Positions 1 to 35,362 of a DNA stretch of 35,362 bases are shown here, piece by piece (the stretch's first letter is position 1; every line of letters starts with the position of its first letter). The stretch comes from Oscillochloris sp. ZM17-4 (GTDB lineage Bacteria > Chloroflexota > Chloroflexia > Chloroflexales > Chloroflexaceae). The DNA lies in contig NZ_JAIEWN010000055.1 of assembly GCF_019599295.1 (NCBI RefSeq), positions 1-35,362 on the forward strand, written 5' to 3'. The notes below the pieces were generated by a model. It was not told the DNA's origin and did not search any database. It saw only the letters and a program-made list of their open reading frames with translations. A program made the position numbers and the translations under genes.

Positions 1-363
1 CGTGCCACGAACAATCACCACCGGCGTCATGCCCAGTGTCTTCAACGAGGCCAGCGCCGCGTCGATCTGCGCGAGGGCCGCCCAGTTATAGGGGGCGCCG
101 CGCGCTGGCTCAACCTTACTCCATTCCACACCATTCACCCGCATCCAGTATGCCCCAAGGTTGCGCGCCTGCGTAAGCACCCGAGTGTCCCCGAAGCCAT
201 ACAGCGTCGCCTCAGTCCCAAAGATCGACGGAGGGCGCGGGAGCCCGATCAGCGGCAGGTATACCCGGCTCGTCGGTGCCTGCGCAGCCACGGGCAGCTG
301 CGATACGCCCAGACAAGCAAGAAGTAAAAGGAGCAGCGAGACAAACTGTTTGCGCCGGGACAT
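1..363 (-). CDS. Secreted glycosidase-like TIM-barrel protein (C-terminus outside window)
   Basis: The frame is open from an ATG at 361-363 to the left edge, so 121 N-terminal residues are visible. A GGGAGG ribosome binding site lies 8 nt upstream. The N-terminus is a classical signal peptide (MSRRK, a run of leucines, then ...PVAAQA near residue 30), followed by the motif SRVYLPLIG. The mature part contains TLYGFGDTR, AYWMRVNGVEWSKVEP, YNWAALAQID and TPVVIVRG. This is the first two strand-helix units of a (beta/alpha)8 glycoside hydrolase of the cellulase/GH42 type, in which the strand ending WMR and the phrase 'W..VEP....Y.W' are typical. Which family it belongs to cannot be told, because the catalytic acids lie outside the window. 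It is followed on the same strand, upstream, by a GH78 rhamnosidase, so both may serve extracellular glycan use. Function is inferred from the fold only. Confidence 0.7.
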   Translation of the reverse strand, partial: MSRRKQFVSLLLLLLACLGVSQLPVAAQAPTSRVYLPLIGLPRPPSIFGTEATLYGFGDTRVLTQARNLGAYWMRVNGVEWSKVEPARGAPYNWAALAQIDAALASLKTLGMTPVVIVRGT

Positions 364-539
364 AGAAAGAACCTCCCATACTAGCAGCGGACGAACATCA
401 CAATGGGCAGAGGCATGCTGCATCAGAACACGGAGGACTAAGCCGACAAAGGGGTCGCGGCGAACCCTGTGCGATCCCAAGACAGATGAAGGCAGCGACA
501 TTGCGCTGCCTCCATCGAAGTCACAGATCATGAGTAGTC

Positions 540-3443
540 TCAGCAGCTGCGCCGGGTCTCAAGATAATGCACGCCAGAGCCAAGCGCGAGCGTAAACATG
601 CCGCCCTTGAATGTGATACTGGAGCCCCCCATCGGCTGCCCGCCATCCCATATCCGCACGTCGTCGAGCCAGACCGAGCTATCAGCGCCGGAGCCAGGTA
701 CGGCGACGGTCCCGCTCATCCCAGCAGGGCCGCTCACCGTCAGCTGGATCTGACCACACGCGCCCGCCGACCAGTCTACCACAAGATCACCGTCGTTCTG
801 AGCCAGGGGCAGCCGCCCAGACACCCCGGCGCGCGTGGTGACTGGCACCTGCACCTCCCATTGGGAAGGGCTGATCTGACGAGAGCCGAGCAGATAGGTG
901 CTCAGAAACCACGTCGGCGAGCTACCCCAGGCGTGCGACAGGCTCGACATATAGTACCCGTCAGCAATGTAGCTCTCCCACCATGATGTCGCGCCACGAT
1001 CGAGCATCGAGCCAAAGAAACGATCGATCACCGAGAGCGCATCATCGATCCGGCCAACCCGGCCAAGGCCCTTGAGCACCATATATGTGCCAAGGATCTG
1101 TGCGCCCGGCTTCTCGGGGGTACCGAGCATCGTGAGCAGCGAGTCGGCGAGCCGCTGCGCCTCGCTATCGGCAACAAGCCCAAAGGCGAGCGCTGCCGCC
1201 TGGGCCTGCGGGGTAGGGTCGGTGCGCTGCCCGTTGAAAACACCCCCGATATAGCGCCCCTGCGCAGGGACGTAGAGCACCTGATTAGCCTTTACGCGCA
1301 GCGTCGCCGCGCGCTGACGCCACGCTGCGGCCTGGTCCGACATCCCAAGCTGTTCAGCAATCGCCGCGCTATCAAGCAGCGTGCCGTAGTAAAAAGCGTT
1401 GGCCGCCGTCGTCTGACCACGCCGATCCCAGTAGCTGTTCGAGTCGATATAGACCGTGGCGGAAACCGCCAGGCTCATATCGATGAGCCCGCTCTCGGGG
1501 CTCTCCAGGCTAGCGAGGTAGCGCATAAACGTCTGGATCTTCGGGTAGATCGACTCAACAAACGACCAGTCGCCCGTGCGCTGGCCATAGTCGTAGGCGC
1601 TCTGCACCCAGTACATCCCATAATCGACGAAGTGGAGGCCCCCACCGCTTGGTGCCAGCGCCATCGGCTGGGTGTCTGTCACCGTATCGGCCATCTGCAT
1701 GAGCCCGCGGCGCAGCAGGGTGGCGTCGCCGAAGGCGACCTTATTTGCAAGGTCGGCGATATGCGCATCACCCCACCACTGCCCGCGCTCGCGCCACGGG
1801 TCGGCATAGGCGTCAGTCATATTCGAGCGCAGCGTATCGACGCCCACCTGCCAGATCCGATCCAGGCGCGCATCTCCACTGCTGAAGCTCCCGCGCTGCA
1901 CAAGCGGGTAGCGCTCCTCCAGGATCCGCAGGTTCAGTAGCGTTGTTGGTGTCGACGCCCAGACGGCGATCAGCACATACCGCCCGGCGCGCGCATCAAT
2001 GGTCGTCAGGGTATGTGAGTCTGAGGCAAGCACCCACGAGTCACTCTGGTTCCACTCGGGGTGGAGCGAGCCAGGGTAGGGCAGCGGGCGCACGCCTTGC
2101 CAGAGCCGCTCGTCCCAGCCGATGTCGATCAAGGTGCCCGCTGGGCCAGCGACATCGGCCACCAGGCGGCCATGCACGGTGCGCCCCAGGTCGAGGATGG
2201 CGTAGGACGGCCCAGGGCCAAAGCTCATATTGAGACCAGACGTGCCGAAGCGAGTCACGGCCGCAGGGTCGGCGACAAGATCCGGCAGCAGCAGGCGCCG
2301 CCCGGCGTGAGCGCCGACGCCGAGGGCAGGCGGGGGGGAGCTTATCGGGCCGCTGATGCTGAAGGCCCAGGATTCGCCAGGGGGAAGGCCGGCGACCGCG
2401 AGCCGATGATTCCCGGCGCTCAGCGAAACGCTCACCTGGTAGCGGTCGGGGTGCATCGAGGGCTGCTGCCACCAGCCAAGCAGCTGCGCGTCAAGTGTTG
2501 CGACACTCGCGAGCGCCGGCTGGCCGGGGGGGGAGAGCGCCTGGAGCGTCACGCTGGCATCATGCTCAAGGGTAAACGTATATGATGCCGCACCATCAGG
2601 CCCCGGGATCAGCTCGCCCACCCATGCGTTAGGGGAGAGCTGGCCGACAGCGATGATCTTCGGGGTGATCGGCACATTCGCCAGCGGCATAATCGAGCGG
2701 GGCTGATAGATCGCCGTGGCGGCCGTAGGCTCGCGGACCACCGCCCTCGGCCAGGCTGAGGAGTCGAAGCTGGGCTGATTCCATCCTGCCGGGAGCGCGC
2801 GCAGATCAAGCAGCTCAGTGGGGCCAAAGATGCCCCAGGTGTGGACCGGCGCCGGGTGAGTGTTCCACGCCGTGCTGCTCACAGCCGCGCACATGGTCGA
2901 TGTGAGGATGATCGAGCGACGGCTCCCCTCAGCATCCGAGCCAACGATCCGGCCCTGTACCTGTGGTGCGATCGACTCAGAGCGGCGTAAGTTTGGCGCC
3001 CATTGAGCAAGCACCGCCAGCGTATAATCCCCGGCTGCCAGATCACTCAGCGCGATCACATCGTACTCGCGGCGCACCTGCGAGAAGCGGGCCGGGCCGC
3101 GGCCGATAAATGAGCCCTCCAGCCAGGCCTCGTAGCGCGTGTCGGCAAATATCTGTAGCTCGGCGTCGGCCAGCGGCCCATCCAGCCGGACGGCGCAGCG
3201 AAGCAGCACCACCTCGTGCGGCGGCGGCGAGGCCGATCTATTCGCCCAGAGCGCGGGGGTTTGCCCGAACGTGTCCGCTAGGTGAACAAGCGGTAAAAAC
3301 ACCTGGTTCTGCTGATTTACGCGCTGCGAGGTGGTGGCGCTTGAGGCAATCGCCAGATCGGTCAATCGGGGGATTAATATCGCAACCAGGAGCGTCACGA
3401 TACGAGCTATATGTATCGTAGTGTCTCTACGAGAATGGTGCAT
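540..3443 (-). CDS. Secreted GH78 alpha-L-rhamnosidase
   Basis: A 967-residue protein with an N-terminal hydrophobic segment (residues about 12-33, export signal or anchor), followed by NQVFLPLVHL. Residues about 60-500 are beta-rich (jelly-roll and N-terminal beta domains, with the GH78 lectin-like stretch before the barrel). Residues about 500-880 are the (alpha/alpha)6 barrel. The general-acid motif is DPWRERGQWWGDA (Glu near 555), equivalent to the D..RDER.GW.GD motif of GH78. The general base is in GATSWWESY (Glu near 821), followed by SLSHAWGSSPTWFLS, the usual 'SHAW...P.Y.LS' signature. A C-terminal beta domain closes the protein. It would release terminal alpha-L-rhamnose from glycosides or polysaccharides outside the cytoplasm. 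No good Shine-Dalgarno precedes the ATG; a TATAAT-like -10 is present on the minus strand at 3479-3484. Substrate is not predictable. Confidence 0.88.
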   Translation of the reverse strand: MHHSRRDTTIHIARIVTLLVAILIPRLTDLAIASSATTSQRVNQQNQVFLPLVHLADTFGQTPALWANRSASPPPHEVVLLRCAVRLDGPLADAELQIFADTRYEAWLEGSFIGRGPARFSQVRREYDVIALSDLAAGDYTLAVLAQWAPNLRRSESIAPQVQGRIVGSDAEGSRRSIILTSTMCAAVSSTAWNTHPAPVHTWGIFGPTELLDLRALPAGWNQPSFDSSAWPRAVVREPTAATAIYQPRSIMPLANVPITPKIIAVGQLSPNAWVGELIPGPDGAASYTFTLEHDASVTLQALSPPGQPALASVATLDAQLLGWWQQPSMHPDRYQVSVSLSAGNHRLAVAGLPPGESWAFSISGPISSPPPALGVGAHAGRRLLLPDLVADPAAVTRFGTSGLNMSFGPGPSYAILDLGRTVHGRLVADVAGPAGTLIDIGWDERLWQGVRPLPYPGSLHPEWNQSDSWVLASDSHTLTTIDARAGRYVLIAVWASTPTTLLNLRILEERYPLVQRGSFSSGDARLDRIWQVGVDTLRSNMTDAYADPWRERGQWWGDAHIADLANKVAFGDATLLRRGLMQMADTVTDTQPMALAPSGGGLHFVDYGMYWVQSAYDYGQRTGDWSFVESIYPKIQTFMRYLASLESPESGLIDMSLAVSATVYIDSNSYWDRRGQTTAANAFYYGTLLDSAAIAEQLGMSDQAAAWRQRAATLRVKANQVLYVPAQGRYIGGVFNGQRTDPTPQAQAAALAFGLVADSEAQRLADSLLTMLGTPEKPGAQILGTYMVLKGLGRVGRIDDALSVIDRFFGSMLDRGATSWWESYIADGYYMSSLSHAWGSSPTWFLSTYLLGSRQISPSQWEVQVPVTTRAGVSGRLPLAQNDGDLVVDWSAGACGQIQLTVSGPAGMSGTVAVPGSGADSSVWLDDVRIWDGGQPMGGSSITFKGGMFTLALGSGVHYLETRRSC

Positions 3444-3577
3444 GAGGGTTTTGCAGATGTGGTATCAGTAACTTGAAAATTATAGCACATCTCTCCTCTG
3501 GCGGGGGGCACAGCGCAACTCTTTGGCCCGCCAGCACGTCCTATGGGCACTGAGAACAAGGGGCAAAGGAGACCGCA

Positions 3578-4072
3578 ATGCAGACACCACTACGACTGAT
3601 GCGCAGCCGAGATGACAAGATGATCGCCGGCGTGGCCAGCGGAATCGGCAGATATCTGAGCATCGACCCGGTGCTCGTGCGGATCGCATTTGTGCTGCTG
3701 GCCCTGAGCGGGGCGAGCCTGCTGATCTACCCGCTGCTCTGGATCATTATGCCAGAGGAGCCGGCCGGCGTGCCGCACGCCTCCCCGCCGGGAGGGCAGG
3801 TCTTCGTGGCCGAGGGCACGCCCACACAGCGCATCCGGATCGACCCGAGCACCGGCGCGCCCCAGCAGCCCGATCAGGAGATCCCCATCCAGAACCTCGG
3901 CGCGGGCCAGCCGGCGGGTGCCGACCCGACGAGCCGCCAGCGCATGCTCGGCGTGGTTCTGCTCGGCGTCGGCGCGTTCATAGCCGTCAAGCTGCTCATC
4001 CCCGGCATTGGCTCGCTGCTCGTGCCGGCCCTGCTGATCGCCGGCGGAGTCTGGCTACTGCGGCGGGGATAA
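3578..4072 (+). CDS. PspC-domain membrane protein
   Basis: A 164-residue protein. Residues 5-62 form a PspC domain: the start R.LMRSRDDKMIAGVASGIG, then YLSIDPVLVRIAFVLLAL and a first membrane helix ending LLWIIMPEEP, the usual family ending. A proline-rich, polar linker (about 63-120) leads to two further hydrophobic segments (about 123-161) ending LLRRG. PspC proteins are membrane partners in envelope-stress responses; whether this one acts with a PspA is unknown, as no pspA is nearby. The start is well supported by AAAGGAGA seven bases before the ATG. It is monocistronic and converges with a Crp-type regulator on a shared terminator. Confidence 0.85.
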   Translation: MQTPLRLMRSRDDKMIAGVASGIGRYLSIDPVLVRIAFVLLALSGASLLIYPLLWIIMPEEPAGVPHASPPGGQVFVAEGTPTQRIRIDPSTGAPQQPDQEIPIQNLGAGQPAGADPTSRQRMLGVVLLGVGAFIAVKLLIPGIGSLLVPALLIAGGVWLLRRG

Positions 4073-4118
4073 AAGAGGGGGGCCGGAAGAGTTGAGATCT
4101 TCCGGCCCCCCTCTTTTA
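4070..4118. terminator. Perfect bidirectional intrinsic terminator
   Basis: A 21-bp perfect stem (4070-4090 with 4098-4118) with a 7-nt loop. The stem has a GC core and ends in TTTT on one strand and, because its other end is AAAA, in a U tract on the other. It serves both the PspC gene (+), whose TAA stop begins the stem, and the Crp-family gene (-), which ends at 4127. Confidence 0.92.
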
Positions 4119-4126
4119 ATACTGAG

Positions 4127-4792
4127 CTAGCTCTGCGAGAGCTCGCGAAGTCGCGAGGGGTTGAGCAGCGTGATGCCCGAGCGGTCCACATCAAGCAGGC
4201 GCGCGTCGCGGAACTGGTTGATCACCTTCGTCACCGTCTCGCGGTAGGCGTTGATCATCTCGGCAAGCTGCTGGTGGGTGCGCCGGGGAACGCGCTGCTG
4301 CGGGCGCGGGCCCTCGCTGACCTGCGTCTCCGACATCTCCAGGAGCACTGAGGCGAGCCGGGCCGGCACCGACTTAAAGGCCACCTCATCGATCCGCCGG
4401 CTCACCGTCAGCCGGTGCTGGCCGATCATCTCGATCAGGGCCATGCCCATCGAGGGGTTGCGCTGGATGAGATCAAACAGAGGCGCCCGAGGCACAGCGA
4501 TCACGCGCACTGGGCTCAGCGCCTCGGCGTAGGTGTCGTAGGATGCCGCGCCCTCAAGCACGCTATGGCCAAAGATCTGCCCCGGCTCCATCACCCGCAG
4601 CGTAAGCACGCGCCCCCCAGACGAGAGCATCTGTAGGCTGACCTGGCCGGAGATGAGCATGTAGAGGGCGTAGGCGGGCTGTGTGGGCGTGTGGATATAG
4701 CTGTGCCGGCGAAAGCTCTGCGCCGTGCCAAGCGACTCTAGCGCGGCCCACAGCACACGCTGCGGCTCCCCGTCACTCGTCTCAGGTGCCAT
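4127..4792 (-). CDS. Crp/Fnr-family transcriptional regulator
   Basis: A 221-residue protein. The N-terminal cyclic-nucleotide-binding beta-roll spans about residues 15-125 (hydrophobic strands YALYMLISGQVSL, GRVLTLRVMEPGQIFGHSV). A long dimerisation helix follows, then a winged HTH at about 165-205 (RRTHQQLAEMINAYRETVTKVINQFR, then RSGITLLNPSRL). There is no N-terminal cysteine cluster, so it is not an iron-sulfur FNR. The effector-binding arginine-serine signature of classical CRP is not obvious either, so the ligand is unknown. ATG at 4790-4792 is preferred over the in-frame GTG at 4808-4810, because AAAGGGG lies 6 nt before the ATG and the GTG start would include that site. It is divergent from the solute-binding protein gene at 4932, which may be a target. 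Confidence 0.88.
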   Translation of the reverse strand: MAPETSDGEPQRVLWAALESLGTAQSFRRHSYIHTPTQPAYALYMLISGQVSLQMLSSGGRVLTLRVMEPGQIFGHSVLEGAASYDTYAEALSPVRVIAVPRAPLFDLIQRNPSMGMALIEMIGQHRLTVSRRIDEVAFKSVPARLASVLLEMSETQVSEGPRPQQRVPRRTHQQLAEMINAYRETVTKVINQFRDARLLDVDRSGITLLNPSRLRELSQS

Positions 4793-4919
4793 GTGACGCC
4801 CCTTTCTCACCCTTTTCGGACACCGGCCACGATAATTGTTCTATTGTAGCATATACGTGATAATGACGGGTGAACATTTCCTGAGAATGCTATGCTCCGA
4901 CCCCGCCGCCAAGATGGAC

Positions 4920-4925
4920 TATAAT
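4920..4925 (+). promoter_or_regulatory. TATAAT -10 box directly before the solute-binding protein start
   Basis: A perfect TATAAT hexamer ends 6 nt before the ATG at 4932. Normal -10-to-start spacing would put transcription initiation at or next to the A of the ATG, giving a leaderless mRNA. No Shine-Dalgarno is present and no good -35 is visible near 4897-4902. Confidence 0.45.
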
Positions 4926-4931
4926 GCTTCT

Positions 4932-6674
4932 ATGAGCCTTTTGCCTACCCGCACGATCTTCTGGTTCAGCGTGGGCATCACCCTGCTGATCGGCGCCATC
5001 CTCGCCGGGTGCTCCTTCGCCGCCGGCCCCGCCCCTGCCGCCGTCAGGACGCCCGCGCCCCCCGCCGCAACCGCCGCGCCGAGCCCCGCGCCCGCGCCGC
5101 CGACATCCACGCCGCTCCCGCGCGGAGGGAACCTCTCCATCCGCCTCGCCGAGGATCTGCCCGACCTGCGGCCCTGGCAGCCTCGGTCCCGCGGCGAGGA
5201 GCAGGTGACCGCCATGCTCTACAGCGGCCTGATGCGCCTCGACGAGCGGCTCCGCCCCGTGCCCGACCTGGCCGAGTACTGGGACACCACCCCCGACGGG
5301 CGCACGATCACCTTCACGCTGCGCAGCGGCCTCACCTGGCACGACGGCGCACCACTCGACTCGGGCGATGTCCTCTTCACCCTGGAGCAGCTGCGCACGC
5401 TCCCCGTCACTAGCACCGCGCTCCTGGCCGACCTGCGCACGATCGAGGCGGTCACCACGCCCACCAGCGGCACCATCGTGCTCCAGCTGAACGGGCGCTA
5501 CGCCCCGCTCCTGTCGGCGCTCGCCGTGCCTGTCCTGCCACGCCACATCCTTGCGGGCCGCGACATCGGCGCCCTAAACTTCTGGGATCTGCCCGTCGGC
5601 AGCGGGCCGTTCAAGCTTGAGGAGCGCCGGCCCGGCCAGGCGATCATCCTCTCGCGCTTCGACGGGTTCGCCCGGGGCGCGCCCCTGCTCGACCGGGTGG
5701 CTTTCGTGGTCGCCCCCGACCCCGGCGTGGCACTCAAGGCGCTCGGCGACGGCGAGCTGCAGCTCGCCGAGCTGCCCTGGGGCCTGCAGAGCGACGCCGC
5801 AGCCGCCCCCGGCCTCCAGCTCGGCGCCTACCCCGAGAACGGCTACTACTTCCTCGGCTTCAACCTGCGCGAGGGCCACCCCTTCGCCGACCTCGCCCTG
5901 CGCCAGGCCCTCGCCAAGGCCGTCGATGTGCCCCGCCTCGTCGAGGCCGCCACCAAGGGACAGGGCATCCCGATCAGCTCCAGCGCCCTCCCTGGCTCCT
6001 GGGCCGACCTCACCCCGCCCCCGGCCGACTCGGCCGACCTCGACGGCGCACGGGACATCCTCGACGCCGCCGGCTGGACGCTTCCGCCCGGCGCGACCAT
6101 CCGCCAGCGCGACGGAATCACCCTCACCGCCAGCCTCTTCGTCCGCGGCGACGATGAGCGCCGCGTCGCCGCCGCCCGCCGCATCGCCGACGCCGCCGCC
6201 AGCGTCGGCTTCCAGATCGATGTCGAGCCAGCCGACTTCGCCACGGTCATCCTCGCCAAGTACGCCACGCCCTACAGCTTCGACCTGCTCCTCGGCAGCT
6301 GGAGCAACGGCATGGCCGACCCGGCCTTCGCCGACTCGTCCTACTATGACCCCGACGACTTCGCGCTCTTCCACTCAAGCCAGCTCAACCAGGGCGAGGC
6401 CGACACCCGGGCCACCCGCAACGTCGTCGGCTTCGCCGACTCGGCCTACGATAACCAGGCCCAGGCCGCCCGTCAGCTCTACAACCAGGACGAGCGCGCC
6501 GCCGCGATCAGCCAGACCCAGGCCCGCGTCGCCGAGCAGCTGCCCTACATCTTCCTCTGGGACGACCGCCTGCCCGTCGCCCTCAGCGCCACCGTCACCA
6601 CCCTCGACGGCCCGGTCAGCCTCAGCTCGCCGCGCTACCTCTGGAACATCGAGCGCTGGCACCTCTTGAAATGA
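4932..6674 (+). CDS. ABC transporter family-5 solute-binding lipoprotein
   Basis: From the ATG at 4932 the protein has 580 residues. A lipoprotein signal (TIFWFSVGITLLIGAILAGC, lipobox Cys27) is followed by an Ala/Pro-rich linker (about 30-67). The body is a family-5 (SBP_bac_5, oligopeptide/nickel type) domain: GGNLSIRLAEDLPDL, YSGLMRLDERLRPVPDLAEYW, ITFTLRSGLTWHDGAPLDSGDVLFTLEQL, GSGPFKLEERRPG and NGYYFLGFNLREGHPFADLALRQALAKAVD are all characteristic. It binds a peptide-like ligand outside the membrane for an ABC importer, but no permease or ATPase genes adjoin it, so its partners lie elsewhere. A longer reading from 4836 is unlikely, because it would bury the signal peptide behind 32 residues. 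The stop codon is the first part of a 7-mer palindrome. Confidence 0.88.
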   Translation: MSLLPTRTIFWFSVGITLLIGAILAGCSFAAGPAPAAVRTPAPPAATAAPSPAPAPPTSTPLPRGGNLSIRLAEDLPDLRPWQPRSRGEEQVTAMLYSGLMRLDERLRPVPDLAEYWDTTPDGRTITFTLRSGLTWHDGAPLDSGDVLFTLEQLRTLPVTSTALLADLRTIEAVTTPTSGTIVLQLNGRYAPLLSALAVPVLPRHILAGRDIGALNFWDLPVGSGPFKLEERRPGQAIILSRFDGFARGAPLLDRVAFVVAPDPGVALKALGDGELQLAELPWGLQSDAAAAPGLQLGAYPENGYYFLGFNLREGHPFADLALRQALAKAVDVPRLVEAATKGQGIPISSSALPGSWADLTPPPADSADLDGARDILDAAGWTLPPGATIRQRDGITLTASLFVRGDDERRVAAARRIADAAASVGFQIDVEPADFATVILAKYATPYSFDLLLGSWSNGMADPAFADSSYYDPDDFALFHSSQLNQGEADTRATRNVVGFADSAYDNQAQAARQLYNQDERAAAISQTQARVAEQLPYIFLWDDRLPVALSATVTTLDGPVSLSSPRYLWNIERWHLLK

Positions 6675-6734
6675 TTAATGTTGAATGTTAAATGTTGAAT
6701 GGGCCATTCAACATTCAACATTCAACATTAATCA
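6672..6734. repeat. 7-nt-unit palindrome (AATGTTG class)
   Basis: Left arm 6672-6702 and right arm 6704-6734 are 31 nt each with one mismatch. The arms consist of tandem AATGTTG-like heptamers and, on the other side, CATTCAA. The stem begins with the TGA of the upstream gene and ends 12 nt before the next ATG. A hairpin could limit read-through, but there is no U tract. Confidence 0.85.
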
Positions 6735-6746
6735 TTCAACATTCCT

Positions 6747-7781
6747 ATGAACCCCTTCACCGAGCGATCCCGCATCACCGAGCCGGCCCGCTTCACCGGG
6801 CGCTGGCGCGAGGTGTCTATGGTCTTCGAGCGCATCGAGCGGCGCCGGCCAGCTATGGTGGCCGGGGCGCCCGGGGTCGGCAAGTCATCCCTGATCACCC
6901 ACGTGGCCCAGTCGGCCGGCGCGGTGATGGAGCTGCCCGGCATGCGCTCGCTCTTCCTCGACCTCGCCGTCCTCCCCGACGCGGGCACCTGCGTCGGCCT
7001 GATCGTGCGCGCGCTCGGCGGCGTCGGCCAGACGATGGACGACCTGGAGCTGGCCATGGCCGAGGAGGGCCACACGGTGCTGGTCTGCCTCGACAATGCG
7101 CAGGCGGCGATCGCGGCGGGCTGGGGCGAGTCCCTGCTTGAGCGGCTGGCCCGCCTGGCCCGGCGCAGCGTGCCGGTCTACCCCGGCGGGATCGCCCCGC
7201 CCGGAGCCGGCGAGTTCGACCTGCTGCTCGTCGCGGCGGCGGGCCGCGAGCCGCCGCAGCTCAGCGAGCCCTTCGGCGCCGTCACCCTCGGCGCGATGCC
7301 CGCCACCGAGGTGCGGCTGCTCTGCGAGGCCTACCTGGACGGCACCGGGGTGGAGTTCAGCCCCGCAGAGATCCGCGAGCTGGGCCGGCTGAGCGCCGGC
7401 CACCCGGCCTACATCCAGCGCGCCGCCCACCACCTCTTCACCGCCCACACCCAGCCCGGCTACGGCTGGCGGGCCGCCTACCTGGCCGAAGCCCGCGAGC
7501 GCCCCGTGCCCGGCGCGCCCCTGCCGCCGGCGGTCTTCAGCGGCGAGGGCGAGGGCGAGCAGTTCGAGTCGATCTACGGCGAGGATGGCGAGATCGTGGA
7601 GGGGGCCGAGCGGCCGGAGCCGCCGCGCTGGCACATGGAGAGCCCGGCCGCTCTGGCGGCGGCCCTGGCCCCCCTGCTGATCGCCATCCTGGCCCTCCAG
7701 GTCAGCGGCAGCTGGCCGGCCGCCGCCGCCGCCCTCGTCGTCGGCTACGGGGCCGCCGCGCTCGCCACACGCCGACGCTAG
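6747..7781 (+). CDS. AAA ATPase with C-terminal membrane segment
   Basis: A 344-residue protein. A 'TG R..E...VFERI' lead-in precedes a P-loop GAPGVGKSS (residues 40-48). The Walker B strand is VLVCLDNAQ (about 111-119), with Asn where many families have Glu. The helical lid region contains GRLSAGHPAYIQRAAHHLF, typical of the AAA_16/STAND-like ATPase group. An acidic low-complexity stretch (GEGEGEQFE...GEDGEIVEGAE) leads to two hydrophobic segments (about 298-340) and a TRRR tail, so the ATPase is probably held at the membrane. No effector domain is present and the role is unknown. There is no clear Shine-Dalgarno; the start lies right after the palindrome. Its 3' end overlaps an open frame leading into the HlyD-like gene. 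Confidence 0.75.
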   Translation: MNPFTERSRITEPARFTGRWREVSMVFERIERRRPAMVAGAPGVGKSSLITHVAQSAGAVMELPGMRSLFLDLAVLPDAGTCVGLIVRALGGVGQTMDDLELAMAEEGHTVLVCLDNAQAAIAAGWGESLLERLARLARRSVPVYPGGIAPPGAGEFDLLLVAAAGREPPQLSEPFGAVTLGAMPATEVRLLCEAYLDGTGVEFSPAEIRELGRLSAGHPAYIQRAAHHLFTAHTQPGYGWRAAYLAEARERPVPGAPLPPAVFSGEGEGEQFESIYGEDGEIVEGAERPEPPRWHMESPAALAAALAPLLIAILALQVSGSWPAAAAALVVGYGAAALATRRR

Positions 7782-7845
7782 CGCCGGCGCGGCCAGCGCG
7801 CCCGCCATCGCCGCCGCGCCCGCCCAGATCACCGCCGACGCCACC

Positions 7846-9180
7846 GTGCGCCCGCTCCGCCAGAGCGAGCTGCGCTTCGAGGTCGGCGGCACCGTGGCCG
7901 AGCTGCTCGTCGCTGAGGGCGACGCCGTCGCCGAGGGCGACCCGCTGGCCCGTCTGGACACGCGCGACCTGGAGCTGGCCGTGGAGCAGGCCCGCGCCGC
8001 CCTCGGCGAGGCGCGGGCCGCCTACGCTCAGCTGGAGGCCGGGGCCAGCCCTGAGGAGATCGCCGCCGCCCAGGCCCGTCGCGACCAGGCCGCCGCCCAG
8101 CTCGCCCAGACCCAGGGCGGCGTGACTGCCAGCGACATCGCGGCGGCCCAGGCCCAGCTGCGCGAGGCGAACGAGCGGCTGGCCCAGCTGCGCCGCGGGG
8201 CCGACCCCGAGCCGGTCGCCGCCGCCCGCGCCCAGGTGTCCCAGGCCCAGGCCAGCCTCGCCACGCAGCGCGACGCCCTCGCGGCGGCCAAAGTCCAGGC
8301 CGAGTCGCAGCTGACCCAGGCCGCAAACTCCCTGCGCACCCTCCAGGACGAGTACAGCCGGGTCTACTGGGACAACCGCGAGCTGGAGAAGTACCCGGGC
8401 GACCTGCCGCAGGCCCACAAGGATATGGAGGCCGCCGCGCTGCGCCAGGTGCAGAACGCCGAGGAGGCCATGCGCCAGGCCCAGACGGCCCTCGACCAGG
8501 CCCGCCAGGCCGAGGTGAGCGGCAACCAGGCTGCCCAGGCCCAGCTCGCCGAGGCCCAGGCCAACCTGGACAACCTGCTGGCCGCCGCCGACCCCGACCA
8601 GATCGCGGCGGCCCAGGCCCAGGTGGCGCTGGCCCAGGCCAACCTGGATCGGCTGCGCGGCCCCGAGCGCGCCGGCCAGGTTGAGGCGGCCGACGCGGCC
8701 GCCCGCGCGGCCCAGGCCAGTCTCGACCAGGCCATCGCCCCCACCCGCGGCGTCGATCTGGAGGTGGCCCAGGCCCGCATCCAGTCGGCCGAGGTGGGGC
8801 TGCGCCAGGCCGAGCGCGCCCTGGAGAAGGCCACCCTGCGCGCCCCCTTCGCCGGCCTGATCGGCGAGCTCAACCTGCACATCGGCGAGGCGGTGGGCGG
8901 CGCGAGTGCGCCTGCCGCAGTCATCGCCGACACCAGCGCCTGGAAGGTCGAGACCGACAACCTGACTGAGCGCGACGTGGTGCGGCTGGCGGTGGGCGCC
9001 CCGGCCACGATCAGCTTCGACGCCCTGCCCGACCTGAGCCTCCCCGGCACCGTCAGCGCGATCAAGCCCCTGGGCAAAGACTCCTACGGCGACATCACCT
9101 ACACTGTCACCGTCATCCCCTCCAACTGGGACCCGCGCCTGCGCCCGCAGATGAGCGCCAGCGTGACGTTCGTGCCGTAG
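7846..9180 (+). CDS. HlyD/RND-type periplasmic adaptor, N-terminus missing or out of frame
   Basis: The only canonical start in this frame is a GTG at 7846, giving 444 residues. The sequence opens inside the first half of a biotinyl-lipoyl domain (LRFEVGGTVAELLVAEGDAVAEGDPLARLD). A very long Ala/Gln-rich coiled-coil hairpin follows (about 40-300). The second lipoyl half is ATLRAPFAGLIGELNLHIGEAVG and the beta-barrel is VGAPATISFDALPDLSLPGTVSAI. The protein ends MSASVTFVP, as in MacA/HlyD-type adaptors. Such adaptors link an inner-membrane pump to the outside, but no pump gene adjoins. The usual signal peptide or N-terminal membrane helix is absent. The frame stays open upstream to a TGA at 7678-7680 with Ala/Pro-rich sequence but no ATG, GTG or TTG. 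A frameshift or a fusion with the preceding gene is likely. Confidence 0.8.
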   Translation: MRPLRQSELRFEVGGTVAELLVAEGDAVAEGDPLARLDTRDLELAVEQARAALGEARAAYAQLEAGASPEEIAAAQARRDQAAAQLAQTQGGVTASDIAAAQAQLREANERLAQLRRGADPEPVAAARAQVSQAQASLATQRDALAAAKVQAESQLTQAANSLRTLQDEYSRVYWDNRELEKYPGDLPQAHKDMEAAALRQVQNAEEAMRQAQTALDQARQAEVSGNQAAQAQLAEAQANLDNLLAAADPDQIAAAQAQVALAQANLDRLRGPERAGQVEAADAAARAAQASLDQAIAPTRGVDLEVAQARIQSAEVGLRQAERALEKATLRAPFAGLIGELNLHIGEAVGGASAPAAVIADTSAWKVETDNLTERDVVRLAVGAPATISFDALPDLSLPGTVSAIKPLGKDSYGDITYTVTVIPSNWDPRLRPQMSASVTFVP

Positions 9181-9197
9181 CGCGCAGCGCCCGCAAG

Positions 9198-9240
9198 CGG
9201 AAGGGCATCAGGCGGCACGCAGCCGCCCGATGCCCTTCCG
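9198..9240. terminator. GC-rich hairpin at convergent gene ends
   Basis: Arms 9198-9216 and 9222-9240 (19 bp, one mismatch) surround a 5-nt loop just after the HlyD-like gene. The hairpin lies across the last codons and stop of the convergent P-type ATPase. No U tract is seen, so termination is a guess. Confidence 0.55.
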
Positions 9241-12081
9241 CAGCTCCATCGCCCACAGCACCGTGCTGCCCACCGCTGTGCAGATCAGCCAGTCCATCGG
9301 CGTGAGCGGCACCGTGCTGAAGGCCTGCTGGAGCACCGGCACGTACACCACCGCCACCTGTAGCGCCACCGAGAGCGCCACCGCCAGCCAGAGCCAGCCG
9401 TTGCTGCCCAGCTTGTGGAAGGCGCTGTGACGCTCGAAGCGCGCGTTGAACACGTTGAACAGCTGGAAGATGACCAGCGTGGTGAAGGCCAGCGTCTGCG
9501 CGTAGTGGATATCGCCCGCGCCGCCGGGCAGCAGCCCGCCGGGCAGCGCCCAGTCCATCACCCCAAGCGTGCCCGCCCCCATCACCGAACCGATCAGCAC
9601 GATGTCGAACCACATCGGCCCGGTGATCACGTTGCTGCGCGGGTCGCGCGGCGGCCGGGTCATCACATCGTGGTCGGCCGGGTCCACGCCCAGGGCAAGG
9701 GCCGGCGCCGAGTCGGTGAGCAGGTTCACCCAGAGGATCTGTGTGGCCAGCAGAGGTAGCACCACCGCCGAGCCCGCCTCGGGCACCAGGCCGATCAGGT
9801 CGGCCAGCACCACCCCGAAGAACATGGTAAACACCTCGCCGATGTTTGACGAGAGCAGGTAGCGCAGGAACTTCTGGATATTGGCGAAGATCGAGCGGCC
9901 CTCCTCCACGGCGGCCACGATCGAGGCGAAGTTATCGTCGGTCAGGATCATGTCGGCCGCGCCCTTGCTCACGTCCGTCCCGGTGATGCCCATGGCCACG
10001 CCGATGTCGGCCGACTTGAGGGCCGGCGCGTCGTTCACGCCGTCGCCGGTCATCGCGGCGATCTCGCCGTTGGCCTTGAGCGCCCGCACGATCCGCAGCT
10101 TGTGCTCGGGGGCCACCCGCGCGTAGACGCTGTGCTCGACCACCGCCGCCCGCAGGGCCGCCTCGTCCATCTGCTCGATCTCGGCCCCGCGCACCGCCCG
10201 CTCGCCCGCCGCCGCGATCCCCAGCTCCGCGGCGATCGCCGCCGCCGTGGTCGGGTGGTCCCCGGTGATCATGATCGGCCGCACCCCGGCCACCCTGGCG
10301 TCGGCCACGGCGGCCTGCGCCTCCGGCCGGGGCGGGTCGATCATGCCGATCACCCCCAGGAAGACCAGCTCGCGCTCCACGTCCTTCTCACTGATTGCAG
10401 ATTGCAGATTGTAGATTGTAGATTGTGACGTGCGCGCTGCTTCAGCGTCGTCTTTCAAATCTGCAATCTGCAATCTGAAATCTGCAATTGGCAGCGTGCG
10501 GTAGGCCACGCCCAGGGTGCGCAGCGCCTCGCCGGCCAGCGACTCGACGCCCGAGATGATCGCCGCGCGGCGCTCGTCGCTCAGCGTGCGGACCTCCTCT
10601 CCCACCCGCTCGTGCTCACATCGCGAGAGCAGGATGTCGGGGGCGCCCTTGGCGAAGACGATCACCCGCTCGCGGTGCTCGGCATCGGTGTGGGCGGTGC
10701 TCATCAGCTTGCGCTCGGAGCTGAAGGGCACCTCGGCCACCCGCGGGAAGCGCTCGCCCAGCTCATCGTCGGTCAGCCCGGCCTTGCGCGCCGCCACCAG
10801 GATGGCCCCCTCGGTCGGGTCGCCCTGGATCGTCCAGCGCCCGTCCTCGCCGCGCAGCAGCCCCGCGTTGTTGGCCAGGTCGGCGGCGCGCAGGGTCTTC
10901 TGCACCTCCGTGCGCAGCGCCGGGTCGGCCAGGGGCGCGCCCGCCCGCTCCAGCTCGCCCTCGGGCGCGTAGCCGATGCCGGTCAGGTCCACCCGGCCGC
11001 CGGCGGTGATCACCGCGCGCACCGTCATCTCATTCTTGGTCAGCGTGCCGGTCTTATCCGAGCAGATCACCGTGGTCGAGCCCAGCGTCTCCACCGCCGA
11101 GAGCTTGCGCACAATCACGTTGCGCTTCGCCATGCGCTGCATGCCCAGCGAGAGCACGATCGTCGTGATCGCCGTCAGCCCCTCGGGCACCGCCGCCACC
11201 GCCAGCGAGACGCCGAGCAGCAGCACGTCCACCAGCTCGCCCAGGTCGCGCACCTCATCGACGAGCACGATCGTCACGCTCATCACCACGGCGATGATGA
11301 TCACCACGATGCCGAGCAGCTTGCCAACCCTGGCCAGCTCGCGCTGGAGCGGGGTGCTCTCGTCCTCGGCCTCCTGGAGCGACCCGGCGATCTTGCCGAT
11401 CTCACTCGATGGGCCGGTGGCCGTCACCAGCGCCCGGCCGCGCCCGGAGGCCACGGCGGTGCCGCCGAAGACCATATTCTGCCGGTCGCCGATGCTGGCC
11501 TCGCCGGGGATGGCCGCGCTATCCTTGGAGACGGCGCTGCTCTCGCCGGTGAGCGTCGACTCGGCCACGCGCATGGCGATCGACTCGATCACCCGCGCGT
11601 CGGCGGGCAGCGTGTCGCCCTCCTCGATCAGCAGGATGTCGCCGGGCACCACCTCGGCCGAGGGCACCTGCTGCTGCGCCCCGTCGCGCAGGACGCGGGC
11701 GGTGGGCGAGGACATGGCCTGGAGGGCGGCCACCGCCTGCTCGGCGCGGCTCTCCTGGACGAAGCCGAGCGCGCCGTTGAGCAGCACGATCGCCAGGATG
11801 GTGATCGTCTCGAAGGGCACCGGCTCGGCGCGCTCGATCAGCCATGCCACAAACGAGATCACCGTGGCGGCGAGCAGCAGGCCGGTCAGCGGGTCGCGGA
11901 ACTGGGCCAGGAAGCGCAGCCAGGCCGGGGTGGGCGGCGGCGACGGCAGCTCGTTGCGCCCGTGGCGGCCCAGGCGGCCGGCGGCATCCTCGGCGCTCAG
12001 CCCGCGCGCCGGGCTCACATCCAGCTCGGCGAGCAGGTCGGACACCTCGCGGGCGTAGGGCGGCTTGGCCGCGCTTGTCAT
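9208..12081 (-). CDS. P-type (P2) cation-transporting ATPase, Ca2+ type
   Basis: A 957-residue protein of the PMR1/PacL/SERCA group with a cation ATPase N-terminal domain (YAREVSDLLAELDVS...GLSAEDAAGRL), then membrane helices. Actuator motif TGES is near residue 178. Phosphorylation motif CSDKTGTLT has its Asp near 343. The hinge is ITGDHPTT and MTGDGVNDAPALKSADIG (about 675-692), and six C-terminal helices follow. PEGL in the fourth helix region (AVAAVPEGLTAI) fits a Ca2+/Mn2+ exporter. It would use ATP to expel divalent cations. Start: ATG at 12079-12081 with GGGAGA upstream; a TATAAT -10 on the minus strand lies at 12117-12122. Residues about 530-566 are encoded by an inserted 7-mer palindrome that keeps the frame open (see repeat at 10391). 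Confidence 0.92.
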   Translation of the reverse strand: MTSAAKPPYAREVSDLLAELDVSPARGLSAEDAAGRLGRHGRNELPSPPPTPAWLRFLAQFRDPLTGLLLAATVISFVAWLIERAEPVPFETITILAIVLLNGALGFVQESRAEQAVAALQAMSSPTARVLRDGAQQQVPSAEVVPGDILLIEEGDTLPADARVIESIAMRVAESTLTGESSAVSKDSAAIPGEASIGDRQNMVFGGTAVASGRGRALVTATGPSSEIGKIAGSLQEAEDESTPLQRELARVGKLLGIVVIIIAVVMSVTIVLVDEVRDLGELVDVLLLGVSLAVAAVPEGLTAITTIVLSLGMQRMAKRNVIVRKLSAVETLGSTTVICSDKTGTLTKNEMTVRAVITAGGRVDLTGIGYAPEGELERAGAPLADPALRTEVQKTLRAADLANNAGLLRGEDGRWTIQGDPTEGAILVAARKAGLTDDELGERFPRVAEVPFSSERKLMSTAHTDAEHRERVIVFAKGAPDILLSRCEHERVGEEVRTLSDERRAAIISGVESLAGEALRTLGVAYRTLPIADFRLQIADLKDDAEAARTSQSTIYNLQSAISEKDVERELVFLGVIGMIDPPRPEAQAAVADARVAGVRPIMITGDHPTTAAAIAAELGIAAAGERAVRGAEIEQMDEAALRAAVVEHSVYARVAPEHKLRIVRALKANGEIAAMTGDGVNDAPALKSADIGVAMGITGTDVSKGAADMILTDDNFASIVAAVEEGRSIFANIQKFLRYLLSSNIGEVFTMFFGVVLADLIGLVPEAGSAVVLPLLATQILWVNLLTDSAPALALGVDPADHDVMTRPPRDPRSNVITGPMWFDIVLIGSVMGAGTLGVMDWALPGGLLPGGAGDIHYAQTLAFTTLVIFQLFNVFNARFERHSAFHKLGSNGWLWLAVALSVALQVAVVYVPVLQQAFSTVPLTPMDWLICTAVGSTVLWAMELRKGIGRLRAA
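10391..10491. repeat. 7-nt-unit palindrome (GATTGCA class) inside the ATPase coding sequence
   Basis: Left part 10391-10426 is tandem GATTGCA/GATTGTA heptamers; right part about 10456-10491 is the inverted set (CAATCTG). They are separated by about 30 nt. Because three heptamers equal seven codons, the translated repeat is a heptad of the type IADFRLQ on one arm and STIYNLQ on the other. It lies between the GVAYRTLP and ELVFLGVIGMIDPPR strands of the nucleotide-binding domain. Confidence 0.85.
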
Positions 12082-12116
12082 AGGGGTCTCCCTGGTGATA
12101 TAGGCGTAGCGCAGGT

Positions 12117-12122
12117 ATTATA
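12117..12122 (-). promoter_or_regulatory. TATAAT -10 box for the P-type ATPase gene
   Basis: A perfect TATAAT on the minus strand lies 36 nt upstream of the ATPase start. No clear -35 hexamer is found at the expected distance. Confidence 0.4.
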
Positions 12123-12194
12123 CTTGCTGAGGGAAGAGCGACGGCCACTGATCACCGACGACCGAACACCGACCACAAGCCAAAGGAGCCGCCC

Positions 12195-12674
12195 ATGGAC
12201 CAGCAGCTCAGCACCACCCTGCCCCGGCTCAGCATAGGCGCGGTGGTGCCGAACTTCACCCTGGCCGGGCTCGACGGCCAGCCGGTGCGGCGCAGCGCCT
12301 ACCGGGCGCGCAAGCACCTGGCCCTGCTCATGCTTCCCGGCGTCGATATGCTGGCGCGGATATATATCGAGGGGCTGCGCGATGTCTACAGCAATATCTG
12401 CGCCGCCGACGGCGAGGTGCTGGTGCTCGTCGCCGACCCCGCCGCCCGCGCCGACGGCCTGCGCGCGGCCATCGATGTGCCCTTCCCTATCTTGCTCGAC
12501 CCCGGCGGCGCGGCGAGCCAGAAGTTCCTTCCCGACGGCGCGCGCTACGGCCTGTTCATCCTTGACCGCTACGGCGCCCTGCACGCCCAGTGGGCGATTA
12601 CCGCGCCGCCGCTCCCGCCCGTGTCAGACGTGGTGGAGTGGATCGAGGTGATCGACAACCAGTGCTCGTTGTGA
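12195..12674 (+). CDS. Thioredoxin-fold (AhpC/TSA-like) protein lacking the redox cysteine
   Basis: A 159-residue protein. IGAVVPNFTLAGLDGQPVRRSAYRARKHLALLMLPG is the opening of an AhpC/TSA or redoxin domain. The later strands EVLVLVADPAARADGLRAAI, FPILLDPGGAASQKFLP and RYGLFILDRYGALHAQWA follow the peroxiredoxin pattern. At the place of the catalytic C or CxxC (after the 'LLMLPG' strand) the sequence is PGVDMLARIYIEGL, without cysteine. The only cysteines are in SNICAADG and the terminal NQCSL. It is therefore unlikely to be a standard peroxidase; a binding role or use of the remaining cysteines is possible. Start is firm: AAAGGAG six bases before the ATG. Confidence 0.75.
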   Translation: MDQQLSTTLPRLSIGAVVPNFTLAGLDGQPVRRSAYRARKHLALLMLPGVDMLARIYIEGLRDVYSNICAADGEVLVLVADPAARADGLRAAIDVPFPILLDPGGAASQKFLPDGARYGLFILDRYGALHAQWAITAPPLPPVSDVVEWIEVIDNQCSL

Positions 12675-12675
12675 T

Positions 12676-12721
12676 GGTGTGACCAACGCGCCGCCCGCGC
12701 CATTGGCGGCCCGCCCGTCGG
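12676..12721. repeat. Partial copy of the allB 3' coding segment
   Basis: These 46 bases match 12823-12868, inside the end of allB, with 3 mismatches in direct orientation 147 bp apart. The palindrome at 12722-12783 lies between the copies. Confidence 0.85.
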
Positions 12722-12783
12722 GTAGGGCCGAAGCATTGTGATGGGCGCGCCTCGGCGCGCCCATCACAATGCTTCGGCCCTAC
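12722..12783. repeat. Perfect 30-bp palindrome, GTAGGGCCGAAGCA family
   Basis: Arms 12722-12751 and 12754-12783 are perfect 30-bp inverted repeats around a TC centre. The outer part GTAGGGCCGAAGCAT is shared with the palindrome at 15293-15351, while the inner part differs. The outer end supplies the TAG stop (12780-12782) of allB. Confidence 0.9.
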
Positions 12784-14171
12784 GGCGTTGACGGCGCACC
12801 CGCCCGTGGCGACGCCGCCAACGGCGTGACCAGCGCGCCGCCCGCGCCATCGGCGGCCCGCCCGTCGGCGAAGATCGTCTGCCCGCGCCGGATGGTGCGC
12901 GCAACCCGCCCGCCCATCGCCCGCCCGACGTAGGGGCTGAGCCGGTGGCGGTCGAGCAGATCCTCGCGGCGCAGGGCCGCCCGGTCGCCCAGGTCGACCA
13001 GGGCCAGGTCGGCGTCGTGGCCCGGCGCGATCTGGCCCTTGCGCCCGGCGATGCCGAAGCGCCGGGCCACGTTCCCCGCCGTCAGCCCCGCCACGGCGGC
13101 CAGGGCCATGCCGCGCCGGTGGTGGCCCTCCTCAAGCAGCAGGCCCAGGGTGGACTGCACCCCGGCGATGCCGCCCCACAGGGCGAAGAAGCTCGCGCCC
13201 GCGCCCTTCATCTCCGGCGGCGCCGGCGAGTGGTCGGAGGCCACCAGGTCGATCTGGCCGGCCAGCAGGCGTGACCACAGATCGCCCTGGTCGGCCTCGC
13301 CCCGGATGGGCGGCGCGCACTTGGCCGCCGCGCCGATCCGCTCCACGTCGTCCTCGGTCAGCGCCAGGTAGTGCGGGCAGGTCTCACAGGTCACATCGAC
13401 CCCGCGCGCGCGGGCCTCGGCCACCAGGGCCACGCCGGCCCCGCTGCTCACGTGGACGATGTGCAGGGCGCAGCCGGTCTGCCCGGCGAAGAGCAGGGCG
13501 CGCTGGATGGCCTCTAGCTCGGCGATCACCGGCCGCGAGGCCAGGTAGTCGCGGGCCGTGGCGCGGCCCTCGGCCAGGGCGCGGGCGGCCAGGGCCGAGG
13601 TGAGCGCATCGCTCTCGGCGTGGACGGCCACCGGCAGGCCGAGCCGGGCGGCCCGCGCCATGCCCTCGTAGAGCGTCAGGTCATCGGCGGCCGCGAAGTC
13701 GTCGATGCCGCTGTTTGACATAAATGCCTTAAAGCCAATCACGCCGCAGGCCGCCAGCTCATCGAGCCGGCCGACGCCGCCGGGCACCAGCCCGCCCCAG
13801 AGCGCGAAGTCGGCCATGGAGGACGCCTCGGCGGCGGCGCGCTTGAGCGCGAAGCTGGCGGCGTCGAGGGTGGGCGGGCTGGCGTTCAGCGGCATCTCGA
13901 AGCAGAGCGCGCCCCCGCCTGCGGCCAGCGCCCGCGAGCCTGTGGCCCAGCCCTCCCATGCCGTGCGCCCCGGCTCGTTGAAGTGGACGTGGGCGTCGAT
14001 CAGGGCCGGCAGCACGTGCAGGCCCGTGGCGGTGATCTCCGTGCGCGCCGCCCCCTCCAGCCCCGGCCCGACGGCGGCGACCAGTCCGTCCGCCACCGCC
14101 ACATCGGCCACCGCCACGCCCCGAGGCGTCACGGCGACGCCCCCGCGGATGATCAGATCGTATCGAGACAT
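12780..14171 (-). CDS. allB: Allantoinase
   Basis: A 463-residue cyclic amidohydrolase from ATG 14169-14171 (MSRYDLIIRGG). It opens the hydantoin ring of allantoin to allantoate. Metal and substrate residues are visible in order: the HxH of DAHVHFNEPGRT with WEGWATGSRALAAGG after it, typical of AllB; the carboxylated Lys in GFKAFMSNSG; His in PVAVHAES and in ALHIVHVSS; CETCPHYLALTEDD; KCAPPIR; and the Asp of VASDHSPAPPEMK. Length fits the family (about 450). The start 60 bases further upstream is rejected, as the N-terminus matches the family at MSRYD and GGGG precedes that ATG. It lies 7 nt behind the allC remnant, so they were an allC-allB operon for purine breakdown. The C-terminus is Ala/Pro-rich, has been partly duplicated and ends in a palindrome. 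Confidence 0.92.
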   Translation of the reverse strand: MSRYDLIIRGGVAVTPRGVAVADVAVADGLVAAVGPGLEGAARTEITATGLHVLPALIDAHVHFNEPGRTAWEGWATGSRALAAGGGALCFEMPLNASPPTLDAASFALKRAAAEASSMADFALWGGLVPGGVGRLDELAACGVIGFKAFMSNSGIDDFAAADDLTLYEGMARAARLGLPVAVHAESDALTSALAARALAEGRATARDYLASRPVIAELEAIQRALLFAGQTGCALHIVHVSSGAGVALVAEARARGVDVTCETCPHYLALTEDDVERIGAAAKCAPPIRGEADQGDLWSRLLAGQIDLVASDHSPAPPEMKGAGASFFALWGGIAGVQSTLGLLLEEGHHRRGMALAAVAGLTAGNVARRFGIAGRKGQIAPGHDADLALVDLGDRAALRREDLLDRHRLSPYVGRAMGGRVARTIRRGQTIFADGRAADGAGGALVTPLAASPRAGAPSTP

Positions 14172-14178
14172 CACGCCC

Positions 14179-15262
14179 CTACGCCATCCCGTCAAGGAAC
14201 CGCCCCACCACATCAATGGCGACCGCCACATCCTCCACCGTCACCGACTCGGCCGGGTTATGGCTGACCCCGCCCTTACAGCGCACGAACAGCATGGCCG
14301 CGTCGGTCACGCCCGCCATCACGGCGGCGTCGTGGCCGGCCCCGCTGGGCAGCTCGGTCGGCGGGTGGCCGGCGGCGGCGATCGCGGCGGCGAGCCGCTC
14401 GCGCAGGGCCGGCGTCATCGGCACCGCCGGCTGGCCGTGCCCGTCATCCCAGGCCATGCCGAGGCCGCGCGCGGCGGCGATCTCCTCGGCCCGCCGGCGC
14501 AGTGCGGACAGCCCCTCCAGGCGCGCCGGGCTCTCCTGGTGGCGCAGGTCCAGGCTGAGCGTGGCGGCGCCGGGGATCACATTGCTGGCGCCGGGCGCGA
14601 GCGCCAGCTGGCCGACGGTGGCCACCAGGCCCGGCACGCCGCGCGCGTACTGCTCGGCGGCCAGCACAAACTCGGCGGCCGCGCAGAGCGCGTCGTGGCG
14701 CAAATCCATCGGCACGGTGCCGGCGTGGCCGGCCACCCCCGTGAAGGTCAGGCTGCTCCGGCCGAGGCCGGTGATCGCGCTCACCACGCCCACCGGCATG
14801 CCCGCCAGCTCCAGCTGCGGCCCCTGCTCGATATGCACCTCCAGGTAGCCGAGCAGATCCCAGGAACGAGGGGAAGCGCAGGCCCTCCTCTTCGGTGAAG
14901 GCCACCACCTCGACGGCGAAGGGCAGGCGGCGGCCGGCGCGGTGCAGCCGCTCGACGGCGGCCAGCCCCACCAGCACCCCCAGCGGGCCATCATACTTCC
15001 CGGCGTCGCGCACCGTGTCCAGGTGCGATCCGATGATCAGCGTGCGGGCCGCCGAGCGGTCGGCCGGGTAGCTCCCCACCAGACTCCCGGCGTTATCCTC
15101 GTAGACCGTCATGCCGGCGGCGCGCATCCAGCCGGACACCATATCGTGGGCGGAGCGCATCGCCGGGGTGAGCGAGCGCCGGGTGAGCCGGCCCTCCTCC
15201 TCGCTGATCGCCCCCAGGGCGTCGCACCGCCCCATCACCAGCCGGGCGAGATCGTTAGACAT
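14179..15262 (-). pseudogene. allC: Allantoate amidohydrolase / N-carbamoyl amino acid hydrolase, internally deleted and frameshifted
   Basis: An M20-type hydrolase in two frames. The first frame (start 15262) reads to FTEEEGLRFPSFLG and carries the metal ligands of GSHLDTV, AGKYDGPLG and EEEG. At about 14,862-14,870 homology jumps to another frame, continuing DLLGYLEVHIEQGPQLE to the end at 14179, with the remaining ligands in HIEQGP and SGAGHDA. Intact members are about 410 residues; here only about 361 codons remain. The 50 or so residues that normally separate the '(F)LGS' and 'YLEVHIEQGP' motifs are gone, and the deletion is not a multiple of three. Every metal ligand survives, so the gene was functional until recently, or the break is an assembly error. 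It would convert allantoate to ureidoglycine, the step after AllB. Confidence 0.85.
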
Positions 15263-15292
15263 AGAAAGCCTAATCTATACATTTATTTGCCC

Positions 15293-15351
15293 GTAGGGCC
15301 GAAGCATATGCGATTGTCGCTCCGCGACAATCGCATATGCTCCGGCCCTAC
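15293..15351. repeat. 28-bp palindrome, GTAGGGCCGAAGCA family
   Basis: Arms 15293-15320 and 15324-15351 pair with one mismatch. The outer 15 bases equal those of the 12722 element; the inner sequence (TATGCGATTGTCGC) is different. The outer end provides the TAG stop (15348-15350) of the PPOX-type gene. Confidence 0.9.
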
Positions 15352-15752
15352 ACCCCCTGTCCATACGCCTTCGCGATCGTCATGCGCGCGCTGAGCCGAG
15401 GCGCGTCGGGGCGGCGCTGGAGCCATGCCGCAACTCCCTCGGGGCCGAGGTAGCGCGCGGCCAGTCGCGCCCGCAGATCCGTGTCGGGCGGCTCGACCAC
15501 GGCGGTGCCCTGGAGCGTCAGGTAGCGCCGGCCATCGGAGACCGTGACGCTGATCGTCGGGCTGCGGCGCAGGTTGCGCGCCTTCACGCTGCCCGCGCCC
15601 ATGCTAAAGCGGATCTCGTCTCCGTCCAGCATATACCAGACCACCGTCTGCTGGATCGAGCCGTCGGCGTTGAGGGTGGCCACGGCCGCGTAGTGGACCT
15701 CGTCCAGGTACGCACGCTGGGCGTCGCTCAGAGTCACGGGAAGGGCCATCAT
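15348..15752 (-). CDS. PPOX-class (pyridoxamine-oxidase-like / F420-dependent) split-barrel protein
   Basis: 134 residues from the ATG at 15752. Split beta-barrel features: ALPVTLSDAQRAYLDEVHYAAVATLNADGSIQQTVVWYMLDGDEIRFSM, then AGSVKARNLRRSPTISVTVSDGRRYLTLQGTAVV, a pattern typical of small F420- or FMN-binding PPOX-class enzymes (residues K.RNL and 'W...DGD'). It probably reduces or oxidises a small molecule with F420 or flavin; the substrate is not predictable. Start choice: the ATG at 15758 abuts AGGAG with no spacer, whereas the second ATG (15752) has AGGAG six bases upstream. A possible promoter (TTCTCA, 18 bp, TACAAT, minus strand) lies at 15786-15815. Confidence 0.85.
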   Translation of the reverse strand: MMALPVTLSDAQRAYLDEVHYAAVATLNADGSIQQTVVWYMLDGDEIRFSMGAGSVKARNLRRSPTISVTVSDGRRYLTLQGTAVVEPPDTDLRARLAARYLGPEGVAAWLQRRPDAPRLSARMTIAKAYGQGV

Positions 15753-15785
15753 CGGCATCTCCTGATGTCACATACACATACGCTA

Positions 15786-15815
15786 ATTGTACCGCGAAAC
15801 CCGTCGGCTTGAGAA
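15786..15815 (-). promoter_or_regulatory. Putative sigma-70 promoter of the PPOX gene
   Basis: Minus strand TTCTCA (15810-15815), 18-bp spacer, TACAAT (15786-15791). It is divergent from the promoter at 15834-15863, with its -10 about 34 nt from the start codon. Confidence 0.45.
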
Positions 15816-15833
15816 TCGACAACCAAACAGGGG

Positions 15834-15863
15834 TTGACTTTAACCGTAGCATAATGCTATAGT
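15834..15863 (+). promoter_or_regulatory. Strong sigma-70-type promoter upstream of the sigma factor leader
   Basis: TTGACT (15834-15839), 18-bp spacer, TATAGT (15858-15863). Initiation near 15870 would give a leader of about 430 nt before the sigma factor start, or a separate small RNA. Confidence 0.65.
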
Positions 15864-16306
15864 AATTTTCAGAAAGTCCAATGGGGTGCCCCGTCTGCGT
15901 CCCTCCATTGTGTGTATTGGTTGGGGTTTGAGGGTCTACTCTCGACCCCATCTTCTTGCCGTTATGGCTGCGCACATCGGCGTGAGGGGCCTGAGCGTAG
16001 GAGAACTGCGCTCCGGCCTCTCGACATCTCCACTTCTGATACGACGATGTATCGTAGAGCGCGATGGACAGACCATTGGCTTTATGGATCTATAAGGCGT
16101 TTATCGCAAAACGCACGTATTAGTGATGGCGGCTTGACAGGATGCGTATGCTAGGGCTACCGCACAGATAGAATAGTAGGGCCGCGTCGCATGATCACAA
16201 TGCGATCATACGGCTCATGGCCCCCCGGCAGCGCATCACTATCAGGCCGTCCTACAGGCAAAGGATGACCACGCTCATTCAGCAGCCCGTACAGGAGTTG
16301 GGATCG
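15864..16306 (+). other. Long non-coding leader of the sigma factor gene, possibly with a small RNA
   Basis: About 440 nt with no convincing coding frame. It contains a strong hairpin at 15984-16022 (14-bp stem with one mismatch and one G-U, 11-nt loop), a short GCGTTT/AAACGC stem near 16100, and a perfect TTGACA at 16134-16139 that has no good -10 at normal spacing. I could not match it to 6S RNA or any known riboswitch by eye. A leader controlling sigma factor synthesis, or an independent RNA driven by the 15834 promoter, are both possible. Confidence 0.4.
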
Positions 16307-17440
16307 ATGATGGAACGCTTACTTGAGATAGCGCGCGCGCGCGGCTATCTGACCTACAACGACATTCTTGAGGCGTTTCCTCAGCCCGAGCTGTATGTGG
16401 CAGAGGTTGACCAACTTTACGCCACCATGCAGACCGAGGGTCTGAAGGTCGTCGAGTCGGCGGCGGAGCTGGAGTCAAACCAGCCATCTGATGATGATAA
16501 CCTGACCGAGCTGCCCGACCTCACCGACATCGCCTTCGATGACCCGGTGCGCATGTACCTCCAGGAGATCGGCCAGGTGCCCCTGCTCACCGCCGCCAAG
16601 GAGGTCGAGCTCGCGAAGAGCATGGAGTCTGGCGATCTGGCGCGGCAGCGCATCGACCGCGAGGAGTACACGACGGGCCGCGAGCGGATGGAGCTTGAGC
16701 GGGCCTACGCTGGCGGTTGCGAGTCGCGCCAGCACCTGATCCAGGCGAACCTGCGGCTGGTCGTCTCGATCGCCAAGAAGTACACCTCCTACGGCCTGAC
16801 GATGATGGACCTCGTGCAGGAGGGGAACATCGGCCTGATGCGCGCGGTCGAGAAGTTTGACTACACCAAGGGCCATAAGTTCTCCACCTACGCTACCTGG
16901 TGGATCCGCCAGGCGATCACCCGCGCCATCGCCGACCAGAGCCGCACCATCCGCCTGCCCGTCCACATGGGCGAGGCGATCAGCCAGGTCAAGCGCACCT
17001 CGCACAAGCTCCAGCAGTCGATGCAGCGCGAGCCCACCCCCGAGGAGATCGCCGAGGCCATGGGCATCTCCGCCGGCAAGGTGCGGCGCACCCTTGAGGC
17101 CAGCATGCACCCGCTCTCCCTGGAGATGCCGGTCGGCCAGGAGGGTGAGGGCCGCATGGGCGACTTCATCGAGGACGACCGCATCTCGACGCCCTCGGAG
17201 GCCGCCGCCGCCGCGATGCTGCGCGAGCAGATCGAGGAGGTGCTCCAGAAGCTGCCCGAGCGCGAGCGCAAGATCATCCAGCTGCGCTACGGCCTCAAGG
17301 ACGGCCGCTACCGCACCCTTGAGGAGGTCGGCGTCGAGTTTGGGATAACCCGCGAGCGCATCCGCCAGATAGAGGCCGTGGCCCTGCGCAAGCTGCGCCA
17401 CCCCCACCTCGGCAAGAAGCTGCGCGGCTACCTCGACTAG
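16307..17440 (+). CDS. rpoD: Primary RNA polymerase sigma factor (RpoD/SigA type)
   Basis: 377 residues from ATG 16307. A short region 1.1-like start ([21 protein letters not shown]) precedes an acidic linker. Region 1.2 is [27 protein letters not shown]. Region 2 includes [58 protein letters not shown], the core-binding and -10 recognition segments of housekeeping sigmas. Region 3 is [15 protein letters not shown]...[14 protein letters not shown]. Region 4 is [15 protein letters not shown]...[30 protein letters not shown]. It directs RNA polymerase to TTGACA/TATAAT promoters, in line with those seen here. Start: AGGAG nine bases before the ATG at 16307; alternatives at 16265 and 16217 have no well-spaced site. 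Confidence 0.93.
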
Positions 17441-17449
17441 AGCGGCCCT

Positions 17450-17509
17450 GACCAATGACAAACGACGAACGACGAACCACGGTTCGTCGTTCGTCGTTTG
17501 TCATTGGTC
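17450..17509. repeat. Perfect 29-bp 7-mer palindrome (ACGACGA class)
   Basis: Arms 17450-17478 and 17481-17509 are perfect inverted repeats around AC. Each arm holds tandem ACGACGA-type heptamers. It begins 9 nt after the sigma factor stop and may act as a read-through block for that gene. Confidence 0.9.
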
Positions 17510-17559
17510 GATAATGGTATACTTCCGGGCATGACGCCGCCCACGATCAGGAGGTGACG

Positions 17560-18639
17560 ATGCTCGGTCTGTCCCCCGCAGCCGCCCGCTGGTGGCGCGA
17601 GCGCGGCGAGCCGCTTGTCCTGGCCGCCCTGGCCGCCCTCGCCCTCAGCCTCCCGCCGCTCGCCCTGCTTGAGCTCGTCGCGCCGCACCAGGCCGCCCGC
17701 GCCGCCCTGGCGCTGGCCTGGGCCGCCGGCATCCTCCTGTCCCTGCGCCTGCCCGGCCTGCTCCGCCGCGAGGGGCGCCGCGTGGCCGCCCTCGCCGCCA
17801 TCCTCGCCGCCACCCTGGCCGGCGCGCTCAGCATCGGCCTCGCCACGCCCCAGGCCCGCGCCGCCGACGGGCTCACCTTCAAGTCGGCCCCGCGCATCTC
17901 CCAGTCTAGCTTCGTCGCCATCCTCCAGCGGGCCGGCTCGCCCGCCGCCCCCGAGGCCGACAGCCTCTACACGACGATCACATCCTACGGGCTCGACCCG
18001 GCCGTCGCCCTGGCCTTCTTCCAGCACGAGTCCTCGTTCTGCCTGGCCGGCGCCTGCGCCAACGGCAACCTGCATAACTGGGGCATGCTCCGCCGCCCCG
18101 TCAAGGCCGACCGCAGCGCCGGCATCGTCGGCGGGTTCGTGCGCTACGCCTCCTGGCAGGACGGCGTCAGCGACTGGTGCGAGCTGATCCTGTTCCGCTA
18201 TGTCAACCGCGGCCTGGAGACGGTCGAGAAGGTGATTCCGATCTATGCGCCCAGCAGCGACAACAACGTGCCCAGCGCCTACATCAACACCATCCGCCGC
18301 GTCGTGGCCGCATGGTCGGGCCGCCGCTTCGAGCCCGCCGCCGACCTGCACACCTACACCGGCAGCCTCGACCAGGCCCTGGTCAGCGAGACCTTCGGCT
18401 CGGCGGGGATCACCTACCACCCGAACTGGGCCTTCCACACCTATATGCTCGACCAGGCCCGCGCCGGCCGCCCGCTCGGCGCGCCCATGGACGACAGCCG
18501 GGTGATCACGGTCGGCGGCAAACGCTTCGCCGTGCAGGTCTTCGCCCAGGACACGCTCTACACGCCGATCGCCGATGAGGAGAGCGACACCGACTGGACC
18601 GACGTGCGCCGCCTGAGCGAGCTGCTCACCACGCCGTAA
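17560..18639 (+). CDS. Membrane-anchored lysozyme-fold (glucosaminidase/transglycosylase-like) protein
   Basis: 359 residues. Hydrophobic segments at about 18-45, 50-66 and 78-97 are followed by ...ARAADG, so the C-terminal part is exported. The exported domain has TTITSYGLDPAVALAFFQHESSFCLAG, with a Glu after the helix as in lysozyme-fold muramidases and glucosaminidases. It continues NLHNWGMLRRP, then GGFVRYASWQDGVSDWCELI, the usual 'NpfGi...G.fa.Y.sw..gi.....' pattern, then YAPSSDNNVPSAYINTI. It would act on peptidoglycan or a glycan. A last domain (ITVGGKRFAVQVFAQDTLYTP) is unidentified. Start: ATG 17560 with AGGAGG five bases before; the GTG at 17554 overlaps that site and is rejected. 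Confidence 0.78.
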   Translation: MLGLSPAAARWWRERGEPLVLAALAALALSLPPLALLELVAPHQAARAALALAWAAGILLSLRLPGLLRREGRRVAALAAILAATLAGALSIGLATPQARAADGLTFKSAPRISQSSFVAILQRAGSPAAPEADSLYTTITSYGLDPAVALAFFQHESSFCLAGACANGNLHNWGMLRRPVKADRSAGIVGGFVRYASWQDGVSDWCELILFRYVNRGLETVEKVIPIYAPSSDNNVPSAYINTIRRVVAAWSGRRFEPAADLHTYTGSLDQALVSETFGSAGITYHPNWAFHTYMLDQARAGRPLGAPMDDSRVITVGGKRFAVQVFAQDTLYTPIADEESDTDWTDVRRLSELLTTP

Positions 18640-18641
18640 CT

Positions 18642-18719
18642 GGATTGCAGATTGCAGATTGCAGATTGCAGATTGCAGCCGCGGCCCAATCTACAATCTG
18701 CAATCTACAATCTGCAATT
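18642..18719. repeat. 7-nt-unit palindrome (GATTGCA class)
   Basis: Five tandem GATTGCA heptamers on the left (18642-18678), a short GC centre, then inverted CAATCTG/CAATCTA heptamers (18687-18719). It sits exactly between two convergent genes and stops 3 nt short of the TGA of the peptidase gene. Confidence 0.9.
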
Positions 18720-18721
18720 CA

Positions 18722-19456
18722 TCACAGCGGCACAACCTCGCCGGCCCGGTAGGCCGTCCGCCCGCCGTCGCGGCCGATCAGCACCACCGACTGCCGCCCG
18801 CTCACCTCCCAGGGCGCGTCGGGGCCGAGCCGGACCAGGGCCGTGTCCTCATCCACCCCCACCAGCTGCACCCCCTCGGGGGCCGACTCCATGATCGCGC
18901 GGAAGACATCGTCGCCGACGAATCCGGCCATGCGGTCGAAGTGGGGCATCACCGCGACATGGGGGGCCACGCCCACGGCCGTGATCCATTGCGGCGGATG
19001 GCCGGCCACCACCGCGCGCACGCGCAGCGTGTAGCCGCTCATCATCATCGCCCCGGCACTACAGCCGGCGATCCCGGCCCCGGCGGCCCGCCGCTCCGTG
19101 ATGATCGCCCAGGCCGGCGTGTCGCGCAGAGTCTCGACGAGGTGCTCGGGGTTGCCGCCGGAGAAGTAGAAGAGGTCGGCGGAGCACAGCTGCTCCAGGA
19201 TCTCGGGGCGCCCCGAGTCCGCGTGGGCGACCAGGGGCAGCGGCATCGGCTCGGCGCCCAGGGCGCTGAAGTGCGCCACGCCCATGCGGTTCCAGCGCTC
19301 GGGCATGCCCGGCTCCAGCCCGCTGGCCGCCGGGATGAGCGCCACCCGCGGGCGGGCCACGCCCAGGGCCGCCAGCAGCCGCCGGTCGGTGTCGTTCATC
19401 GCCGCCGTGTACTCTCCCGAGCCAAGCAGGGCGATCGGGCCGATCCCTACGCTCAT
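18722..19456 (-). CDS. S51-family peptidase, cyanophycinase-like
   Basis: A 244-residue protein of the class I glutamine amidotransferase-like superfamily, S51 branch. The N-terminal strand IALLGSGEYTAAM and ARPRVALIPAASGLEPG are followed by ADLFYFSGGNPEHLVETL (the ligand-binding GGN loop at about 100-105). The nucleophile elbow is AGIAGCSAGAMMMSG with Ser133. MPHFDRM may carry the catalytic His. Members cleave Asp-X or cyanophycin-like peptides in the cytoplasm. GGGAGG lies four bases before the ATG. It follows cbiO on the same strand after 57 nt, with a hairpin (19483-19503) in the gap, so co-transcription is uncertain. Substrate unknown. Confidence 0.82.
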   Translation of the reverse strand: MSVGIGPIALLGSGEYTAAMNDTDRRLLAALGVARPRVALIPAASGLEPGMPERWNRMGVAHFSALGAEPMPLPLVAHADSGRPEILEQLCSADLFYFSGGNPEHLVETLRDTPAWAIITERRAAGAGIAGCSAGAMMMSGYTLRVRAVVAGHPPQWITAVGVAPHVAVMPHFDRMAGFVGDDVFRAIMESAPEGVQLVGVDEDTALVRLGPDAPWEVSGRQSVVLIGRDGGRTAYRAGEVVPL

Positions 19457-19482
19457 CGCGCCTCCCTCACAAGGAGAGGGCC

Positions 19483-19503
19483 AGGGAGAGCACAGCTCTC
19501 CCT
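19483..19503. repeat. Small hairpin between cbiO and the peptidase gene
   Basis: An 8-bp AGGGAGAG stem with a 5-nt loop, 10 nt past the cbiO stop. There is no U tract on the minus strand, so attenuation rather than full termination is the most that can be proposed. Confidence 0.4.
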
Positions 19504-19513
19504 AAAACCCTCA

Positions 19514-20218
19514 CTACGGCCGCTCAAGGCCATAGCGCTCCAGCAGCTCGCCGTCGCCCAGGATCGCCTCGCTCGGCCCGTCGAAGGCCACCTGGCCCTG
19601 GGCCAGCACCACCGTGCGCGGGAAGACCTCGGCCACCATCCGCATGTCGTGGGTCGAGACGACCATAGCCTGGGGGAGCGAGCGCAGCAGATCGATCAGG
19701 CCGCGGCGGGCCCGCGGGTCTAGCCCGGCCGAGGGCTCGTCGAGGGCCAGCACGCCCGGCGACATCGAGAGCACCGTGGCGATCGCCACCCGCTTGCGCT
19801 GGCCGAGGCTCATGTGGTGCGGCATGCGCCGCTCGAAGCCGGACATGCCGACCTGGTCGAGCGCGCGCAGCACCCGGCCGCGCACATCCTGCTCGTCGAG
19901 CCCCATGTGCAGCGGCCCGAAGGCCACATCGTCAAAGACCGTCGGCGAGAACAGCTGGTCGTCGGGGTCCTGGAAGACCATGCCGACCTGGGCGCGCACC
20001 TGGCGGATGCTCTCGTCGGCGATCGGGTGGCCGGCGACCGTGATCGCGCCGGTGCGGCAGCGCAGCACGCCGTTGAGGTGCAGCAGCAGCGTGCTCTTCC
20101 CGGCGCCGTTCGGCCCCACCAGGGCCACCTTCTCGCCCTCGGCGATCCGCAGGTTGATGTGGCGCAGGGCCTCGGTGCCGTCGGGGTAGGTGTAGCAGAG
20201 GTCGGTTAGTTCAAGCAT
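19514..20218 (-). CDS. cbiO: ECF transporter ATPase, cobalt/nickel type
   Basis: A 234-residue ABC ATPase. The start LELTDLCYTYPDGTEALRHINLRIAEGEKVALVG is typical of energy-coupling factor A components. Walker A is GPNGAGKST (about 34-42), the Q-loop FQDPDDQLFSPTVFDDVAFGP is the ECF hallmark, the signature is MSLGQRKRVAIA in place of LSGGQ, Walker B is VLALDEPSAGLD, and the switch His is in STHDMRM. It powers CbiQ-CbiM uptake of Co2+ or Ni2+. It is the last transporter gene of the cbiM-cbiQ-cbiO series; 57 nt with a palindrome separate it from cbiQ. Confidence 0.93.
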   Translation of the reverse strand: MLELTDLCYTYPDGTEALRHINLRIAEGEKVALVGPNGAGKSTLLLHLNGVLRCRTGAITVAGHPIADESIRQVRAQVGMVFQDPDDQLFSPTVFDDVAFGPLHMGLDEQDVRGRVLRALDQVGMSGFERRMPHHMSLGQRKRVAIATVLSMSPGVLALDEPSAGLDPRARRGLIDLLRSLPQAMVVSTHDMRMVAEVFPRTVVLAQGQVAFDGPSEAILGDGELLERYGLERP

Positions 20219-20226
20219 AGGGGAAG

Positions 20227-20255
20227 GGGCGCAGCAGCGCGGCGCTGCTGCGCCC
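20227..20255. repeat. GC palindrome GGGCGCAGCAGCGC, copy 1
   Basis: Arms 20227-20240 and 20242-20255, 14 bp perfect around one base, followed by TTAC. It lies between cbiO and cbiQ. The same palindrome occurs at 21137-21165. Confidence 0.9.
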
Positions 20256-20275
20256 TTACATCGGAGGCCGCAGCC

Positions 20276-21079
20276 TCATACAAGAAGGTACGACACCAGC
20301 ACGACCCCCGCCAGCGTGGCCCCGCCGACCAGCAGCAGCCCCTGCTCGGAGCTGGAGAGCGCGCGCGGGCTGATCGTGCGCAGCTCGCCGCTGAATCCGC
20401 GCGAGAGCATGGCTATGTAGATCCGCTCGCTGCGCTCGTAGGAGCGCAGGAAGAGCGTGCCAACCATCTGGCCGACCACGCCGGCCCGCCACCTGATGCT
20501 GCCGCCGCCGCGCCGGCCGGGCAGCTCGGCGCTGCGGCACTCGCGGGCCCGCAGCATGCGCTGGGCCTCGTCGATCATCACGAAGAGGTAGCGGTAGGCG
20601 AAGGAGAGGATGGCCACCAGCACCTTCGGCAGGTGTAGGGCGCGCAGGGCGTAGAGCACATCGGTGAAGTGGGTGGTCGCCGTGAGCAGCAGGGCCGCCT
20701 GCACCGAGAGCCAGGACTTCAGCACGATGCTGACGAAGGCCGTCAGCCCCACGTCGGTGGCCGTCAGCACCCAGGGGCCGAGCGGGATGCGCAGGATCGG
20801 CGCGCCGGGCCGGGTGAAGACCAGCGTCACCGCCACCAGGGCGAAGGGCAGCGCCACGAAGGCGCGGGTGATGATCATGCGCAGGCCCACCTCCGAGCGC
20901 AGCACCGCCCACCAGAGCAGGGCCGCGCTCACCGCGATCCCCGCCCACGCGCCCGGCGGCAGCAGCGCCATCGCCAGGATGTAGGCCAGGGCCAGCACCA
21001 GCTTCACCCTGGCGTCCAGCCCGTGCACCGGGCTCTGCCCGTCGATATAGCGGTCGAGGGCATTGGTTGAGAGAGTCAT
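20276..21079 (-). CDS. cbiQ: ECF transporter transmembrane component
   Basis: 267 residues from ATG 21077-21079. The family start ALDRYIDGQSPVHGLDARVKLVLALAYILAMALLPPG is clear, followed by four or five membrane helices. The coupling region has FAYRYLFVMIDEAQRMLRARECRSAEL with the 'A...R' motifs that dock on the ATPase, then GTLFLRSYERSERIYIAMLSRGFSG, the second characteristic motif. It joins CbiM to the CbiO ATPase. An open frame extends 33 codons upstream, but those codons are antisense-like repeat sequence and lack homology. No good Shine-Dalgarno is present, so coupling or weak initiation is possible. Confidence 0.92.
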   Translation of the reverse strand: MTLSTNALDRYIDGQSPVHGLDARVKLVLALAYILAMALLPPGAWAGIAVSAALLWWAVLRSEVGLRMIITRAFVALPFALVAVTLVFTRPGAPILRIPLGPWVLTATDVGLTAFVSIVLKSWLSVQAALLLTATTHFTDVLYALRALHLPKVLVAILSFAYRYLFVMIDEAQRMLRARECRSAELPGRRGGGSIRWRAGVVGQMVGTLFLRSYERSERIYIAMLSRGFSGELRTISPRALSSSEQGLLLVGGATLAGVVLVSYLLV

Positions 21080-21136
21080 AGGTTTTGCATTGACACGAGT
21101 GGTCTGACCCTGTGATGATATGGGTGGTGCCCATCG

Positions 21137-21165
21137 GGGCGCAGCAGCGCCGCGCTGCTGCGCCC
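21137..21165. repeat. GC palindrome GGGCGCAGCAGCGC, copy 2
   Basis: Same 14-bp perfect arms as at 20227, with C instead of G at the centre and the same TTAC flank. It lies between cbiQ and cbiM. Confidence 0.9.
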
Positions 21166-21233
21166 TTACGTATGTCACGGCCCTAGTCGCCGCGCTGCTG
21201 CGCCCTTACGTATGTCACGGCCCTAGTCGCCGC
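21148..21233. repeat. 40-bp tandem duplication over the cbiM stop
   Basis: Units 21148-21187 and 21188-21227 are identical, with 6 further matching bases. The unit contains the right half of the GC palindrome. The cbiM stop (21223-21225) lies inside the second unit, so a duplicate of the last bases follows the gene. Confidence 0.92.
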
Positions 21234-22218
21234 TGCGCGAGCCGCTCTGCTGGCCGATCGCGCGGCCCTCGCCGCGCCCGCGCAGCAGCAGGCTCACGCC
21301 GTAGACCAGGGCGAAGACGATCAGCAGCCCAATAATGCCGGCCAGGATGGTCGAGACCGGCCCATCCAGGCCGGGGATGGTGTAGTCGGGCAGCAGGTTG
21401 AAGACCGGCCCGAGCGCCTGGTCGAGGAAGCCCTTGTCCTCGGCCACCCGCTCCAGGCCGTCCGGCGAGGCCGAGGCCAGCGGCGAGAGCAGCGCCGCGC
21501 CCACGGCGATCAGCAGCCCAACCCCGGTCACGCCGATCATCGAGCCGCGGCCCACCGGCCGGCGCAGCGCCTCTGGGCTCAGGTAGCCCGCCAGGGTCGC
21601 CGCCAGGTCGGGCCGTGTGCTCACCACAAAGGCCAGCGCGGCCACGGTGATCAGCCCCTCGCCGATGCCGATAAACATATGCACGAACAGCATCGCCGGG
21701 AAGACCACCGCCGCCGACAGGCCGGAGATCACCAGCTCCACGCTGGTCAGGGTGGCGGCGACCATCACCGAGAGCCATGCGGTGATGAAGCCGGCGACCA
21801 CCAGGCCCCAGCGCTTCCCGCCGAAGAGCCGCAGCAGCGGCATGCCTGCGAAGTAGCCGATCGCCGCCGTCGCGATGCCCATGTTGAAGATGTTCGCGCC
21901 CAGCGCCAGCAGCCCGCCGTCCTGGAAGAGCAGCGCCTGTAGCGCGATCACGCAGGACATCACCAGGATGCCGGCCCACGGCCCGAGCAGCAGCGCCGCC
22001 AGGGCGCCGCCCAGCAGGTGGCCCGAGGTGCCGCCCAGCACTGGGAAGTTCAGCATCTGCGCGGCGAAGATGAAGGCCGCCATCACGCCCATCAGCGGGA
22101 TCTGCCGCTCGTTCAGCGAGTCGCCGATCTGGCGCACGGCGATGCCGATCATGACGATAGTCAGCGCCCACCAGGCTAGTGCGACCGGCACCGACAGGAA
22201 GCCGTCGGGGATGTGCAT
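21223..22218 (-). CDS. cbiM: ECF cobalt/nickel substrate-binding membrane protein, CbiM with CbiN/PDGLE-like C-terminus
   Basis: 331 residues if begun at the MHIPDGFLS start (ATG 22216-22218), the almost invariant N-terminus of the CbiM/NikM family. The metal is held by the free N-terminal amine, His2 and a later His (here in GGTSGHLLGGALAALLLGPW). Six to seven helices follow. The C-terminal part reads ASPDGLERVAEDKGF, a PDGLE domain, then a last helix (STILAGIIGLLIVFALVYG), so the CbiN-like subunit is fused on. It captures Co2+ or Ni2+ for CbiQO. An upstream in-frame ATG at 22257 has a good GGAG six bases before it and would add 13 residues (MNLIDLAQRM...), which would block the N-terminal metal site. 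Confidence 0.9.
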   Translation of the reverse strand: MHIPDGFLSVPVALAWWALTIVMIGIAVRQIGDSLNERQIPLMGVMAAFIFAAQMLNFPVLGGTSGHLLGGALAALLLGPWAGILVMSCVIALQALLFQDGGLLALGANIFNMGIATAAIGYFAGMPLLRLFGGKRWGLVVAGFITAWLSVMVAATLTSVELVISGLSAAVVFPAMLFVHMFIGIGEGLITVAALAFVVSTRPDLAATLAGYLSPEALRRPVGRGSMIGVTGVGLLIAVGAALLSPLASASPDGLERVAEDKGFLDQALGPVFNLLPDYTIPGLDGPVSTILAGIIGLLIVFALVYGVSLLLRGRGEGRAIGQQSGSRSGD

Positions 22219-22300
22219 CGCGAGCTGCATGCGCTGGGCAAGATCAATCAGGTTCATACGTGGCTCCACTCCCTCTCTATCTGCAAACAGTTGCACATGT

Positions 22301-22329
22301 ATTATACGGCAGGTACGATCCCTTGTACA
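22301..22329 (-). promoter_or_regulatory. Promoter of the cbiMQO operon
   Basis: Minus strand TGTACA (22324-22329), 17-bp spacer, TATAAT (22301-22306). Initiation near 22294 leaves about 37 nt before the ATG at 22257. It is divergent from the Fur-family promoter, 8 nt away. Confidence 0.65.
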
Positions 22330-22337
22330 CACAAAAG

Positions 22338-22366
22338 TTGACGCTCGATCTCCCCCGGCCTATAAT
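22338..22366 (+). promoter_or_regulatory. Promoter of the Fur-family gene
   Basis: TTGACG (22338-22343), 17-bp spacer, perfect TATAAT (22361-22366). It is followed in the leader by a perfect 11-bp hairpin, 22389-22399 with 22406-22416, that ends 12 nt before the ATG. Confidence 0.8.
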
Positions 22367-22428
22367 GGCGGGCAGGCACCACACATAGAGCTTCCCGGGC
22401 GTCTCCCCGGGAAGCTTTCCACATATCT

Positions 22429-22872
22429 ATGAGCGACCACGACGAGCTAATCCACAGCCTGCGCGCGCGAGGGCACCGGCTCACCCCGCAGCGGCGGCTT
22501 GTGCTGGAGGCGCTCCAGCACGGCGACCACCACATGAGCGCTGATGAGATCGCCCAGACGATCATCGCCCACTACCCCAGCATCTCGGTCGACCCCGCCA
22601 CGATCTACCGCACCCTGCGCTGGCTGCGCGATGTCGACCTCGTCAGCGAGACCAGCCTCGGCCAGAACCATATGGTCTACGCGCTGCTCGGCAGCGACGA
22701 CCACCACCACCTGGTGTGCGAGGGCTGCAGCGGGGTGATCGAGATCGACCCGAGCATCCTTGATCCAGTGCGCCAGGAGCTCAAGGCCCGCTACGGCTTC
22801 GCCGCGCGCCTCGCCCACATCTCGATCTTCGGCCTCTGCGCCCGCTGCCAGATCGGCGAGCACGAGGGCTGA
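22429..22872 (+). CDS. Fur-family metalloregulator
   Basis: A 147-residue protein. The winged-helix domain is LRARGHRLTPQRRLVLEALQHGDHHMSADEIAQTI, then SISVDPATIYRTLRWLRDVDLV. The dimer and metal domain has GSDDHHHLVCEGCSGVIEID and ends GLCARCQIGEHEG. The two CxxC pairs form the structural zinc site and the DDHHH segment contributes to the sensing site. Fur, Zur, Nur and Mur cannot be told apart by sequence alone. Being divergent from a Co/Ni ECF operon, with nearly abutting promoters, it is most likely a nickel- or cobalt-linked (Nur-like) or zinc-linked repressor of that operon and itself; this is inference. Confidence 0.9.
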   Translation: MSDHDELIHSLRARGHRLTPQRRLVLEALQHGDHHMSADEIAQTIIAHYPSISVDPATIYRTLRWLRDVDLVSETSLGQNHMVYALLGSDDHHHLVCEGCSGVIEIDPSILDPVRQELKARYGFAARLAHISIFGLCARCQIGEHEG

Positions 22873-22914
22873 CGCCCGAAAAACACAGAGGGTGCTATGC
22901 GAACCCTGTCGCCC

Positions 22915-23784
22915 TCACCTCTTGCGGCGCATAAAGGCCAGCACCTGCGGGTCGATCAGGTCGTGGTCGAGGCTCGCCAGCCGCACCTCCAGGTTCTCCA
23001 CGCCGCCGTAGCTCTCCAGCGCGCTGCGGGTCAGCGCCTCAAACTGGCCGTCGGCCGGGCCCGAGTAGTAGCCCGCCTCGGCGAGCATGGTCTGCAGCTC
23101 GCTGGCGATCGCCGGCGTGATCGGCACCAGGGTGGCGAGGTCGGGCGGGGTAAGGTAAAATCGATGCAGGCCGATCAGCCGGGCCAGCTCGCCGATCGGC
23201 TCGGGGTGGTCGTCCACCCGCAGGTCCACGTAGCGGTCGTGGTTCCCGCCGTAGGCCCCGCCGGCGCGCGCCACATACAGCGCCGCCGACTGCCGGCCCC
23301 GCCGGTCGCCGCCGGCGGCCTGGCCCGCCGCCAGGGCGGCGAGCATCCGCTCGGCCAGCTCGCCCTCCGCCTGCTCGAAGGTGGTGGCCATCGCCTCAAC
23401 CACCCGCGCGCCGGCCAGGATGTTGCCCTGCACCGCGTAGCCCTCTCCCACCCGGTGCCCGGCCCAGTGCATGCAGCTCGCCCCCGTGTGTGCCGCCGCC
23501 CGGCCCGCCGCATCAACCAGCCCGACCTGGCGCTGCTCGGCGTCCGGGTCGCCCGCCAGCAGCTCGGCCAGGGTCTCGCTCGCGCTCCGGCCCGCCGCCA
23601 TCAGGGCCAGCCCATCGGGGCCGAAGCGAATGTTGGCCAGGGCCTGGGTGGCCACGGCGCCCGCGCCGGCCTGCGCCCAGGGCACCACCGCGCCCACGGC
23701 GAGAAACTTTGACTGCACAGCCACGCCCAGATCTCCGTTGCGCGGGTCGCGGGCGACGATCGAGAAGGTTGCGACAACAGGCAT
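22915..23784 (-). CDS. DUF1028-family protein with peptidoglycan-binding-like tail
   Basis: A 289-residue protein. The N-terminal two thirds match DUF1028: TFSIVARDPRNGDLGVAVQSKFLAVGAVVPWAQAGAGAVATQALAN, then GRAAAHTGASCMHWAGHRVGEGYAVQGNILAG and GGNHDRYVDLRVDDHPEPIGEL. The Thr-Phe-Ser beginning after MPVVA and the strand pattern resemble Ntn hydrolases. The last about 70 residues (ITPAIASELQTMLAEAGYYSGPADGQFEALTRSALESYGG) look like a putative peptidoglycan-binding repeat often joined to this family. The biochemical activity is not established. GGGGAG lies six bases before the ATG. It stands alone, convergent with the Fur-family gene. Confidence 0.85.
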   Translation of the reverse strand: MPVVATFSIVARDPRNGDLGVAVQSKFLAVGAVVPWAQAGAGAVATQALANIRFGPDGLALMAAGRSASETLAELLAGDPDAEQRQVGLVDAAGRAAAHTGASCMHWAGHRVGEGYAVQGNILAGARVVEAMATTFEQAEGELAERMLAALAAGQAAGGDRRGRQSAALYVARAGGAYGGNHDRYVDLRVDDHPEPIGELARLIGLHRFYLTPPDLATLVPITPAIASELQTMLAEAGYYSGPADGQFEALTRSALESYGGVENLEVRLASLDHDLIDPQVLAFMRRKR

Positions 23785-23801
23785 TGGCGGCTCCCCTATC
23801 T

Positions 23802-23902
23802 TAATTGCAGATTGTAGATTGTAGATTGCAGATTGGGTGATGTCTGACTCAATCTACACTCTATCATTTACACGCTACAATCTGCTATCTGCAATCTACA
23901 AT
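23802..23902. repeat. Degenerate 7-nt-unit palindrome (GATTGTA class)
   Basis: Left heptamers 23802-23836 (GATTGTA/GATTGCA) and right inverted heptamers 23850-23902, several of them diverged (such as CACTCTA, CATTTAC). The right arm overlaps the ATG (23901) of the following gene and replaces any Shine-Dalgarno. This copy is more worn than those at 10391 and 18642. Confidence 0.85.
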
Positions 23903-25862
23903 GACCACAGCAAGTATACAATCAGTTCGCCGACGCGGCCTGCTGCTCGCTCTACTGCTCATCTGTCTCTGCCCGCGCCCCCGGCCTAGCGCGCCAGCCG
24001 CCCTCGCCCAGAGCGGCTGCGCGGCCCCGGCGTCCGCCCCCGACGCCACGCCGGCGGCCCTCAGCCCCAGCGGCACCATCGGCCTCAGCTACGTCGCCAG
24101 CCTCGGTGGCGACACCGCCGCCGCCGCATCCGTCGGCGGCGGCCAGCGCCTGCTCTTCAGTCGGGGGGCCGATCTGGGGGATCTCAGGACGTCGACCTCA
24201 GATCTTCAGCGGCTGCACACGGATGAGCGTATTCAGGATATCGCTGCGGGCGCGGCGGCCCTCTACCTGGCCATCGGCCAAGGGGGCCTGCTGATCGCCA
24301 GCCCCGACGCCGCGCAGCGCCTCGGAGCCCTGCGCACGCCCGGCCTCGCCGCCGCGGTCGCCATCGACGGCGGGCGGGCCTACCTGGCCGCCGCTGGCCC
24401 AGGCGGCGGCCTCCAGGTGGTCGATGTGGCCGACAGCGCCGCGCCCCAGCTCCTCGGCGCAGCCCCCACCTACGGCTCGGCCGAGGACGTGGCCGTCGCC
24501 GGCGGCCTGGCCTACGTCGCCGAGGGACTCGGCGGCGGCGTCGAGATCTTCGACGTGGCCAACCCGCGCGCGCCGGCCCTGCGCGGCGCGCTGATCACCC
24601 CCGGCGCGGCGCGCGGCGTCGCCGTCGATGGCGATCGGGCCTACCTCGCCGCCGGCCCCTGCGGCCTCCAGGTCGTCGATGTCTCCGACCCCGCCGCGCC
24701 CCGCATGCTCGGCGCCGTGGCCACCGGCGGCGAGGCCCAGGCCGTCCGCATCGCCGGCGGGCGGGCCTACGTGGCCGCCGGCGACGCCGGGCTGCTAGTC
24801 TTCGCCCTCGGCGGCACCGCGCCCCAGCCCGTCGCCGCACGCAGCTTTGGCCCGCTCGCGCCCATCGGCGACGTGGACCTCGACGGCGGGGTGGCCGCCC
24901 TGGCCGCCGGCCCATCGGGCGCCCTGCTCGTGGACATCGGCGACCCCGCCCTGCCCACCGTCGCGGCGGCCCCCACCCTCGGCGGGGTGCGCGCGGCCCG
25001 CGCCGCCGCCGCCGAGATCTACCTGGCCCTTGGCGCGGGTGGCCTCGCCGTCACGCGGGCCGCCCTCGACGACCCGCTCATCCCCAGCCCGCGCAGCATC
25101 GCCGGCACCGCCCTCGGCCTCGCCCTCGGGCCGGCGGCCGGCGGCAAAACCACCATCTACACCGCCGGGGGCAGCGCCGGGCTCGGCGTCGCCCAGGCCG
25201 CATCAGGAGGCACCCCCACCCCACTGCGCACGATCAGCCTGCCCGGATCCATCGGCGCCATCCTGCTCGATGGCGACCAGGCCTACGCGGCGGCCGGCGG
25301 CGCCGGAGTCCACACCCTCAGCCTGACCGACCCGCTCAGCCCGACGCTCCAGGCCACGCTGGACACGCCGGGCGCCGCCCTCGACCTGGCCCGCGCCGGC
25401 GGCCTGCTCTACGTGGCCGACCGCGCCGGCCTCCAGGTGATCGACCCGGCCACACAGCGCATCATTGGCGAGTATACTGCCCCCGCCGGGGCCTTCGTGC
25501 AGGGCGTGGCCGTCGCCGGCGGGCGGGCCTACCTGGCCGACCGCGCCGGCCTGATCGTGCTCGACGTGGGCGACCCGACCAACCCCGCGCCGCTCACCGT
25601 GATCGACGGCTTCAGCGCCTACGCCGTCGCCATCCAGGGCACAACGCTCTTCGTGGCCGCCGGCAAAGACGGCGCGCTCGCCTTCGACCTGGGCGATCCG
25701 GCGGCCCCACGGCTCGCCGGCCGCTACGACACACCCGGCCTGGCCCAGGGCGTCGCCCCCGACGGCGCCACGCTCCTGGTGGCCGACGGCGACGGCGGCC
25801 TGCTGCGGCTGCGCGTGATCGCTCTTTCGTACCAGGTGCGACTGCCACTCATCGCGCGGTAG
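23901..25862 (+). CDS. Secreted LVIVD-repeat beta-propeller protein
   Basis: A 653-residue protein. The signal peptide is at residues 1-36 (RRRGLLLALLLICL...ALAQ). The rest is made of about 40-residue LVIVD repeats of the form 'GGLQVVDVADSAAPQLLGA ... ARGVAVDGDRAYLAAG', at least ten of them, which would form one or two beta-propellers. The protein ends exactly in SYQVRLPLIAR. No catalytic residues are apparent; surface binding or scaffolding is the most that can be said. Codons are very GC-rich. The ATG has no Shine-Dalgarno, since a 7-mer repeat ends on it. Confidence 0.85.
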   Translation: MTTASIQSVRRRGLLLALLLICLCPRPRPSAPAALAQSGCAAPASAPDATPAALSPSGTIGLSYVASLGGDTAAAASVGGGQRLLFSRGADLGDLRTSTSDLQRLHTDERIQDIAAGAAALYLAIGQGGLLIASPDAAQRLGALRTPGLAAAVAIDGGRAYLAAAGPGGGLQVVDVADSAAPQLLGAAPTYGSAEDVAVAGGLAYVAEGLGGGVEIFDVANPRAPALRGALITPGAARGVAVDGDRAYLAAGPCGLQVVDVSDPAAPRMLGAVATGGEAQAVRIAGGRAYVAAGDAGLLVFALGGTAPQPVAARSFGPLAPIGDVDLDGGVAALAAGPSGALLVDIGDPALPTVAAAPTLGGVRAARAAAAEIYLALGAGGLAVTRAALDDPLIPSPRSIAGTALGLALGPAAGGKTTIYTAGGSAGLGVAQAASGGTPTPLRTISLPGSIGAILLDGDQAYAAAGGAGVHTLSLTDPLSPTLQATLDTPGAALDLARAGGLLYVADRAGLQVIDPATQRIIGEYTAPAGAFVQGVAVAGGRAYLADRAGLIVLDVGDPTNPAPLTVIDGFSAYAVAIQGTTLFVAAGKDGALAFDLGDPAAPRLAGRYDTPGLAQGVAPDGATLLVADGDGGLLRLRVIALSYQVRLPLIAR

Positions 25863-25883
25863 GGCTGCACCCGTGAACCCGCC

Positions 25884-25924
25884 TTTGTCTGGTGCGGGCG
25901 GCGAATCCGCCCGCACCAGACAAA
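25884..25924. terminator. Perfect 18-bp hairpin after the propeller gene
   Basis: Arms 25884-25901 and 25907-25924 with loop CGAAT. The top of the stem, GGGCGGCGAATCCGCCC, resembles a second hairpin just downstream at 25931-25953 (GGGCGGCGAAGTCGCCC). The run TTTG/CAAA at the base gives only a weak U tract. Confidence 0.55.
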
Positions 25925-25930
25925 CATCAT

Positions 25931-25953
25931 CTTGGGCGGCGAAGTCGCCCAAG
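25931..25953. repeat. Second hairpin with the GGGCGGCGAA core
   Basis: An 8-bp stem CTTGGGCG/CGCCCAAG with a 7-nt loop, 17 nt before the next start codon. It shares its core with the hairpin at 25884-25924, which suggests a small repeat family. Confidence 0.5.
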
Positions 25954-25969
25954 ACCCCATCCTTAGGTT

Positions 25970-26563
25970 ATGGCGAGTGAGTTTCCAACCGCCCTCACCA
26001 TCGACGGCGTCGAGCTACGCCTGCGGGTCGAGCGCAAGGCGGTGAAGAACGTCAACGCGCGCATGGGCGAGGGTGCGCTCCAGGTGAGCATCCCGCAGCG
26101 GCTGGAGCGCGCCGAGGCCATGCGGATCATCGACGTCCTTGCCCGCCGGCTGCTGCGCCGCCAGCGCGCCCGCCAGATCAACGCCGAGGAGGACGTCGCC
26201 GCGCTGGCCCGCCGGGTCGCCCTGCGCTTCCCCCAGCCGCCCGAGGTGCAGCGCGTCGAGTTCACCACCATCACCAGCTCCTGCTGGGGCTCCTACAGCC
26301 CGCGCACCCGCAGCATCAAGATCAGCGCCGCCCTGCGCCACATGCCACCCTGGGTGCTGGAGGCGGTGGTGGCCCACGAGCTGGCCCACGCCATCCACCC
26401 CAACCACAGCCCGGCCTTCTGGGCGCTGCTGCGCAGCGTCTACCCCGACACCGATAGGGCCAGGGCCTTCCTGGAGGGCGTGGCATGGCTGGCCCGCTCC
26501 TGGGAGAGCCTGCCGTCCGTCGAGCGCGCCCAGCTCGCCGCCGAGCGCGAGGAGCAGCCGTGA
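25970..26563 (+). CDS. YgjP-type (DUF45/M48-related) metallopeptidase
   Basis: A 197-residue protein. The middle has VNARMGEGALQVSIPQRL and EFTTITSSCWGSYSPRTRSIKISAALRHMPPWVLEAVVAHELAHAIHPNHSPAFWALL. HELAH is the zinc-binding HExxH, and the His of NHSPAFW is the third ligand, as in the YgjP/DUF45 family. The SCWGSYS phrase corresponds to the family's 'sRWGScs'. It is probably a cytoplasmic zinc protease of unknown target. The TGA overlaps the GTG start of the truncated yigZ by 4 nt (GTGA), so the two were translated together. Confidence 0.85.
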   Translation: MASEFPTALTIDGVELRLRVERKAVKNVNARMGEGALQVSIPQRLERAEAMRIIDVLARRLLRRQRARQINAEEDVAALARRVALRFPQPPEVQRVEFTTITSSCWGSYSPRTRSIKISAALRHMPPWVLEAVVAHELAHAIHPNHSPAFWALLRSVYPDTDRARAFLEGVAWLARSWESLPSVERAQLAAEREEQP

Positions 26564-26814
26564 GCGACGCCAGCCGCTACCCCATCCCCGCCGCCCGCGC
26601 CAGCGCTGAGATCCTGGTGGTCAACTCGCGCTTCATCGCCGACGCCGCCCCGACGCCCGACGTGGCCGCCGCCAAGGCCTTCATCGCCGAGGTGCGCGCC
26701 GCCACGCCCGACGCCAGCCACCACTGCTTCGCCTACCTGGCCGGCTACGGTGCCAGCGTCACCGCCGGCATGAGCGACGACGGCGAGCCGGCGGGGACGG
26801 CGGGCCGGCCCCTG
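26560..26814 (+). pseudogene. yigZ: YigZ/IMPACT-family protein, 3' part deleted
   Basis: From the GTG at 26560 the protein reads RYPIPAARASAEILVVNSRFIADAAP...DASHHCFAYLAGYG...GMSDDGEPAGTAGRPL, the highly conserved N-terminal half of the UPF0029/IMPACT fold with its 'SDDGEP.GTAG.P' motif. Homology ends at residue 85. The usual continuation (a variable segment, then '...RYFGGIKLGTGGL') and the C-terminal domain are absent. From there on, the DNA is the antisense of a helicase gene, in which the frame happens to stay open. The gene cannot give a complete protein. Confidence 0.85.
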
Positions 26815-28098
26815 GGCCGCCGTCCAGCCCGCCGGGTCGCCCGCCAGCAGCCCCTCCAGCTCGGCGGCGCGCGCGATCAGCCCCTCGGCGTCGATGGCCG
26901 ACAGGAACAGCGAGGGCCGCGACTCGCCGCCAGACACCGCGTAGAGCTGCAGCCGCTCCTTGGCCCGCGTGAGCGACACATACAGCAGACGGCGCTCCTC
27001 CTCGATGTCGTCCGCGCCGCTGAAGGGGATGTAGCCGGCGTTACAGTGCGGCACCAGCACCACCGGCCACTCCAGCCCCTTCGCCCGGTGGATCGTGCGG
27101 ATGTCCACCGCGTCGGCGCGCGGCCCCGCGTCGGCCCGCTCGGCCTCCAGCTGGGCCAGGTGTGCCCGCAGCTCGGCCAGCGCACCCCGCCCCCGCGCGT
27201 ACTGGATGAAGGCCGCCACATTCGCCGCGTAGCCCGCGCCCGTCTCCGGGAAGCCGCTGTGCTCGATCAGGAAGCCCTGGTAGCCCAGGCGGGCGTCCAG
27301 GTCGGACAGCAGCTTCTCGGCCGGCAGGCGCAGCTGCGCGCCGCCCAGCCAGATCAGCAGCTCGGCCAGCTCACGCAGCGCCGCCGCCGTCCGCTCCGAG
27401 ACCTTCTCGCCCACACGGATGAGCGACGCGCTGAGCGGCTGCCCCTGGCGCAGCGCCGCGTCCGCGCACTCCTGGGAGAGCTGGCGGGTCAGGTAGCGCT
27501 TGGGCCGGTTGTAGACGCTGCGCCAGCAGAGGGTCAGGCGCTCGCCCTCCTCGGCAGAGAGCCGCCGGCCCGCCCGCAGGGCCGCATCGTAGCCGGCCAG
27601 CTCCGCATACTTCAGCAGGTCGTCGATCTCGCGGCGGCGGAAGAAGGGCTCGTCGCCGGCCAGCCGGTAGGGGATGCGCGCCGCGATCAGGGCCTGCTCC
27701 AGCACCGGCGTCTGCGCGTTCAGGCGCACCAGCACGGCGATCTCGGCGTAGCGGTGGCCGGCGGCCCGCGCCGCCGCGACATCCTCGGCGAGCTGGCGGG
27801 CCATGGCCGGCTCATCGGGCGCCCTGCGCAGTGCGGTCGCCCCGCCGAAACCCCGCGCGGCCACCAGCGCCTTCGGGTGGCGCTCGCGGTTCTGCGCGAT
27901 CACCCGGTTGGCCAGCACCACATGCCCGGCCCGGCAGCGGAAATTGTCGGTCATCTCGTACACGGCGGCCCCGTAGCGCTGGGCGAAGCCGCGGAAGAAG
28001 GCCATCCTGGCCCCGCGAAACCCATAGATCGTCTGGTCGTCGTCGCCGATGGCCATATAGTTGCCGTGCGGCGCGGCCAGCATATCGAGGATCTCGTA
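26812..28098 (-). pseudogene. UvrD/PcrA-type helicase fragment, truncated at both ends
   Basis: About 429 codons of an SF1 helicase. It starts in the middle of the motif II-III segment (YEILDMLAAPHGNYMAIGDDDQTIYGFRGA) and continues with motif IV (EMTDNFRC), motif V (IRTIHRAKGLEWPVVLVPHCNAGYIPF) and motif VI (EEERRLLYVSLTRAKERLQLYA). Walker A (motif I), Ia and the DExQ of motif II are missing, because the frame hits TGA at 28099-28101 exactly where the low-GC element begins. The 3' end is also lost: after GDPAGWTAAQ the frame runs into antisense yigZ and further, ending at 26440. It cannot hydrolyse ATP and is a remnant. No internal stops are present, so the damage is recent. Confidence 0.88.
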
Positions 28099-28112
28099 TC
28101 AGACCCCCTAAA

Positions 28113-28171
28113 TTAGCGCACTCTAGCAATTTAATCGATGCACTTTGAGAAACAAAAATCAATGCACTCTA
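28113..28171 (+). repeat. Transposon left-end repeats (three GCACTYT motifs)
   Basis: Motifs at 28118-28124 (GCACTCT), 28140-28146 (GCACTTT) and 28164-28170 (GCACTCT), the last two preceded by ATCRAT. Spacing is 22 and 24 bp, about two helical turns, as for transposase-binding sites in Mu/Tn7-type ends. The last one overlaps the stop codon of the AAA+ gene. Confidence 0.65.
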
Positions 28172-29182
28172 TTTTTGATTGCCTCCTTCTATCGGCGCCC
28201 CACCTGCATCTGATGGTGAGGACTTTTGCTCCTCAACACGCTCTAGGACACCTTGTTCGCTCAGTTGCTTTAAATCGGATAGTACCTCGTCCATGACCTG
28301 CTTTGTTAACAGTCGCTTTTTGCCCTCAAGCGCCTGCCCAAGTCGTAAATCTAGACTTTTTAATACTGGCGGTATATTGTGCCAGTCTCCTCGTGTGCGT
28401 CTCAGTATCTCCGCGAGGAACTCTCGCATTTGCTTTTTGCGCACAATATCGGAGCCGCTGCGGTCAAGTTCCGCACCGAGGTTGTTCTTCAGCAGGTGTG
28501 AAAAGGCAATCGGAAGGCTTTGGACATTAAGCCGATCTAGCTCGATAGGAGCAGGAAGTGCTGCTGCTCGGGCATCGCCATTTGCGCGAATTTTCGTCCA
28601 CACCTTGTTTTTCTGGCCCTTGTCCGTGGCTGCAATAATAAGGATAGATCGTAGGCGTGTTATAGTGCCGTATACATCATCATAGTCGAGAAAAAACTCT
28701 AACACTTGGTTTAGGCTATCGTCGTCGAGTATATCGCCATTATCCAAAACCAGAAGCTTAATCTTCAGCTCTCCTAGATCCTTGCGGATGCTTCTGATTA
28801 CCTTATGAATATCACTTCGCGTGCTAAGCGGCAGAGCATCACTGCCCATACCTCGCGCTACCATGTACGCAGGGCGGAGACGTCGGTCGAGCGAATGACG
28901 CACTGCTCTAATGAGCGCGCGCTGCCCGCTCATTGATGATCGCTCAGGTGTTTCTAGTTTGACGAAGAGAACCTCCTCTGGACGCACAGCGTCTTTTGGT
29001 GGTGCCTGCCCTTCCCAGCGACCAGTAAGCCAGTATCTATACAGCGCGTGTCGTCCACTACCGACAAATCCAGAGATGAGATGTAATCGCCTCTCAGCAA
29101 ATGCCAGATCAAGCGCCACAAGTTGCTCATCAGTTTGTGGCAACTTTACATATGTGAGTAGATTAAGCGATGCTTTGGTCAT
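28169..29182 (-). CDS. TnsC/TniB-like AAA+ transposition protein with altered nucleotide site
   Basis: A 337-residue protein, last gene of the transposition operon; its ATG overlaps the stop of the 650-aa gene by 4 nt. The P-loop position reads SGFVGSGRHAL (residues 37-47), with Arg44 in place of the Walker A Lys and His in place of Ser/Thr. The Walker B strand is KIKLLVLDNGDIL (about 140-152), with Asn148 instead of the catalytic Glu. A sensor-1-like strand follows (LRSILIIAATDKG). In Tn7 and Tn5053 relatives the AAA+ protein forms filaments on target DNA and activates TnsB/TniA; the position and size here support that role. The changed residues suggest slow or no ATP hydrolysis. Identification rests on context and the Walker pattern, not on strong sequence identity. 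Confidence 0.65.
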   Translation of the reverse strand: MTKASLNLLTYVKLPQTDEQLVALDLAFAERRLHLISGFVGSGRHALYRYWLTGRWEGQAPPKDAVRPEEVLFVKLETPERSSMSGQRALIRAVRHSLDRRLRPAYMVARGMGSDALPLSTRSDIHKVIRSIRKDLGELKIKLLVLDNGDILDDDSLNQVLEFFLDYDDVYGTITRLRSILIIAATDKGQKNKVWTKIRANGDARAAALPAPIELDRLNVQSLPIAFSHLLKNNLGAELDRSGSDIVRKKQMREFLAEILRRTRGDWHNIPPVLKSLDLRLGQALEGKKRLLTKQVMDEVLSDLKQLSEQGVLERVEEQKSSPSDAGGAPIEGGNQK

Positions 29183-31131
29183 TCTAACTGATCCATCAAA
29201 TCTTCCAGATCGGCAAAATCGTCTGGGTTGATGTCTAAAGGAGTTCGACTTCCGGTGTTGTTCGTCGTCGTATTCCCCTTCGCCTTCTTCCTCGGCTTCT
29301 TCGCCGTAGACGGCACTCCCTCAGTTCCTGTAGGCGTTGTAGGCTCTTTGGCTACGCGGTAGTCTCGCTTGATATTCACCCGTTCTGGAAGTCCGCCCGC
29401 TTCTTGCCGCACCTCTTCAGAGATAGCTGTAAGCTTCTGCACAAGCTCCTCTTTCATCGCATTAAGAGTGCCCTTCTTGGCTGCCTCGTGCTCCTCCTCA
29501 GAAATGTTCTGTTCCTTTTTTGGCACTGCACGAAACCACTCTCCATCGGCAAGCATGATCTCAACTTGCCAACCCACAATATCGAGCTTGATCGCACATA
29601 TGGGGAACTCAACATTCCCCTCAAGTGTTCGCGCAGCAGCATTCATCCAGATGCGGTAGAGGTGCTTGCGTGTCTCATGATCGTCACAGATAGGTACATA
29701 CACGTCGTAGTCGAAGTGGAAGCCGAAATGGTACATCCGAACAGATTTTTGTATCGGTGGCACGGGATAGGGCAGGCTTACCAGCCGCCTGATAGGAGGA
29801 GCAGGACGCGGGATGACGCTTTTCCAAACTTCCTCACGACTTGGGCGTGTCTGATCTTTGCGTCGTTTGTCCGGCAGGTGTTCGGTGTTGATCTCGTGGC
29901 GATATGCCTCTAACTCTTGTGTCCATCTTTCTGCGGTCCATAATGCAGCAGGGTTCTCCTGAGCTTTTTTCTCGCTTTCTCTGTCCCAATACGCACCAGG
30001 GTATTGTTCGATGAAATCTCTCAATTGGCCGTGGCGACTCTCAATTTTTCGAGGCCAAGGGCGACCAGGGAACGAATTAGTCATCTCGAAAGGTTCGTGG
30101 CCAGTTTCGGTAATCAGGCGTAGGATCTCAATGAGAGCTGTGAATGCAGATGCATTATCATTGTAGAGGTAGCGTGAAAGACAACGTGCTCTGACTATCG
30201 ATGTAGCCAAAAGTATTCCAAAGTCCTCTTTGGTATAGCTAACCTTTCGGGGCGATCCGTCAGGATTGAAATCTATCTTTGGCACAACTCGAATACCTAA
30301 AATGTAGTCTGAAATCCACTCCATGCCCCAAAGCAGGACTGCTTTAACTGCCAAGCCTTTATGGTTGAGGTAAAACTTGGGATGCAAATCATCATAAAGC
30401 CACCACCAATTAATTTCAGGAGGTGTGGTGTCTTTTTTTGGTACTAAATGCTCACGAGCCCACTCTTCGCCGTAGACTGCGTAGAGTATCAAAGCAGCAC
30501 TGTCGCCACTAAGCAAGAGATCTATCTCTCGGTTGACTTTCTTTGGCGTGAGTGCAGGCTGCATAGACCGTGCATACTTAAACACATCACGTCGGTCGAT
30601 TTCCTCGGGCAAGGGTACCCTAGGTATTCGTTCGCCTGTTGAAACAACAGAGTTTCGGTAGCGATCAAATATTCCGAGAAAAATAGCCTTTTTTTGGGGT
30701 TCTGGGAGTATGCTACCACGTGGGCGTCCAGGATTATTGATGAAATAGGCAGCACTAGCGGCATCAAAATCAGCGGCATCACGGCAATGCTCCTCCTCGT
30801 ACCGCTGATGCTCGTCGAGTATCTCAAAGAATCTACGTCGTTTCACTCTGAAAATCGTATCTACATCCTTCCAATCCTGATCAGTGTACACAGGACGAGC
30901 AGACCGCGCGCGCAGAGAACGAAAACGCCAGCTGAGATTTCGCTTGGCAGCCAGAATGAGTTGCTCATCTGGAGGCTGGTTGAAGAAATCAGGTTTGCGG
31001 CCCGGAAGTGTCTTGTTATCTGCGGCTAGTTCTTTTTCCTGGCTCGATTCAGAGGAGAGAGGGGTGCCATGGTGTTGATCACCCGACTCTGCATCGGGTA
31101 GATCAGAATTCTCTGCATCTCTTTCAGCCAT
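29179..31131 (-). CDS. DDE transposase, TnsB/TniA/MuA-like
   Basis: A 650-residue protein. The N-terminal 230 residues are charged and helical (probable end-binding HTH domains, e.g. around 140-210). The integrase core has a first Asp in NWWWLYDDLHPKFYL (D247/D248), then LLWGMEWISDYILGI, second Asp in YLYNDNASAF (D325) and Glu in GRPWPRKIESRHGQLRDFI (E364), 39 residues after D325. This is the standard D,D-x(35-40)-E arrangement of the Mu/Tn7/Tn5053 group. A C-terminal barrel is likely at about 450-530. The tail is lysine-rich, then ends acidic (DINPDDFADLEDLMDQLE), like the TnsB tails that contact TnsC. It would cut and join transposon ends. Its ATG overlaps the 890-aa gene's TAA by one base (TAATG). 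Confidence 0.8.
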   Translation of the reverse strand: MAERDAENSDLPDAESGDQHHGTPLSSESSQEKELAADNKTLPGRKPDFFNQPPDEQLILAAKRNLSWRFRSLRARSARPVYTDQDWKDVDTIFRVKRRRFFEILDEHQRYEEEHCRDAADFDAASAAYFINNPGRPRGSILPEPQKKAIFLGIFDRYRNSVVSTGERIPRVPLPEEIDRRDVFKYARSMQPALTPKKVNREIDLLLSGDSAALILYAVYGEEWAREHLVPKKDTTPPEINWWWLYDDLHPKFYLNHKGLAVKAVLLWGMEWISDYILGIRVVPKIDFNPDGSPRKVSYTKEDFGILLATSIVRARCLSRYLYNDNASAFTALIEILRLITETGHEPFEMTNSFPGRPWPRKIESRHGQLRDFIEQYPGAYWDRESEKKAQENPAALWTAERWTQELEAYRHEINTEHLPDKRRKDQTRPSREEVWKSVIPRPAPPIRRLVSLPYPVPPIQKSVRMYHFGFHFDYDVYVPICDDHETRKHLYRIWMNAAARTLEGNVEFPICAIKLDIVGWQVEIMLADGEWFRAVPKKEQNISEEEHEAAKKGTLNAMKEELVQKLTAISEEVRQEAGGLPERVNIKRDYRVAKEPTTPTGTEGVPSTAKKPRKKAKGNTTTNNTGSRTPLDINPDDFADLEDLMDQLE

Positions 31132-33803
31132 TACTGTACCTCACCAATGAGATAGTACAGCCGACCCAAATCGTCTTCAACGAAGATGCTATCAGGCATG
31201 TCCTGGTAGTGATATGGGAAGGCACGGACGGCGTAGCTGAGCGATGAATCAAGCTTGAGCTTATCGTACCCATAGCGTCGTCCAGCAAAAACGATTGTAT
31301 CATGCTCTGCTGCAACGCCCTCCGCAACGACAGGTAGCAGTGAGCCTGCCGCCGGGGAATCAAAGCCGGGTAGTGTGAATCCGAACTGACGGAACTTTAG
31401 TGGCACATCGGGGCAGCGATGATGCGGAAAGCAGCCGGGCTCCGCCTCTGTACCATCGCCGTGACGCAGCCAGGCGAGCAGGGAGTCTTGCACACGCCGG
31501 GGTGTGAAGTCCCTCGGTGCAATCATGTCGTAGATATGTGCTGCGCCGTAGGGTGCCAGGCGGTTTTCGATGAGTGTGACCGTGTAGTCTAGGTGTGTTC
31601 GCACCTCCGCCTTCGTATGGGCACTGAACATGTCAAGGTCGTTCGATAGCCGCTTTTGGCGATAGGGCGCGACAACCTGCACCTTAGCCGCAAGCCAATG
31701 TGCTGCGCGTTTGATGTCATTGAGATCCCCCGACGCAAGCGAGGCATCGACCTGGATAATCTCGGGGATACCACGGAGTGGCCAATCAATCGCCCCAGGG
31801 TGCCAGATCGCCTGGTAGAGGGCGAGGGCCGCCTCACGATCCCCAACCTGATCCTTATCGGCGACCCAGACACCGACTGGCCGCGCACTCCCTATGTCAA
31901 GGACGAGCACGCCATGCTGCGCAGTGACTTTCTCCCTGGTTCGCCCTTTTAGTTGGAAGGTGATGGGTATCAACCGCCACACGCGATGTAGGCGGAGGTA
32001 GCCAGAGTTTCTCGTCCTCAAGCGGTGCCTTGGAGTGTAGACCGCCGGGCCGACGCCACCGGGCCACCGTCGCGGTTTAGGGAGCGTTGATAGTAAGGCG
32101 CGAGTAATCTGGATGCCAATGTCTGCAAGACCGAGCTGGGCCGCGTACTCATTGATGAGTGCGAGTGCCTCTTGCCAGAGCAAGGTGCCATCCACCCGGC
32201 CAAACTTGAAGAGGCACAGGTAGCGGAACAAGCGCCTATCTACGGCCTCTGGCCAGTCCGTGCGCGGCAGCATACCAATGCCGCCATAGGTGAGGGTAGC
32301 TCGGATACGGTCACGACCCTCACGGGTCGTTAGCCCTGCGCGATCAGCGAACTCATCAGCCAACCTGTAGAACCTACCATCGTCAGCGGTTGAGAAGCGT
32401 CGTTGCCGACGCGGTGCATGCGGGCGTACCCGCTGGCGCAATCGCTGACCTCGTCGCACGGCATAGCGAGCGACGCCATACGGGGCACGCCGTCCCCATT
32501 GGCGTCGCTGTGCGCCGCCTGTCTGCGCACTCAGGAGCGGATATAGGTCAATGGGAAGGCCGACCGCAACGATGGCATCGCGCAGGATCGCGATGTTGGT
32601 GGTGATGCGCTCCCTCGCTACACTGGTTAGACCGCCCAGGTGTCGATCAAGCGTGCCAGTAACACGGAGCAGGCTGAGTGTGCCCGGTGTGGCCCCACAA
32701 CGCCAATCAATGATCTCCTCAATCCCTCGTGTCACGTATAGGTTGAGGAGTTGTGCTGCCTGGGCACTGTCATCGCCACAAAGGGTCGTCAGTCGGGATC
32801 GAACGCCTGATATTGAGGCGAGGGTACCGTGCATTTGCTGTCGTTCGCGATGACCAGGTGGAAGGTGCAGAAAGTCCTCGCGCCAAAGGGTGTGCTGTTT
32901 TTGATCGCGCGGTGGGTCGCGCTGAAGCCTTGATGGCGTAATATGACTGATGAACCCTGCTTGAAAGATGGCGCGCTCTGTCTGGTGGCGTGGCAGCTTC
33001 TCTCGCTTGACGCTGCTCAACACGGTGTAGAGCGCACTGAGATCGGCGCGACATTGTGCAATGGTTGGAGCCGGCTGGTCAGTCATCTGGGCGATCAGCG
33101 GCTCCATCCGTTGGAGCGCTAGATAGGTTTGCGCAAGGGGATGTTCGGAGCCAGCCAGTGCGCCCACTGGTCCCAACTCTGCCGTTGTAAGCAGTAGACT
33201 GCGCGCGAGGCCGGCCGCAGCCTCATTGAGCTTTGAGCGCCAGTCCTGGGTATTGAATGCGGACGCAACTGCCTCTGCCGCTGCTTTCGATATGCACAAT
33301 CCTGATTGCAGCAGCGCAGCCGCTATGTCCGCGACGCTATCGTCTGTGAGAATACTTAGTGCCTGAGCAACGATCTGATCGAAACTGGGGCGCGCTAAAA
33401 CGGGAGGCTGGAATTGGAGCTTACTTCGGTGCTCACGCACAGGCTGTGCTCGGTCGAAATGTCCGTGGCCCCAATACCGCTGAAGCAGACCGAGTCGTGC
33501 GTGCTCATAGAGGTCGGCATCGCGGACTAGCGGGAGCAGTATATCGCGTCGCCAACTGAGGGAGGCATTGCGAAATGCCGTGAGGTCGCGCTTGTCTGTG
33601 CCTGATTGTGTGCGCTCCCACCGAAGCACCATCCTGGAGAGCCTGGCGCGCTGCTGCTGGCTCTGGAGGTAGTCCGTTAATTGCTCGGGTGTGATAAGCT
33701 CACGGGTCAGGAGTGCAGCAACTGCTGACCACCGACGGCGAACCAGATCGCTGGCCTGTTCGTCTAGTCCAGCAAGATATTCGGCAGGTGGCTCGTGCTG
33801 CAT
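31131..33803 (-). CDS. Second RNase H-fold transposase-like protein, probably lacking the catalytic Glu
   Basis: An 890-residue protein, first gene of the operon. Residues 1-600 are largely helical and unrecognised, with an Arg-rich patch at 431-470. At about 628-740 there is an integrase-like core: HGVLVLDIGSARPVGVWVAD (D636), a helix, EIIQVDASLASGDLNDIKRAAHWLA (D686), then VVAPYRQKRLSNDLDMFSAH. The position equivalent to the catalytic Glu holds Asn/Asp (N721-D722, 35-36 residues after D686); E733 is 47 away. At about 828-886, DTIVFAGRRYGYDKLKL...DSIFVEDDLGRLYYLI closely fits the Mu-transposase C-terminal barrel. It stands where tnsA stands in Tn7 but shows no TnsA nuclease motif. A structural or end-binding partner of the 650-aa transposase is the simplest idea. 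Confidence 0.65.
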   Translation of the reverse strand: MQHEPPAEYLAGLDEQASDLVRRRWSAVAALLTRELITPEQLTDYLQSQQQRARLSRMVLRWERTQSGTDKRDLTAFRNASLSWRRDILLPLVRDADLYEHARLGLLQRYWGHGHFDRAQPVREHRSKLQFQPPVLARPSFDQIVAQALSILTDDSVADIAAALLQSGLCISKAAAEAVASAFNTQDWRSKLNEAAAGLARSLLLTTAELGPVGALAGSEHPLAQTYLALQRMEPLIAQMTDQPAPTIAQCRADLSALYTVLSSVKREKLPRHQTERAIFQAGFISHITPSRLQRDPPRDQKQHTLWREDFLHLPPGHRERQQMHGTLASISGVRSRLTTLCGDDSAQAAQLLNLYVTRGIEEIIDWRCGATPGTLSLLRVTGTLDRHLGGLTSVARERITTNIAILRDAIVAVGLPIDLYPLLSAQTGGAQRRQWGRRAPYGVARYAVRRGQRLRQRVRPHAPRRQRRFSTADDGRFYRLADEFADRAGLTTREGRDRIRATLTYGGIGMLPRTDWPEAVDRRLFRYLCLFKFGRVDGTLLWQEALALINEYAAQLGLADIGIQITRALLSTLPKPRRWPGGVGPAVYTPRHRLRTRNSGYLRLHRVWRLIPITFQLKGRTREKVTAQHGVLVLDIGSARPVGVWVADKDQVGDREAALALYQAIWHPGAIDWPLRGIPEIIQVDASLASGDLNDIKRAAHWLAAKVQVVAPYRQKRLSNDLDMFSAHTKAEVRTHLDYTVTLIENRLAPYGAAHIYDMIAPRDFTPRRVQDSLLAWLRHGDGTEAEPGCFPHHRCPDVPLKFRQFGFTLPGFDSPAAGSLLPVVAEGVAAEHDTIVFAGRRYGYDKLKLDSSLSYAVRAFPYHYQDMPDSIFVEDDLGRLYYLIGEVQ

Positions 33804-33846
33804 AGCCGCTCATTGGGGTACGGGTACACGGTGGTACGCCTTTGGA

Positions 33847-33855
33847 TGCATTGAT
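33847..33855 (-). repeat. Inverted copy of the end-repeat core
   Basis: Minus strand ATCAATGCA equals the core of the third left-end motif (28158-28166) in inverted orientation, as expected for a transposon right end. It lies between the operon promoter and its first gene. Nine bases can match by chance. Confidence 0.4.
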
Positions 33856-33901
33856 GGCCACGCCATCTGAACTTAAGCAGGGGCTACTTGGAATATCATG
33901 A

Positions 33902-33930
33902 TCATACGCATGAATGTTTTAGCTGTCAAC
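33902..33930 (-). promoter_or_regulatory. Promoter of the transposition operon
   Basis: Minus strand perfect TTGACA (33925-33930), 17-bp spacer, TATGAT (33902-33907). Initiation near 33895 gives a leader of about 90 nt that contains the inverted end-repeat core, allowing autoregulation by the transposase. Confidence 0.8.
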
Positions 33931-33987
33931 CACAGACGCTCGTAATATCACTATTCCAGCCCGTCTCTCCGGTTACAGAGCAGCCGC

Positions 33988-34992
33988 TCAAATCCCCGCC
34001 CGGTCGATGGCGTTGCGTAGATCATCGTCGTCGGGGACGGTGTAGATCCCGGTGGTGCTGAGACGGGAGTGGCCGAGGACGCGCTGGACCTCGCTGAGGT
34101 CGGCGCCGCGGCGGAGCATGCGCCGGGCCAGGGAGTGGCGCAGGGCGTGAGGCGAGGCGGCCTCCAGCTGGGCGGCCATCTGGGTGAGCTGGCCAGCCCG
34201 CTCGACGCGGGGCTCCTTCTTCGCCGCCGCCCGCAGATGATCGGCGGCGCGCTGGCAGAGTATGGCGATGCGGTGGCGCACCAGGCGCGTGCTCATCCCC
34301 GGCACCAGCGGGTGGCCCAGCTTCGTCCGATCCTGGGCGACTAGCAGCGGCTCGCGCTCGGCGTCGCTGCCAATCGCCGGCAGGCCGTCGGGGCAGCGCA
34401 GCTCGCGGAGATAGCGGCGCAGTAAGTTCACCGCATCGCTGTGCAGGGGGATGCGCCGAGTCTTGCGGCCCTTGCCCAGTCGGACGATCACATTCCCCGC
34501 ATCCAGATCCAGATCGCGCAGTTGCACGTCGCACGCCTCCTGCGAGCGCAGGCCGGCGTAGGCCAGCAGCGCCAGCAGTGCGCCGTCGCGCAGCCGGATA
34601 TGCTTCTCCTCCTCGGCCTGCACGGCGCGCAGCACGGCATCGACCGCATCGTCGGGCAGCGAGCGCGGGCCGCGCTCCTCCAGCGGTAGATCGCGCACGC
34701 CCTTGGCTGGGTTCTCTCTGAGCAGCCGCTCGGCCACCAGCCACTCCCCGAATCGGCGTAGGGTCGAGAGCCCGCGGTTAATCGTCGCCGGCTTGCGTTC
34801 CTCGTCGTCCTGGCGGTGGCGCACCCAGGCGCTGATGTCTTTCGCGAGGAGCTGCGTCGGGTCGAAGGCACGCCCGCGCTGCTCCTCCCACCAGCGGGCG
34901 AAGGTCGCCAGGTCGGCGCGGGCGGCGCGCTGCGATGCTGGCTCACGTAGCGTGGCTAGGTAGCGGTCTGTGGTCGCGTTCAGCATCGGCAT
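33988..34992 (-). CDS. Tyrosine recombinase (XerC/D-like integrase)
   Basis: A 334-residue protein. The N-terminal SAM-like core-binding domain is at about 5-95 (RYLATLREPAS...TINRGLSTLRRFGEWLVAERLL). The catalytic domain has Arg149 (AYAGLRSQEA), a Lys in the beta-hairpin (LGKGRKTRRIPL, K174/K177), His282 and Arg285 (SPHALRHSLA), His308 (LGHSRLSTTGIY) and nucleophile Tyr317. A stretch of about 60 residues between the hairpin and the HxxR box (residues 210-275) is longer than in XerC or XerD. GC content is host-like, unlike the transposon on its left. It begins on the stop of the HTH gene (TGATG), so they are translated together. Whether it resolves chromosomes, plasmids or an integrated element is unknown. 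Confidence 0.9.
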   Translation of the reverse strand: MPMLNATTDRYLATLREPASQRAARADLATFARWWEEQRGRAFDPTQLLAKDISAWVRHRQDDEERKPATINRGLSTLRRFGEWLVAERLLRENPAKGVRDLPLEERGPRSLPDDAVDAVLRAVQAEEEKHIRLRDGALLALLAYAGLRSQEACDVQLRDLDLDAGNVIVRLGKGRKTRRIPLHSDAVNLLRRYLRELRCPDGLPAIGSDAEREPLLVAQDRTKLGHPLVPGMSTRLVRHRIAILCQRAADHLRAAAKKEPRVERAGQLTQMAAQLEAASPHALRHSLARRMLRRGADLSEVQRVLGHSRLSTTGIYTVPDDDDLRNAIDRAGI

Positions 34993-35342
34993 CAGGCGTC
35001 CTCAGCAGGGCGAATAGTCACTTCTTCGCGCCATCCGCCCGTCCCATCGGAGATTCGATGCATGAACAGGAGCTCGCCGGTTGGCTCAAGCGTATCCGGG
35101 TCAACGCAGATCCAGCCCTGCTCGTTCGCCTCAGCAATGATCGCCGCGATATGTGCCTGACGCTCCGGCGTCATCACGGGCGGCCATGGGCCGAGCCACG
35201 CCTCTCGGCGCTCCGGCAAAAGATCCAGCTGGTCGGCGATTGCCAGCCGGCGATCATCGGATAGCTCGGCATCGCCGCAGATGAGCCGCTCGTAGACATC
35301 CTGGCTCAGCCCAAGCCAGGCGGCGAAGTCGGCGACGCTCAT
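34992..35342 (-). CDS. Small HTH-type protein coupled to the recombinase
   Basis: 116 residues from the ATG at 35340-35342; the frame is open to the right edge, so a longer N-terminus is possible. Residues 1-42 (SVADFAAWLGLSQDVYERLICGDAELSDDRRLAIADQLDLLPE) have the spacing of an XRE/Cro helix-turn-helix. The middle PPVMTPERQAHIAAIIAEANEQGWICVDPDTLEPTGELLFMH and the charged end are unrecognised. One base of its stop is shared with the recombinase start. It is probably a DNA-binding regulator or accessory factor of the recombinase; this is inferred from position and the HTH pattern only. Confidence 0.6.
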   Translation of the reverse strand: MSVADFAAWLGLSQDVYERLICGDAELSDDRRLAIADQLDLLPERREAWLGPWPPVMTPERQAHIAAIIAEANEQGWICVDPDTLEPTGELLFMHRISDGTGGWREEVTIRPAEDA

Positions 35343-35362
35343 CGTATGCTGCCGGCGCTGCA

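Follow-up and report, generated by a model that had tools for sequence, protein, structure and literature searches.

BIMEs and REPINs are built from inverted REP units with outer tags. The hairpins described here, a family of palindromes ending in the arm GTAGGGCCGAAGCA that we designated F1, recall one fused dimer of such units. Unlike BIMEs and REPINs, the two halves of F1 are continuous in one stem and meet at a loop of 2–3 nt in the copies examined. GTAG REPs, as presented in the sections of the survey by Di Nocera et al. (2013; PMC3733652) that concern us here, are high-copy elements located between tandem or convergent genes. They form species-specific families, often give the TAG stop codon to ORFs and are listed in the Chloroflexi. 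The same sections mention that two Xanthomonas species have different REPs at about the same site in recB, and that the complementary inner regions of Bradyrhizobium GTAG-14 reach up to 27 bp (PMC3733652).

F1 resembles GTAG REPs in its terminal GTAG, which pairs with CTAC at the opposite end (the four pairs are kept in 25, 24, 25, and 26 of 26 copies), and in its location at gene 3′ ends (46 of 48 hairpins between tandem or convergent genes). By contrast, the tag is paired at both ends of F1 and the stems measure 27–31 bp, whereas the GTAG REPs of the sections cited carry an unpaired tag at one end and have stems of 5–13 bp (PMC3733652). F1 is also unlike these REPs in having distinct zones: a constant base, a variable paired middle and a constant tip. 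The supply of TAG by GTAG REPs is already published (PMC3733652); F1 differs in the paired tag at two ends, the long stems and the lack of a detected Y1/RAYT gene.

RAYT/REPtron systems also involve GTAG-type palindromes. As far as the parts of the two reports used here extend, one REP group is perfect and the REP classes flanking orthologous RAYTs differ between related strains (PMC8266576, PMC3686654). Unlike these systems, F1 resides in a genome without a detected Y1 transposase, and the spots where palindromes differ between species are ordinary gene ends. Replacement of REPs in the same slot appeared in the literature searched, which included few subscription papers, only for Xanthomonas recB and in remarks on RAYT flanks. 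Hairpins shaped by template switching have been described for rRNA and microRNA genes (Monttinen and Löytynoja, 2022; PMC8794818). In the portion of that study relevant here, intrastrand template switches are proposed to correct G-U intermediates by the 5′ base, which would produce an excess of G-C and U-A pairs. F1 differs from the rRNA and microRNA hairpins as a dispersed bacterial repeat with constant ends, known from the comparison of copies rather than from dated events.

Two palindromes in the window and the F1 family

The window is the whole 35,362-base contig C134 of the 6.69-Mb assembly G000, which is 98.6% complete. Its relevant features are:

12682–12721, plus strand: 40-nt copy of the 3′ part of the amidohydrolase gene, adjoining the left edge of the 12722–12783 element
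12722–12783, no strand: F1 palindrome of 62 nt with 14-bp constant ends, a paired variable middle and a 2-nt loop
12780–12782, minus strand: TAG stop of the amidohydrolase gene, from the outer end of the 12722–12783 element (CTA on the plus strand)
12780–14231, minus strand: ORF of 483 aa, amidohydrolase family (Amidohydro_1, Pfam)
15293–15351, no strand: F1 palindrome of 59 nt with 14-bp constant ends, a paired variable middle and a CGC-TCC-GCG tip
15348–15350, minus strand: TAG stop of the PPOX-type gene, from the outer end of the 15293–15351 element (CTA on the plus strand)
15348–15758, minus strand: ORF of 136 aa, PNPOx_N (PPOX type, Pfam)
20223–20259, no strand: related short palindrome of the GTAAGGGCGCAGCAG type, one end being GAAGGG
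21137–21169, no strand: related short palindrome of the GTAAGGGCGCAGCAG type, with the tagged end CTTAC at 21169

The first F1 palindrome is perfect, with arms of 30 bp. The second has arms of 28 bp, a loop of 3 nt, one mismatch and one change in the constant end of its right arm, leaving GTAGGGCCGAAGCA exact at three of the four ends and altered at a single base at the remaining one. The folding of both is much stronger than that of shuffled sequences (z about −12; 0 of 200 shuffles as good). We thus recovered the two palindromes of the first-pass annotation, with their common outer arm, their different inner stems and the outer ends that close the two minus-strand genes with TAG. Of the gene names proposed there, Pfam upholds the PPOX type for the second and places the first in the amidohydrolase family, allB being the annotation's own name for it. 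Within the window alone, the arm is only mildly enriched at up to three mismatches, with nine occurrences versus an average of 4.4 in 100 shuffles, three of which reached as many. The first element is flanked by a 40-nt near-identical direct repeat (12682–12721 and 12829–12868, the latter inside the amidohydrolase gene), a single copy of which was found in the stretch examined of the sister species G005. Local duplications touch some F1 copies, this element included.

The window also contains palindromes made of repeated short units (6670–6736, 10394–10488, 17450–17509, 18641–18721, and 23804–23902). The units are mostly 7-mers such as ATTGCAG or AATGTTG, and those like the 18641–18721 units are found repeatedly across the genus. 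The density of perfect palindromes whose arms measure at least 20 bp is 103 per Mb in the G000 pieces and 79 per Mb in the G005 pieces. In these pieces, the commonest tip among palindromes with arms of at least 16 bp is GC-nnn-GC, and many have a G+T-rich 5′ arm.

Across G000, the GTAGGGCCGAAGCA arm at up to two mismatches occurs 279 and 281 times on the two strands, versus 45 and 40 times for the reversed arm that served as control. At up to one mismatch, the counts are 164 and 166 versus 1 and 1. Exact-ended palindromes with a centre of 10–40 nt number at least 62, versus none for the control, so the repeat postulated by the first-pass annotation extends well beyond the two copies in the window. 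The other GTAR families in G000 have cores near 28 nt. Among genus members, F1 arms on both strands number 330 (G000), 18 (G001), 402 (G002), 143 (G003), 32 (G004), and 9 (G005). Exact copies of the arm of another family, GTAGAGACGCCCC, number 6, 42, 6, 28, 56, and 81 in the same order; the two series run roughly opposite, and the species differ in which family is large.

The same exact-ended palindrome is present in ten stretches of public contigs labelled Chloroflexaceae (1), Oscillochloris (3), Ca. Chloroploca (1), Ca. Viridilinea (4), and Gracilibacteria (1). From these labels, G000 most likely belongs to a Chloroflexota in the neighbourhood of the Chloroflexaceae. The contig labelled Gracilibacteria (L087), with an F1 element of the longer class described below at 2763–2834, is possibly a mis-binned Chloroflexota contig. 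Runs of N near F1 arms of G000 (C1:93340, C139:7171, and C97:32517) are perhaps assembly gaps at hairpins or masked stretches.

Constant ends and a paired, variable middle

The anatomy of F1 was examined in 1.645 Mb of G000, a sample partly picked for F1 arms. The 72 F1 arm pairs that it contains comprise 48 hairpins, two of them with related rather than F1 ends, and 24 others. The middle of the hairpins has a narrow length, since 42 of the 48 measure 59–63 nt and 26 exactly 59 nt. Stems are 27–31 bp long in the F1-ended hairpins, and 13 of the 1371 stem pairs in all 48 are unpaired. The remaining arm pairs include three of 37–40 nt and a longer class of 68–79 nt (n = 21), in which one copy is fully paired and the rest have a short paired variable stretch around a mostly unpaired centre. 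This longer class accounts for 8 of the 13 elements seen in the loci of relatives. It is also found in named relatives (L081 and L084–L089), and three of its copies form a tandem array in G000 (C1:344838–345039).

We aligned 34 copies of 59 nt, 26 from the 1.645 Mb and 8 from the exact-ended palindromes counted above. The outer 14 bp and the CGC-nnn-GCG tip are constant and the 11 bp in between vary (in the left arm, positions 26–28 are always CGC and positions 15–25 are variable). The inner 14 positions of the 34 copies comprise 321 cells equal to the consensus, 152 with changes on both arms and 3 without pairing. At the outer 14 positions of the 26 copies, 357 cells equal the consensus, one has a two-arm change and six have one-arm changes. 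The balance of two-arm to one-arm changes differs between the inner (152:3) and outer (1:6) positions (p = 2.5e-8), with small one-sided counts. In a separate count of the 26 copies, 99.0% of 728 cells were paired, versus at most 38.5% when the arms were slid; 115 cells were two-sided, versus 31.2 in shuffles (0 of 500 as high). Covariation was 0.427, versus 0.093 in shuffles, which leave relatedness in.

The middles behave almost as if drawn independently from a profile: 22 pairs have at most two differences, whereas column shuffles average 15.2 such pairs and reach 22 in 49 of 500 cases. Two pairs of F1 copies at different loci, with unrelated flanks, have a common middle. This variation of the centre in matched pairs goes beyond the first-pass annotation, as does the frequent presence of another palindrome at the same spot in a sister species. 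At 81 of the 96 F1 ends in G000, a pyrimidine adjoins the tag on its outer side, and the motif may be YGTAG.

The two arms of the middle also differ in composition. The 5′ arm is 74% G+T, with values above half in 44 copies, below half in 2 and even in 2 (48 copies). For untagged hairpins with a GC-nnn-GC tip, G+T in the 5′ arm is above half in 93 and below in 15 of 113 in G000, and above in 36 and below in 3 of 39 in G005. Strand skew (leading/lagging or coding/template) would not account for the excess in the 5′ arm because a palindrome is its own complement. The direction of the excess fits that of template switching in the part of PMC8794818 cited above, a match that we consider suggestive, and a cause other than template switching could also produce it. 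The fit to switching through G-U intermediates suggests that F1 hairpins matter, or are tolerated, as RNA. Like the template-switch hairpins in that part of PMC8794818, F1 combines two-arm changes and perfect pairing with a surplus of G-C and U-A pairs when the stem is read from its 5′ arm. Furthermore, two-arm changes outnumber one-arm changes between F1 copies (152 to 3) and, in untagged hairpins, between species (14 to 6). The latter counts come from nine orthologous untagged hairpins with at least 70% identity (of 194 pairs, 174 are identical, 14 differ on both sides, and 6 are unpaired). In a further six orthologous hairpins, with identities below 70%, the numbers are 58, 64, and 1, and these may be unrelated sequences.

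Gene ends and shared slots in a sister species

According to our own gene finder, the 48 F1 hairpins lie in 32 tandem, 14 convergent, and 1 divergent regions and 1 at an edge; the intergenic regions as a whole are 873 tandem, 207 convergent, and 199 divergent. Of 60 gene ends facing the hairpins, 22 stop exactly at the tag and one lies deep inside the element. Copies of the longer class (n = 20) are distributed over 10 tandem, 4 convergent, and 2 divergent regions, with 4 inside predicted genes, and 4 of the 18 gene ends that face them stop at the tag. In 855 kb that, apart from the window, were not selected for F1, 33 palindromes carry GTAR tags at their two ends, and the tag coincides with the stop in 18 of the 44 genes whose ends face them. 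The earlier proposal that placement on stop codons marks the sites of least harm is plausible in view of the 22 ends at the tag and the single one deep inside, yet unproven; 4 of the 20 longer-class copies lie inside genes. With random reading frames, genes would be expected to run into the element at about two thirds of coding insertions. A strong excess of GTAGGG at stops was rejected, since the 82 cases observed exceed only modestly the 64.7 obtained from the product of margins that include the elements. TAG is the commonest stop predicted by our gene finder in the G000 pieces (582 of 1307; TGA 477 and TAA 248), even though the first 420 kb of contig C1 are 68% G+C.

The genomes of G005 and G000 are largely syntenic, in long blocks that are mostly 80–95% identical, and 272 of the 973 intergenic regions in the G000 pieces could be matched to G005. 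A GTAR palindrome is present in both species in 11 of these regions, only in G000 in 18, only in G005 in 12 and in neither in 231. Hence, G005 has a palindrome at 11 of 29 spots with a G000 palindrome versus 12 of 243 otherwise (odds ratio 11.8, p = 1.7e-6). By region type, sharing has p = 3e-4 in tandem and p = 0.09 in convergent regions (CMH for both, p = 2.4e-5), and the divergent orthologous regions have a GTAR palindrome in 0 of 37 in either species. The palindrome itself is the same in both species at only one of the 11 shared slots (C1:209114). At least one edge matches at 19 or more of 30 bases in 10 of the 11. The edges of C161:113767 match at 12 and 14 of 30 bases, and this may not be the same spot in the two species. 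An edge coincides at shift 0 in six slots (C1:64573, 209114, 260043, 366663, 368003, and C95:254194). At C95:254194 and at C95:226144, the latter outside the 11, the right edge agrees and the left is off by 3 nt.

The sites in the window are not among the 11 shared slots: the 15293 region was scored as G000-only and 12722 was unmatched. Inspection by eye of G005 revealed imperfect GTAG palindromes near both sites, one of the GTAGAGACGCAGC type in the 15293 region and a different one at the end of the amidohydrolase gene, which in a codon-level comparison lies about twelve codons further upstream in the gene. This comparison of tag stops is unreliable where the alignment reaches the gene end and was used for site finding only. 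No GTAG palindrome was seen by eye at the 15293 site in G001, G002, and G004.

Origin and upkeep of the hairpins

What is observed in F1 is a family with constant ends and tip, paired variation, a position at gene ends and shared slots. We hold with moderate confidence that these are REP-like, GTAG-tagged gene-end hairpins whose slot persists while the sequence turns over in both arms. As RNA at the 3′ end, the hairpin would be of use or else do no harm, and both pairing and stop codon would be kept. Through intrastrand template switching, replication may occasionally copy one arm from the other and thereby carry a change in the 5′ arm over to the 3′ arm. A family spreading in a given species would overwrite or replace older palindromes at the same slots. 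Arm-to-arm correction would be inefficient at the base of the stem because changes in the outer arm are mostly one-sided (6 versus 1). The near absence of one-sided intermediates in the middle argues against ordinary compensatory point mutation. The common middles at unrelated loci also fit copies born with a ready middle. A more specific version, in which a gene end inherits the slot and not the sequence, the tag serves as stop, and the arms are rewritten together by template switching and family replacement, is tentative. We rate it lower in view of the two sites in the window and of one shared slot among the 11, which do not count cleanly in its favour.

The GTAG tag, the many copies, the position at gene 3′ ends and the TAG stops bear out the REP-like affinity suggested by the first-pass annotation. 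Its MITE-like alternative finds no support in the features examined, given direct repeats of 3–9 nt at the edges of 0 of 48 hairpins and no carrier gene among Y1 or IS110-type transposases; repeats of 2 nt flank 6 of 48, versus a shuffled mean of 3.3. The Y1 transposase profile (PF01797) had 0 matches on G000 and was positive on control genomes. With no Y1 gene flanked by the repeat in the G000 assembly, we rejected a RAYT encoded in this assembly. One IS110-type gene is present in G000 and none of the tests ties it to F1; no genes between the single F1 arms examined were found by eye. We also rejected a middle copied from the target: matches to the own flanks average 6.38 nt versus 6.14 nt for other flanks (3 of 200 permutations as high, and so not nil), and the single long own-flank match is a local duplicate. 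An inner hairpin common to F1 copies and G005 slots was not seen by eye.

A different reading, which we regard as possible though doubtful, is that F1 consists of ordinary selfish GTAG REPs whose mover, RAYT-like or of another kind, was lost, was missed in the assembly or acts from elsewhere. The middle would be paired from birth, and slots would be shared through independent insertion at the few tolerated gene-end sites. Such mobility is consistent with the two pairs of copies that have the same middle at unrelated loci, with the cleavage of GTAG by RAYTs (in the sections of PMC3733652 cited) and with one-sided outer-arm changes that resemble decay after insertion. Furthermore, a search of 61 genomes detected Y1 genes in 41, and of the five other members of the genus four have them. 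However, the gene is absent in G000 and, among the other F1-rich genomes, G002 has one weak match, G003 partial ones and G036 and G031 none. Edge duplications of 3–9 nt are likewise absent, and independent insertion alone does not predict the G+T bias of the 5′ arm. Nor does it predict the base-exact edges at 6 of the 11 shared slots, one of which holds the same palindrome, although site-specific insertion could also suffice for them.

The position after genes, the strong pairing and the lack of GTAR palindromes in the 37 divergent orthologous regions would also suit purely functional RNA hairpins (3′-end stabilisers or terminators) that change by compensatory point mutation under selection for pairing, with no spreading or template switch. 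This is unlikely, as intermediates changed on one side are nearly absent (3 versus 152) and identical 14-bp ends at unrelated loci require spreading. Moreover, the T-tract of intrinsic terminators (at least 5 T in 8 nt after the stem) was found at 0 of 96 F1 ends. Nested growth, in which a core palindrome takes up a second one in its centre and ends and middle have different histories, is more improbable still. It would explain two GTAGGGACGCAGC-type 28-mers inside GTAG palindromes, one in the centre at C95:340363 and a less clean case in C99, and the insert of about 130 bp that interrupts the loop of one F1 hairpin (C1:179734–179925). Yet a search for the bare 28-nt F1 core at up to three mismatches found none in 1.245 Mb of G000 and 0.776 Mb of G005, the other hairpins examined lack an inner GTAR tag, and the middle has the narrow length noted above.

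Perfect stems pose the problem of how pairing is preserved through sequence change. Present in dozens of copies, with constant ends as an internal control, F1 provides a natural experiment in which two-sided and one-sided changes can be counted directly. Conversion in place was long ago raised as an idea for enterobacterial REPs. The differences between sister species at the same slot could help to distinguish such conversion from reinsertion as the means by which REP-like elements persist.

Follow-up and report, generated by a model that had tools for sequence, protein, structure and literature searches.

The A-B-C operon and its recurrence

The window, by which we mean the whole 35362-b stretch of DNA analysed, corresponds to contig C134 of genome G000 over its full length. 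It contains three minus-strand genes, in the order A, B and C, between an interrupted uvrD-like gene and a tyrosine recombinase gene:

26440..28096, minus strand: uvrD-like helicase gene, 3' part, the interrupted target; five relatives have intact frames of 780-857 aa
28097..28123, plus strand: element terminus TATCAGACCCCCTAAATTAGCGCACTC at the C-gene end, interrupting the uvrD-like gene and matching a second terminus, TATCAGACCCCATAAATCAGCGCACTC
28116..28169, plus strand: three (C/T)GCACT(C/T) repeats, putative transposase binding sites, recognised from the sequence
28169..29182, minus strand: gene C, TnsC/TniB-like AAA+ ATPase, 337 aa
29179..31131, minus strand: gene B, TnsB-like DDE transposase, 650 aa (D247, D325, E364)
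31131..33803, minus strand: gene A, 890 aa, TnsB/MuA-like protein without a catalytic triad, putative adaptor; conserved family
33960..33977, minus strand: conserved 18-bp site TGTRACCNNAGRGACRGG, putative tyrosine recombinase site, upstream of A
33988..34992, minus strand: XerC/D-like tyrosine recombinase, 334 aa (Phage_integrase, E=2e-28)
34992..35342, minus strand: small gene preceding the recombinase, 116 aa, found in the same place at G000:C13 and G061:C76

As an earlier note on this DNA had reported, the three genes overlap, by 1 and 4 nt. GC content across the trio is 48-61%, against about 74% before the drop. The survey for the gene order that the note had proposed confirmed that the A-B-C unit is repeated in several Chloroflexales genomes. 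Two further units lie in G000 itself (contigs C95 and C13), and others were found in G061, G302, G419 and G424, with partial units elsewhere; G061 includes a contig of Chloroflexales bacterium ZM16-3, and G419 one of Herpetosiphonaceae bacterium MGR_bin20. The A proteins share 22-43% identity (seven compared pairwise), and the order A-B-C is kept. A profile of A matched 9 of 82 Chloroflexales genomes and 5 of 400 genomes sampled phylum-wide, four of the five belonging to Chloroflexales; a match in G161 (E=5.5e-6), probably an unrelated short transposase/ATPase locus, was left out of the count. A scan of 85,000 genomes with a narrower alignment yielded two loci, and a scan of viral contigs no relative. 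Recurrence of the unit is far from chance, since the gene order is repeated and A is enriched in Chloroflexales.

A transposase, an ATPase and a transposase-like protein without a triad

Searches of Pfam, NCBIfam and PADLOC with the window sequences gave no name for A or B. As a single sequence B matched nothing in the PDB, but a 7-sequence profile matched ShCAST TnsB (E=3e-9) with D, D and E aligned. The rve domain was detected in 5 of 9 B homologues (best 2e-8), and D247, D325 and E364 are invariant across 9 B sequences. Judged by this profile, B is a TnsB-like transposase, and the integrase-like core that the note had read in the 650-aa protein is upheld. Its TnsC-like AAA+ gene stands as well: C matched AAA_22 in Pfam (E=2e-4), and its homologues matched AAA_22, AAA_16 or TniB, the TniB match being weak and present in one homologue. 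By these domain matches C is a TnsC-like AAA+ protein.

Protein A matched nothing in Pfam, among PDB sequences or among nuclease families. In an alignment of 10 A sequences neither D-D-E nor any other acidic triad was conserved; those acidic columns that 8 or more of the 10 share are scattered, and at the place of the second D of B, as read from alignments, only the A of the window has an Asp. Profile alignment of A with B covered the first strands and first helix of the RNase H core, and was non-significant (P=0.1-0.2) both with 8/7 and with 10/9 sequences. A structure model of A from a 3-sequence alignment was of low confidence (mean pLDDT 42.7); when it was compared with 350,542 PDB chains by Foldseek, the best four matches, all weak (E 0.05-0.25), were type V-K TnsB chains. 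The corresponding 3-sequence model of B was also poor (mean pLDDT 39.3), with the Mu core as its best, weak, fold match. Fold matches of these poor models serve as weak support only; the structure prediction that the note had called for therefore yielded a hint for A, in that its best matches are TnsB chains, and little more. An integrase-like core in the 890-aa protein, as the note had it, is accordingly backed weakly, by fold matches, and finds no counterpart in sequence searches. We regard A, with moderate confidence, as a transposase-like protein without catalysis, in which the model weakly suggests a transposase fold; it is probably a transposase paralogue whose catalytic function has been lost.

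The proposal that A takes the place of TnsA found no support, and A is unlikely to cut because it has no conserved acidic triad. An active A, working as a TnsA-like second subunit that cuts a single strand or a single end, would fit its place at the head of the operon, where tnsA also stands, and the absence of TnsA (no Pfam candidate in the window trio, E2 or E3, two further elements described below). Given ten sequences that share neither D-D-E nor another acidic triad, and no nuclease family match, we consider it quite improbable. Of the heteromeric transposase suggested earlier, the two transposase-like proteins remain, one of them lacking the catalytic triad; the element is better described as an RNA-guided transposon in which the transposase-like partner is catalytically dead.

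Element ends, far module and homing guides

The note had also seen no TniQ/TnsD selector. The window indeed contains none, nor TnsA, nor any named family, but the element continues beyond the contig; it is split between contigs, of which the window is a single one, and this accounts for the missing selector. At G000:C95:283946-284362 lie the N-terminal 138 codons of the interrupted uvrD, followed by the other end of the element; the terminus there, TATCAGACCCCATAAATCAGCGCACTC (about G000:C95:284350), falls in the uvrD gene that TATCAGACCCCCTAAATTAGCGCACTC also interrupts. Across the two sides, G000:C95:284362-286500 and window 26440-28096, 330 bp of uvrD are missing, protospacer included, and the usual target side is occupied by the far end instead of the C end. 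Just inside this far end lies a gene for a putative IS-type transposase (G000:C95:284607-285980).

Two elements are each contained in a single contig. E2 (C95:159586-192450) carries C, B, A, the recombinase, cargo, HTH, IscB-like and Cas12-like genes, a guide and matched ends, with three repeats beside C at C95:159586 and two inverted repeats at about C95:192450; E3 spans about G302:C6:96070-127500. The window element and three others, namely E4 (C13+C94), E5 (G302:C23+C31) and E6 (G061:C76+C39), were joined from two contigs by their matching ends and guides, so that we infer rather than observe their continuity. Tandem end repeats follow C at most other loci too. E2 is flanked outside by a 12-bp direct repeat, ACGATGACCTAG, the only clear case; a consistent short target-site duplication was not found. 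Four units end beside tRNA genes, namely tRNA-Arg(TCT), tRNA-Met(CAT) and, twice, tRNA-Arg(TCG). When the joined flanks of E2 were used to search for an empty site, the two flanks were unlinked in relatives. The NUDIX end is uninterrupted in G024 (C330, L133), and in G061 (C40:187806, L134) an E2-type element end sits at the very same stop codon of NUDIX. Beside the far ends of E5 and E6 are further end-like repeats in opposite orientation (L122:2237-2320 and L123:57005-58048, contig coordinates), an arrangement that insertion of one element next to another would give.

On contig C95, the far module of the window element combines HTH, IscB-like and Cas12-like genes with a CRISPR array and with a homing guide that stands apart. 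Genes for an HTH protein, an IscB-like protein and a protein of 947-1294 aa occur together in E2, in E3 and on the C95 side of the window element. The IscB-like proteins matched NF040563 (E=1e-27 to 1e-30; window element, 1e-27) and have an intact HNH; the RuvC-I strand lacks its aspartate and RuvC is degenerate. By motif reading, the large protein has zinc-finger cysteines and RuvC-like motifs without the catalytic aspartates. Its best match, a weak one, was Cas12e, and it adjoins arrays; neither the protein nor its 3-sequence profile found Cas12k in the PDB. From motifs, position and the Cas12e match we call it a putative inactivated Cas12-like protein. Across the 82 genomes A is associated with the Cas12-like gene (Fisher p=1.6e-6) and with the IscB-like gene (p=3e-7). 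The array of the window element has 37-nt repeats, 8 in number including degenerate ones; behind the Cas12-like gene we counted 7 repeats in E4, 4 in E5, 12 in E6 and 2 in E2, and a search for an array in E3 found none. TniQ had no Pfam match among the proteins of the window, E2 and E3, a scan that covered all but a few small ORFs. The cargo of E2 comprises type I restriction-modification genes and CHAT/NACHT proteins, and that of E3 KAP, TatD, NOV_C helicase, DUF1156 and DUF499 proteins.

The guide of the window element is a repeat unit apart from the array with a 36-nt spacer, CGAGCAGGATCTGCTGAACTATATCGGCGTCTGCAA, which encodes EQDLLNYIGVC of UvrD. It differs from the uvrD of relatives at 3-4 positions in four and 7 in a fifth; in its own genome the missing uvrD segment has no strong match other than the spacer itself. 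In E2 and E3 a guide just behind cas12 matches the flanking gene (22 nt with 2 mismatches and 20/20, respectively). This pattern was used as a prediction for the split units, for which further modules were then searched, and the partners found for E4, E5 and E6 carry guides matching 13/13, 21 nt with 1 mismatch and 21/21. In these five further elements the neighbouring gene matched by the guide is a tRNA gene in four and NUDIX in one. The guides are preceded by a 3' end like that of the array repeat. When each of the six flanks was compared with each of the six guides, the diagonal scores were 24, 16, 20, 13, 18 and 21 and the off-diagonal scores 8-13, except for two elements sharing one tRNA; shuffled flanks averaged about 10 and never exceeded 15. 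The diagonal thus stands out in five cases, the 13 nt of E4 being within the range of shuffles. In E2-E6 the distance from the PAM-side edge to the junction is about 54-67 bp (61-67 on the first guess, 54-64 with termini adjusted by eye). The PAM-side trinucleotides are CCC (in a relative's uvrD), CCC, CCA, CCT, ATA and CTA, i.e. CC in four and AT/CT in two.

All six elements with a located module therefore carry a guide to their insertion site, and five share one orientation and a narrow spacing. These matches, like the gene content, ends and arrays, were read directly from the DNA, and RNA-guided homing is well supported by them. Such guides might instead be self-avoidance or anti-rival spacers, with targeting by A or C alone, and the evidence so far is sequence only; a match to the insertion site in six of six located modules, five of them in the same orientation and at nearly the same spacing, makes this very unlikely. 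E6 also contains repeated tracrRNA-like stretches (L123:13499-14012), two of which then carry different tRNA-type guides and could conceivably be natural tracr-guide units.

A copy of TGTRACCNNAGRGACRGG, in two cases with one mismatch, was found upstream of A at eight A loci, at a distance of 100-200 bp, and several elements have extra copies. In E2, E3 and the window element a second copy is inverted, and the recombinase gene lies between the two. A tyrosine recombinase gene is near A in seven of the seven elements compared. A proteins that share only 25-28% identity come with recombinases that are 93-95% identical, so modules have been exchanged. In E4 a 3' recombinase fragment (L009:8860-8973) directly precedes A; the intact recombinase is 5.9 kb upstream, separated from the fragment by a CHAT-type gene, possibly a case of cargo capture at the recombinase site.

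With a recombinase near every A compared and four insertions abutting tRNA genes, the elements could be tyrosine-integrase islands in which A-B-C and the CRISPR module are cargo or a fossil. We give this hardly any weight: the inverted termini and tandem repeats at the ends are what DDE elements typically have, the recombinase gene lies inside the element and away from the junction, closely similar recombinases go with divergent A proteins, and uvrD and NUDIX are atypical targets for integrases.

Proposed mechanism and comparison with known systems

Taken as a whole, the trio is best explained, with high probability, by a large CRISPR-associated transposon of type V, of which it forms one end; most likely this transposon is a new, TniQ-less one with A standing in for TniQ. 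Cleavage and joining of the element ends would fall to B, the DDE protein, and marking of the target to C, the AAA+ regulator. The inactivated Cas12-like protein with its guide would find that target and direct insertion to a point about 54-67 bp away from the protospacer, counted from its PAM side, the homing guides outside the array sending each element to a given host gene, mostly tRNA genes and here uvrD. In place of TniQ, A would probably couple the Cas12 complex to B and C, and the IscB-like protein, RuvC-degenerate and HNH-intact, would probably nick the target or help to open it. Cointegrates are expected because there is no TnsA; the tyrosine recombinase would probably resolve them and may also shuffle modules. 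The roles of A, the IscB-like protein and the recombinase, as well as every biochemical role named here, are our inference. A more tentative proposal, possible but not the one we would bet on, is that two RNA-guided proteins are used together, the inactive Cas12 targeting and the IscB-like protein acting as an HNH nickase at or near the same target, with the dead paralogue replacing TniQ in a mixed transpososome with the active transposase. Such a system could offer an insertion tool with different parts.

Several of these parts have been published separately; that no named family appears in the window still holds. A literature search for IscB with TnsB and for TniQ-less CASTs, of incomplete coverage, found no work joining the parts, and we could not find a description, as a transposon, of a cutting transposase combined with a non-cutting look-alike and two crippled RNA-guided nucleases.

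Type V-K CASTs likewise have a TnsB-like DDE transposase, a TnsC-like ATPase, no TnsA and an inactive Cas12, and use separate homing guides to tRNA genes with insertion about 60 bp from the PAM. In contrast to them, the present elements have no TniQ, and add a dead transposase-like protein, an IscB-like protein and a tyrosine recombinase; their Cas12-like protein, of 947-1294 aa, has no detectable similarity to Cas12k. With Tn7 and Tn5053 (Tn402) they share a transposase with an AAA+ regulator, cargo and, in some elements, TG-type ends, but they lack TnsA, TnsD/TniQ and a serine resolvase, and their homing is RNA-guided.

CRISPR transposons without TniQ are known in the CasMu-V and CasMu-I groups. 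CasMu-V combines a transposase, an ATPase and a Cas12 without RuvC-III, one example having a homing spacer 68 bp from the end, and CasMuC, found mainly with CasMu-I (type I-A), is a paralogue of MuA that has been inactivated and for which a role as adaptor to the CRISPR effector was predicted (Altae-Tran et al., 2023, PMC10910872); Mu-linked I-A elements are noted to lack TniQ (PMC12669027). The window element could be a CasMu-V, already described, with IscB and HTH as extra genes of a branch, and the best fold match of the poor B model, the Mu core, would agree. We consider this unlikely: the profile match of B is TnsB, CasMuC goes mainly with CasMu-I, and PMC10910872 lists the Cas12, IscB and HTH genes separately, without a transposon. 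By description only, the present elements differ from CasMu in that CasMuC is mainly with I-A and that IscB and a tyrosine recombinase are unmentioned there. Here a CRISPR effector would be linked to a Tn7/Mu-like transposase without TniQ, apparently via a dead transposase-like protein, in parallel to CasMuC.

The closest counterpart of the far module is the published set of an inactive Cas12, an OMEGA-IscB with inactive RuvC and active HNH, and an HTH protein, whose role was left unexplained (Altae-Tran et al., 2023, PMC10910872). Compared by description and motif reading, both have an inactivated Cas12, an IscB with inactive RuvC and intact HNH, an HTH protein and an array. That set was published without a transposon, whereas here it lies within an element of defined ends that also carries A-B-C and homing guides, and this gives the set a likely function in transposon targeting.
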